From the NCBI GenBank assembly GCA_947034885.2, contig OX344750.2:40720821-40784820 (forward strand): DNA of 64,000 bases, read 5' to 3'. Both the position numbers and the translations under genes were made by a program. The notes under the pieces are model-generated. The model saw nothing but the letters and a program-made list of their open reading frames with translations. It searched no databases and was not told the origin of the DNA. Origin of the DNA: Thuidium tamariscinum (lineage: Eukaryota; Streptophyta; Bryopsida; Hypnales; Thuidiaceae). Position 1 is the first letter of the stretch. Every line of letters starts with the position of its first letter. Positions 1 to 64,000 of the stretch are shown here, piece after piece.

Positions 1-858
1 GGAATTTGCTTAATTAAAAATAATACCAATATAAGGTAGAACCACCTATAACCGATCATTTAAGGTATTTTAGACATGATATGGTACAGTGCAAATCAAA
101 GTAAAAATATTTTCAAAGGTGCAATGATAGAAATGATGCAAATTGTAAAAAAATTTGTAATTTTATTACATGAATTGAAAATTATTATGAATTTTGAAAG
201 GCAAAAAATGCGTTAGACCTATAGCCAATCTTTAAATTCTTCTAATTCCAATCATTGAAAAAACTATTTTTCCACTCATTACTTGTTACTTTCTTGCATA
301 CTACTTTCAAACATGATACCAAATCCATTCTCCTTTCAAAGAAAATTAATTGAAAAATATGCCAAGAAGTCTAAACTCCCCAAATTAATTTTGACCTTTT
401 AAATTATACTTAGGCATTGATTCTTTGGGTTCTAGATTGTGAGGACACTTTTGGACTCTTAGGGCATCAATGGATTAAGGTAACTATAGCTAAAATGCGT
501 GCTTTCTAAAATTGCATGCTACAAATTCTTGCCTAAAATGTACTCTCATTATGCATGAGAGTCTATAATTGCTTTTAAAAGCACCTATTCTCAAGACTTT
601 TAAAATTCATAGTTTATTCATACAATGTTAAAAAAATGTATTCTAAGAAAACCTAGAATCTCCTTTTGACTACCAACACAACTCTACAAAAAGTTTTCCA
701 ATATAATAATGAAAACTTTGTTGAATTTCTTTTTTGTGTGATCTTAGGTGTAGTTACCTTAATGACCAATTTCATAAAATTTCAAAAAATGAAATTTTTG
801 TGCACAGATGTAAACAAAAATATGGAAGAAAGAAGAAGAAAAGTCTGAAATTGCCAGC
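1..858. other. AT-rich intergenic sequence, no gene seen
   Basis: No coding similarity, RNA gene or clear repeat structure was recognised. The short open frames here (60-63 codons) have no family resemblance. Confidence 0.6.
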
Positions 859-1251
859 TTAACCCTTGAACGTCGAGGCGGACGTTTTGCGTCCACTGGG
901 TATCTGAACTACCAATTTTTGAGCGTGAAAATAACTTTTTCCATCGAATTTTTTTGGAAAAGTGAAGGTACAATCACGCTAGTTCATGCGAGGTTAACAT
1001 AAGCCGCATTAAAATGCATTATTTTTTTAGGCAGACAATGTACTGAGAAGATGACAACGGAATTATAACACACGGTGTTAGGTGCCATGCTGCCCTCTCC
1101 ACAATTTTCTACTATATTGTTGACTTTTGCATCAGCTGAGAATATGTTTTTTGTTGTCCCGTCATCATAGCACTATTCCGGGCAGTGACCATGTCCCCGC
1201 GGTGACCCAACAGCTGCTTCCACGGAGACCCGCTCGACGTTCAAGGGTTAA
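859..1251. mobile_element. TTAA-bounded MITE-like element (393 bp)
   Basis: The two ends are a perfect 19-bp inverted repeat, TTAACCCTTGAACGTCGAG at 859-877 and its reverse complement at 1233-1251. The element is bounded by TTAA on both sides and the termini inside are CCC...GGG. It has no transposase. TTAA flanks with CCC...GGG ends are the hallmark of piggyBac-type insertion. Because TTAA is palindromic, a TA-duplicating (Tc1/mariner-like) element starting with A cannot be excluded. It is more GC-rich than its surroundings. Confidence 0.7.
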
Positions 1252-1529
1252 CCACTTTATAGCCAGTCGGATTGCATATGGTACTGCCGAAGCCAGCTCA
1301 GCAATGATGTGGGCGGGCAGGAAGGCGGGAAGCGGTTGAGTCGGATGGTTTTGAGTGACGTGGCAGAAGTGACAAAATACTCTCCTATGCCTCGTAGATG
1401 GATAACCACGTCATGCTTTTTCCACGGGCAGCCCGCAAAATTTTGTGCGAAAAGGAAACAAAAGATAAGGCTTGCGATAGTGACGCTCTGAGTCATGTGA
1501 TATTCTTGATTTGTCTTGCCAGAGAATTA
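1252..1529. other. Intergenic, nothing recognised
   Basis: Short stretch between two inverted-repeat elements. No gene or repeat recognised. Confidence 0.5.
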
Positions 1530-1801
1530 AGGTAGGTACACCCAAAAGCGCCACTTATTCACACTGAGTCTAGTTCCTGCTATTAATTAGTTCAAAATTT
1601 TATGTAGTCTTGTTGGCAAGTGAAAGCATGTTCCAACGCACCAAAGAACATAGGATTTGGATACCATATGCAGAAGTTATTAACAGTCAAAGTCTGTTTC
1701 TGAAAAAGCCATCTACAGCCTCTGAACATGACTGATTTCGGAAATGTATGTGCACTGTAGATGGCACTTTTAGGAACAGGGCGCTTTTGGTGTACCCACC
1801 T
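1530..1801 (-). mobile_element. 273-bp MITE family, copy 1 (opposite orientation)
   Basis: Terminal inverted repeats begin AGGTAGGTACACCCAAAAGC and the element is flanked by TA at 1528-1529 and 1802-1803. The same sequence occurs at 6,849-7,121, 54,097-54,389 and 63,532-63,804; this copy is inverted relative to those. TA duplications with short inverted repeats fit a Tc1/mariner (Stowaway-type) non-autonomous element. No coding capacity. Confidence 0.85.
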
Positions 1802-1803
1802 TA

Positions 1804-2190
1804 CAGTGGAAACACCCAGAACCGTCCAAATAAGGAATTAGCATAGTTGGAAGCAGCATTTTCTGAAATTGATATTTTTCCAGTATTAGCAAGTGAAAAT
1901 CATGAATATTAAAAAAAATCAAAATTTTCGGAATTAATATATAATTTCTATAAATTTCCAAAGTGTTGGCTCCCTAGACCACTGGAACTGTCCTATAGAT
2001 GTACCTTTAATTGAACACCTGCTGAAATTAGTTGTCAGTGAATGAAAACTATACATGTGTCTTACAACTGCATCAGCAAATTAGAATTAAACATTTGTCG
2101 GATGCTTTAATGAATGCTTATGAATAGATTTTGTGGTACTCTAGGATCCAGGAATAGGTACAGGGACGAAAATGGGTGTTTTTCCTTTAG
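1804..2190. mobile_element. 385-bp repeat with short inverted ends, copy 1
   Basis: This stretch is closely repeated at 18,175-18,568 and more loosely at 31,966-32,235. Its ends carry GGAAACACCCA on the left and TGGGTGTTTTTCC on the right, a short imperfect inverted repeat. It directly abuts the right TA of the preceding MITE. No coding similarity; probably a non-autonomous DNA element. Confidence 0.65.
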
Positions 2191-2653
2191 GGGTTATCAC
2201 AGCACTTGGCTAAAATCCTCTGCATTCCCTGAGAATGAGTAAGTAGTGCATTGGGAGTGAAAGTTGGCCGTGAAATTTTCAGAGAAATCTGAGTGCCGTT
2301 TCTTCTCTTCTACGGGTGAAGAAACAACATTTTTGAAAGAAATTCTCATAGAATTTCTTGAAGTCCTCGGCATGGAGCAAGTATGAGAGCTCCCATCCAA
2401 CTTTGCAAGTCAAAAATTCCTGTAGAATTGCTGCGAAGAGCAGAAAGGGGGGTCACAGCTCCTTCACGTGGAACAACTCACAATTGGCTCCACTTTTGCC
2501 TCACTGATTTCTCCAACTTCACAAAAATCTGATTCTTGGAAGAGCCGTGACTACCCCTATTCAGTAGGGGTTGCAACATTATTTATTAGTTCTTGGGGGT
2601 CCCTTATCTTCTAAATTTTTTTGACTAAAGTAGGAGGTCCTTAATTAGAGTGT
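2191..2653. other. Intergenic, nothing recognised
   Basis: No gene, RNA or repeat relation seen in this stretch. Confidence 0.5.
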
Positions 2654-3610
2654 TTAACCCTAAATCGCCCAAGGGAACAAAAAGTGTCCTTAGACAATTT
2701 TCGAAGTCTTGTAACTTTTGCAAATAATGTCCAATTTCAATCAAACTTGTTGGAAAATTTATGCCCTATCTTTTTTATTTGTGTGGTAAAATTTTTAGAT
2801 CACTCTAAGATGTACTGAGTTTTAAAGGGGCAATTGAAGTTCATAGGTTCAATTTGAATTCACCAAATTGCATTTAAAGGTTGCAACTTTGGGGGCTTAT
2901 ATCTCTTTCATCTAATGTTTTTTTCCAATAAAAATTGTTGAATTTTGTAACCCTTGAAGTCTAGTTATTGTGGTAAAATTTTCATGTCAATCCAAGTTGA
3001 TTTGAATGGTTAAGAGTGATTCAAAGTTCAAAATCCTGCCATTTCTAGAGTACAATGAACTTTGGCAACTTGTTTCTTCTTTATACAGAGTCCATTTGTA
3101 ATTAAAAAAATTTAGAAAAATTACGCATACTAGTCTAGTTTGTGTGGCTAAAATTTCATGTCAATCCAAGAAATGATGAGTGACTGAGAAGCAATTCTAG
3201 AAGGAGGTTCAACCTTACGGATGTGTTTTTTGTATTTTTTCTTGTTGTTTTTGACATTTCAAAGTTATTCTGTAAACACAATGAGTCAATTCAATGAAAT
3301 TTTTTTTTTCACCAATGTGTTTGTATAATAGTTTTGAATCACTTTGTAGTGTAAAATTATTTCATTTGAGTAGGTTTAGAATTAAAATTTCACCTCCAAA
3401 TGTGTTTTAGCATCCAAAATCAACACTAAATCATTATAATCTTGCAATCTATGTAGTCAAATGATTCCAAATTTGATTCATATCATCTACAACATGTATT
3501 CTATAGGATTGTACGGTTAAGATCTCTATAACTTAGTGATATTTAGAATTGACACTTCAAAAGCAATCTAGTTTTTGAACTAGTTTAGGCCTTGGGCGGT
3601 TTAGGGTTAA
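2654..3610. mobile_element. TTAA-bounded element, about 957 bp
   Basis: The left end reads TTAACCCTAAATCGCCCAAG and the right end is its reverse complement with one mismatch (3591-3610). The interior is AT-rich and non-coding, with many stops in all frames. Size and terminal structure match other TTAA-ended repeats in this window (for example 22,381-23,353). The right TTAA is shared with the left end of the following foldback element. Confidence 0.65.
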
Positions 3611-4555
3611 GCCGCAAGACGTTAAATCCTATAATCAAAAGTGGGCCTAGTCCACGTGGTGTGATGTCAAACCTACCTTGATTACAAGACCTGGTCGATT
3701 GCACAGTTGTACAGGACATTGGCTCTATAGAATAATGTTTGTATAAGGCCATAATGTTGTAAGATTGACTATGTTCTTTTTCAAACTATGAACTAATTTA
3801 CAAATACCACATTGTTTGTCTTCCTTCCTACCACCCCATGTGTATATATAGAGTTATCTTCTCAATGCAGAATACAAATCACAAAACACAAAATACAAAT
3901 GACAAATAACAAAATAGAAAACCCAAATCACAAAAAAAGTTGAAATAATTATTTTAAGTTCTAATACAACAATGACAAATTTCATTAAAATGGCAACATT
4001 CCATTACTTAAACACTTTTTACACTTTAGATTGTGTAGTTTAAAATCTAAATTTGTTATAGATTTTATATATATATATTGTAGATGTTTCAAATAGTGTA
4101 GTCTAAAATCTATAATAGTCATAGATTTTTAGAGATCTATAAGGTACCTAGATGTTTGAAAATCTATATTTGTCTTAAATGTTAGTTTTTAGTTCAAATT
4201 GCATGTTCTAAAAATTGGCATATGGATTTTTGCCATTTTAATGAAATTTTCCATTGTTGTATTAGAACTTAAAATAATTATTTTAATTTTTTGTGATTTT
4301 TGTTTTACATTGAGAAGATAACTCTCTATATATACATGGGGTGGTAGGAAGGAAGACAAACAATGTAGGATTGTAAATTAGTTCATAGTTTGAAAAAAAA
4401 CATAGTCGATGTCCCCCTACAACATGACGACCCTACGCAAACATTGTCCTGCGGAGTTGCACGATTGACCGGGTCCCGTAATCAAGGTGGGTCTGACATC
4501 AGGCCATGTAGGCTAGGCCCACTTTTGATTACAAGATTTAACGTCTCGCGTTTAA
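3607..4555. mobile_element. Foldback element with arms of roughly 340-390 bp
   Basis: The left arm (about 3,607-4,000) and right arm (about 4,215-4,555) are reverse complements with small differences. Shared landmarks include GACGTTAAATC near the outer ends, a GTGGGCCTAG / CTAGGCCCAC pair, the pair around TATATAGAGTTATCTTC, and AATAATTATTTTAAGTTC near the inner ends. About 215 bp of AT-rich spacer lie between. Both outer ends carry TTAA (3,607-3,610 and 4,552-4,555). No coding capacity seen. Confidence 0.75.
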
Positions 4556-4988
4556 GCCTTTGCGTTGAATCTCATGTAGCTATCTTAATTTATGAAAAAA
4601 TCATATAAGAAATTCATTTAAAAAAATTGTAGAGTAAATTTAAACAAGCCATAAATTGATTGGGGTTGTGCATGTTAGGCTCTTTAATCTCATATTATTT
4701 TGGTGACCAAATTTTTAGATTTGATAAGTGAAAAGAAGAATTAAAGACTTCAACTCACTTTTGCAATTTTAACACCCTCATAATCAAACATTATAATCTT
4801 TCAATCCATAAGTAATATTGTAGTTTTTTCATTTTCAAGTGATCTATAAGCTATAATATATTTAGTTTGAATTTTTATGATTATAAATTATTTTTAAATT
4901 AATAAATTTTGTCAAAATATTGACTTTTTGTTCAATTTAGAAGAAATTCCTAGAAACTCAAAAAAGACGTTTGCGATTCAAGGGTTAA
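4552..4988 (-). mobile_element. TTAA-ended repeat fragment, family A
   Basis: Read on the minus strand this starts TTAACCCTTGAATCGC (right TTAA at 4,985-4,988). It is related over most of its length to 7,155-7,736 and 19,583-20,010, sharing GGAATTT then TCTAAATTGAACAAAA near the end. It is truncated at the foldback element, which suggests the foldback landed at a TTAA within it. Confidence 0.6.
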
Positions 4989-5314
4989 AGCCCCCAACTT
5001 TGTGTAGAGGACATTTTCTCTTCTAGCAATGGTCAAAGTTAGCTAAAATTATAGACTAGTGTTCAAATTTTTTTTTTTCAACTTTGAAAGGTCATATCTT
5101 TGAATCCGTAGGACCAAACTCAATGAAATTCTTACCACATGATTTTAGACAAGTAAAATATGAGATCCTACAATTAGGTTCTAAAATAAATATTTTTTTG
5201 GCATCTTCAATGAACATAACAAAAGCGACAATTTTGAATGGTTTTTGATAGAAGAATGGCATTTTTGAGTGGTTTTTGACAAAAGAAAAATGACCTAAAT
5301 CCTTCGGAGGTTAA
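4985..5314. mobile_element. Probable TTAA-bounded relic
   Basis: The stretch lies between TTAA at 4,985 and TTAA at 5,311. Its right end read in reverse (TTAACCTCCGAAGG) resembles the ends of family B repeats, including the motif AAAAATGCC inside. The termini are weakly matched, so this may be only one end of an older element. Confidence 0.35.
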
Positions 5315-5899
5315 AAATATGTTAAAGTAGTAGATTGAGATATCTATTGGGTAATGCCTTCCTATTCTTTTTATTATGGAATGCCTGAATAGAAGGGCAT
5401 TATATACCCTAAACTACTAGCTAAAAAGTGTAGAAAATGAAAGTCATGTTGAAGATTCTTTGGATGAAAAGAAAATTTTCTGAATGAAGAATCTAGATTG
5501 CCCAATTATACAAGTGAATATGGATAATGCAATAATTATGCAAAATAAAATACCTTAAAAATGAATATAAAATTTTGTAGTACAAGATGTATACACTATT
5601 TTTTTTATTTAACTCCTAAGGGACTAGCCTACTTAATTTAGCAATATAGCAATTTTGGGCACATATGTATGAGTAGAGATTTCCATGTTTCGGACCCAAA
5701 ATTTAATAGAAGGTAGGGACAAGGAATATTTTTCATCTGCACTAAAAATTAGGACATTTGGAAACACAAGCCAAAAGTTATGGCCTACCATGGTTTGTTT
5801 TTTGTAAACGGGAAATTTGGACTGCCAAAAAAAACATTTTTTTATAAACAAAAATTGGTCATTTTTTTTTCCTCTCTCTCTCTATATATGTGGAGAGAT
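5315..5899. other. AT-rich intergenic sequence with a short CT microsatellite
   Basis: No gene seen. A short (CT)n tract lies near 5,871-5,881. Otherwise low-complexity AT-rich sequence. Confidence 0.5.
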
Positions 5900-6725
5900 T
5901 TGAATAATTATATTTTGATCAATGAGTCAAAATTTATGTAGAGTTTTTGTTTGTAGACACTTATGGATTCCCTACTTTGAAATAAACTTTGAAGTCTATT
6001 ATTTTCCTCAATTTTCAATACTTTTCAATTTTTTTTGTGGATGGAAATTGTTTATTACAACATCATAGCCATCAAAATTGACAATTTTCAATTGCATAAA
6101 TAATTTATTAGCAATTTAGTAATTTGAATCATTCTCTACGTGTTTATTTCTATTTATTATTATTTTCCTACATGGTCAATTTTGTTAAAATGGCGGTATT
6201 CCAATAAAATGGCATGACATTCTATTAAAATGGCACAACATTCCGTTAAAATGGCACATTTTCTTCCTCTACCTCTAGGCTTCTATGTCAAAATGGTACA
6301 CAAAATATGTCAAAATGGCACTTGAAATTTGTCAAAGTGGCACTCGGAATACCGCCATTTTAACAAAATTGACCATCTACATGTTGTGCAACTCCAAATG
6401 ATTCGAAAATTTTCAAATATCTGGCCAACTTACCTTGAAGAATGAATTCAAAAAATCACTACCATTGTGGACTTTATTTTATACAAATATGACCTTCTAA
6501 AGTGCAGTTTTTTTTTTGTAAGGACAAAAAAAGGATTTATGTAAATTCAAATGCTAATATCTTGCAATCCACATAGAGAAAAACTTTGAAATTTTTTTCA
6601 CATGTTTTCAAGTTAGTATACTACAAGATCTTTTAGTTATATATGTCTAAAAAAACATTCCAATTTTTTTTTCCTACACTGAAAATGGCAGTTTTGGGGT
6701 GTTTTTGGTAACATAGTGGGGTTAA
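5900..6725 (-). mobile_element. TTAA-ended repeat, family B, copy 1 (interrupted)
   Basis: Read in reverse from TTAA at 6,722-6,725 this matches the repeats at 22,381-22,960, 25,100-25,700 and 29,040-29,730. Shared landmarks are an AACTGCCATTT-like motif near the end and a run resembling CAAATGCTAATATCTTGCAATC. No coding capacity. A 205-bp MITE is nested at 6,172-6,376. Confidence 0.6.
6172..6376. mobile_element. 205-bp MITE with perfect 31-bp inverted ends, nested
   Basis: The ends starting ATGGTCAATTTTGTTAAAAT are perfect inverted repeats of 31 bp. A CTAC duplication flanks the element (6,168-6,171 and 6,377-6,380). The related sequence near 22,740-22,780 lacks the insertion and gives a natural empty site. 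The interior holds repeats of a TTAAAATGGCAC-like motif. The perfect ends suggest a relatively recent insertion. Confidence 0.85.
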
Positions 6726-6848
6726 GGTGTTATGAGGGCTCACACCACAAATTCCTAAATTGTATGGAGTATCCAATTCCATAATATATCTCTAGAATTT
6801 CAAAGCCTTGGTCTGCGTAAAATTTTTGAACTTTGTTCCATACATATA

Positions 6849-7121
6849 AGGTAGGTACACCCAAAAAAGTCCTGTTCCTATAAGCGCCATCTATAGTGCA
6901 CATACATTTCCGAAATCAGTCATGTTCACAGACTGTAGATGGCGCTTTCAGAAACAGACTTTGACTATTAATAACTTTTGCATACGGTATCCAAATCCTG
7001 AGTTCTTTGGTGCATTGGAACATGCTTTCACTTTCCCACAAGATTGCATAAAAATTTGAACCAACTAATAATAGGAACTAGGCACAGTATGAAAAACTAG
7101 CGCTTTTGGGTGTACCTACCT
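6849..7121 (+). mobile_element. 273-bp MITE family, copy 2
   Basis: Same family as 1,530-1,801 and 63,532-63,804. Terminal repeats AGGTAGGTACACCC and GGGTGTACCTACCT are flanked by TA on each side. The interior matches copy 3 closely. Confidence 0.85.
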
Positions 7122-7154
7122 TACAAGCTGTATAATTTTGCAATTGAAGTTAAC

Positions 7155-7736
7155 TTAACCCGTAGGACCTATTCAAGCATCTTGGAATTTTCTCTAAATT
7201 GAACAAAAGTCAACATCATGACTAGTTTTGTAAGATTTAAAAAACAAACTGTACTGTATATAAAAATTTGAAGTAAATCATATTGGAAAAGGAAAGTAGG
7301 AAACATAATAATATGAATTGAGAAAGTGATATGAAGTCTTACAATCCTCTTTTCACATGTCAAATCTAAAAAATTAGTCACCGCAAAAATTTGAGGTTAA
7401 AGGGTATAACATGCATAATTACAATTAGTTTATAACTTCTCAAAATCTACCATAAATTTTGTTTAAGTGAATTTCAAATGTGATTTTTTTTTCCAAGATC
7501 TAGAGTATTTGATGCTCATTTTTGAAAATATTCAAAATTGGGAAATCAAAATTTATAATGGAAACACTTGTACAAAATCTTGAATAGAAAAAAAATCAAA
7601 TTTTTGATGTCTAAACTAAACTTCAAAAAGAACTTTTAAAAATATAATCTACTAAATATGATAATTTGGTTAAGTTTTATTTAACTTCAAATCTTGTCAA
7701 CATTAAGATTCAATGTCTGAGGCATTTAGGGATTAA
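7155..7736 (+). mobile_element. TTAA-bounded repeat, family A (582 bp)
   Basis: The left end TTAACCCGTAGGACC (7,155) and right end GGCATTTAGGGATTAA (7,721-7,736) bound an AT-rich, non-coding element. Internal sequence matches 19,583-20,010 and, in reverse, 4,552-4,988. The two ends match each other only loosely, so this is an old copy. Confidence 0.55.
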
Positions 7737-8240
7737 AATAATATTTTGTAAAATATGGGAAATGCACCTACTTGTCATATAGCTTATTAGCTTGGTGATA
7801 GATCTTATAGTTTCTCAAAATGAACCCTTAAAGGATTACAAAGTCACTTTGTAAAACTTGAATGACTTCAAACAGATAACATTAAAAGAATATAAACATT
7901 TTTTAATCTAAATTTAATAGGAGAGTTTTTTTAATATGTTTGTGCTTAATGTTGGTGTAAATCACCTCATTGAGGTATTATTGATTTCTTTATTAAACAA
8001 GATGTATATCATACAACAATTCACAAATTTGCATTTATAGTGTAATTTTACAACTTGATCTTCTTTGTTCTAGATCTAACTTTAGTCCTCTAAAGGATGA
8101 TTCTCAAATTTTAGTTCCACCAATGAAATGAAGCTAATGAAGCCTTCATTTTAGTCCAATTTGGAAATTCCTAAAATTCCTAAAATTGAAATATATTTTT
8201 TAATTTAACATTGGATCTACGAACATGATCTATTGATTTT
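7737..8240. other. AT-rich intergenic sequence
   Basis: Nothing recognised beyond general AT-rich repeat-like sequence. Confidence 0.5.
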
Positions 8241-8399
8241 CTAATTATGAAATGGTTTGAAAAGTTCAAAGTTGGTTACAACCATGATGTTTCAAAGCAT
8301 GGTATACATTATGGTGAAATATACAAAACAAATATTGTGATTTTTATAAATTTTTCTTCACTCCAACTACCAAAATTCTTGATAATTTCAAATTTTCAC

Positions 8400-8740
8400 A
8401 CAAAAAATTCAAAATTTTTTAGAACTTATAGAAGACATGAAATTTCATCTTTAAAAACTAAAGCAAAGAAAATTTCAGTCATTTTTTAGTGATACAGTAA
8501 AGTACATATAACAAAAGGTATCAAGGTCCTTTGCTACATGGTCATTAGCTCCATCCTTAGAAAAATGGAGTTGCATTCCTTGTCCTTAGTTCATTTTTTT
8601 AAGACTTATAAAAGACATGAAATTTCATCTTTGAAAACTAAAGTAAAGAAACTTTCACTCATTTTTAGTGACAATAAAGCACAAGATATTGAGGTCCTTC
8701 ACATGGTCATCGGCTCCGTCCTTACAAGGATGGAGAACTT
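8400..8740 (+). repeat. Diverged tandem duplication of about 183 bp
   Basis: Two direct copies start near 8,412 and 8,595; both contain GACATGAAATTTCATCTTT and a later GGTCATTAGCTCC / GGTCATCGGCTCC pair. Both can be read as a basic peptide around RHEISSLKTK. The second copy continues an open frame to 8,882 (114 codons from 8,538). The peptide was not recognised. It could be a decayed gene fragment or chance. Confidence 0.55.
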
Positions 8741-8882
8741 TGCCCTGGGCCTGGGCTCCTTCATTTACGGAATGCCTGGAGTCAGTACCTGCGGTGAAGG
8801 AATTCTAGCTAAGTTACAACCTCATTGCCGCAATAAACTCCTCCTGCTCGATCACATCGCAGATCGCAAAGCTTCTAGCTAG

Positions 8883-9914
8883 TGCTCGATCTAAACTGCA
8901 GCAGCTTGCTTCTTCTTTTGTTTTCAGTCCTTGATCAGGGCATTCATTCCGACAATTCGTTACATCCAATCCTCAGTACGTAGCTGTGCAGACGATTTTA
9001 GTTGGGGCAAGCTGCGCTGGGAGCCTGGGACTCCATCTCTCTGGTACTTGATATATCCTTCACCACTTTTGTAGCACACAGTTGCTATTGCATTCTTGAT
9101 TAGGCCGGATGTGTACGTAATTCTTGACGACTGTTCAATCTAATATATCTTTTGGCAAGCTAGCTAGTTGTAAAGAGATGATCAGTAGCGTATGTACCGT
9201 GTACACCAGCTCAGTAAATTAATTAAACGACAGGAGCTACCTGCACTAGCTATAGCTAGACATCATATACATAATATCCAAGCGAGCTCATATCAAATTA
9301 AAGAACCTGATCTTGTGTTGATCGAGCAGGCGCGTAACTATATATCATACATCGATCGATCGTCTATGGGAGTTCCGAAACTGTTCCACATGAAGATGGA
9401 GCGATGGTCAGTGCCGGTCGTGGTGTCCATGTCCGAGTGGGAAGGCCAACAACTGGGTCGATCGGAAATTAAAGTATTCCAACTCCAATACTCCATGTAG
9501 GTCAGCGAGCGTGTGATGCCGGAGTAACATGGTGCATGATGACTTTTTAATCTGCTTTTCGATTCTCGTAGCTGCAAGTACGTACACTTGAATAATTCGG
9601 ACGAGTAGCTACTATATAGCTACTGTTAGTAGTGATCTTTGCTTTTCTAGAACGTCCAGGTTCCAGGTTCCCCCGCAGGTTCCAGTCTAATCCATTCATT
9701 CATGGCGTGTCAATCCCCCGGTCAATCCAGGGTCTAAACTAGCTGCAGACTTGCTCTGGTATGGGCACTTGCATACTACGCAGGTGCCATCCATTTAGTA
9801 TCAATTTAAGCGGATAGCTAGTGCTTAGATATCGACTTGTTTAATTATTGTAGCTTCACAAAGAACCTAAGTCCTTGAGTGCGTTCAGGCCGGTTTCTTG
9901 ATAATTCCACTTGT
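8883..9914. other. Non-repetitive intergenic sequence with gene-like composition
   Basis: Base composition is more balanced than in the flanking AT-rich DNA. A 102-codon open frame at 9,192-9,500 has no recognisable domain. No repeat family relation seen. It may be the upstream flank of the decayed protease gene. Confidence 0.4.
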
Positions 9915-9969
9915 CTTTTAAATCTATTTGATTTTGACTGTGGCATGGCAACGGCGCAGGGCACACTAG
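9915..9969 (+). mobile_element. Helitron-like 3' end fragment
   Basis: A GGCAACGGC...GGGCAC stretch is followed by CTAG and T (CTAG at 9,966-9,969). Plant Helitrons end in CTRR after a short GC-rich hairpin and insert next to T. Similar ends occur at 10,212-10,215, 30,644-30,647 and 38,193-38,196. Confidence 0.4.
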
Positions 9970-9990
9970 TCTACAGACAGGTTGTTGTGT

Positions 9991-10215
9991 TCTGTTTGTT
10001 ACGTTGAGATCTGCCGGACCGCACATCCCAAGTCGCATTGTTTGTACAGTCGGAAAACTCTCGACGAGGAGGGGTTTACGGGCTTTGTTTTGTGACATTC
10101 TCAGCTACAACACACAAGTTACTGAATTTCAAAGTTTTTATGGATTAAAAAATTAGAAAACTACTTTTACTTTGATTTTGACTGTGGTAACGGCACACGG
10201 CACACGGCACACTAG
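9991..10215 (+). mobile_element. Short Helitron-like element, copy 1
   Basis: The sequence starting TCTGTTTGTTACGTTGAGAT is repeated at about 37,990-38,196 and both copies end in a CAACGGCAC-type GC-rich stretch followed by CTAGT. About 200 bp, non-coding. Assignment to Helitrons rests on the terminal motif only. Confidence 0.45.
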
Positions 10216-10414
10216 TAATTATTAAAATAGAAAAGGTTTACCTGCAGAGCATAATAAAATAACATCATTCAATGTATCAACACACTGCAAAGTGAGAGAG
10301 TTTATTTTTCCTTTCTATTTAAATTTCGAAATTCAGCGCTGTAACAGATTGTTCACGAACAGTGCAGTACGTGGTTAATTTCCTTTTTGAACACAGTCTA
10401 AATTAGCATAACGT
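10216..10414. other. Intergenic, nothing recognised
   Basis: Short AT-rich stretch before the protease relic. Confidence 0.4.
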
Positions 10415-11721
10415 TTGCATGCACGCACTCATTTATGCATCCGAGTGCGCTCCTGCGGCGTCAACGAAGTCTGCCAATACGACATGCGCTACGCCCACAA
10501 CTCCCTCCCCATCGGCGACCTCATCTACGAAGCCATCTCCTTCAGAAACCCGTCAGCGCTGGCAGCACTTCCACCCTCCCCAATTTCGCCTTCGACTGCG
10601 GCCGTCAAAACGTGGGCTCCTTCGCCGGAATCGTGGGTTCAGGGCAAGGCCCACTGTCCCTGAACTCCCAGCTCTCGTCGTCCATCGCCAACGTGTTCTC
10701 TTACTGTTTATCTAGTCGCATGGACTCCTTGGGAGCCAGCAGTACACTGACTGTTGGGCTGTCCCTGCGGTGGGGAATCTGGTGTACACTCTGATACATG
10801 GTGACAAATCCGAGGCAGCCGACGTTTTATTACTTACAGCTGATCGAATGGGATTTCCGTGGGAGGGGTGGGCGGGGTTGAGTATCGATCCATGTGTGTT
10901 CAGTGTTGTGCCGGAGACAGGGAAAGGCGGGGTAATTCTGGACTCGGGGACGACGTTTACGAGGCTCAACATGCCTGCATTTAACCACAGGAAGATCGGG
11001 AGGGCGTTACCCCCCGGGGTATTTTTTGGAGCATGTAACTATACCCCCCCTTTGACTTTCTGAAAACAGAAAGTCAAAGGGGGGGTATAGTTACATGCTC
11101 CAAAAAATACCCCGGGGGGTAACGCCCTCCCGCTCTTCCTGTGAACGCTGTCGTACAGGGTCCGTACTCAAACCAGAAACCTCAGGCTTTTTAATTCATT
11201 TTGAAGTTCAAAACGTTTCATCGAAACTCGTACTACTAGAATATTATAATTCATGTGATCAAGCAAATGATAAGTATATAGACGTTGTAATTAATAAACA
11301 CTTCCAAGATGATAGCCTGGATGACGAACGTTCACTGCACTTCTTCGGTCCCAAATCGGAACCGTCAATATCGTTAAATTGGCTTGATCGATGTTTCGAG
11401 TTGAAGACTGGTATTAATTCCCAGCCCCGTGGCATGGACTTGTGCTGGGCGTCGAATCCTGCCCCTCGATCTGACCATGCGTGGTGCTCCATTTCCAAGA
11501 CACCGACCTGGTTTTGCAGGCGGAGAATTTGTTGGTGTAGCGGGGTCAGGGCGTGGTGTGCCTGGCCATGCATGATGGGCACCAACGGATTCTGCATCAT
11601 CGGGAACATCCAGCAGGCGAACCATCTGGTTGGTGTACAAGGTCCCGGCCAAGCGATTCGGCCTTTGCGACCCAGACCTGTTCCCCGTGATCGAACCCAT
11701 CTCTTCATCGAGATAGAGTTT
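10415..11721 (+). pseudogene. Nepenthesin/CDR1-type aspartic protease pseudogene
   Basis: Fragments of a plant A1-family aspartic protease run in order but in shifting frames. A CQYDMRYAHNSLPIGDL segment (from about 10,470) matches the family's 'CQY..YGDGS...GDLA' region. Next come FAFDCGRQNVGSFAGIVGSG and GPLSLNSQL, then the second catalytic motif VILDSGTTFTRL (about 10,930-10,970), and finally a GFCIIGNIQQANHL segment (about 11,585-11,630), the usual 'SIIGNIQQ' C-terminal signature. The N-terminal part with the first DTG motif is not seen. Frame changes, a 158-bp palindrome at 10,986-11,143 and unrelated sequence to about 11,400 interrupt the gene. Family members are normally secreted or vacuolar endopeptidases; this copy cannot make one. 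The 209-codon open frame at 11,095-11,724 crosses the break and is not a genuine protein. Confidence 0.85.
10986..11143. repeat. 158-bp near-perfect palindrome
   Basis: Arms of 77 nt (10,986-11,062 and 11,067-11,143) are reverse complements with one mismatch and a 4-nt AAAA spacer. The arms contain runs of seven C or seven G and a CCCCCCGGGG block. The structure interrupts the aspartic protease relic. It could be a hairpin-forming inverted duplication, a tiny foldback insertion or an assembly artefact. Confidence 0.9.
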
Positions 11722-11724
11722 TAG

Positions 11725-12590
11725 GGTTCAGGGTTTGCACGTTCAGCATCATTCTGCTGAGTGCAACCTAGCTGCTGAATTTCGGATTTGAAGATCTCCC
11801 TAGACGATAATAAAGTATTAAGTAAAGGATATAAGTTATATAACATTACCAAGATTTTATTCATTGATAGATACCACATACTTAGGCTCATAATACAAAG
11901 ACATCTTTTTGGAAGTCAAATATGAGTTTACAATGCTAATTTAAGCGGGAATTTAAGTTCCAAAACCGTAACGTTGGACCATTTAGACTGAACTGGCAAT
12001 AGAACTAGTCTTGTTCAGACTAACAGTAGGGTCCATATAATGAACTTGATCATGCCATCATGGCATGAATCCACGGTAAGAAAATTAGGAAGTTCCAGAA
12101 GCAAGGACCTGGCTGCCTTTGCATTGGTCAACAATTCACAGCCGCCCTCGAGCTTGAAAGTTCTAGATATGATGGATCCAAATAAGGCTTCATTTTGCAG
12201 TCTCAGAAAAAAATTGACTTTATCAGGACGCCACGGATCCATGAAACCTCTAAAAGTTTTTTTTTTTTTTTTTTAAACAACTGAAACGGAATTTCATTGT
12301 AAAGGTTAGAATACAAAAAGAACAGCTCCACATGTGGAAACCTCTGAAAGTTTGGTTCTCCACTTATGGTATGAGGAGCTTGTTTGCAATATTTCAATTT
12401 CAAACTCTGGCAGAGACAGAAGATTGTGTTTGACATTGAAGGCATCAATTGCAACTTTTGCAAGCTAGAATTCAAGCTAGCAGCCTGTACACATAATTAC
12501 AAACTTGCACCAGTGACTCAGTTTTCTGTTTAATTCGAGTGCATGTGTGCATGGGGCTTGCATAGTAGGACAGGATAGAATGAGCTCTTC
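11725..12590. other. Intergenic sequence between two pseudogenes
   Basis: No gene recognised. A T tract of about 18 lies at 12,257-12,274. The open frames here (75-90 codons) have no domain resemblance. Confidence 0.45.
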
Positions 12591-12594
12591 TACT

Positions 12595-15510
12595 TCCTCG
12601 TATTTGTGTTGCTTCGGTCAGTTGCCGGTGACGGCACACGACTCGTCTTCCATTCCTTTCCCACTGAAGATGATAGCATCATAACCCTCGGAGATGTTGC
12701 ATACAATGGCGCCAATCAATCTTACGTCTTCAACAGGCGTGCCACGCACTTGCGAGGATCTTGTGGAGTGTTGTTCTATGGGAAGAAGATACACATTCAG
12801 GATGTCGCAACTGGGAGAGTTGCTTCGTTCACCACCTCATTCTCATTCACCTTCAAAACTCTCGAGGTACCTCGGCATAAAAGCAGTTCTCCGAGAGACA
12901 ATGACCACAGCGGAATCCTCTTCGCATTATTGAAGAGCTTGAGCATGCGTGCTCATCTGCAAGATCTCATATCGGATTCAGGAAGCGCTGGTGCATGCAA
13001 GAGTCCTCTCCATCCAAGTCATTCACACCACAGATACACTGAGTCAAGCTTCCTGATCAGTTTCAACGACATGGGGAAGTACCATACTAATTTTCAAGAC
13101 GCTGGCAATAGCAACATCAGGGTGGGAAAAAATCGTGATTACGAATATGACATCAAAGCGGGTGATTGCAAGAAACACTTGTCTTATTTTGTGTCACATG
13201 TTGCATTCTAATTTATGTTTTGGCCATAACTTTTGTGTTTTAGCTCCGATTAACTTAAGATTTGTAGGGAAGGTACTCATAACTATCATAAACCTTTCAT
13301 AATTTTTTTTATAATTTTCAAAAATAATTTACTATTAAAAAATAGACCCCAATTGGATGTCACACTTGGCAGTTTAGGGGTTTTTAGTACCTAAACTATA
13401 CCTATTTTTAATGATTTTAATATGAAATTTGAAAGAGATGGTCTTCTAGTAGACTCCTAGCTCTCGAGGAAAGGATTTTTTAAGAAAGTTAATTTTGTGA
13501 GGTGGGGAGGTCTACAAAGTGAGCTTCCTTCTGCTTGTATTTTGAAATATATAAAATATTATTTTGATGGGTTTTTTTGTGACTGAACATCTCCATAAAG
13601 TTGTTGCAAATGGACACTTTTTATTTTTTGAAAATATTTATTTTTACTATTTTTCCCTAATTAAAACATGAAAGTATGTATTTTCTGGAGGTTTGGCTCT
13701 TTTCAAGTTCTCCTACTTAAAGAAATTTTCTATCCATTTTCTTCAGTGAAAACCTTCATCTTAGAGGTATATACACTATTCATATTTTTCAAATTTTTTT
13801 AAAATTAATTTTCTAATTTTAAAGTATTCCCCAAAAAATCAGCCAAACGCAACAAATAGGACAGGTGTTTCTTGCAATCACCCACACTCATAGCCTCTGT
13901 GGCAGCGATACCTACTGCTCATATTTTTGCGATGGGAAATCTTCACTGCTTGGATTGATTTCAAGAGCTCAGCTCGGACACTTGAAGTGTGGCTTGCGAA
14001 TGGATCCAAACCCAGCGTGAAGAAGCCCCTGCAACCTCAGCTACTCATTCCCGACTACAAATTCCCCGAAATACTTAGCGATGAAGTGATCCCTGTCTTT
14101 GGGGGAGGCTCCGATGTCCAACGTGTCGAAGCGCATGAGCTCTTGTCGTGGGAATTCTTCAGTAGTGAGGTTTCAAATGTCCCTTCCTCCCAAACCCCAA
14201 ATCATTTTTGGAAGAACAAAACATGGGGTGGGGTGAACATAGGAGTTCTAGGGTTGGTTGTAGCAGCTGCAGTCATCATTCTCTGGTGCGCCTCCCGCCT
14301 TGTGAGCCCATCCAAAAGATATCGCTACAAGCCACTAGGCCATAGCACAGGTCCACATGCATTCTCGTATGCAGAGCTCCGGATGGCCACTAACAACTTC
14401 CATGAAAGAAATTTGCTTGGTATCGGTGGATCGGGGTCTGTCTACAAAGGCTCCTTTGAAGCTCCTGGTGGAACCCATTTTGTGGCCGTGAAGCAAATCA
14501 AGTTCGTGGAGTCCAAGCAGGCGGAGTCCCTCTTTCATGCGGAAGTGGCTAGTCTTGGCCAAATTCGGCACCACAATGGAGTTCAGTTGCAAGGCTAGTG
14601 TCAAGAAAAAGGTCGCATTTTAGTTTATGACTTCATGCCCAATGGAGGCCTCAATGAATGGCTTCACATCCAATAGCCATGGTCTCCAACACCAAAAGAT
14701 TGTCCTCTCTTTAGAAAGGCAGTGCTCTATCTTGTAAGGAGTGGGTGCAACTTTGGAATACTTGCACAAGGATTGCTTGAGTTGCGTTTTGCATTGAGAC
14801 ATCAAGTCTAGCAATGTGTTGTTGGATGTGGATTTCAATGCACATTTGAGAGACTTTAGACTTGCTCACATGATGGACCACCACAAGTTGGACGAAACCA
14901 CTTTGGCAACTTGAACTCTTGGCTACATAGCTCCCGAGGTGCCCTACACCGGCAAAGCTACTAAGGAATAAGATGTTTTTAGTTTTGGCACTTGGGTGCT
15001 TGAAGTTGTGTGTGGAAGGCATCCCTTGGATATGCAAACAATGGAACCAGAGGATCTTGTGTTGTTGCACATTGTTTGGCGAGCTCATGAAAGTAGGTCT
15101 CTTTTTGATGTGATAGATCCAACATTGCTTCAAGCTCTTGAACCTTTAAGTTCTATAGTTGATCAAAAAGATGAAGATGCAATAGTATTGCCTCCTTCAC
15201 CTTTAGACTTTAACCTAGGTAGTGACAACAATGTGCTAGGTAGTTCAATAGTCTTGAATGTAGATGTTTAAGTGTATGCAACTATGGTTGTAGATCTCCT
15301 TCGTTTGGGCCTCTTAAGTTGCCTTCTTAATCCAAAGGCTCGACCATCTATAGGACAAGTGAACGGAATATTGCAACAAATAAGTGATATGAAATATGCA
15401 TCGATCATCAACAATATTTTTGATGCCTTTGTTACCAACCACCAAGCCTCGGGGATTTTACAGTTCATTAGAATTCTCTCAAACTTCTCCTATTTTAGGC
15501 TAAAGTAATA
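12595..15510 (+). pseudogene. L-type lectin-domain receptor-like kinase pseudogene
   Basis: An ancestral L-type lectin receptor kinase can be followed across the region. The legume-lectin domain begins near 12,640 (FHSFPTEDDSIITLGDVAYN, then VASFTTSFSFTFKT) and resumes after an insertion with WIDFKSSARTLEVWLANGS. A membrane segment follows (IGVLGLVVAAAVIILWCA, about 14,240-14,290), then a kinase domain with P-loop LGIGGSGSVYKG and VAVKQIK. Inactivating changes are visible: TAG at 14,596-14,598; a frame change after it; TGA in place of the catalytic-loop Arg (14,795-14,797); DFG changed to DFR; TGA at 14,912-14,914; TAA at 14,969-14,971. The kinase tail NPKARPSIGQVNGILQQISD is still readable near 15,330-15,390. 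Such kinases are plasma-membrane receptors in defence signalling; this copy is dead. Confidence 0.92.
13160..13883. mobile_element. 724-bp inverted-repeat insertion in the lectin domain
   Basis: The ends GGGTGATTGCAAGAAACAC (13,160) and its reverse complement (ending 13,883) continue as a roughly 30-bp inverted repeat with few mismatches. The interior is AT-rich and non-coding, unlike the GC-richer pseudogene on both sides, and the lectin similarity stops and restarts at the ends. No clear target duplication was found. Confidence 0.75.
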
Positions 15511-17580
15511 TTCCTAGCTTGGAAGCTCATACTAAGTTGGTTGTAGACAATTCTTCATTAAAACCGTACACGCCGTTACACAATTTACCTAAAGATGATT
15601 AAATTTTTGTAGATTTTTTTGGTGTTGGCACTATTGAGATTGTTTGTTCATTAGGCCCAAAATAATCATGTGTATGGTTTGACACAAAGAGAATTCTAAT
15701 TCCATATTCTTTTGGCTCAGGGCATTGACCTCCATTTCACTAGTTGCTTAACTACTAACTATCTGATGACCTTAGGATTTGGGGCCCTTGTTGTAGAAGA
15801 ATTCTTGTTGCTTCCCGTGTACACTGTTTGTCACAAGTATAATAGTATACTTTCTTTTTTAGATGCTTAATCCTTGAAGGACGGAGTAGTAGCCATGAAA
15901 ATCATACATTTTGGGTGCACAATCACTATGCACCCAAATTTTTTTTTAAGTAATCTTTTTTTTGTCAGAAATTTTTCATTTCTATTTAAAATATATATAT
16001 GAAATTGCCAAATTTGAATGAAAAAGTGTTTGAGTATGATTGAAAAGTGTTTTTGGTCCAAAAGATGAATGGATGTAGAAATATAATGCTTCACCAAATT
16101 TTAAGTGATTGCCATCTTGACATTTTTTCAGAACTAAAAAAAGGCTGACCACCAGTCGTCTGCTGATTCCATGAGTTTGAGAGGCTGAACTTCTGGTACT
16201 GTAGTATCGACAGTCAATGTTCCTCGGCATCGAATTTTTGGGGCGAAGTGTGCAGCCCAGCAGGCTCGATGACAACATTTAGAGTTTCTGTGAAGTATTC
16301 AATCGAATTTCCTCATCAGTGTCTTGCTAATGGTGGCCATCGATGGAAAGACTTTGAGAGAAAGACCAGGTTATCTAAGTGCTTTTCAATCATATTCATA
16401 CACTTTTTCATTCAATCATATTCATACGTACTTCTCAATCATATTCAGGAAGTTATGTAAATGCTTTTTTTTCATTTTGGAAAGATTGCAAGAAGGGAAA
16501 GCATTGATTTTTAGTTTCTCCCCAACTCTCCTGTGATTGTTACATGGCATTCTTGAACAAGAACAATGTAATTGTGAGGCAATTTGATCCCACATCTCCT
16601 CTCCAACTAAATCCTTACCACAATGTGTAATGTAAATGCGGTTGTAGATAGGATTTACAAATTCAAATTTAGAAGCCAAAGTTGATGCCATAGTCTCTGT
16701 CCGATATATAGACAGAAGTGACAAACTCTTCACTCACACTAGCCTTTCGGGAAATGGGTGTAAGTGTAGTTTTTCTCTTTCTACATTGGAATTCACATCC
16801 AACTCGTTATCCAAGAATCTTCATTAATAAGAACGGTGTGACCATGAAGCTTTGTCTTAGGGAAACAACAATATTAGTTTTATCGCTAGAAAATACTAAA
16901 TAGAGGGGAAATTAAACAAAATTATTAAAATGAATAAATAGTGGAGTTGACTAGGTTTGCTTAAATGACCCTCCTTGGCTAGCCATGGGTCTACCTAAGT
17001 GGCCTCCCCCCTCCTCATTGAAGGAAGGTTTTACCTAGATAAACTCCATCTTCAACCAAACAAGGGTCCACGTAAGCATCCTTATCAAGCAAGAAAATGT
17101 CTATTCATGTCATTGTGGTGTAGTGTGAATGAGTTATAGATAAGATTTGGAAAGAGAGATCCAAAACTCATCATCCATACCATGGTCTCTATCCAAAAGG
17201 ACAAAGCTAATAAATCACAAGCGAGAACATGATCTGCATTGACTACTAAGGAAAAGGAACACAAGAAGCCCCATTGATGCATCAAATTCTCAAACAAATT
17301 TATTTCTCACAGAAGCTCTAGCACTTCCTTGTGTATTTAAGCCCTTCCAACACCGGAAACAAAAAAATTAAGAACTTCAATGCAAAAGAGGCAATACATA
17401 ATGCATAAGTTCTTTGACACTTATTTTGGCAAGAATTGACAATGTGACAAAAAGAAGCAACACGGCCTGTTTTCAATTTCCCTGACCCCTACCCATCCCA
17501 ATTAGAGAATTAGGAGCTGTTGGATTTGAAATCAAAAAAATCCCACCCACCTCCAAGAAAAATCAACAACCATCAAATAC
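15511..17580. other. Intergenic sequence with small hairpins
   Basis: No gene recognised. A hairpin at about 15,908-15,942 pairs TTTTGGGTGCA with TGCACCCAAA. A TGAATGAAAAAGTGT stretch near 16,016 is repeated in reverse near 16,380-16,420, suggesting an old inverted-repeat element. The rest is unexplained. Confidence 0.45.
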
Positions 17581-17600
17581 ATATACTAAATATAGATATT

Positions 17601-17816
17601 GAGTACAAATATTGAATATAATTACATAAATATGGATACAAAATACAAATATTGAATATAATTACATAAATATGGATACAAAATACAAATATTGAATATA
17701 ATTACATAAATATGGATACAAAATACAAATATTGAATATAATTACATAAATATGGATACAAAATACAAATATTGAATATAATTACATAAATATGGATACA
17801 AAATACAAATATTGAA
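17601..17816 (+). repeat. 40-bp AT-rich minisatellite, about 5.4 copies
   Basis: Units begin at 17,601, 17,641, 17,681, 17,721, 17,761 and 17,801 with a period of exactly 40 bp and almost no variation. The unit contains AATACAAATATTGAATATAA. Copies are contiguous with no spacers, so this is not a CRISPR array. The near identity implies recent expansion. Confidence 0.95.
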
Positions 17817-18174
17817 ATTGGATACAAATATGGATACTAAATATAAATACAAACACAGTAATGTAAATATAAATGCTATTCTCTTATCCCAAACTAATTG
17901 TATGGAGGCCCACCTTCTCAAAATTATAAGAGGGAGTGGGAGGAGGGGAACTGAAAATTAATTTAATATTTAAATCAGATTGTGTGTGTGGAAATAATTT
18001 AAATTTTAAAATTTTAGAGCTCATTGCAAGAGTTTGCCACAATGACAATGAGCTCAAAAGAGGGAGTAATTGCCTCAACAATGACAGAATTTTTTTCCAA
18101 AAGAAGGTTCTCTTCTCATTGAAAAAGACAACAAATTACAACAACTGGTAATTTATTCAAAAAAATTTACATAC
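17817..18174. other. AT-rich intergenic sequence
   Basis: Degenerate AT-rich sequence following the minisatellite. No gene seen. Confidence 0.45.
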
Positions 18175-18568
18175 AGTGAAAACACCCAAAACCGTCCAAA
18201 TAAGGAATTGAGCATGGTTGGAGGCATCTTTTTCTAAAACTAGTATTTTTCTAGTACTAACGAGAGAAAATAATGAATATTAAAAAAAAATTAAAATTTT
18301 CGGAATCAGTATGTAATTTCTACAAATTTTCAAAGAGTTGGCTCCCTAGACCATTGGAACCGTCCTATAGGTGTACCCTAAACTGAACTCTGCTGAAACC
18401 AGTTGTTAGTGAATAAGAATTATACATGTATCTTACAACTGCGTCAGCAAATTAGAATTAAACATTTGTCAGACACTTTAATGAATGCTTATGGACAGAT
18501 TTAGTGACACTCTAGGGACTAGGGACCAGGAATAGGTACAGGGACGGAAATGGGTGTTTCTCCCTTAA
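18175..18568. mobile_element. 385-bp repeat, copy 2
   Basis: Closely matches 1,804-2,190 along its length, from AACACCCA...CCGTCCAAATAAGGAATT to GGTACAGGGACGG...TGGGTGTTTCTCCC. The same short inverted ends are present. No coding capacity. Confidence 0.75.
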
Positions 18569-19024
18569 GGTAGAAGTATTAATGAGAGTGGTACTTAGGT
18601 TTGTACACATACAAGCATCCGAATTGGCACATGAATGTGGTTTGTAATACCAAACTTCCTTAATTTTTTGTTCAATTTTTTTGACAATTGTAAGACACTT
18701 CCCAACACAACTTAGCATGCCTTTTTTGGACATCACATAAACAAGCTAGAAATCGTCAAAGTATTAAATATACAAAGTGCATGATCTAAATTCAACCCTA
18801 AATTTTGATGCTCAATCCATGTACATTTTAGACAAGAATCTATAGGGATTGGTTTTGATTTAGAGCTATAGTAATGAGGTGTAGTTACCATCTTATTTAC
18901 AGATGAAAAAACAGTAAAAAAATTAGGTTTCATTGTGCTTAGTAAGAGAACAAATACAAATCAGAAAGGAGAGATTGAAACTATTGAATAGTCCCTTTTT
19001 AGCACTAGATCTTTTTTTCATTTT
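18569..19024. other. Intergenic, nothing recognised
   Basis: No gene or repeat relation seen. Confidence 0.4.
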
Positions 19025-19230
19025 TGAAGAAGTGCCATAGTGGTGATATAAAATGTTATAGTGGTGCTCCAAATTGCAACAGTCATCCACTTATTGGATA
19101 TATTGTATGGTTTTCATCCACAATTTGACGACTTCATCTAATATTTTTTTTAATTTCAAAGTTTTCTAGTGATTTCATCCAATTTTTTTGGCATTTTTCA
19201 TAACCTTTTTTAACCAGATTTCTTTTCCCT
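19025..19230 (+). repeat. Dispersed AT-rich repeat, family K
   Basis: Resembles 25,930-26,110 in the same order (GTGATATAAAATGTT, then a CATCCACAATTTG-like stretch and GTGCAAT). Non-coding; boundaries not defined. Confidence 0.5.
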
Positions 19231-19582
19231 GGTGCAATCTAGGGACAAAAAACCAAAAAAGAAAGCCCTTCACAACACCACTCAGGATTTTTGAGTTTGT
19301 TTTTGTAATTGTTTTAATTTCTTTCCCTTGGCCGGTGTGGTAGAGGGGTGGCTTGTATTTTTATCCTCTCTGCCATTCTGTATAGGTGGTGCCCTTCATT
19401 GGTTTGTTTTTTTAAAAATATTTAAAAAAAATTCCATAACACATACGGAGTATATATTTAGAATGTACTCAGTGGAAAATTACCCGGTCATATATAATAT
19501 ATTCCTCATCACACAACGTAGTAAGAGGGAATTATCTCATTTTTTCATGTGTTTTCAATAGCAACTTTGATTTTTTTTCCAT

Positions 19583-20010
19583 TTAACCCCTAAATGCCCA
19601 AGGCCTATTTTGAGCTTCTTGGAATTTGCTCTAAATTGAACAAAAATCTAACATTTTGATAAGTTGAATCAATTTTTTTTGAATTGTAACTATACAAATT
19701 CAAAGTAGACATGTTAAAGATGACATAGGAAAAGGAAACACACCAATATCACTTATGGATTGAAAGATTATAATGTTTGATCATGAGGGTGTAAAAACTA
19801 TGAAAATCTTTGAGCTCTCTTTTTGCATGTCAAATCTAAAAATTTGGTCACCAAAAAAATATGAGGTTGAAGGGCCTAACAAGCATAACCTCAATCAATT
19901 TATAGCTTTTCAAAATCTACTCTACAATTTTTTTAAATGAATTTTTAGTGTGATTTTTTCTCTAAGATCTAGTGAATTTGAGGCTCATTTCTGAGAGTCC
20001 TTAACACTAC
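19583..20010 (+). mobile_element. TTAA-ended repeat, family A, copy
   Basis: Starts TTAACCCCTAAATGCCCAAG at 19,583 and matches 7,155 onward, and 4,988 downward in reverse. The right end is not clear. Non-coding. Confidence 0.6.
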
Positions 20011-20574
20011 AAAATGTTAAGAATGCAATGGATACCCTTGCACTTACTACAGGGGAAACTGCATCCTATTTGTCAATAATTTTGACAGAATTCTGTCAAC
20101 TTTGTTGTAGATTAGGAGTACCTGTTTCAAATACTTTTTTGACATAATTCTATCAATTTGGCTATCAATTCGAACAAAGATACACGTCAACAAGTCTTCC
20201 TCTCACTCCTTTGCAACCATAGATTTTTTTCCATGTCACTTATTCCAAAATACTATTTTTCAAGGATTTAATAAAATAGTTGAAATAATGGCTAGAAAAA
20301 AATTAGATGAAATTTTTTCAAATGAATGATAAATTTTTAGATGAAATGATTTCAAATGATAAAAAAAAATTTAAAAATTTAATCAACTTTCAAGAATGTT
20401 GACCAAAAACTAAGATCTTGGAGTTAATTTATTCACTAAATTGTTTTACTCCATGAATCATTTATATTTGGTGAAATGAATGGAGAAGTGAGGCTCTTTA
20501 TATACACATATGAAGGTAGGAGGTCGAGCAATCTATATGGGATATATGAACTCTTGAAGTTGTGAGAGTTCATA

Positions 20575-20965
20575 GTGAAGTTAGAAATCTGTAATTTTGT
20601 ATTAAAACTAAGATTTCAAACCTCATTTAAGCATAGTAAAATGTCTTTTTTCAAAAACATTTGAACAAAACTAGTTAGAATATGAATTGGAGTTTCAAGT
20701 ACAAAAATTTGTTTGACATTTCAATTTTTTAATCAAAAGTTATGGACAGATTTCAAAGAGGAAGTTTCAAAAAATATAACAAGAACAATTTCAAACACCT
20801 CTTTGAAATTTCATAACTTTTGATTGGAAACTTGAAATGTCAAAAGAATTTTTGGATGAAAAACTTGAGTTGATTTTCTAATTAATATTAGTTCAAGTTT
20901 TTTTGTGAAAAAACACATTCTTCTAAATTTGAAGTCCTATTTTCAACACAATTCCTATTTCTAAC
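20575..20965. repeat. Large imperfect palindrome (arms about 190 bp)
   Basis: The arms are centred near 20,785. Matching landmarks are AATCAAAAGTTATGGACAG to the left and CATAACTTTTGATTGG to the right, with TTTCAAAGAGG / CCTCTTTGAAA close to the axis. The outer parts (GTTAGAAATCTG / TATTTCTAAC) also pair. No coding capacity; probably a foldback-type element. Confidence 0.6.
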
Positions 20966-21049
20966 TTAACACAACCTTTTCATCTAACATCCAACTTTCA
21001 TTCCAAATTTTTGTCAATTTGTTGATAATAGTTTATGTCAAACAATGTT

Positions 21050-21804
21050 CTTGTCATCAGGAATTGCATGAAGAAGTGCCTCTTCATTGAACTCCGGCCC
21101 CTCATCAACACATTTTTTCCTTGCAATCCCCTCCTCTTTGAACATTGTCCTCTACAAACTCCCCACTCCATTGCGAATCAAATCAGCTGGAATTGCCCCC
21201 CGACCTTCTGGATGCCCAGCCTCGCTTGCCATTGGTTCCGACCCTGGCGCCCTGAGTCTAGTCAGCCAAGCCAGATTGGGTGGTTGCTGCACCAATCCCA
21301 TCTCGAGTTCTCGACTCGATGGGAGCCCCTTTCCTTTCCTTATCCCCTCCGCAGCCAATGAGCTCCCCGTCCAGGCAAAGCAGCGCTCCGATTGGGGCGC
21401 CTCCAACCGCTTGCCAGGCATTGATTCCAAGTGGGCAGGGGTCCCTGCAATTGGACGAATCCCCAGGTGACACCTCGGCTGCAGGAAGCAGCCAATGAGG
21501 AAGGCGCGGTGCAGCCGTTGCAGCCAATGGGGGGCGGCGTGGGATCTTTTCTGGTCCGTGATCCGCTGGCCATGCAGAGGCGCAGGGCAAGCAGGGGGAA
21601 AAGCAGGGGCCGGGAACTGATGAACTGGGCGGAGGGAGTTCGTGGTTTGGAACCTCGTTTCAGGGGGCGATCTGTCTGCTATCATACTGAGGATGGATCT
21701 CGGGGGCTCTGCAAAGCAGGAGACTCTGTGCCAATCGCCGCCTGGTTTCATGGGACTGCAGGGACTTCAGTTGGGTTCCCGATGCCCACGGCTTCGGCGA
21801 AGTA
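21050..21804. other. GC-rich island of unknown nature
   Basis: The base composition switches sharply from AT-rich to GC-rich. Several long open frames overlap on both strands (up to 199 codons, 21,152-21,751 minus), as expected in GC-rich DNA, and none shows a recognisable domain. It ends directly at the inverted-repeat element at 21,805. It could be a CpG-island promoter, a captured gene fragment or organelle/foreign DNA; no evidence decides. Confidence 0.4.
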
Positions 21805-22142
21805 AGAGCCAGACTCCATCAGAGCCCCGGACCTCCGATTCGTGGAGGGGGCCGGACTTTGCCACCCTGCCGGACCTTCACCTACGGATACTGAAGGTTA
21901 ATAGTAACTTGGAAGTTACTGAACAACTTGAAAAATGAGAGGGCGGTACGATTTTTTGTGAATTGAGGTTTGTTTTCTAGCGCCTCCGGGTGGCCCTCTA
22001 GCTCCCCCAGAGATGCATAGGCGGAAAACAAGGGCCGGAGGCTGGAGGTCCGCCCGGAGGTCCAACATCGGTCGATTCACGTAATGGAGGCCTCCAGACC
22101 TCCAGGAATTGGAGGTCCGAGGCTCTGATGGAGTCTGGCTCT
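21805..22142. mobile_element. 338-bp element with long inverted ends
   Basis: The left end AGAGCCAGACTCCATCAGAG and the right end (reverse complement, ending 22,142) match for about 43 bp with three or four mismatches. The interior is GC-rich in part and has no coding similarity. No convincing target duplication. Confidence 0.75.
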
Positions 22143-22380
22143 AAGCTTAAGGCGGTAAAACAGCCCATAGTGGTGAGAATTTGGAGTCTGCCCTCATGCC
22201 ATTGTTGAATTTTTTTTTCAAATTTCCCACATGAAGATAAGTGTGAGAAATAGTGAAAGCAATTGAAATTGTATTTTTCACACAAGGTATGAATTTGTTA
22301 TGAATTTCTAAAGCGATTAGCCCAAAAAGGGCTATAGGCTACCTCATGACCAACAAAAAATTGTATCCAATATACTAACT

Positions 22381-23353
22381 TCAACCCCTAATTGGTTTGA
22401 CTATGTTTTCATAAAAAAACCCTCCAAAACTGCCATTTCTTGTACAAGTACAAAAACTTAGAAAAAAAATCATTTTTAAATACATGTAATTGAAGGATCT
22501 TGTTGTAAATTGTTGAAAATCATTCTTGTTGAAAAGATGTAGAAAAAATTTCAGAATTTTCCACTAAATAAATTGAAAGATATTAGCATTTCAATTGACA
22601 AAAATCATTGTTTTGGCCTTGCAAAAACCTAGGCAGCTGCATTTCACAAGGTCACATTTGTATGAAAAAAGGTCGAATTGGTGGTTACCCTTTGGATTTA
22701 TTCTTCAACGCAATTTTGCTACATGATTTGAAAATTTTCAAATCATTTAGATATGCACAACATATAGGAAAAAAATAACAAGTAAAAAAAAAGTAGAAAT
22801 TAATCAAAATACAAAATTGTAAACAATTTATTTACGAAACTGAAAAATGTCGATTTCAATAGTTGAAATGTTGTAATTATAAAAAATATACACCTACTAT
22901 TTTTTTTTCCAAAAATATTGAAAATTGAATTAAATGAAGGATTTCAATTTTTCTTGTAGTGTAGAGATTCTATTACTACCCACAAACTACCCCAAACTAA
23001 AACTTCTCTTAACTTTTGACTCATCAATCAAAGTAGAATGATTCAAAACTTCCCATTTAGATATAAATCTAAAAAAATAATTTCAATTTTTGTTTCTTAG
23101 AAAAATAATTTTTAAAGAAGTTTTTCTTGCTACCCAAGTTGTTTACTGAGTAATGAAAACTTCATATTTGACAATAACTCTTTAGTTATGTAGCCAAGAG
23201 CTATAAAAATTGTTGGGCCTTAAAGCTATTCCTTGGAAAAATATTGTATCAAAATCTCTAAGAAAAAACAAAACAAAACTTCATTTATAGTGAGTTGCCT
23301 CAAATCTCTATATTGCCAAAAAAAAACACTAGTTTAGACATTTAGGATTTAAT
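22381..23353 (+). mobile_element. TTAA-type repeat, family B, copy of about 970 bp
   Basis: The left end is near CAACCCCTAATTGG and the right end near ACATTTAGGATTTAA. The first 570 bp match 5,900-6,725 and 29,040-29,730 in reverse. The region around 22,740-22,780 shows the uninterrupted sequence corresponding to the MITE insertion site at 6,172. Non-coding. Confidence 0.5.
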
Positions 23354-24788
23354 CACCTAGAGTGATCACAATAATTTTTGATGTAGAAGGTAATTAAAAG
23401 TCACCTTCTACGATTATTTACACTAAAAAAAGTAGGATATTCCTAATGAGGTGACTAATCACTCTATTGATGTCAGGTTAGAAATTGGTTGTGGCTTGGA
23501 AAATCATCATGTCCACTATGGGTTATATAGCAACAATGAGTTGCTTTACGTCAAACATACTTGGTATAGGATAAGGGACAATGAATTTGTGGAAATTACA
23601 CTGGGTTTAAACTATAGGACGGGCTAGGACCAAAAAACTTTGAAATTTAAGCAATCCTATTGGTTGAGAACGTAGGCACTATTAGGTGAAAGGTATCCTA
23701 TTTGTTGCATGATTTTTTTGGACCTAGTCTTAGATTCTAGTCTAAATCTAGCCTTAGTAACCTTATCCCTAAAGAAGATTGTCCCTATTCATACAATAAA
23801 CATAGAAAGTACCCAAAAAAACAAATGATGTTTGACATATTGTATAGGGTTAATTTTTTTAGCCTTACAAGAACAATTAGAGAGTATATTACAAAACTTA
23901 TGTAGTTTTTTAATGAGCAAAGAATTGTGAAAGATTTTCTTGAATTCATCCTTGCAATGAAGGAATATAAAAATAATATACTATCATTAGAAGAGATTTG
24001 GCTTCATAGAAGACTATGAGTTTTGGCACAATAGGGAATTCTAGGAACTACACCATTGCTGATATTCTTTTGTAGTTGGTAGATAGCCACACCACATTTT
24101 TAATTTTATTGTTTTTGGAAAAAAAAAAAACTCTGATTTTTTTTTCAATTTCAAAATCAACATTTTTTTGTTTTTTGTTTTAATTTATGACAAATGTCCT
24201 AAGTTAGCCGTTCCCTCACTACTACAAGAACAACATGGAGAATTGGCTTGATACAACCCTCTATTTTCCCAAATCTCTTTTAATGAGTGTAGTTCCCTCT
24301 TACATTAAGAATCAAGGTAACCAACTTAGGACAAAAAGAATGACTAGTTAGTTTGTTGTGTTGTTGGCATTGTTGAATTTTTAAAATTCCTCTATAAAGA
24401 CAAATGTGAGAAGTAAGAAGAGCTATTGAAATCTTATTTTTGACAAAAATGCATGAATTGGTTTTGAATTTTTGAATCTTGATTCCTAGTTTGCCCAAAA
24501 GAATTTTTAGTAGACTACCTCCAAACCAATGAAAAGTGTATCCATAATAGCCATCTTAACACTCACCTAAAACAATCACAATATTTCCAAAATGGCCACA
24601 ATATGAAGATCTAGAATAATCACTTATTATGATGAAATTTCCTCTTGAAAGGTAGAATATCCTATTGTAGTTACTAATTATGCCATTGCTATCATCAAAA
24701 ACATTCATTTGAATGTGTCTACTAACTCAACCTAATGTGATGTAGTCTAAAATCTCATTTATTGAAAAAAAATGTCATTTGTTGATGC
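23354..24788. other. AT-rich intergenic sequence, no gene seen
   Basis: Stops are frequent in all frames and no repeat relation was identified beyond general family resemblance. Confidence 0.45.
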
Positions 24789-25700
24789 AAGACTTTAGCC
24801 CCTAAAGAGCCAAATAGTGTCTTAGGGCAATAATGCAATTTGGGCATGTGCAACTAATTACTACAAACAAAGAGTTGTCATTTTTTTCTTAAATTTTTTT
24901 CAAACAACATGTTTCAGAAGAGTAGCTTTTAGGCACAAAATTTTTCATAACTTTTAACTACATGGTTAAAAAGTTATTGTATGACATCTAATTTTCAATT
25001 CTTAGTGGGCAACCAAAGCAACTCAAAGTATTTATTAAAACATCACTTTTTTTTAAAAATAAAAATTTGAACTAGTTTTCCATGATTTGTGTATAATTAT
25101 GTGAACAACTTTGAATCATTCCATATTGATTAATGAAATGAAAGTTATGAAGAGCTTTACTTTGTGGGTAGTTATAGATTCTAAACTCTAAAATAATCTT
25201 TGAAATCCTATATTTAACTCAATTTTCAATATTTCTGAAAAAACATAAAACATTGGATGTAGATTGATTATTACAACATTACAACCATTGGAATTGGGCA
25301 TTTTTCAATTCTAGAACTAAACTATTAACAATTTAGTGTTTTGAATCATTTTCTATTTCTTTCCACATACTATTGTATTTTTATTTGTTATATGGTTCCA
25401 AATGATTTACAAATTTTCAAGCATGTAGTCATTAACCAACTAACCTTAAAGAATGAATCCAAATAAGTACCACCATTTTGGACATCTTTTTATACAAATG
25501 TGACCTTGCCAAGTGCAATTGCCTAGTTATGCAAAGTTGAAAAAATGATTTTTATCAATTCAAATGCTAATATCTTGCAATCTACATGGAGGAAATTTTT
25601 GAAGTTTCTTCCACATCTTTTAAAATTAGAAAAATACTAAATCCCTTGGTTATTTGTATCCAAAAATGTTTTTTGTTTCTTTTAAAATATGATACTTGTA
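24789..25700 (-). mobile_element. TTAA-type repeat relic, family B
   Basis: The left edge TTTAGCCCCTAAAG resembles the terminal motif of family B and the segment 25,100-25,700 follows 5,900-6,690 closely. The expected right end is missing: similarity stops at about 25,705 where a different inverted-repeat element begins at 25,716. Confidence 0.5.
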
Positions 25701-25715
25701 CTAGAAATCAACAAT

Positions 25716-25925
25716 GCTAGTATGTGAGCATGAAAATGTGAGCACATGAGACTTGAGCATATACATTAGTAGATATCCCTCAACCATAGAAGGTGCTTAT
25801 ATATAAACATCTATACTATAGGTACTTACAACATGGAATGCATTATAATCATAGAAGGTTTCTATCTTGTAAATACTTATACCATGGGTGTATAGTCTTC
25901 TAGGCTCATAGGCTCACATAATAGC
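25716..25925. mobile_element. 210-bp inverted-repeat element, family G, copy 1
   Basis: The ends GCTAGTATGTGAGC and GCTCACATAATAGC form an inverted repeat. A second copy of almost the same length is at 62,116-62,324, with the same ACAATG flank on the left. Non-coding. Confidence 0.7.
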
Positions 25926-25929
25926 AACC

Positions 25930-26420
25930 TTTAGTGCCAAAGTAGTGATATAAAATGTTGTAGTCGTGCTTTGAAATTCATCATTCATCTACAATTTGGC
26001 AATTTCATCCAAGATTATTTATAATATGAAGTTTTGTAGGAAAAACTTCACAATTTGTTGCCATTTTGTAGCCAATTTTTTTCTTTTGTGCAATTTGATA
26101 CAAGATTGGTGGAAAAAAATCATACTAAAATGGTACAAATAAGCTCTTTGGCATAACCAACATACTCTAGAAAATGAACAACAATTTTTGCACATTGATG
26201 AAGGACTATGAGTCAAAATGCATGTGTACCCAAAATTGACTATTTGTAAGCTATCACCTCCATAATACTTTAAATAGAGATATACACTATCCAAAATGGC
26301 CCCTAACTCCACTTTAAACTTTGTCTTTGTAATGTGCATCATTTTAGATATCCTTCTTGTTAGTTTTTTTTTGAAACTAGGGGGTGATGTTTTAAGGAGA
26401 AGTTCATTTTAGGTGTAGTT
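25930..26420 (+). repeat. Dispersed repeats, families K and J
   Basis: 25,930-26,110 resembles 19,025-19,230. 26,130-26,420 resembles 30,050-30,515 (GCACATTGATGAAGGA, then CATTTTAGGTGTAGT). Non-coding. Confidence 0.5.
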
Positions 26421-26815
26421 ATTGTGGGGAGCCTAGATTAGGTTGAAGAAATGAAAGGTGAGATTTTAAATTTTTTTTCTATACCCATCATTGATGTAAA
26501 AATTTCCATCCTATTTAATGTTGCCAATTTTGAATTTGGCCACCTTAAATACCTAATCTTTAGTCTAGGATTCCAAATACAAATTCTAAATTCTAAAATT
26601 TCATCATCATTAGTAAGTAATTTGTTCATGTATCTTCCCTACGATAAAAATGTTGAATGAAGCTTTAAGTTCTCATCCTTCCTTAAAAGACTTGTACTAT
26701 TAGTATAGAAGAATCCAAATGAAAAGGAACAACTATTTTTTGCTTTTTTAGTTGGTAGACCACTTTGCATCTTGAAATGTATACAAGTAAGGAAAAAATT
26801 AGATAGAATCATCCA
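26421..26815. other. AT-rich intergenic sequence
   Basis: No gene or defined repeat seen. Confidence 0.4.
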
Positions 26816-27011
26816 TATATAGTAGAACCTCTCTTATTAAACCTTCTCTAGGTTGATAAACCTCTGTAACTCAATGTGTTAGACCGGTCTTGGACTAAGA
26901 CAAATTACAAAGGATGTGAGTTGATATGACCCTCTTTAAGTGAATAAACCTTTGTAACTCAATATGTTAGATAAGGCTAGGATTGATTGAGTTAGAGAGG
27001 TTCTATTGTAT
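26816..27011. mobile_element. 195-bp MITE with TAGAACCTCTCT-type ends
   Basis: Inverted ends AGTAGAACCTCTCT (26,820) and AGAGAGGTTCTATTGT (ending about 27,010) bound a small non-coding element with internal repeats around AACCTCTGTAACTCAAT. Non-autonomous DNA transposon by structure. Confidence 0.6.
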
Positions 27012-27067
27012 ACATACATTCATCTACAAAATTATCTGTTGTAAATACCTTTCATCTAAGTAATGAC

Positions 27068-27323
27068 ATTAGAAGGGATTTCAGGGCAAAAGAAGCCCGT
27101 TTCAATCATGTTCCTAAAACCATTCCAAAAGCCGTTGGTTGCTATCAGTGAGCAATTATTAAAAAAAATTGGTCCTAAGATGTGAAAAAAGTCCAAAATT
27201 TAATTTTTTTCAAAAAGAAATCGATGACATGGCACTCTCTTGACCACATCAGATTTGCATTCTTGGGGCAGTTTCCGCATTCTTGAAGTTCGGGAATTCA
27301 TAGTCCTCAAATCTCCTCTAATA
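27068..27323. mobile_element. MITE family F, copy 1
   Basis: Imperfect inverted ends ATTAGAAGGGATTTCAGG and CCTCAAATCTCCTCTAAT. The interior shares a TGGCACTCTCTTGACCACAT-like stretch with 58,034-58,311, so the two are probably the same family. Confidence 0.55.
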
Positions 27324-29039
27324 CAAATTTAGTATTTTTTTGGTAAGTGTTTAAATATTCTTCCATTTCCTAAAACATCATTCCAAATGTTAAAGTAGAC
27401 AATGTCCAATTTAGGTAAGATTTTGACAAAAATTTGCCTAAATTTTTTTTTGAAAGGGAGCTTAAGCACCAATGAGTGATATTATTGTTTGGTAGTCAAA
27501 ATTAATAAGGCAATGGCTTTATTTACATATTTAGAATAAGTCATGTAATGTGCACCCTCAAATGTAGTTGCACGTGGTAATTGAAAAGAGGTGACATATT
27601 ACTGCATTCATTTGTAAATGTTTTTCATAAAAAGAAAAATAGATGATGAAATCACCAATGGCATCTAAGATTTGCCATATTTGGGATAAAGTTTACTAAA
27701 CTTACATCATTTAAAAAACAAAAGTATAAAATTAATGGATTGATATGAGCAAAACTATATGATTTTTCCAATTTGCCTACATTCAATAGAGCTTATTGGG
27801 CTAAAATGGATTGAAATTCTTTTTTTATCAAGAAAAGTAATGAAATTTGACCAAGTGGGAACATGGTTTGTCCTTTAAGAGTTAAAAAAATGCACTTTGA
27901 TAATTTCACTTATAATTAGGGTTATCTTATAAGAAGAAATAATTCCAACTATTTTGTTTTTGGTTGATTTCTGTAAAGAGTTCTTTTGTCTAGGATTATT
28001 TTATCCTTTGAAGAAAAATGGAAATTTCAAAAAATTGTCTAAGAGATTTATTTGAAAAGCTTTTGTAACTTTGTAAAATTTTTAAGTCTAGAGTTGAAAA
28101 ATTGATCTTTTAATCTGGTAAAAATACCAAGGACTAAAAGGGTCTCATAAATGACTTCAAAAATTGTAGAATCAATAACATACCTATACACTCAAAAATC
28201 TAATAATTTTCAGTTCACTACCTTGGTGATAGGGTATAAATCCTTACAAGATTAAAATGTCATATAGGTGCATTTTTGAATGGTCCATAAGAAGATTCAA
28301 AAGCAACTCAATTAGCACTCTATTACTCTACAACTATGGTGCAACATATGTCAAATTGAAGATTTTTAGTTTTATATTGTTTGTTGAAGGTCATTTTGAC
28401 AATTTAGTCTTGAAAAAACATAGTTTTTGCAAATGCACTAAAAAGCTAATTTGATCAATTAGCTATGATGTTTAGCAGTTATGCTCATTTGTTTATAATT
28501 TCAACTTGCTCATGAGAGTCTTTTTTTCCCCTTAATTAGATAGGTGGATTGTTCTTTGGCTCTTTCTCAACAATGAATGTCCCCTCATTCAACCATGATA
28601 CACACAATTTATATTGGAGTACATTTTAAAAGCCGTTTGTCTTGAAGATAATGTAGTTAAGAGAGGTTTGAGTGTCCCACTACTCCCACATGAAAGATAC
28701 ACTATATAAGATTTTAGCAACAATGTGACAACAAGGGGATTTTTTTGAGTAAAATTCGAGCTTTGATGATTAAAAAAATCCAATAAAATAATAATGACAT
28801 ATCCTCCCTTAACCTTGAAGGAGCATTGTCTATTCAACAAACAAATGGGATTTTAGGTACATGCATCTATGATCTCAATTTATGTTAATATGATTTCTTT
28901 AAAAAAATTTGAAGATAAAAAAATTGATTAGCTTGATGGGAATATGATTTTTTTTCCAAATTAGTGCTTGAAAACAAAAGTTATGTCCAAATAAGCTCAA
29001 AATAAGGAAGATTGGATAGAAAAAAAATTCAAAATTTGA
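27324..29039. other. AT-rich intergenic sequence, no gene seen
   Basis: All frames are broken by stops. No repeat family was assigned. Confidence 0.45.
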
Positions 29040-29730
29040 ATTTCTTAAAAAAAAAATACTCATAAATTATATTTTTGTCTGCATGGAAAGCTTTGATTCA
29101 TTTCATTTGAATAAGTTATGTGTAAGTTATAGACAATCTTGTTCTTTGAGCAATCTAAGCATCTTTTAAAAAAAATAACTTGTTGAATTAATTTTTGAAC
29201 ACAACATTTACAATTTTCCTAAAATAAAGGTTCTACATAAATTTTTTTATAGAACAATCTCACCATTGGGATTAATGATTTTTAATTCCATCTTAGTAAT
29301 ATTATTAACTTAGATTTTTCCTCTATCTCATACCTACTTCTACTTAACAATTTTTTTAAGAATGAAAATTAATTTTTTTAAATTTAATTCTCTTCCCTAA
29401 ACTCTCAACTCAACTTCCCATGTAAAGATGTAAAGTTCAAAACTCTTTTGTGCAAAAAATTTAAGTTAAGAACATTCAAAGTCAAAAAAGCTAGTTTTGC
29501 AATGTGCTAAGAAAGTAATTTTTTTACTTTAAAACAAATATCTTGCAATCTATGCAGTAAAATATTTTCATATTTATTCTACATGCTTTCATGCTAATTA
29601 AGTGTAAGATCCTAAGGTTAGATATCATAAAAATAATAAATTTCAATCTTTTTTACTCTTTGCAATAGAAATGGCAGTTTTGAGTTTTTTTTGGAGAAAA
29701 AAGGCCTAAGTCTTTTAGGGGTTAATAGTT
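29040..29730 (-). mobile_element. TTAA-ended repeat, family B, copy
   Basis: Read in reverse from TTAACCCCTAAAAGACTTAG (end near 29,730) this matches the family B ends, including AACTGCCATTTC and ATCTTGCAATC-type motifs. Non-coding. Confidence 0.55.
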
Positions 29731-30049
29731 GAAATTACTAATTATTAGAAATTGTGAGGCCATATCAGTTTTTTGTAGATGAATCATATTATTATTTTCC
29801 AATGGGATAATGGTCCCTTTTGAAGGATGCAAAAGGAATCTCTATAATGAATAAAATTGTCTCATATGGCTCATTTGTCAAGCCAAGTGCTTGAATTAGC
29901 TGAAGTCTCCTAGTGATACCTTGGAAGACCATTGTTTAGTCATCTATATATCTATAATTACTTTAAATGGGACTATTTACTTGTTAGTTAGTTAGTTAGT
30001 TATAGTGAGATGTTTGGAATCGTGTGTCCTTTGGTCACATTCTTGGTAT

Positions 30050-30515
30050 TATAACTACACCTAAAACAACACAAACAAGCTATTGCATAACCAATATGTT
30101 GTAGAAAACAAACAATAATTTTTGCACATTGGTGAAGGATTGTGAATCAAAATGCAAGTCATTCCATAATTTTAGGATGCGTTGTGAATTACTTGCAAAA
30201 ATTCAAAGATGCAAGGTGGAGGGTGCTAAAAGTGTCATGTAGGTGATGCCCCAAAGTGCATTTTGATGCACATGAAGAAATGACACTACTAATACCAAAA
30301 CATGTCACAAAGAAGAATTTAGAACAGATTTCAAAATTGACTCCACTTGTAAAGTTGTCAACTCTATAGTTACATAATACTATAAATAGAAGTGCACACT
30401 ATTCAAATGGCCTTCAATCCTACCTTGCACTATTATAAAAAATTTCCCTATTCATTTTTCGTTTTGAATAAAGGACAGTTTTGAGGAGTAGTCCATTTTA
30501 GGTGTAGTCACTATA
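30050..30515 (+). repeat. Dispersed repeat, family J, longer copy
   Basis: Resembles 26,130-26,420, with about 170 bp of extra internal sequence. Ends near CATTTTAGGTGTAGTCACT. Non-coding. Confidence 0.5.
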
Positions 30516-30604
30516 CCATCAGATAGCCTTCGGCATTCTAGTTCACATCAAAAATATTGAATTTGGAAGTTTCTATGGTTTTAAAATTAGAAAATCACTA
30601 TTTA

Positions 30605-30648
30605 TTCTACTTTTAATATATTGTAGCAATGGCACAAGGCATACTAGT
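30605..30648 (+). mobile_element. Helitron-like terminal motif
   Basis: GTAGCAATGGCACAAGGC followed by CTAG and T (CTAG at 30,644-30,647) resembles the ends at 9,969, 10,215 and 38,196. Terminal motif only. Confidence 0.35.
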
Positions 30649-30829
30649 ATGACGGTATGCTCTCCACACACCCCACTTGGGATGAATAATGCTTTTTCAT
30701 CCAAGTGATGCATGTTTCATCCATGTCAACGGATCTTCACTCCCGTGCAATGATCTCAGAACAGATTCAGGGTTTTTAGCCAAATGTTCATTTTTGGAAG
30801 ATTTTTAAAAATTTATACAGAGGGCATGA

Positions 30830-31140
30830 AAAAATTAAGTAGAAAATGAGCAAAATTTAGCCAGTTTTGGGATCACTGCTCCCGTGTCGGAAATTGCTTT
30901 CCCTCCCCGCCCCACCAACATGCAGTGAAGTAAACTAAAAATAAAATAAAATAAGACAGCTGTCTCACAGCCAAGTGCAGATAAAGATTGGAAGGGCAAC
31001 GTGGCACAAAGACTTTCTGTGAAACAGGGACTCCCTCCAGTCATTTGGTCATTGGCCCTGGGAAACTGGCCGGAACCAATGGGAAGGCTGGAATCCGCTT
31101 CCAACTTAAATATCTTCAGCCAGACAATTACAACAGGCTA
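30830..31140. other. Moderately GC-rich unassigned sequence
   Basis: Composition is more balanced than in the flanks. No gene or domain recognised. Confidence 0.35.
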
Positions 31141-31725
31141 AGGGCCAGCTTCCATGCGAGTCGGGCCGGTCGAACTTGCAAGGGAGAGCTACAGTGAGAA
31201 GTGGGTGATGACACTTCTATGTGGGCCTAGTGGGTGGGGAGATATCGGGTAAGAAAAGGACACGTAATGATTCACCTCGTTCACCAATATCAATGAAACT
31301 TGATCTCCGGCTTCTCTGCTCACCAAGGCCGGCAACACAATCGGTGCGAGTTGCTCGTCTTGTAGTACTTTTGCTACCAGCCCGACTCACATGGAAGCTA
31401 GGCCTAACTCCTTTTTTGTCAATGCGGTACACCGAACGTTAAATCCTACCAACGAAGGTGGGCCTTGCCTGGCCGGGGTGAACTGATTCCCTCGCTTGGC
31501 ACCGATATCGGTGAAACTTGAGCTCCTGCTTCTCTGCTCACCGAGGCCGGCAACACAATCGGTGCGAGTTGCTTGTCTTGTAGGACTTTTGCTACCAGCC
31601 CGACTCACATGGAAGCTAGGCCTAACTCCTTTTTTATCAGTGCGGCACGCAGAACGTTAAATCCTACCAACAAAGGTGGGCCCTACCTGGCCGGGGTGAA
31701 CTGATGCCCTCGCTTGGCCACTTGG
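31141..31725. repeat. 228-bp tandem duplication with an inverted edge
   Basis: Two direct copies (about 31,260 and 31,488 onward) share AACACAATCGGTGCGAGTTG and CACATGGAAGCTAGGCC; the landmark spacing is 228 bp. A third partial start follows at about 31,697. The outer left edge (AGCTTCCATGCGAGTCGGGC, 31,149) is the reverse complement of the repeat interior with few changes, giving a foldback layout. GTTAAATCCTACC...GGTGGGCC inside resembles the arm ends of the foldback element at 3,607-4,555. Confidence 0.75.
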
Positions 31726-31965
31726 GAAAATGATGGAATTTTTCTTACTTTTTCCAAATAATTTCTTTTTCAAATTCTGAATTCATATTCCTAACATTCA
31801 GTAGCATGTTGTGGCACTGCCTTCCTTCTAGAGTGAAGGGTGTGGCATATTCCACACCCAAACAACCTCTCTATCTTCCACATGTCCACTTCCTTCAATA
31901 GTTACTGATGAAATATTGTTGGGGTGTCAAATACTCCACACCCTCTAAAGGCAATGCCAACCAAT

Positions 31966-32235
31966 GCTAAGATAGCAGTACTCATAACCGTCAAAATAAG
32001 AAATTCAGTAGAGTTCAAGGTATCTTTTTCTAGAAAAAATATTTTTACAATATTAGCAACTGAAAATCATGAATTTAAAAAAAAATTGAATTTTTGGACA
32101 AGGCATCTAATTCTTGTGAATTTTCAAAGTAGAACTCAAAAAAAATTGAATTTTTGGACAAGGCATCTAATTTTTGTGAATTTTCAAAGTAGAACTCACT
32201 AGGGCACCCTACACCACACTCTAGTAAATCTACCT
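31966..32235. mobile_element. 385-bp repeat, diverged copy 3
   Basis: Shares CCGTCAAAATAAGAAATTC, then a TATTAGCAA..TGAAAATCATGAAT stretch and CTCACTAGGGCACC with the copies at 1,804 and 18,175. It contains an exact-period 60-bp tandem duplication. Confidence 0.55.
32081..32200 (+). repeat. 60-bp tandem duplication
   Basis: 32,081-32,140 and 32,141-32,200 are almost identical. It lies inside the diverged repeat copy, so the duplication happened after insertion. Confidence 0.9.
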
Positions 32236-35200
32236 TGATTCTTACAACAAAATCTAAAAAATTCAGAGTTTACCAATCAAAATTAAGAATGGGTGATACT
32301 TTTGAGGTACTCTTGAAGACAATTTAAAGGCACTCTACTTGCTAGTTATGGGTGTAGTAACGGTTATGGATGCTTCTACCTTATTGAATGTTATGTTTGC
32401 AATTAAAAGCTCCAAATTAGTTAGGATGAATGCACAATATAAACTAAATAAGCACAAAATAGGAAACTTTTTATTTTACTCGCACCCCTGGAATGATTTG
32501 GAATGGCTAAACAAGGGGGCTAGTTCACCCCACCCCCATGCCTGGGATGGATTTACCTAGAGGAAAACACAGGATTTTTTTTGCGGATAGTTAGTTTGTT
32601 TTTGTTTTTCAAATTCTGAATACATATTTAGTTTGCAATTTTGGGACCCCAAATTAGAGCAGGATGATAAATTCATCCTACAAAATAGAACCAACCGGGT
32701 AAAACTTGTATTATCTTAAGGTAAAAGTAAAAAGTCCCCTATTTTGTGCCACATTTTTTGATATATACGATCACCCCTCCTCACTAATTTGGAATCTTTG
32801 ATTGCAACATGAATTCAAAATTTGCAAAATAAAATTTATGCAAAAAATTAAAAAAATTGGTATGTATCCCTTCGATACATCCAACCCATTGGTCCCACTT
32901 CTTGGTTTATTGCCAATTTTTAGCTGAATTCTTTTCTAGTGCAAATTGGCATTGGAAAGCGGAAAAAAACCCTATTGATCATTTAACTAAATTTTTAAAT
33001 GTTCAAAGTCTTCTCCATAAATGACTACTTGACAAAAATCATCATAAAGGTATACTTTAGAATAATATTTTGGAATTTTTTGTAACACAAAATTCAATTG
33101 CAAGGTAGATAATATTGAAGAATTGATATAAAAATAAAAATTGTAGACTTTGAGTTTTAGGTTTCATTTGTACAATTAGATCATCAATGCTATCACAAGT
33201 CATTTTTTTTTAATGAACTTCAAAAGCAAAATTTCAAATTTCTTCCTAAATTCAATTGCAAACAAACTGTTATCATTTATAGAGTAAAATTTGTTGGTAT
33301 GGATTTGAAATGTGGAAATTCTCTTGACATAGTTAAAAAAAAAATTTTAAATTTTATATCTATGACTTCACTTTTGCAAATTTAGTTTTGAATGAGAGTT
33401 AATGCAATTTTGGCTTGGTCAACCACTTGATGTACTTTGACATTTGTAATTTTAGAAAAATATATATTCTAGTGACAACAAATCCAACCATTAACTAGGA
33501 TAATAACTTGATAAAATATTTTGACAGATTCCAATGACTTTCATCTAAGCAACAAGGAGAATGATACCTAAGTTTGAATTTGTTAGTTGTCTAGTAATTG
33601 GACATTAAAGTACTTTAGGATTAAATGATTCCATGCATGTTCTCATTTAGTATAAGGCAACATTAATTTTTTATCGTGTAGAAAGATAGAAGCTATAGGG
33701 ATTGCAATATTTTGTAATTTTAGCCCCAAAATTGACACTACTATGAATTTAAGAAGTTAGAAAGTGCTCCAAACCTATAGTCAATGTCTCTCTAGACTCC
33801 TTTAATTTTGATCATTGAAGAATTAAGTTCCTATTCACTCCTTCCTACTTTCTTGTTCACTTTTTTTTAGATATGTGTCATAATCTAATTATTTCCAATC
33901 TTGGAAAGGAGAAAAAAAATTGCATTCTAAGGTTTGGTAGGAAATCTTTTTGGCCTTAGTTGGAAATAATTCCACCCTTTATGTTAGATATGGCTATGTG
34001 GTAAGAAATTGGTGGTTCTATCATACCTCTTCATTTGCAATCTTAATATTGTGTGGCCAACTCTAAAAGAAGTCACATAATTTTCAGAGTTGTATGCTTA
34101 TTTCACAAATTATATCAAAGTGAAATTCTAATTTTTTGATGAAAATTTTAATTTTTATGAATTTTGAAGTGGTCTACCCTAAAATTTTTAAAACCACATA
34201 TACGCATAAAAAGTAATAAACTTTCCTCAAACAAACCATGATCTCCTTTTGTGTATATTGTATCACTAAAATATTCACAAATAAAAGATTATTAGGTAGT
34301 CCCTTATTGGTATTATATAATGTATTGATTTTGTTAGGAAATTAATGAATTTGGAAAAAAAAATTGGATGACTTTTGATGTTTTATATAGATAAATTTTG
34401 ATGTTTTATTTGGACATAATTAGAGCCAAGAGTAGGGTGAAAAAATTAGTTGGTGAAGTAGAAAATTGGTCTACATTAGCAGTCTATAGGTTTCTAAAAA
34501 GACTCATATTTAATCTTAAAATTATTTTTTTAAATTTATTTTTGGTCACTGGAGAGATGAAGATACTTATATAAATTTCAACCATATTACTAAAACTGAC
34601 CCCTAGAGATTCTTCTCTACATTCCTAAAATATATATCTTCTATAGTTCTATTTATGAGATTCTCTATTTGATTTTGGATACACTTATTTTCAACACCTT
34701 GAAAATTCATCATTTATATAATATACAACAATACTTTACATAGTTTCATAAATAAAGTTGACATTGTTGAATTTAAAAAAAATTCTACCGATAAAGACAA
34801 ATGTGAAAAATGGAGAAAACTTGTGGGTGTTGAGAAGGCGCTTACCACCATACTCCATTCAACTATTATAGACATTCAAAAAATGACCTTGTCATCAAAT
34901 ATGGATCTAAATTTTTTTTGAGGGAAAATAAATGTCTGTTGTTTTTATTATAGAGTCTACTTCCTAGTAAATAAAGATGAAACTTACCATTTGAGTTCAT
35001 GAAGTTAGGAAAGTTGAAACATTCCCAATAGACACTTCATTCATGCTGGTCTTTCAAACTATAACTATCCTAAAGAATGGTGAGAAATATTGAATTTTTT
35101 TATTTTGTCATTTGGATGGAGACTATAAAATTAACTCTTGCATTAACTACAGTTTCTGAATGTTAATTTCCAAATTAAATCTACAATTGCATTATACTAT

Positions 35201-37985
35201 AGAATGCAATTAGGATTTGATCAAAGATGGGTCAATTAGTTTAGACCTACATCTTTGTCCGACTATTCATTGAAAAGATGCTATTGGTTTGTTCTACCCC
35301 CCACGACTAAAACAACAACAACTATAGATTGGTTTTAGAAAAAAACTAACCATTTGCCCATGTCATCAATCAAATGAGGGATTTGGGGCATCTTAACCAT
35401 AAAGTTACAATCCAATAGATACAAATACAATATAAATATAAAAGATAGAAATAAAAGATAAATTTAAAATATAAATACACAATAGAAAATACATGTGAAA
35501 TGCAAAGAAAATACATAAATTAGAATACAAAAATGATATTAACCCATGTTGATTGTTGGTCCAAAGGCTTTTGGAAAATATAAGATTGCATGGGGATAAA
35601 TCAAACCCAATAGGGGATTAAATAAGAAATAGTTTGGAAACTATTGTTTGAAGACATTGCCTCCCACTATCCACTCATACACCCCAACCTTGTCCAACTC
35701 ATTGGATTGTCCTTTAGCATTGTGGTGGGCCAAGAACTTTAAAGTTTGATTTTTTTTAGCACAATTATTGAAATGATTTTTGTATCTATTCATCCACAAA
35801 ACCTTTATTTTTTTATTGACCATCTAGCCATGATAACAAGTATTGTTATTCTAGGCTTAATTTATTAATATAATGAATCCTATAAATATACATTATCTCT
35901 TACAAGATAATGGATGGATCAAAATTTGCAAAATTATGAAGATATATATTCAAGCATGAATTAGATAAATATTAAGTTGAATATTAAACAAAGTTATAAA
36001 ATGAAGCCTATAGATTACATTTGTATAGTTGGATCTTGTATTAGTATTACACTAATCAATAAAATTAAAAATTAAAAATTCTCTATGAATTACTTGTAGA
36101 TTGAATATTTTTAACTTTCATAAGATCTTTTTTTCCGTATAAGTTTAAAAGTATTAAGTTCTATTAAGTTCTAAGTATAGTAAAGTTTGAAGATTTTCAT
36201 TTTAACTTATTTATTCAAGTAATTTTTGAAGGATCAATTATTGATCAAGGAAGGTTAATATGCTTTGATTGTTACCAAGTTTAAAAAAAAAACAATTTAA
36301 TAATAGGAACCATATCCCTAGACCTATTAGAATACTTTCAAAACAAGGTCATTTTATGTATGCATTGCTTTTATTGGATATAAGTGTTAATTTTCATATG
36401 TACCATAATAGCATACTCAAACCAAATGAATAATCTAAAATTATTTTAAGAATAGCATTTGAAGGATAGTTTTATTTTATTGAAATACTATTTTTTCCTT
36501 CTATTCAACATTAAAATAGCCATTTATTTTATGAAATTGTCTCATTAAAAATCACTTCTTAATCTCATATTTTCCTTCAATCAAATTTATTATGCATAGG
36601 TATTAATGTCATTCATATGGTTTTGTAAGAGTTACAATTTTAGATGATTTACAGTTTTAGAGATATATTTTTTGCAATATGATCTATTGCATTAATAATT
36701 TAAAACCAAGAATCCTTAATCTATTCAGAAATTGAAGGAAAACTTAATTTGTGTATGAATATTTTAGAATCCAAAAAGATATTCTGTATGCTAAAATAGT
36801 TTTTTTAAATTTAAATAATTATTATAGATTTCTAGTACCTTGGTTAATAAATAAGTACTTAAAAAGGAGCCTAAATTTTTGGTAAAATAAAGACTTAATC
36901 TGCCTTCTATATGAAAATTGACTAATTAATAAAATTTCTAGTTATATGTGTAGGAATCTAAAAAGCATTTGACTTGTATTATAAAATTTGGATGAGTTGA
37001 ATGTTGCAAGAACATACTTCATCTAAAGTGAGATACACAAGGTAGAGAGTTTATGATTTTGAAGTCAACAAAAGAATTTAGGTACATATGTCTACTTTAG
37101 ATGAAAGTAGGAGCAACCATCCTCAAACTATAAGAGCAACTTAGATGAATGCATCTCTAATTGTAATCAAGTTTCAAAATTGACCAGTTTTAGTATATTA
37201 ATTTTTACATTACCTAATTGTTATTTGCACTTTAAGTAACAATTAGGTAGAAAATTGCCCAAACTACTAAGAAGGTATGGTATTTGAAAAAAATGTGTTG
37301 AACATACAAGAAGACTACAATATTACACTTCCATAAAAAATTTCAAAATTTGTAAGTATAACAAAACGTATTAATATAAAGTGATGTTTTGGGATTTTCC
37401 TTTTGTTCTTTCAAATTTGGAAATTGCTCCAATGTTCTCATTGAAAGACTACCTAAAAACCACTGTGAAACAAAAAGTTGTAGCCTATCAACTATTAAAA
37501 ATTAGCTTGAAGTATATTATTAGTATATAGTGGAGGGATATATCTTTGATCCAAGAGATGTGAGAAAAGAACTTAAAGGACATCAAAAACAATGAATGTC
37601 TGGATTTGTCTCTAAGCCTTGAAAATGTAGAATGCACCTATTGATTCAAGGATCAAATAATTTTCAATTGAATACATACTACCAAGGTAGCATCTTCTAG
37701 GGTTAACATTAGAAAGATGAATTGGTTACCATGTGGAAATCATCTCATATTGCATGAATCATTTTCTCAGAAAAGGAATGAAATCCAAAAATAGTCATTG
37801 GAGATCAAATTATAATGCAAGACCTCCCCTTTTTAGACAAAATTCCAAAGATGAATATCTACACTTGTGTCCCATGCAAAAGAATTTTTTTGTCATCCAC
37901 CAGATACTTAGTGGTATCCTGAACATAGAAATAAACAATGTTAGAAACAATGAAAATAAAATAATAAGATATCCTCCTATGAAGA
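32236..37985. other. Long AT-rich intergenic sequence, no gene seen
   Basis: About 5.7 kb with no open frame over 94 codons and no recognisable domain. The composition is very AT-rich. Old transposon relics are likely but could not be assigned by eye. Confidence 0.5.
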
Positions 37986-37989
37986 TAGG

Positions 37990-38196
37990 CTGTTTGTTTG
38001 TTTGTTTGTTACGTTGAGATCTCCCGGACCGTGAGTCCCCCGGGTGCATGTTTGGTACCGTCAGAAAGCCCTTGGCGAGGAGGGGTGCACGGGCTTTGAT
38101 TTATGGTGTTCCAACCTACGGCATGAAAGTTATTGAATTTTGAAGTTTATATACATTAAAAAAATTAGACCGTGGCAACGGCACGGGCCACCCTAG
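37990..38196 (+). mobile_element. Short Helitron-like element, copy 2
   Basis: Matches 9,991-10,215 from GTTTGTTACGTTGAGATCT to the end. The 3' end has GTGGC and GCCAC able to pair around AACGGCACG, followed by CTAG (38,193-38,196) and T. That matches the Helitron rule of a hairpin before CTRR. A (GTTT)n run lies at its left edge. Non-coding. Confidence 0.5.
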
Positions 38197-38376
38197 TACT
38201 CCCTAAGTAACAAACTATGAGAGGCTTCCTCCATTGGTGCGCTTTATGAGTAAGAAAGCTTCTCGAACTTCTTCATGGTAACTTGCTGCATCTTCTATCT
38301 GTGCTGCAAAGCCCCCTCCACGTCATTACCAACGAAAAAGGACCAATGTACCTCAAAGGGATGTGGACCTCACAGA

Positions 38377-38385
38377 AAAATATCC
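38377..38385 (+). promoter_or_regulatory. Evening-element-like motif
   Basis: AAAATATCC differs at the last base from the evening element AAAATATCT bound by CCA1/LHY-type MYB factors. A single near-match can occur by chance; its position upstream of a clock gene is the reason to note it. Confidence 0.3.
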
Positions 38386-38472
38386 CAGCCCCCATCCGTC
38401 CGCGGACGAGAAAAGTGCAACTGAAACGCAACGAATGAGACCCGACGCTCTCCCACTTCCATCCCACTTCCA

Positions 38473-38479
38473 TATAAAA
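38473..38479 (+). promoter_or_regulatory. Candidate TATA box
   Basis: TATAAAA in otherwise GC-balanced sequence, at the start of the gene-like composition block. Suggests transcription start near 38,505 on the + strand. Confidence 0.4.
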
Positions 38480-38492
38480 TCCGACTTTCCCC

Positions 38493-38498
38493 CACGTG
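38493..38498. promoter_or_regulatory. G-box CACGTG
   Basis: A perfect palindromic G-box, the binding core of bHLH (PIF-type) and bZIP factors that link light and the clock. It sits just after the candidate TATA box. Confidence 0.5.
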
Positions 38499-39584
38499 GA
38501 CCACGCCCACTGGAAGGATCCCGCCGGTGGCTGACGATAAAGTGACGAGTGGACGAAAAGTGCACAACTTTCGCGAGCCTCCGTCGTCCCTCCCTCTCTC
38601 CTCTCAGGCTTCGGCATCCCCCTCGCTCTTGGTGGAACCCCAATGCTCTCTCCTCTTTGCGGCCAATCCCTTTGCTCCTCGACATTCTCCGCAACAATCT
38701 ATGCACTTCTGTGTCTGTAGCAGGCATCGCAGTGTGCGCTTTCCGTGGATCCAAACGAGACCTCATTTGGTGCAGGGGCGGCTCCGAACGCGCGTTTTTC
38801 TCACTCTCGGCGGTGCGTAGGGGTGCTTGGGTGGCTATGAGTACATTTCTGGACTTCGAGTTGCCTTTGTGTGTCGGTTATCGATTGTGTACTGTCATGG
38901 AGGAAGGGTGAACAGTAGGACGCGAAATTTGCAAGCTGTTGAGAAGGTTAGTGGTAGTGTGTTTTCTTTGCTTTGCGTGTGTGTTCTTTGCTCGGTGCGT
39001 TTGTTCTTTGCCTTGCATGTTTGTGTGTGTGCGTGTGTCTGTTTTGTTGATGGTGTTTCTTGGCTAGACTAAATCGAGTGAGTAAGGTCCGTGAGTTCTA
39101 GCGGTGGAGAACGCGCTGTGAGAGTTCGTTGTTGTTGTGGGGTTCGTTCAGTTCACGGAATGGAGGCGATTCGACGAGAGAATGCATCTAGGATTTAGGG
39201 CGCAGTGTTAGGTTTTGTGCGTGTGAGGACGTGGAGTGCAATATGTGTTTTAAGTTTGATCTGTGACTCTGCTTTGGTCGACACGGGGTGTGATGTAGTT
39301 GGAAGCACAGTGAGCTTTACTGTGGAATTTTTTTTGTGTGAACGAGCTGCTCGAGTTCTGGCACCTCGCCATTCTATTTGTAAAGCTTGTGTCGTGGAAA
39401 TTGGTACATGTGCAGACGTGGTGGTGTCGAATTTGGGACAGGTTAGGGATGTTTTATGTTTGGCATCCAGAGGATAGATAGGTGGAGTATTTGCTAGAGT
39501 AGAACAGGGTCGTGTTGAAGACGTTGCTTTTGTGTACGAGTATGCTAGATACAGAGATCAAGGATTAGCTATCGCGACATCAAT

Positions 39585-42500
39585 ATGACGGGAGCTAGGG
39601 ACGGGAGATCTGATGGTAGCAAGCAGCAGGGCAGTGGACCTGCTCTGTTTCCTCGGCTGCATGTAGCCGAGACAAAGCGGGCCGGACCACGGGGTCCACC
39701 GCGCAACAAGATGGCTCTGTTCGAGCAACTCACGATTCCGTCTCACAAATTCAAACCGTCTCCCATGGCTTTGCCATCTTCTGGGCGAATTATGAAGAGT
39801 CCGGCCATGACCACACCGATATATCTTCCAATTCCTCAGGTATGTTGCCATTGCTGAAGTTTCGCTATAGGATAGTCTTGTTTTCACGGAAGTTGAGAGA
39901 GAATCTCGGTGCACTGAACCCTCTCAAATGGCGCTCTGTAGTTGCACATTTCTTGTACATGTTGAGATTCTGTAGTGTTCGGTACACATTCAATTGTACG
40001 CTTTTCCGCATGTCAAGTCGTGAATACATGTGGCAGGAGCCCATTTGTCCCGGAGGTAGTGCAATTAGAGAGGGTTCAGTGGACGTGTCCGTTGTCGCAT
40101 AAGGCTGAAAGACGTTGAATTTTGTAAACTGAGTGCGTTGACAGTGTACCATTTTCTTACTTATGATGGAAGTATCGAGCAATTATCGATTCCATGTATT
40201 GTCGTCAATATATAACTTAGTTTGATCTTGGCCAAGTTTATCTTATTTGCATTAGCTCTTAATGTTTTTGCTGCGATGAGCACTGTCCACCTTGTATGTG
40301 TTGATGATCTGTTGAATTATGCTTTGAGGTCTCTCTAGAATTGAACCTGAGTTTTGACCTTACTACTTTTCGTGCGCAGGTGTCTGCTGGATCTCATGAT
40401 AGTATGTACTCGTACGTGCCCATGAACTATATGAATCCTACTATGATGCCAACAATGGCTTGTATACCCAGTTACTCATATTCGGGACTCTTCAGCGCTG
40501 AGGCTACTCATTCGATGAACACCAGCGGTAGTAAAAGTACTATCGTGGATGGAGCTGAAGAATCACCTTCCGTTGGAGGTGCAGTGTCGAAGGCTTTTTG
40601 CCACTCAAAATTTCAAGCTCCCTCCAAGCAGGGAAGAGGGGACGATGACTTCGCAGTGCCCACTTACTCCTCGGCCACGCAATCCAGTGGGCAAACGACG
40701 AGGCCCTCGAGTCCCCTTCATTTCCGTAAAGCACCTCGTGGACAGCGGCCTTCGCCAAGAGACAAGGGTCCTGTACTACAGAAGCGGTCTCCATTAATTC
40801 AGAATAAGTGTATGGAAGTGACTTCATTAGAGCGCAAAGACAATGGTGGCTGGTCTACTGCTAGTGGGGAATGCGTGTCTGTTTGTGTCACTGGTAATGA
40901 GGGGGATTCGCAAGAAAATGGTCACAGTGAATTGGAGAGGGTTCCTTCATCTGAGAGTTACCCAGCATCTGCCCCTACCGATAAATTTTGTAGAGCAGGT
41001 AGCTTGAATGGTCCCTCTGAACAGGACATGAACAGCAATGTCTTTTCGGAAAGTCAAAGTTGGGAGGATTCGGAGCCTTCTCGACAGGGAAGAGGTAGCA
41101 GTCCAGAATCGGGATCTTCCATGCTGGAGAACACGCCCGCTGGTTCTGTTCAATTCCAGGATGTTGTTAATGCGTTCGGCCAGCGAGAATTTTGGAAAAC
41201 CCAAATGATCCTGATCAGGTATCATTTGACTTTTCGAGTCTCTCCAAGTCTCCTTTGTTGCGAACCTCTACATTCTTTTGATGAGTAACTTACTGCTCTA
41301 GAAGTGGGTGAAGATTCCTAGTTTGCTAGCTAGGATCACGTACTCAGTCATTGCTTGCAAGGAAGTACCTACTTCACTGTTTGATTGCTGTTTTACGCTT
41401 GAACTGTCCTTTTAGATTTTTTTGTCAATCATGCTATCGCTTGTCCACTGTTTTTTGTGCTGCACATTCTAGTTACTGAGTATGAATTGACTTTGAGTCG
41501 TACCTGTGGCATGTGCAGACAACAGAGGATTTTTTCTCGACAAGTATTCCAGCTGCACCGTGCCATTGAAGTCCAGCAGCTTCTTGCAAAGGCACTTTGT
41601 TCCTCTACTAGCATTGACGAAGCTCTAGAAAAAGAGGATGATAACGTGCACATGGCCGAAAGCCCTGTAGCTGAAGTCCCTCAAGTCCCTCAAGCTGAAA
41701 GTCCTGTAGCTGAAGTCCCTGAAGATCCTTCAATCGCTGAAGCTCCTCAAGTTCCCGAAGTCGCAGAAAGACACCCAGAAACGAAGGCTTTGAATGAAAA
41801 CTCAAGTGCATATCTGGAACCACCTCATCAACCTGTGTACCCTCTACCCGTACACACGCAACAGGCTTTTAATCGAGAAGCTCCATGGCCGGCACCTCCT
41901 TATGCTCCAAATCCATGGGCAGTTAGAATGGCCTCCTCTTTCATGTATGTACCATACCCAGGACCCTACCCTCCTGGCTATGGGGCCTATCCCATGATGG
42001 GTGCACCGATGCCCATGTATGCTCCCCCTGGAGCTTTACAGCAGCAGCCCGTACGGTTTCCAACTTGGCCGCAGCAGCAGTCAGGTATGCCTCTGGTGAT
42101 GGGTGCTCAAGATCCAACCGCAATGGCAGCATGGTATGGTCAACAGGTTCTGGCAGGTGTTCCAGCAGCTGCAATGGCCCCAAGCGCGAGCATTGCACCT
42201 CCTGCATGCCATCTTGAACGTCTTACACCATCCGGATCTGGCCAATCAGTCGAAAGCACTTCCCACATTGCAGGTGCTCGTCAAGCTGGCGAAGCTGGAG
42301 CTCCCTTCGATGCCCGTCAAGCTGGCCGAGATGGATCCCTTCTTGGTGCTCGTCAAGCCGGCCGAGATGGAACCCTCCTTGGTGCTCGTCAAGCTGACCG
42401 AGATGGAACGCTCCCTGATGCTCGTCAAGCTGGCCGAGATGGAACCCTCCCTGGTGCTCGTCAAGCTGACCGAGATGGAACCCTCCTTGGTGCTCGTCAA

Positions 42501-43229
42501 GCTGACCGAGATGGAACGCTCCCTGATGCTCGTCAAGCTGGCCGAGATGGAACCCTCCTTGGTGCTCGTCAAGCTGACCGAGATGGAACGCTCCCTGATG
42601 CTCGTCAAGCTGGCCGAGATGGAACCCTCCTTGGTGCTCGTCAAGCTGACCGAGATGGAACGCTCCCTGATGCTCGTCAAGCTGACCGAGATGGAACCCT
42701 CCTTGGTGCTCGTCAAGCTGACCGAGATGGAATGCTCCCTTATGCTCGTCAAGCTGACCAAGATGGAGAGAACTCCAACAAGGGGAGCTCTGAGGATACT
42801 CGTGGCTGGGCAAAAGGATGGGGTAGGAAGGAAGGACGGTGGGTACGTGGGGATCGGAGTTTAGTTCACAAGAAAGCAAGTGACATTGCGGATCTTCGAG
42901 GAAGCGAAGCCGATAGCGAAAACGGTGACACTGCTCGGGAAGGAGGTGATCCTAGTTATGGAGGTTTACAGCCAACGAGCGACTGCCACCCTATCGTTGA
43001 GCCTCAGGCCAACGTTGAGGGACGTCAGGAAGGGATGGCCTCGTTGAAACACATGCGTTCAGAGGGTGCCTTTGAGCCCGGTGCATGTCGGTGGTTTCCC
43101 ATTCTCTCGCCTTCCAAGAGACCTATGCATCACAATGGAGTGATTAAGGTTGTTCCGCGAGCAGTTTCTGCTACTCCCGAACTCGCAGCCAATATACTTT
43201 TGTCCATCCAAACCGACAGACGGCAGTGA
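39585..43229 (+). CDS. ELF3: EARLY FLOWERING 3 homologue (evening complex scaffold)
   Basis: In Arabidopsis, ELF3 is a nuclear scaffold that joins ELF4 and LUX in the evening complex, which represses clock, growth and flowering genes at night. Predicted exons are 39,585-39,839, 40,380-41,218 and 41,519-43,229, joined at GT-AG introns in phases 0 and 2 and giving 934 residues. Conserved blocks are present in order. Block I is at residues 20-55 (LFPRLHV, GPRGPPRNKMALFEQLTIPS). DDDFAVPTY is near residue 173. A block spans the second intron near residues 342-390 (FWKTQ, then QQRIFSRQVFQLHRAIEVQQ). A Pro/Tyr/Met-rich segment lies near residues 507-540. The C-terminal block is GVIKVVP...AANILLSIQTDRR. 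Residues 618-785 are 14 tandem 12-residue repeats. The start ATG (A at -3) is chosen because block I follows closely in frame. The blocks are intact and no inactivating change is seen. An acidic PVAEVP repeat lies near residues 415-440. Confidence 0.95.
39840..40379 (+). other. ELF3 intron 1 (540 nt, phase 0)
   Basis: Donor CAG/GTATGT and acceptor GTGCGCAG/GTG. Removing it joins PIPQ to VSAGSHDS in frame. It is moderately AT-rich. Confidence 0.85.
41219..41518 (+). other. ELF3 intron 2 (300 nt, phase 2)
   Basis: Donor CAG/GTATCA and acceptor ATGTGCAG/ACAACAG. Splicing produces ILIRQQRIFSRQVFQLHR across the junction, matching the conserved ELF3 block; reading through the intron breaks the match. 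Confidence 0.88.
42276..42779 (+). repeat. 36-bp coding minisatellite in ELF3 (14 units)
   Basis: Fourteen contiguous 36-bp units encode a 12-residue repeat with consensus ARQA[G/D]RDGTL[L/P][G/D]. The first unit (ARQAGEAGAPFD) and the last (ARQADQDGENSN) are the most diverged. Units alternate between a G-LLG and a D-LPD form, giving a 72-bp higher-order pattern in the middle. Arg and Asp balance each other, so the segment is strongly charged, Gln-poor and probably disordered. It lies after the aromatic/proline-rich segment and before the C-terminal block. Confidence 0.95.
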
Positions 43230-43900
43230 GGAAGGCGCATTGGAGCACTTGGATGAGTTGCCGATCACGGTTTTTGTTTCACAGTGGTTAGGATCTTTGC
43301 TGTGCGAGGTAGGATTTTGTTTGTACCCAAATTTGCAGATCCTTCAGTGGGTTGGCAGCTTCCTTCATTTTTCTATAGTGGCTTGGTCTTCCCTGTGAAA
43401 ATTTCCGCACTTCATGTTGCCATCCAGGAATAGTAGTGTATGTAAATTAACGACCACTGTTCTCAGGGTTTGGTAGCTGTGTTGGCAAGATTCTTCACCA
43501 GTGAACACGTTCTTGTTCACGATGTAGCTGGAAAATCTTAGGTATTGATCTTCTATGTGATTCTAAATGGCAGGAAATGATATATTATAGACGCCTGGCT
43601 GGGCTCTCTCAAGGTTTTGTGCGCCTGAGTTGCACTGATTAGGACATGCGGCATGCCTTACAATTCCTGCTCTGTGACTTGCAAATTGGGCACCCCTCTC
43701 AATTCTTCTTTTCTCGATGCTCTAACCCTTTCCCGGAGTTTTTGGAAAGGAATTTTGTTATCGCCTTTTTCTGCATGAAGCCTCGGTGACAAATGTTGCA
43801 TTCCTGCTATAACTTAGTTGTATCGTAGATATAGTTTCGTGTTAGCGACCATCACTGAGTAAACCCTGCAAGTCTTAGAACTTTTTTGGTGAGAGCAAGA
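43230..43900 (+). other. ELF3 downstream region (3' UTR likely)
   Basis: Composition stays gene-like for about 600 bp after the stop codon, then becomes AT-rich. No clear AATAAA was picked out near the expected end, so the polyadenylation site is undefined. Confidence 0.45.
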
Positions 43901-46504
43901 TAAGACAGAATCTTTCACAAATGTGGGATTATTGAGGATGGAGGAGCTAAGGTGAAAAATGACCTATAATAGATTGGAGAATGAGTCCTACACACTAGGT
44001 GTGTAAAACATTAGCTGGTGGTTTTCTAAGAATTGCAGGTTTCTTGATGGTGTAAACATGTTCACATGGACTTATGAAAAGTGTGCATGAGACTTGCAAT
44101 AGTACCTTGGTAGTCTTTTTAAGAGATTCACTTCAAAGACCTTTGGATTTGGTAAACATTGTTTTCATTGTATTTAGAGAAATCAACATTGAAAAATACT
44201 CCTTTAATGTGTAAAAATACATGCTTATCTCTTAAAAGGACAAGTTATAATATCATGTGAGTCATTGACTTATAAAGATGCAAAAACACTTATTGTAAGT
44301 CAAAGTACTACACAAGACCTCTCCTTTCCATACAAAATGTTGAAGATGATTAGTTGTTCTATTGTGGAAATCATTCCTTTTCGTACCGTGCCAATCATTG
44401 GCTTAAAAAACTACAAAGTACTTATTGTAAGTCCAAGTTCTAAGACTTCCATCTTTTATACAAAATTTCGAGGATAAATAGTTGTACTTCTATCTTGCAT
44501 AGAAGCATTCTTTATCATTCATTGGACAAAAAATGGCTACAATGTCATTGACTATGGACATATACAAAAGCTTCTACTCAAAATTGGCTCAATTGTAGTT
44601 GTGTTTCTTTTGAAACTAATCATGATCTTCACAAGGGTAGTTGAAGTTGATGTCTTTAGTAAATGGAAAAGAGACTTTGAGATAGTACATTGTTGATCAT
44701 ATTACTTGAAAGTACTCAAAACAATGCTATATTTAGTATTTTAAGGTATATTTCTTCATGACAAATTTCTTTCTTGAAGGTGCTATCTAATCATGCCATC
44801 TTTGAATTTGCTTCTCTTTCCTCCAAGACACTACTAGTATTTAAGACATAGAAGGGATGCATCTTTTTTAATTCTTTTTACATATTTTTATGTATTATAG
44901 ACATATCCACGTAAAAATGCACATAATTGTTGCATGCAATTGAATTTTCTAGATCTATTTGCTCCAACTCGTCTTCTATCAAATAAATTAGAAACCTTTA
45001 TTTGCCAACTTGCTTCCAGTTCTTCTTAGATTTGACTTATTTTTGTTTTTTCATGCTAGAAATCAATTTATGGTCTCTAGGACTTAAAGGATTAACCTTA
45101 TAAAAATGGCGTAAATGATTTGGGTTCATTGAATGGTTTTAAGAGGGCTAGAAGATGGAATTTTTTTTTAAGGAGTTTCTTGATTGCATATTAAGTGGAT
45201 GATATTGGATATTTCTTCACAATGGTATCATTAACTTTTCAAAAGAAGATGGTTAATTCATAGATTACCATGGTCATTTATGTATTTTGGCCACATCTTG
45301 TTCTATTTCCATGATAAGAATTTTAGCTAAAAATTGGTGATTTTTGAATTTTGTCCCAACAAATGAAATGAATTTTATAAAGTTTACTGTCTTTCAATTG
45401 AAAAATATAGAAAATTATTAAAATTCAATACTATATTGCAATGTTGGACTATAGGCTAACAATCATGAGTTTTTAATTTTATATAACTTTGTAATGAGAA
45501 AGAACCTTTGGTTTATATTATAATGTTATACATTGTAATATAAACCTTTGGCAAAAAATTAGGGTTTTTGAGCATATTTCGTATTTGATATGGATTTTCT
45601 TCATTTTTTTCTAAGTGAATTAATAGTAATCTTAAATTTTCACAATTCAAAAATAAATAAATAATATCTCACAAAAGACTTGTGATTCTATCTTTGAAAA
45701 ATAAAAAAATGAAACTTCATGCATATATACTTGCAAAATGGTAGCAAATGCAATGAGGGATTTGGGGGCAATGAATTCATTGTCATGGCGACTTGTCCTG
45801 CAAGGGCTAAAGGTTAAGCAAGCCTAATTCTAGAACAAACATGATGGGTTCTTGTATTTTGATATAGAAGATGCATGAGTTCAGGTGTAGACTAGTGACA
45901 AAAGTTTTTTCTTAAAATTTGGCTTTTCTAATTATATAAGGCATTTTAAACTCATATTGAATATTATTTTATTTGTCAAAATCATTAAATAGTACCATAT
46001 TGAATTGACAATCATTTTCATAATAATTTTTAAATTTTGATTCTAAATTTTATTAATAGATATACTTAAGTGAAATTATAAATCCAATGGTTAGGACATG
46101 ATTGCTGAGTTGTTGTTTGCAAATTTCGTTAGAATTTCATTACTTAAATAATTTTTTAGTTGAATTTTATAATACATCTTCATGTTCTTTGAAATTTGGA
46201 TTATTAATAGGTCTTTCTAATGAATTTTCACATCTTATAGTTATTTATTGACATGGATTCTACAATAGTATATAGGTTACTATATATTTTACTTCAAACA
46301 CTTAAGTATACGAATAAATATGATTTTTTGAAGACTTGTAGAGTTTTTATATGAATACAATTTACAAGGTAAACTTGTCTATGGCAGGCCAACCATCCAT
46401 AATAGGTGTCAAAGAAGATATGAAGACAATAACAAGAATGCAACAAGGATTCTGAATGAGTGTAAAAGGATGTATTCAAAGAAGTAAGAGTATGTAGAAT
46501 TGGG
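43901..46504. other. AT-rich intergenic sequence with a diverged duplication
   Basis: No gene. Near 44,266-44,545 a roughly 138-bp segment is duplicated in tandem (ACTTATTGTAAGTC..AAGT, then TACAAAAT, GATTAGTTGT / GATAAATAGTTGT). The remainder is AT-rich. Confidence 0.45.
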
Positions 46505-46700
46505 CTTGGAATTTATTGAGAATAGGAGACGAAATAAGATCCAAAATATGCAAGAAGAAAAAGGTATCTTAGAAGGAAGGATCAAACATATATATAGAGG
46601 AGAGAAGAAGTATAGTTCTTCTCTCCTATTGGTTTAAAGAATTCTAATCTCATTTCTAGTTGCTTTTATGACTATAGTTAACTGAAGATAACTAAGGTTC
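46505..46700 (-). repeat. Copia 3' LTR (recognisable part)
   Basis: Matches 49,797-49,993 with scattered differences and small gaps, e.g. CAAAATATGCAAGAAGAAAA and GTAGTTCTTCTCTCCTATTGG-type stretches. The outer boundary was not fixed. Confidence 0.75.
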
Positions 46701-48019
46701 ACACATAAAAGCATATTGAATGTTTTATTTTATAGTAGTGAGTGGCCCATTCCAATGTCATGAATAAGTCCACGATGAGGACATAATGGAAGAGCCTTGG
46801 TAAGGATATCCGGAAGATTATCTGTTGAAATAATTTTCTTGACTTCAAGTACTCCGACCGCAACGAGGTATGGGTATTGTTCAGCCAATGGTTCCTCCTC
46901 CTCTTTGCAAGGGCAATAAACTCTTCACCAATACCAACTTGTACCCAATGGTTTCAAAAACTTGTCTCTTTCACAAAGAAGTATATTTTTCCTCGATGGC
47001 ATCTTTCTACTTCAACTTATTGGAGTGATGCATCACTTCATTAATAGTACATGGATTCAAATAGTACATGAAAGGCAGAGTCAAATTAAAGCTACAATAT
47101 GTAAAACAACATGGCTCCACATAGATGTAGGCATCTTTGCTTGAAGAAGTAATGGCCTTATAATAAGCTGAATCCATTTTATAAAAGATTCCGCCAATGC
47201 ATTTTGAGCAAGTTCGCATGGAAGAGATATGTCAAGTCAATCCTTGTTGCAGTGCAATAATCTTCATAAGTTCTTGACTGGAACTCTTGAGCATTATCCA
47301 TACATAAAGTCTTGATTGGATAATTAGAAAAATGAGCCTTGAAATGGATCAATATAGATAATAAATTGGCAAAAGCTAAGTATCTCATTCATAATAATGA
47401 GATATAGATTTTTTTGCTTGATAGATGAATTAAAATCATAAAATATTCAAATGGTTCAAAGATAGAATTTATAGGACTACAAATATCATCATATATAGTT
47501 TTGAAAACATTAGTGGTAAAAAACTTGCTATAAAAATAGTTGGTCAATTAATTTGCCTTGTACGCATACTTGGCATAATGTCATTTAATTAACAATTACT
47601 AGTTGCAAATTATATTGAGCAACACATGGAAAAAATAAATAGAGCCTCCATGGCTATATCTTCCATATTAAAGAAAAATACTATTATCTTTAAAAGATAA
47701 TGTAAAACTGGATTCACCAAGTGCATAGATTGCAATCTAATACAAGCCACTTGCTATAGCAAAGGCTATTTCTACAATGTTATTGTTTGGTACAAAAACT
47801 AAAGTCTAGAATTTTGGGTCAAGAGGTGAAAAAGATTGGTGCACACATCCCAATAGTTGATCAGACTATTGGAGGCACACGATGAATATATAGCACTCAT
47901 ACATATAATCATATTACCCTCAAGCAATATCGACTTTGTTGAACCCTCTTGGTAACAAAATACATTCGATCCAACGAAGTCAAGCATTATTTTTATTAAA
48001 AAACTTGATTTATTCCACA

Positions 48020-48670
48020 TAATTGTATGTGTAGTTACAAAGTCAAGGAACACATCATAAGACTTATGAATGGATTTGCCATCAACAATCCATATACATT
48101 CCACAAGATTTTATTTGTAATTATAAAGTCAAAGAATGCATCACAAGACTTATGAATGGATTTATCATCAACAATTCATATACATCTTGCAGGGTTTTAC
48201 TTGTAATTAGAAAGTCAAGGATTGTATTTGTAAACACAAAGTGAAGCTGTAAAGGAATGCATCTCACCAGTGGACGTCTTCAGGTGTGCAATTTCAATAA
48301 ATCCATGGATACATCCATAATGTGGGCTTCTCAAATTTGTATTCAAAGCTTTTCATTTTTCTGAAACAATTTTACAAAATACATTGATGTCTAACAAACA
48401 TTTGTTAGATGGCTCACTATGCCATATTTGTAAGAAAAGTGCATTTTTAATGGATGCTTAGCATAGTTGTTAGACAACCTACATCTATGATGTTAGTAAA
48501 GGAACTATTATACTTCCTTTGTATATGTTGATTATCACAATATCACAATTATTGATGACAATTAACATTTATAATGTCAATTTGTTTATTTTGTAAGATA
48601 ATATGTGTAGTTGCAGAGTCAAGGAACGCATCACAAGACTCACTAGTGGAGGTATTCTCAACAACATGTG
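48020..48670 (-). repeat. Repeated Copia protease motif segment
   Basis: A roughly 90-100 bp segment recurs at about 48,024-48,110, 48,110-48,205 and, more diverged, 48,205-48,290, with a further related segment near 48,600-48,670. On the minus strand the clearest copies read as DVFLDFVTTH and DAFLDSATTH, the protease active-site neighbourhood. Local tandem duplication inside a dead element. Confidence 0.6.
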
Positions 48671-49407
48671 TATAAAAAAATTTAGCGTCAAATGGGTCCA
48701 TAGACACATCCACAGCATGGGCCTCCTGAGGTTGAGCTTTTTATTTTCTTGAAACAACTGTATAAGATAATCGAATACCCGACAAATACTTGCCAAATGG
48801 CCCGTTCTACCACATTTGTGGCAAGAACACGTTTCAGTAGAACGTTTACCATGGTTGTTGGTAGAAGAAGTGGTATTCTTCCTCTCAGTATTTTTATTAG
48901 TATTACTACTACTATTCGGACAGCTATAGCATTTTTTTACTATGTTTGTGTGCTTTAGGTTTAACGTTAGAAACTTAATCAACATGGGACTCGGGAGCTA
49001 TGGTTCCTATAAGACAAGCTTCCCCATTACGCAACAAGATCTCGTTTTGTTTTTTAGCTAAGATTAACAGAGACATGAGATCTAAGTGATTTGCAAATTT
49101 CATAATTCTATACTACTAAGCAAGTATAACAGAAGCAAGTGAAAATGTTGAGAGAGTCTTCTCAATCATTTCTTGATTTGGTCACACATGTGTAGTTGTG
49201 ATACAATGCAATACAACTCATTGTTAAAAGAAACTAATGTTGGAAAATCCAACACATGTAAATGTGTCCAATCATGCTGAGCTTTAGGAAAAAAAAATTG
49301 TCTTTTGGTGATCAAAACGTGATTTAAGCTTTTGCCAAACGTATATAACACTAAATATTGATGCTACAACAAAGGATCAAGATAACGACAAAGCAAAAGT
49401 AAAGTTT

Positions 49408-49635
49408 TCAATTCCAATACAGAGAGGCCGAAATAGAGGCACTTACAAGAAAATCCTTGTCAAACATAATAGTTTCATTTAAATTCTCCGCATATATGTG
49501 CACCTTTGCAGTCTTTGCCCATAATAGATAGTTGCTTCCATCAACACTCAATTGCGGAAAAAGAAGAGGTTGAAGTCTTGGCACCTCAACTGGTATGGTA
49601 GTAGATGTACCAACGGAAGAGATAGAAGTAGTCAT
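49408..49635 (-). pseudogene. Copia gag N-terminal fragment
   Basis: Start of the Copia gag reading frame: a serine/threonine-rich leader, then LLFPQLSVDGSNYLLWAKTA, the usual N-terminal gag motif. The frame breaks after about 70 residues. Confidence 0.75.
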
Positions 49636-49796
49636 TATAAACTAGAAAGGGGATCAAAACAAGGTGCATAGAACGGTATGGAAACAGAGTGAAGTAGTGA
49701 TTGAGCACAGTGAAGCTCCTTCAAAAACAAGAAAAACTAGAAAGAAAATTGCAAATGCAAATTGCAAAGTAAAAGTAAAAATCATCAAAGAGCATG

Positions 49797-49993
49797 TTGA
49801 TAATATATTGAGAATAGAAGATGAAACAAGAACCAAAATATGCAAGAAGAAAAAGGTATCTTAGAAGGAAGGATCAAACATATATATAAAGGAGAAAAAA
49901 TGAGTAGTTCTTCTCTCCTATTGGTCTAGAGGATTCTAATCTTATCCCTAGTTGCCTTTATGATTATAGTTAATTGAAGATAACTATAGTGGA
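49797..49993 (-). repeat. Copia 5' LTR (recognisable part)
   Basis: Counterpart of 46,505-46,700. It lies about 160 bp outside the gag start on the minus strand, as expected for the 5' LTR. No convincing primer-binding site was recognised next to it. Confidence 0.7.
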
Positions 49994-50279
49994 GAGCGTA
50001 TTGATAGAATATTATTCTTAATAGGATTGAATACTAAGGTTGAGCTATGAATTAGCCATCAAGAGAGTGAGTTGTGAAGGTTGAAGAAAACTTTAGTCTC
50101 AACTCCTATATATACTCAAATTTAAGTGTTCACTTTCTATATTTGAAGTTCCAAAGCTTCTACAAGTTATACTTCCAAATGACTAGAAGTGTAATTTTTA
50201 TGTTATTTGGAAGTTTCCATCATCTTTTGCATCCATGACATCACCTCTCCTTCTAGCTTTGAGATCGTTCAAAAAATTT

Positions 50280-51490
50280 GTCGGGATTAACCTAAAGCTT
50301 ATAGCAACTTTTTGCTTCCTTAGTTGTTGATAATGAAATTCTTAAATCTTTAAAAGTGCATTGATTAAATTCGAAGTTGGTCCCATCACTTTCTATAATA
50401 TGTGTCAATTTATATGGTCCTTGTAAATCAATTTTTGTACAAATTTTTGCTTCATTATGTTGATCAAGAAGTCTAGGAATCAATGGCAATGGATATTGTT
50501 TTTTCATTGTCACCTCATTGAAGCTTCAATAGTCAGTGGACATTTATAAAGATTTATCTTTCTTGTTTACGAATAGGATAGGGGTACCTATTGGAGACCT
50601 TAAATGCCAAATGAAGTTTTTGGCCAAATTCTCATCAATATATTCTCTTAGGGCCACTTCACACTATGGCCATCCAAAGTCAAGAGGCCATGGGATTGCC
50701 AACCCAAACTTTGGCAAGAGTCCAAAGAAATGGGCAATAAATAGGCTCAAAAATTTAGAAATTGGACCTTTCGGACGAGGAATGGTGTGAAGCCTCCAAA
50801 GGCCAAAGGCCAAATTAAGTCCAAGCCAAAGTCCAAACAAACACCATTTTTTGGGCTTCTATCATTTTTTCTCTGCATTAAATCATCCAATTTCTGAAAT
50901 TTTCCATTAAGCCTACCCTGCATCATAATTTTTCAAGCAAAAAATTAAAAAAACATGTAAAAAGAGTCAAAAACAGCCTTGAAAAAAAAATTACAGCAAA
51001 TGCTCTCATTATCAAACAAGGAATATGAAGGGTATAAATGGAATAAGAAGGTGGCATTGGTCATAGAAATAGAAATAGAAATAATAGCCCTTCTAACAAA
51101 ATCCAATGGATGTGATCTTATCAGTTTCTGAAAAGAACTTGATGGAATCTTGACTATAGTTTGGGTCAGCCAAAAATGGCAACCTAAACAATGGTCGAGG
51201 GTCCGTCGCCATGACCAAACTTTGCTACTATGTAGGCAGTTTTGGAGACATTGAATTCCAACAGACTTTGGATTGAGCCACATAGTATGAAGGCTCGAGA
51301 GGCCAAACTCTTGGTTTCCTACAATTTGATTGGTGGAGGCCAACAAACTCTTGACCTTCAGCTATAGTGTGAAGTGTCCGTTAGTGTAGCAAGCTCTTCT
51401 TGTGATAGATTGTAAATGGGCTCAAAAGGTGGTTGTGTTCCTTTGTCAAGATCAATGGTGCAACTAGTGGTGCAATCATAGGGTTGATGT
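50280..51490 (-). pseudogene. Gypsy reverse transcriptase fragment, split by an insertion
   Basis: On the minus strand HQPYDC...IDLDKGTQPPFEPIYNLS (51,490-51,380) is followed, after a 720-bp insertion, by [20 protein letters not shown] (about 50,645), [11 protein letters not shown], a KKQYPLPLIPRLLDQ segment and KICTKIDLQGPYKLTHI (to about 50,400). This is the conserved start of Gypsy reverse transcriptase, up to the TKIDL.GAYN motif. In-frame stops within MSTDY*SFNEVT and loss of the remaining domains show it is dead. Confidence 0.88.
50656..51375. mobile_element. 720-bp inverted-repeat element inside Gypsy RT
   Basis: The ends ACTTCACACTAT and ATAGTGTGAAGT are inverted repeats, and the reverse transcriptase similarity resumes on either side. 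Flanking GCC and GTC could be a mutated 3-bp duplication, and the CACT-containing ends would suit a CACTA-like element; this is tentative. The interior is non-coding. Confidence 0.65.
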
Positions 51491-51494
51491 TGAG

Positions 51495-51610
51495 TTAGGG
51501 TTGCTATTTGGCGAGCCTGTGAGCATGAGCTTGTGAGCCTATGAGCTTGTGAGCGGGAAAATCTTTTTGAAGAAAAAATGAATGAAGGACCTATGACCAT
51601 GGGTTTAGGA
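51495..51610 (-). repeat. Dispersed repeat with GCTTGTGAGC motifs
   Basis: Contains several GAGCTTGTGAGC-like units and GGACCTATGACC. The same combination occurs in reverse at about 60,760-60,955 and in part at 61,800-61,900. Its boundary lies just upstream of the Gypsy fragment. Confidence 0.4.
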
Positions 51611-52119
51611 CATTGTGAAGTTCCATATATTTGGATTTATTTTTGGAAATTTTGAGGCATTTGCAAGTATTTCTTGAAAATAATTTTTATACCAACCAAA
51701 TGTAGTTGATTTGGATAGAAATTACATGATTAAAAAATTTAACGAAAAGAAACTTTGCCTAAGATGTAGCTATAAGACACACAAATTTGATAATAATCAA
51801 AATCCACACATAATAGTTTATTTGGATTCTTTGTCAATCTCATTGAATTAAAGTTGTTATAGACTCCATTGTGAAATCTTATATACCTTTTTAGTATTTT
51901 GGTTTAGAAAAATTAAATTTTGCAAACATCAGTGCCATTCATTTGGCATATACTAGAAGATAAAAAGACTTCTCTAGACTAAAGAGAAAATTTTGTTTTT
52001 TCATCATTGTATTTGGTGACATCAATCTTCTATGGCTACAAGAGGATATGATACAATGTTATATTTTTGAAGTATAAAAAACATCATGCAAACAAATAAA
52101 ATTTAGGCAAATTTACTTA
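51611..52119. other. AT-rich intergenic sequence
   Basis: No gene recognised. Confidence 0.4.
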
Positions 52120-53230
52120 CTAATTTTTGACTTCTTAGAAAACTTCTTTGTCACCACAAGAACGTCTAGATTTTGTGATGCAACAATTGCCAACATTGGT
52201 TCATTTAGTTGTATTGTCACCATACTTAGAGTAGCCTTCTTCATGGGTTTGAGGAGAGTGTTGAAGATGTCTTTGTCTACCTGTAAAATCACAATGTAAC
52301 AACTTGTGCCACAACAAGCAATTAATTGAAAATCAATGCACTTGAAATCAACAAAATCAAATATATTAATTCAATGACGTATTTTGCAAATTAGAATTCA
52401 AATATACAATAATTTTTAATTGACTATTGATATGTAGATGCAGTATAGTTGAAAACTAGATTACCTTCATTGGTTGTGCCTTTGATGAGCATCTATATTA
52501 TAATATATGTTAAAAAAAACAAATATAAATCAAACAACAATGGAAATTACTACATATTAAAATACCATGATAATAGTCTCTAAAAACCATAACATCTTTG
52601 AAACCTCCCAAAATAGGAAGACGATGAGAACCAAAAGTAAAGGTAAATTGAGGTACCTCTAGAACTTTAGCTGGATTTAGTTGGGTTTCCAAAGGTACCT
52701 CAATGTACCCACCCTTTAGGTCTAACAATTCATTTCATAAAATGTTGTGAGTGCATTGATAAATCTAATTACAAAATATAATTCACATTTATAAGACATA
52801 TATGTACATATAGAAACTCACTAATGCCAAGACATATGAACATATCAAAAAAATACTTTTTTAAACTACCAAATTTGATCTCTTGTAAATCATAAAGAAG
52901 GCCCCTTTCTTGAAGTAATTTACTCTTATGAAATAAGATCCAAACCCTTGATTCTAAATCTTTCTCCTCCATCCCTGTACATAGTTTTCTATGTACTTCA
53001 ACTACCATGAGATTTTGTAGTTGATCATGATGTTGTCTTACCTAACCACCCCTTTGAAGTACTCAATAGCTACATCTTCAATTTGTAAAAACACTAGAAT
53101 TGGTATCCACTTCAACATCAATGCCCATAAACTCTTTTCCTTCAATTCATGATGTTTCATCTTGAGCCTAATTGTGTCATTGGCTACTTCAGTCTATACA
53201 ATTTAATCTTCCAATATATGAATCAAGCAC
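52120..53230 (-). pseudogene. Exon-like blocks of an unrecognised gene
   Basis: On the minus strand four or five blocks look coding and have splice-like edges. About 53,190-53,045 contains TIRLKMKHHELKEKSLWALM and IEDVAIEYFKG, ending AGG/GTAAGA. About 53,008-52,830 contains EEKDLESRVWILFHKSKLLQ. About 52,728-52,560 contains DLKGGYIEVPLETQLNPAK and FTFTFGSHRLPILGGF. A 28-nt block near 52,464-52,491 reads MLIKGTTNE between AG and GTAA. About 52,280-52,120 begins after an AG with VDKDIFNTLLKPMKKATLSM and ends near SKKSKIS. I do not recognise the family. Start and end are undefined, so it may be a decayed or captured gene piece. Confidence 0.4.
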
Positions 53231-54096
53231 AATATGTTGATCTGAAAATGCAATTTCAATACACCATATACTCTAAATGAGCTAAATTAATAAATTAAAA
53301 ATAGAACATTGAATAGAAGTTGAAGAATCTAATGCAAAGCTATAATGATGCAAGGATTGAAATGTATATAAAATCAACACCAAGCTTACTATGGCTATAT
53401 TATAGATATATGAATCTAATAGGTGAAAGAAGATAGAAACTCTAAACTTCAATCAATTTATATCAAACAAACAATTTTAGTGAAAATTGAGGTGAATGAA
53501 AATCACCTTGTGCCTACCTAAAGTATCACTACAAAAACAACCACAATATTCCTCAAACCAAAGGCCAAAAATATAGATTCAAGAATAATTCAAAAAACTA
53601 TACTTAGTATTGAAATTCTCAATGAAAATACAAATTGCTTGCATGTACAGTTTTTCTAGGCACTAGGCACTAAGCACTACTTAGATGTGATTGTTCAACT
53701 TGATCACAAGTACAATCGTGTGAGTTCAATTACTCTAGTATGTCACTTAGGCTTACCAAGTCAACATCTTAAGCTTTTGATGCTATAATATTACTTGACA
53801 ATCCAATTTTTTGAGTTGCAAGAGTCAAAGTTTAAAAGGTCTTCTATTATCTTCAATTTTCTCAACCAAAGGTGGTTCCACTAATGAAGACATCAAATCT
53901 AATTATTCTTCCTTCATTGGCATCTATAAATTGTTCAAAATAATGTTACAAAAGATATATTTGACAAAGAATGATGTCATGTTACGTTCAAGGCATCAAA
54001 TTCAATATCAATGGTTCCAACTTTAAATACATTTTACATATGTGTGCAACTACCAAAAGAGTTGCTTTCATGAATACAAAGTAAATAATCTATTAT
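53231..54096. other. AT-rich intergenic sequence
   Basis: No gene or repeat family recognised. Confidence 0.4.
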
Positions 54097-54389
54097 AGTA
54101 GGTACACTTAAAAGCACAATTGACCTTGAATTGCCATCTACAGAGTGTGAACATTTCCAAAGTTATATATATATATATACTACAAAGACTATAGATGGTG
54201 TTGTCATAAACAAACTTTGACCATTAATAACTTTTACAAATTGTATCCACATGCTCCGTTTCTTAATACATTGGAATGTGCTTTTATTTGCCAACAAGCT
54301 AGACTATCTGACTATGTGAAAATTTAAATAGTCTAATAATAGTAACTAGATACAATACCAATTTGTAGTAATTTTGGATGTACACACCT
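54097..54389 (+). mobile_element. 273-bp MITE family, diverged copy 4
   Basis: Recognisable by GTAGGTACACTTAAAAGC at the left, TTAATAACTTTTACAAATTG inside and TGTACACACCTTA at the right. It is the most diverged copy and has gained an AT dinucleotide run near 54,164-54,180. Confidence 0.75.
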
Positions 54390-54839
54390 TACATTAGGAA
54401 AAAAGGGATGTGGATGAATGTCTCATCCACCTTATCTACATAATTGTGATGCCAAAGTGGCTAAAAAACTTTAAATATTCTATAAAAAAGACCAAAATTG
54501 GAATACTAGCATAATCTACTCTTAGAGAGCTAACTAAATCCATTTGGCCTTCCAAGTGTACTTCATTTTAGTACCTTGAAATTTGGTACCTTCAAAAAAC
54601 CAATGCCATGAAGATCCCAATTCATCAAACCAAATTTACACTTCTTTAGATAACTATAAGAAATTATAAAAAATAAAAAATAAAAACTTCAAAAACTAGT
54701 CCTCTTCTTTTTACAAAACTTGACATTGAAAAAAAAAACAAATTCTACAGCACTATATCAAAAAGTTTGTAGTCTATGTGGTAATAATTTATTAAAAAAT
54801 AAATAAATAAAATAGAACAACAATTAGGTACCACAAATG
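54390..54839. other. AT-rich intergenic sequence
   Basis: Nothing recognised. Confidence 0.4.
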
Positions 54840-55379
54840 GAGGGATTCAGGGGTGTTTTGCATCTTTTCAACCATCTTCAAATGCTTCTCATCATCTCAT
54901 ATAAGAAGAATTTAAAACCTTTTTTTTTCTCCTCACAACAACCTTCAACTATACATGCATAATGAAGCAAATTGAAAAAAAAATTAATTTCAATGTTTGG
55001 TTGGAGGTAACAAAATCTTTTTGCAAAAACCATGCACGCACCCAAGGGAAAGGTAGATTAAACTAGCTTCAAGACCCTATTCTGATCCAACTAAGATCTT
55101 GCAGGTAGTTCAAGCTACCCCACTTTAATCATCTTTATGAATGAGTAGAATTTTATTCCTTTTATCAAATATAAAGAAGATATTGAAAGATAGTCATTTT
55201 AGTTGAGTCAACTTCAAATGCTACTCATGCCACATAAAGTTGTAGCCCTATATTTTCTCTTCATAACAATATTCAATTTCAAATTATTTATTGTGCAAGT
55301 TGTGAATTATTTTCAATTGACTTATAATCAAAGGTGTATATTTAATCTTCAAACGTATATAAAATAAAAGTAGCAATAA

Positions 55380-56063
55380 GTACTTTTTGAGACTCAGTTG
55401 GATCCGATGGACCTTGGGGTATTCCTTGGTATTACTCCCCATTTAGGTACCCTGTAGTGTACTAGAACGTGTTTTTTGGTCATGGTTTCAAATTTCTTGG
55501 ACAAATTTCTTTCAACTTGTCAAGGGTACCTAAAGTAGGGGTAGTTCCAAGTACCTTTTGAGGCTCAGTCGGATACGAAGGACCTTGGGGTGTTCCTTGG
55601 TGTTACTCCCCATTTAGGGACCCTGTAGTGTATCGGAACATGTTTTGTGGTCATGGTTTCAAATTTCTTGAACAAATTTCTTTCAACTTGTCAAGGGTAC
55701 CTAAAGTAGGGGTAGCTCCAAGTACCTTTTGAGGCTTAGTCGGATCCGAATGACCTTCGGGTGTTCCTTGATGTTACCCTCCATTTAGGTACCATGTAGT
55801 GTACTAGAATGTGTTTTTTGGTCATGGTTTCAAATTTCTTGGACAAATTTCTTTCAACTTTTCAAGGGTACCTGAAGCAGGGGTAGTTCTAAGTACCTTT
55901 TGAGGCCTAGTCGGATCCGAATGACCTTAGGGTGTTCCTTGATGTTACTCCCCATTTAGGTACCCTGTAGTGTACTAGAACGTGTTTTTTGGTCATGGTT
56001 TCAAATTTCTTGGAAAATTTTCTTTAAACTTTTCAAGAGTATCTAAAATAGGGATATATACAA
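55380..56063 (+). repeat. 171-bp tandem repeats, forward array (4 copies)
   Basis: Units start at 55,380, 55,551, 55,722 and 55,893, exactly 171 bp apart. Each contains TCGGATCCGA-like, CCCCATTTAGG, GGTCATGGTTTCAAATTTCT and GGGTACCTAAAGTAGGGG-like landmarks. The copies differ at several positions each. Confidence 0.95.
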
Positions 56064-56068
56064 GTACT

Positions 56069-56930
56069 CTTGACAAGTTGAAGGCAATTTTTTCAAAAAA
56101 TTTGAAACCATGACCACAAAACATGTTCTGGTACACTACAAGGTACCTAAATGAGGAGTAACATCAAGGAACACCCCAAGGTCATTCGGATCCGACTAGG
56201 CCTCAAAAGATACTTGGAGCTACCCCTACTTTAGGTACCCTTGACAAGTTGAAAGAAATTTGTCCAAGAAATTTGAAACCATGACCAAAAAACACATTCT
56301 GGTACACTACAGGGTACCTAAATGGGGAGTAACATCAAGGAACACCCCAAGGTCATTCGGATCCGACTGAGCCTCAAAAGATACTTGGAGCTACCCCTAA
56401 TTTAGGTACCCTTGACAAGTTGAAAGAAATTTGTCCAAGAAATTTGAAACCATGACCAAAAAATACATTCTGGTACACTACAGGGTACCTAAATGGGGAG
56501 TAACATCAAGGAACACCCCAAGGTCATTTGGATCCGACTGAGCCTCAAAAGGTACTTAGAGCTACCCCTACTTTAGGTACCCTTGAAAAGTTGAAAGAAG
56601 TTTGTTCAAGAAATTTGAAACCATGACCAAAAAACACGTTTTGATATACTATAGGGTACCTAAATGGGGAGTAACACCAAGGAACACCCCAAGGTCCTTC
56701 GTATCCAACTGAGCCTCAAAAGGTACTTGGAACTACCCCTATTTTAGGTACCCTTGACAAAATGAAAGCAATTTTTTCGAAAAATTGAAACGATGACCAA
56801 AAAACACATTCTAGACTTCTTATACACTGTAGGCGAGTGCAGGGTACCTAAATATAAGGTAACACCAAGGACTCTTAGAAGTTGAATTGGATCAAATTGA
56901 ACTTCTAAAGGTTCTTAGTACTTTCTATTT
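56069..56930 (-). repeat. 171-bp tandem repeats, reverse array (about 5 copies)
   Basis: The same unit runs in the opposite direction, with landmark CTTGACAAGTTGAAAG or its variants at 56,069, 56,240, 56,411, 56,582 and 56,753, again 171 bp apart. The last unit is more diverged and carries extra bases near 56,815-56,835. Confidence 0.95.
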
Positions 56931-57470
56931 TTTGGATACATTGGAAGGGAAAATTTACACCTCCAATAAGTAGTCAAAATAGAAATATTTCACAATTCAT
57001 TCAACAAATAATTTGGAATTGAACATTGGTATAAAGGGGAAATATAAGGCCACAACTTAATGTGACATAAAAAACATTTGAAGTAGAGTCACTTTAAATG
57101 ACTATCCCTTAAAATCTTCTATATTTTTGGTAATAAGAATGAAATTTTAACTCATTTAGTCATTTATGAAGGCATTTAAAGTTGGAGATATCTTGATCTA
57201 CTCGTAAGACCTTAGTCAAATTGGATTAGGATCTTGGAACTAGTTCAAGCTTCCCCTCCTTCTGGTACATATATGGTTTTTCCAAAAAGCTTTCATTACT
57301 TCCAACCAAACATTGTAATTAAAAAACGTAATGTAAAAATTTGTTCCTTGTACAATTTTTCCTGTATCCATAGTTGAAGATTGTTGTGAGGATAAAAATA
57401 GGGCTTCAATTTCTTCTTACATGAGAAGCATTGAAGTTGAAAGTTCACAAGCAACATGCCTTCAACGTTT

Positions 57471-58033
57471 TTTATAATCTTGGCAAAAGGAAGAAAAGTG
57501 AATGCATTCATGAAGGTTACAAAAATGGATTATCTCTACATTTTTTTACCTTTATAGATTTCTCAAAAGAAATGTGAATATTGGATACCTCCTTTCAAAG
57601 ATAAAAATGAGAAACCTTGAAATTAAAAAAATTAAAGCTAAAACAAATTTTGCATTGATTGCTTGATGTTGTACAATTTGTTTCTAATAGTGATTTCTTT
57701 ATGCTCATTTTAGGTCTTTTTTTTAAGGTAGAGGAAGAGTCAAAATAAGATAAGGGCTCTTTTTTTGTTTCTTTGTTTGGAAATAATAATTCAAGTACTT
57801 AGATAATATTCTATAAACATGAGGCATTAGAAGGCTACATGAAGTTTGTCATTGTCAATTACACATGTTATTTCATGAAGAATGCATCAAAGAGGGTGTG
57901 GTATAGAGAGCTTGAAGATATTTATGTGTTGAAAAAATAGTATTTACAAATTACAAAGCCTATCACGTAAAATATGAAAATTGGTTGGTGGTATGTTAGT
58001 TTCGACTAAGCATTTCTATATTCCAATGATTTT
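57471..58033. other. AT-rich intergenic sequence
   Basis: Nothing recognised. Confidence 0.4.
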
Positions 58034-58311
58034 CATAAGAGGATTTTTCAAGGCGCTAAGAGGCTATTTCAGTCCCGTTTCCCAATTTATGAACTAGTCA
58101 CTACTAGTTAGATTAAAAAAATTAATTAAAAAAATACTAATTAAATAAAAAAATATTTAAATTTTTTTAAAAATTAATTAAATATTATTATTTGATGTGG
58201 CAATCTCTTGGCTACATCAGATCGTTTGTGTAGCAAATTTCAGTGAGTTCCCATAGTCAGAGAACTCGCAATCTTCTAAACTAGCTAAAAATCCTCTTAT
58301 GATTTGGTTTA
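58034..58311. mobile_element. MITE family F, copy 2
   Basis: The ends CATAAGAGGATTTTT and AAAAATCCTCTTATG are perfect inverted repeats. The interior shares TGGC(A)..CTCTTGGCTACATCAGAT with 27,068-27,323. Non-coding. Confidence 0.65.
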
Positions 58312-60759
58312 AAAAAAATTTATAAAGCAACCTTCTAGGTACAGAAAACAAAGGTATCTTGAGATGCTACAAAGACATTAGAAAGATTTGACTAATGATT
58401 TTAGAGTGCCTTGGAGTACCATTTTTTGGGGTAAAATGTTTTTCAAAAATTTAGGGGAAATAGTACCAGAAAGTAGTTGGAAGCAATTAGCAATAAAGAG
58501 GCTAATTATTGACCTACTTTTTTTTGTAGATGAGTATATTTTTCATTTAATTGTCTTTGAATGACCATCATCTTTTGTAGATTACAAGTAGTCTGAGTTA
58601 TTGCAGTTTACATAACTTTTTGTCTTTGATGTGTGAAATTAAATGCAAATTGAAGTGTTCTTCAAGATTGATTTTTAAGATTTAAATTTGGAGGAGATGA
58701 CAAACATGCTTTTGTACAATTTGTAAGAAACAAATCATAACAAGTGGCTTCAATTGTTTGAAAACCAAAAAAACAATTTGTTTTACCATGCATGCATATA
58801 ATAAAATCTATGCATGAATGCAAATGAAAAAAATACCATGAGTACTCAAAAAGTCATTTGAATTTGGTTCATCAAAAGGGGAGTTGAAGTTGAGATTTTG
58901 CAAGATGAAGTGAAGATTCCCCAAATAGAAGAAGTTCTTGAACACATTGTTTGGAGTTGAAGGTATTAGAACTCTTGAATAATGAACACCACGTTTAGAA
59001 GGAAAAAAAACCTTTGGAAGCACAAAAAGGAATGAGGTGTGTCCATTGGAAATTCAAGAGAGTCATATAGATTGGTCAAAGTCAATTTTTCTCAACATCA
59101 TGTTTGAATGCTATTCATTGCAACTTTTGTTGAGTCTTCAAAGGTATAGAAAAATCACATGAGGCAAATACATTCCAACATGTTGTAATTACATATCAAA
59201 GCAATTGCAACAAATGAAAATGCAATATTGCAAGGATCAACTACAAATCAAATGCAAAATGTCAAGCTCAACAATGGAGGGCAAACATCAAGTGTACTAT
59301 AAAATTACAAACTAATGGATAGTAAGGATCCTTAAATCCAACTTGTCAAGGGATCAAGATAGAAAAATTGTGGAAATTATAAAGAGGTGGTGGTGAACTT
59401 TTGGTTTTCTTGAGATGACACAGAATGAAGTTTGAAAAGAACAAACAACAAATTAGTCATATATTGATTCAAGATGCTAAAGATATGACTTGTTTTGATA
59501 AGGACCAAATCAAATTGGGACAAGACCTTGTTGGTGAAGTATGCTAGCTTCCATCTTCAAGAGTGTCATTATTCTTGCCACGTTGCCACTTCAACATGTC
59601 TTACATATTCAAGAGCATTATATGTGACTATTTTCCACTACTGAATTCAGATGGATATCCAATAGTTAGAAACAACCAAACCACACACCAATTTTCAAAT
59701 GCACTACCAATATATCAATTGAACAAGTGGAAGAGCGTCGTCAATGTTAGAAGTTATAAAATAGGAGTGACTTTGCTTCTATTTCAGAGCTTAGGCCCAA
59801 AAGTGTTGCAGAAGATCATGGAAGACTATAAAAGAAATGAGTATCAAATTACAGTGGATATATTTTCCACATGCATATACTTAGACTTTTTGAATATTGT
59901 TGTTTCTATTATTAAAGTTTATCAACAACACCTAAATTGCAAGCACTTGCATTATTTGAATATGTACTTTTGCAAAAATGGATATTTTTGAGGATAAATT
60001 CATTTATGCACCAAGTTATTGTTTCAACAAGTCGAAGATTCTGTTTATTTGCATAAAAATCATTAGTGTTTTAGAATGGAAATTGCCACATTCTTCCATG
60101 TACATCATTAGTATTGTATAAATTTACATTTATAAAGAGTGAAATGATTTTAAGCATATAGAATGAAAAATGTTCAAGCATTCATGAAATGTAGGGATAC
60201 ATATCATTAATCAAATGTTTGAACTAAAAAGGTATAAATTTCTATAAACTACAATTGTGATTCCAAAATCATCAACTCATATATAAAAATAAATAAATTG
60301 TTTGCCATTTCCTTTTCTTACTTTTTTGTCATTTTGTTCCTATTTTTTATTTTTTATTTTTTATTTTTTATTCCCATTTTTTGACAATGTCTTCTTTATT
60401 TTTTATTTTTGGTTTTTGTAGGAGTGATTATTCCTTCACTTAATAAGGTTGGAATATATTTGCAAGACGTCCATGAAACTATTATGTAATGACTTGGATT
60501 TGAATCTTAGAAAGCCTTTAATTATGTTACTAGTCATTTTCTTAATTTTGAACTTAATGATAAGAGTAAGTTTAAAGTAGTTGTATTAGAGGCTAGATTA
60601 TATCCACTTTTATAGTATGTGTTATAAGAAATTTGTAATTCTATAGGGATGGGAATTGAAGTCAATAAACTAAGTGCTCAAACAATGCACTAAAATTTGA
60701 AGTTCTTCTCTAATTGAAAATGAGAATTGACAAAGCACATATCAAAAATAAATAAAATC
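58312..60759. other. AT-rich intergenic sequence, no confirmed gene
   Basis: The longest open frame is 142 codons at 59,563-59,991 (+), with no recognisable domain and AT-rich composition like its surroundings. A T-rich 7-bp tandem tract (TTTTTTA units) lies at about 60,340-60,372. Confidence 0.4.
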
Positions 60760-60955
60760 CACGGTCATAGGGATAGCAGTCATAGGTCCCAAAACTTACT
60801 ATAAATAGTAAGCTTTTTTCCATTTTAGGCAAAATTTTAGAAACTTTCCTTTTTTAGAAATTATTAAGAAAAAAAATGTTTTTAAAACTCTAGGCTCACA
60901 AACTTCACGCTCACAGCTCACAAGCTCACCACTCCAAGCTCGCATGCTAGCATCG
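60760..60955 (+). repeat. Dispersed repeat with GCTCACAAGCTC motifs
   Basis: Reverse-oriented relative of 51,495-51,610: it contains GGTCATAGG..GTCATAGGTCC and a run of GCTCACAAGCTC-like units at about 60,893-60,940. Boundaries not defined. Confidence 0.4.
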
Positions 60956-61959
60956 TTGGATGTTGAGGCAATACATCCAAATTCTTCTTCTCAAAGACAT
61001 CATAGTATTCCTTGTACTACTTTGGAAGCACGGTTGTGTTAAAAAATCTACAAGTCATTGGAGTTGTATACATCAAATATAGTACTAGTCCTTGTAAGAT
61101 GCATAAATGCATAGACTCGGATAAATAATGGATTTTTGAAGTTATGGAAACACAATTTTTAAATTTCAAAGAAGGTTTTAATATAAAGGACTCAGTAGAA
61201 AGAAAAAAAATACTATGGTTTGACTAATCAATATGAGGATTAGCTTGAAAATCTTAAGATAATAGGACTAGAATGAGAATAGATAACATTGTAGACTATA
61301 TGGCTACTATGGTCTTTTTTTGTTGTTTGTAAAGGAGTTGTTTTGCAAGTAACATTACCAAAAAACAATGAACATTCATCAATGACCACAATATGCATTG
61401 CCATTGTTTTTTAGGCTCATGAAAGTCTTTGCAATTTGGCAAAGGATTCATCTATAAAATACATTGAAGCTCTTGAATCTATTAAGCATAGGTTTCAATT
61501 TTTTAAGACCAAAACATATTGATATAATAAAACAAGGCATAGGATTTGAGGATAATATGGAACCTAGGGTCATTGGTGATGGTGAAAAATTCAGCCATAT
61601 GGTTTGTACTGTAGTTGGACATTGTTGTTTTTCTATTGTATCATGGCATTTCAAATTTGAGTTATGCATCGTCCTTTAATCAAGCAACATCAACATTGTG
61701 TCCATACTCTCTATAGTATAAATACAATCCTTCTATCTACCAATGTATTTTTTCTTGTTACATTTTGGGCTTGAATCACACTGCATCAATTTGTGTTGAG
61801 GATGCTATTTTGTGAGGCTAAGGGTATGAGCTTGTGAGCCTCTAATTTTTGGTGAAATTTTTAGTGATTATTAGAATGTGGACCTATTACCGTGCTTTAA
61901 AAATTTAGGATTTTTATAGCTAGTAACCCCCTTGTGGGATTTGAAATTTGTGACTTTCT
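60956..61959. other. AT-rich intergenic sequence
   Basis: No gene. A partial GAGCTTGTGAGCCT repeat lies near 61,828. Confidence 0.4.
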
Positions 61960-62530
61960 AAACTCTTCTTTTCAAAAAAAAAATTTCAATTTCTTTTCAA
62001 TTTCTTTTTTCAATCCTTTTTCTATTTTTTCATTTCTTTTTGCAACTCCATCACCTTCCAAAACCCCTCTCAATATCGAGAAGCCCCATGGAGCCATAGA
62101 GGGGCTTGCAACAATGTTAGTATGTGAGCATAGAAGTATGAGCCTATGAACCATGAGCCTATGTATAAGTAAGTATCTTACACTTATTGAAGGTGTTTAT
62201 AATAGAAACACCTATAATATGGGTATTTAGAATATAAATACACTATAACCATTGAAGTGTATATAATATAGACACCTATACTATAGGTGTATAGAATTCT
62301 AGGTTCATAAGCTCACATACTAGCAGGTAGCAATTGTGGAGGGGCTTGGAGCTCTCAAAACTTTTTTTTTTCGTTTTTTCAAATTTCTTTTTCATTTTTT
62401 GCAACTGTGTCATTCCTTTACTTTTTTTTGCAACTTTGTCACCCCTTTTCTGCAACTTCATCACCCTTCACATCGTTCTCTGAGTACTGAGAGATCAATT
62501 GAGGGGTCATGGAGTTGTAGATTTTTTTTT
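61960..62530 (+). repeat. Diverged direct repeat flanking a family G element
   Basis: 61,970-62,110 and 62,336-62,530 share T-rich sequence with TTGCAACT..ATCACC motifs and a GAGGGGCTTG stretch. The family G element at 62,116-62,324 lies between the two. Confidence 0.45.
62116..62324. mobile_element. 209-bp inverted-repeat element, family G, copy 2
   Basis: The ends GTTAGTATGTGAGC and GCTCACATACTAGC, length and internal landmarks (ACACCTATACTATAGGTGTA) match 25,716-25,925. The internal palindrome around CCTATACTATAGG is present in this copy. Confidence 0.7.
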
Positions 62531-63531
62531 CCTAGCTCAATTTCTAGCACTAGTTGCAAGATATGGACAAAAATTAAAGCTAGAATGTACACTCATCTAA
62601 AAGAGACATATATCATAAAAAGATTTAGATTTTTTTCATAAAATTCCTAGACAAACAAATTTTAGAAAGATACTATGTTATACTAGTTGAATTACTTATT
62701 GCTCTCAAATGGCTTTTTGCATTAAAAAGTGTTAGATTCTAACTCTTTGAGAGTTATATGGTAGCTTAGCCTCTTAGCATTTATTTAAGTATATCTTAAA
62801 TTATTTTACTTCATTTTCCTATTTTTACTTAAGTCTCTTATGACTTCCAAAATAAAGCATTGATGAAGTCATCAATTCCTACAAAAAATGCTATAGTCTT
62901 ATGTATATGAAATTTATGGTTACTCAAAAGCATAATTATTCCTAATTCTTTTTGAATCTCACACAATATCAAAAAAAAAGATACTACATACAAGAATACC
63001 AACAACCTAACCCTCCTAGTATTTTATACTTCATAGCTGAAAATTTATTTTGCAATAAATATCCTCAAAGTATACAGCTAACAAAGCAAATCTTGGAGAG
63101 ATCAAATGCATCTAAGGGAGGAGGTTCGAAAACCGCTCAGGCTCGAAAACCGCTCACCTTTTGAAATGTATATTTATGGTACATGATGTTTTTTTATCTT
63201 TACAGTAATGTACAACCAATGAACATTTGAGGAGGTGGACGGTTTTGGAGCCTTATGCCATATTGACTTCAGAAATTCATAACTAATTCTATAGAGCTCT
63301 AAAAAATATGAAACGACTTAGGTTTGATGCCTATTCAAGTTGTCTTTCAAGAAAAATTCAGTGAAAAATATTTCAAGATGTTTGACCTGCCCAAAATTTT
63401 GTTCCAGCCCTTAGATGGTTGGTTTATAGACCTCCTCCCTTATGCCTTTGTAGAAGTGTTCCTTGTACTTTGATGGCAGGCTGACAAGAACAAATCAATT
63501 AAACTTACCGACCAAAAACAGATTGGTATTA
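62531..63531. other. Intergenic, nothing recognised
   Basis: No gene or repeat family assigned. A short GC-richer direct duplication (CGAAAACCGCTCA) lies at about 63,127-63,157. Confidence 0.4.
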
Positions 63532-63804
63532 AGGTAGGTACACCCAAAAGCGCCCTGTTCCTAAAAGTGCCATCTACAGAGCACATACATTTTTGAAATC
63601 AATCATGTTCACATACTGTAGATGGCGCTTTCAGAAACAGACTTTGACTGTTAATAACTTTTGCATACGGTATCCAAATCCTGCGTTCTTTGGTGCGTTG
63701 GAACATGCTTTCACTTGCCAACAAGCCTACATAAAAATTTGAACTAATTAATAGCAGGAATTAGGCTGAGTATGAATAAGTGGCGCTTTTAGGTGTACCT
63801 ACCT
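63532..63804 (+). mobile_element. 273-bp MITE family, copy 3 (best preserved)
   Basis: The ends AGGTAGGTACACCCAAAAGC and GCTTTTAGGTGTACCTACCT are flanked by TA at both sides. The interior matches 6,849-7,121 closely. Confidence 0.88.
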
Positions 63805-64000
63805 TAGTAAGTCAGGACTTAAGTTACTAACTGGTAATTAAAACCAATTGGCTAATTGAGCTTAAGAAGCTTTCAAATCAGCTATTGTTGCAATCAAGCC
63901 CAGACATGTTAAATCTCCAAAAAATTAATTTTGGAGCATGGCTGGATCATATGTGGTGGACACATGATCATGTCACCTAATCTAAACTAACTAGATGGAT
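63805..64000. other. Window edge, nothing recognised
   Basis: No gene or repeat recognised in the last 196 bp. Confidence 0.4.

Follow-up and report, generated by a model that had tools for sequence, protein, structure and literature searches.

An in-frame 36-bp minisatellite in an ELF3 gene of Thuidium tamariscinum, possibly encoding a flexible spacer

ELF3 works together with ELF4 and LUX in the evening complex. Variation of repeat length and condensation, which in the prion-like domain takes place on warming, have been demonstrated in Arabidopsis ELF3 only. The construct used there for the prion-like domain comprises residues 388-625 (PMC13431640), and a variable repeat shifts the condensation temperature, with Q20 separating at a lower temperature than Q7 or Q0 (PMC12177298). 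Further homologues outside the flowering plants are those of Marchantia and Physcomitrella (PMC5638080, PMC9202859 and PMC3017809). In yeast, the ELF3 of M. polymorpha forms a bridge between LUX and ELF4-like. P. patens possesses three ELF3 and a single ELF4 (PMC5638080). A second relevant system is the resilin-like (GRGDSPYS)n polymers, Arg/Asp-balanced repeats that phase separate on cooling; a Tyr-to-Val variant was not reversible and remained insoluble (PMC10709347).

The window analysed here is a stretch of 64,000 nucleotides from contig C2 (C2:40720821-40784820) of a 363-Mb assembly with 19 contigs. Contigs C1 to C11 measure 17.5 to 54.2 Mb each and together hold 362.9 of 363.2 Mb. The plus strand of the window carries a three-exon gene, which we take as ELF3, with 934 codons for 934 amino acids and no internal stop. 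Its two introns of 540 and 300 bp are both bounded by GT..AG, and the exon borders were derived from the sequence alone. The relevant features are as follows.

39585..39839, plus strand: ELF3 exon 1 (aa 1-85), open from the ATG, with a GT donor at 39840.
39645-39752, plus strand: N-terminal conserved block within exon 1 (FPRLHV...PPRNKMA.EQL.IPS, aa 21-56); 24 of 36 residues identical to an Arabidopsis block (58.2 bits, E 1.4e-16).
40380..41218, plus strand: ELF3 exon 2, containing the DDFAVPTY stretch as well as the beginning of the central helical block; GT..AG borders and open frame.
41519..43229, plus strand: ELF3 exon 3, with 569 stop-free sense codons from 41520, ending in the stop codon 43227-43229.
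41814..42275, plus strand: Pro/Tyr/Met-rich stretch of low charge (aa 464-617) just upstream of the array, recognized by composition and presumably corresponding to the prion-like domain.
42276..42779, plus strand: coding minisatellite, 14 x 36 bp or 14 x 12 aa (aa 618-785), identified by unit listing, TRF, lag identity and frame.
42528..42671, plus strand: units 8-9 and 10-11 of the array, two identical 72-bp dimers (0 differences for the pairs 7/9, 8/10 and 9/11).
43140..43223, plus strand: C-terminal conserved block (VIKVVP..., aa 906-933), with a predicted helix of low confidence; 14 of 28 residues identical to an Arabidopsis block (26.6 bits, E 1.4e-5).

The assignment to ELF3 is based on three short Arabidopsis segments, the letters of which may be imprecise. 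Besides the two terminal blocks listed above, a central helical block was recognized at aa 352-388, where 18 of 37 residues are identical to the Arabidopsis segment (46.6 bits). All three, which we take to be the ELF3 blocks, follow each other in the expected order along the predicted protein. Even the weakest match, that of the C-terminal block, lies above the best score among 600 shuffled blocks (22.3 bits). Hence the proposal of a preliminary description that this gene is an ELF3 homologue, with the conserved blocks on both sides of the array intact, holds as far as these Arabidopsis letters can be relied on; both sides are open and in frame. Three pieces of the predicted ELF3 protein, queried against Pfam, matched no family at E<=1. 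We know of no Pfam model for ELF3. Comparison of the exon-3 protein with viral and prokaryote collections gave 21 and 593 pattern matches, respectively, and no relative at E<=1e-3. Two matches of the exon-3 protein among solved structures (E 1.2 and 2.3) are regarded as chance.

The array spans 504 bp, exactly 14 x 36 bp, and lies inside exon 3 with every unit in the ELF3 frame. Identity within the array amounts to 0.87 at lag 36 and 0.905 at lag 72, compared with a best value of 0.355 over lags 30-119 in 2000 base shuffles, and TRF, as an independent method, reports the array with periods of 36, 72 and 108. This agrees with the 14 contiguous 12-residue units described previously. The consensus given for them, ARQA[G/D]RDGTL[L/P][G/D], is matched exactly by ten of the 14 units (3-12) and nearly by two more: in unit 2 the Thr is replaced by Ser, and in unit 13 by Met, with a Tyr at the last position. 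It does not extend to the degenerate edge units, which read ARQAGEAGAPFD (unit 1) and ARQADQDGENSN (unit 14). Such a near-identical core with degenerate edges is the usual profile of a minisatellite. The array thus combines a tandem unit of at least 10 bp, a unit length that is a multiple of three, an open frame and nearly identical copies, as expected of a coding minisatellite. In these respects, and in the lack of predicted structure, it resembles coding tandem repeats in disordered regions generally, and it differs from them (census: PMC7230257) only by sitting inside the clock protein ELF3.

Several units are identical at the DNA level, namely units 4, 7, 9 and 11, units 8 and 10, and units 6 and 12. 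Because units 8/10 and 9/11 are identical, units 8-9 and 10-11 match over 72 bp. Within the range of units 2-13, the mean difference between adjacent units is 3.73 bases, compared with 1.9 bases between units two apart. The identity of the dimers and the shorter lag-2 distances are best explained by duplication of two-unit blocks, and the sequence indicates a recent expansion that proceeded partly in 72-bp steps. Of the previously suggested ongoing change in copy number, recent duplication of units is therefore well founded, and "ongoing" extrapolates from one assembly. The ratio pN/pS among units 2-13, a rough measure since units copying each other are non-independent, is 0.85 in the ELF3 frame and 1.3 and 0.7 in the other two plus-strand frames. 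It fails to discriminate the coding frame from these two. The near-neutral variation of the units shows no sign of strong selection on the array peptide and gives constraint no support. As a rough yardstick only, given that the window was picked because of the array, arrays with a period of at least 24 and at least 4 copies were collected from the window and from 20 stretches of 10 kb on the four largest contigs, in total 264 kb of the 363 Mb. Only the ELF3 array combines at least 10 copies with an open frame; another array, of 30 bp x 4.4, likewise has an open frame, in contrast to one of 61 bp x 10.8.

In a genome search with 16 candidates scored, the array peptide matched one place only at E<=0.01, the ELF3 array itself. 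This count is a lower bound, and read as such it gives no support to a dispersed or mobile repeat. Queries with exon 3 and exons 1-2 revealed one further ELF3 copy, on contig C3 near 27.68 Mb. Its exons 1 and 2 match, and its exon-3 homology is broken by two in-frame stops; in the same reading a third stop, at position 5203 of the reversed locus (L004), precedes the start of exon 3 as read. The C-terminal match of this copy is weak (E 5e-4) and lies in other frames than the exon-3 homology. Between the WYG(E/Q)QV motif and this weak match there is DNA for about 61 codons, compared with about 311 residues in the corresponding interval of the window gene (aa 575 to 887). The sole array reported by TRF for the C3 locus (9.9 kb) has a period of 14 bp and is unrelated, and no unit-like stretch above shuffled level was present in 300 bases (best 20/36, reached by 30 of 200 shuffles). 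A DNA alignment of the two copies fragments into short gapped pieces, above all beyond about 42150, and was left unused there. Judged from these searches, no complete ELF3 other than the array-bearing gene of the window was found in the genome. Since the C3 copy is decayed, the absence of an array in it does not prove an ancestor without one. The copy may have lost its array by deletion.

The 168 residues of the array contain 26 Arg, 26 Asp, 2 Glu and no Lys, in line with the balance of Arg and Asp noted before. The charged fraction is 0.32 and the net charge -0.012. The charges are mixed very evenly: the charge-mixing index is 0.083, compared with 0.184 in shuffles, and none of 500 shuffles was as low. 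Furthermore, the array holds 2 aromatic residues, 7 Pro and 27 Gly, and Tyr is missing from 13 of the 14 units. The claim of little Gln does not hold, because the array contains 15 Gln in 168 residues (one in each of 13 units, two in unit 14), and this share of 8.9% exceeds the 6.0% in the remainder of the protein. All that is missing is a poly-Q run. The longest Gln run anywhere in the predicted protein is 3, Gln and Asn together make up 10.1% of the array, and no segment of 80 residues in the protein has more than 15 of them. With a mean hydropathy of 0.381 against a disorder boundary of 0.418, the array falls on the disordered side. An AlphaFold2 model of exon 3, computed from the single sequence without relatives, leaves the array devoid of helices and strands (block pLDDT 32-48). 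It places one helix at the central block (65-80) and another, of low confidence, at the C-terminal block; at a mean pLDDT of 43 this is weak evidence of disorder. The segment is presumably disordered in the cell as well. Directly upstream, aa 464-617 have a charged fraction of only 0.058; 31 of these 154 residues are Pro, 16 are aromatic and 10 are Met. The 119 residues C-terminal to the array are also charge-rich (charged fraction 0.30) with zero net charge, and the array is therefore similar in style to the sequence that follows it.

The array shares with the Arabidopsis prion-like domain the protein family, a tandem repeat and (as predicted) disorder, and its position (aa 618-785) between the central helix (352-388) and the C-terminal block (906-933) corresponds. 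In contrast to the Arabidopsis poly-Q, its unit is a charged one of 12 residues with almost no aromatics, and the array is neither Gln/Asn-rich nor does it contain a poly-Q tract. In the sequence, aa 464-617 appears to be the better candidate for a counterpart of the prion-like domain, as it resembles the make-up and the place of the Arabidopsis domain more closely than the array does. Since this Pro/Tyr/Met-rich stretch is still present directly before the array, the array looks added to a prion-like-type stretch rather than substituted for it. Thus, the interval suggested in the preliminary description is right, while the stretch preceding the array is closer in make-up. Of its overall reading, the ELF3 homologue, the place between central helix and C-terminal block and the recent duplication are retained; a tuning element, or a stand-in for the prion-like domain, is at most a possible reading of the array. 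With the resilin-like (GRGDSPYS)n the array shares a short, Gly-rich and presumably disordered tandem unit with equal numbers of Arg and Asp. It differs in having Tyr in only one of 14 units, few Pro and Ser, a unit of 12 instead of 8 residues, and 14 units instead of 40 or 80 (PMC10709347). An aromatic residue in each Arg/Asp-balanced unit, characteristic of the resilin-like repeats with UCST behaviour, is lacking with 2 aromatics in 168 residues. The string ARQADRDG was not found in the literature searched, and among the matches listed from the ELF3-related literature no title or beginning of an abstract mentions a charged repeat in ELF3.

The reading that we consider most probable, at roughly 60%, is that of a young coding minisatellite whose product serves as a soluble flexible spacer. 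The array would have grown by slippage or unequal exchange in steps of 36 and 72 bp within the last ELF3 exon, and would be young also in comparison with other species. This growth was presumably tolerated because the 36-bp unit is a multiple of three and free of stops. The product, provided that the array is translated as predicted, would be a 168-residue disordered segment with evenly mixed Arg and Asp, placed between the aromatic/Pro-rich "sticky" stretch and the C-terminal block. Such a segment would keep these two apart and dilute the sticky residues. If the array is a soluble flexible spacer, it follows that the number of units, if effective at all, would exert a mild and graded effect on self-association.

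Some aspects of the array sit less easily with a passive spacer. The evenly mixed charge could itself be selected, a function is conceivable because the array occupies the only complete ELF3 copy found, and Arg could be a sticker toward the adjoining aromatics, the opposite of a spacer. In a specific form of the tuning element suggested in the preliminary description, the unit number might set the condensation temperature of ELF3, either by pairing of the Arg residues of the unit with upstream Tyr, Trp and Phe or by self-association of the Arg/Asp repeats on cooling. The vicinity of 26 Arg and 26 Asp to a stretch with 16 aromatics, the behaviour of the resilin-like repeats and the shift caused by the variable Arabidopsis repeat described above agree with this idea, and the recent duplication makes copy-number variants plausible. 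We nevertheless consider it doubtful. Evenly mixed charges, as found in the array, generally drive association more weakly than blocky ones, Tyr is absent from all but one unit, and pN/pS gives no sign of selection at the peptide level. The argument from Tyr cuts both ways, as the insoluble Tyr-to-Val variant indicates that loss of Tyr need not abolish association (PMC10709347). Moreover, the length of the Arabidopsis poly-Q is reportedly uncorrelated with the environment (work cited in PMC12177298). An elaboration of this idea, to which we assign very little probability, would have ELF3 of this plant lineage carry a pair of thermal elements with opposite action: the aromatic/Pro-rich stretch would condense on warming, and the expandable Arg/Asp repeat immediately after it would either promote association on cooling or bind the aromatics. 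If this were true, the unit number would set the temperature band of ELF3 condensation and hence the temperature response of the clock.

The same pN/pS value would also suit a minisatellite that is merely tolerated in a disordered linker and whose length is without any effect, as would the single occurrence of the array in the genome (E<=0.01) and the second ELF3 copy, which shows no array. We regard this as rather improbable. The frame has been kept over 14 units in the only complete copy found, admittedly a weak argument because the C-terminal block requires the frame anyway. Finally, the array might be missing from the mature protein as an exonic intron, or the number of units might be an assembly error, since tandem arrays pose difficulties for assembly. 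Within exon 3, the array is preceded by four donor-like GTATG sites (41945, 42017, 42085 and 42134), the one at 42085 in a good context (CAG|GTATG). If the criterion is loosened to the level of the two acceptors of the gene itself, one of 12 CAG/TAG sites after the array passes as an acceptor (43007). However, none of the four donors joined to 43007 preserves the frame of the C-terminal block, and the array contains 21% T in contrast to 36-39% in the two introns of the gene. In addition, when the array is compared with the codon usage of the remaining gene, the ELF3 frame gives the best fit (0.46, compared with at most 0.30 in the other five of six frames). Splicing-out of the array is consequently unlikely on sequence grounds, and we give the whole alternative, error in unit number included, the lowest probability of all.

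The array is a real feature and a natural ELF3 variant of interest, ordinary as a kind of sequence. Repeat length might tune ELF3 in general, or such tuning might be peculiar to the poly-Q of Arabidopsis. A charged repeat that is not a Gln run, with no other complete ELF3 copy found in the genome, offers a clean test case for effects of length. If the unit number proves to be without effect, the ELF3 linker tolerates large insertions.

There is no sign of a function of the array at the RNA level: Rfam yielded no family at gathering score in the whole window, and the predicted folding of the array RNA is no better than that of its shuffles (z +1.22), 91 of 100 of which equal or surpass it. The D-x-D-G-T-L of the unit recalls calcium loops of EF-hands and the motif of HAD phosphatases. 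We take this as chance. Pfam reports no family for the array at E<=1, which speaks against both, the first and last ligand positions of an EF-hand loop would be occupied by Gln and Arg, and no structure is predicted. As regards possible partners in the evening complex, one ELF4-family match above the cut-off is located elsewhere in the genome (C3:40239909-40240148, 97 bits).

Exon 3 of ELF3 contains a shorter repeat in addition to the array of 14 in-frame 36-bp units at 42276-42779. Consequently, at least two separate tandem duplications are present in this exon. The peptide AESPVAEVP occurs twice in exon 3, within the shorter repeat.

Repeats in the window and second ELF3 copy (C3, another sequence of the same genome)
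41658-41733: shorter repeat in ELF3 exon 3, 39-bp unit, 1.9 copies (TRF)
C3:27679000-27688900, minus strand: second ELF3 copy, exons 1-2 matching, exon 3 disrupted
31282-31718: 218-bp unit, two copies head-to-tail, 92% matches (TRF)
55349-56757: large inverted repeat, arms of 693 bp, 23 bp between the arms

Since the unit length of the array is a multiple of three, the array is also free of stops in one more forward frame and in two reverse frames, and no sign of a use of these additional frames was found. The second ELF3 copy could be a pseudogene or the source of a shortened ELF3.

Fragments of an L-type lectin receptor-like kinase were observed at 12579-14598. Here, two open frames match the legume-lectin domain, each barely above the Pfam cut-off (E-values of 1.3e-6 and 2.2e-6), and the match to the start of the kinase lies under the Pfam cut-off for kinases.

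The arms of the large inverted repeat are 90% complementary and consist of tandem copies of a 171-bp unit (copy numbers 4.0 and 4.4), with weaker outer arms extending the structure to 54984-57322. This region may represent a mobile element or a satellite arranged as an inverted array.
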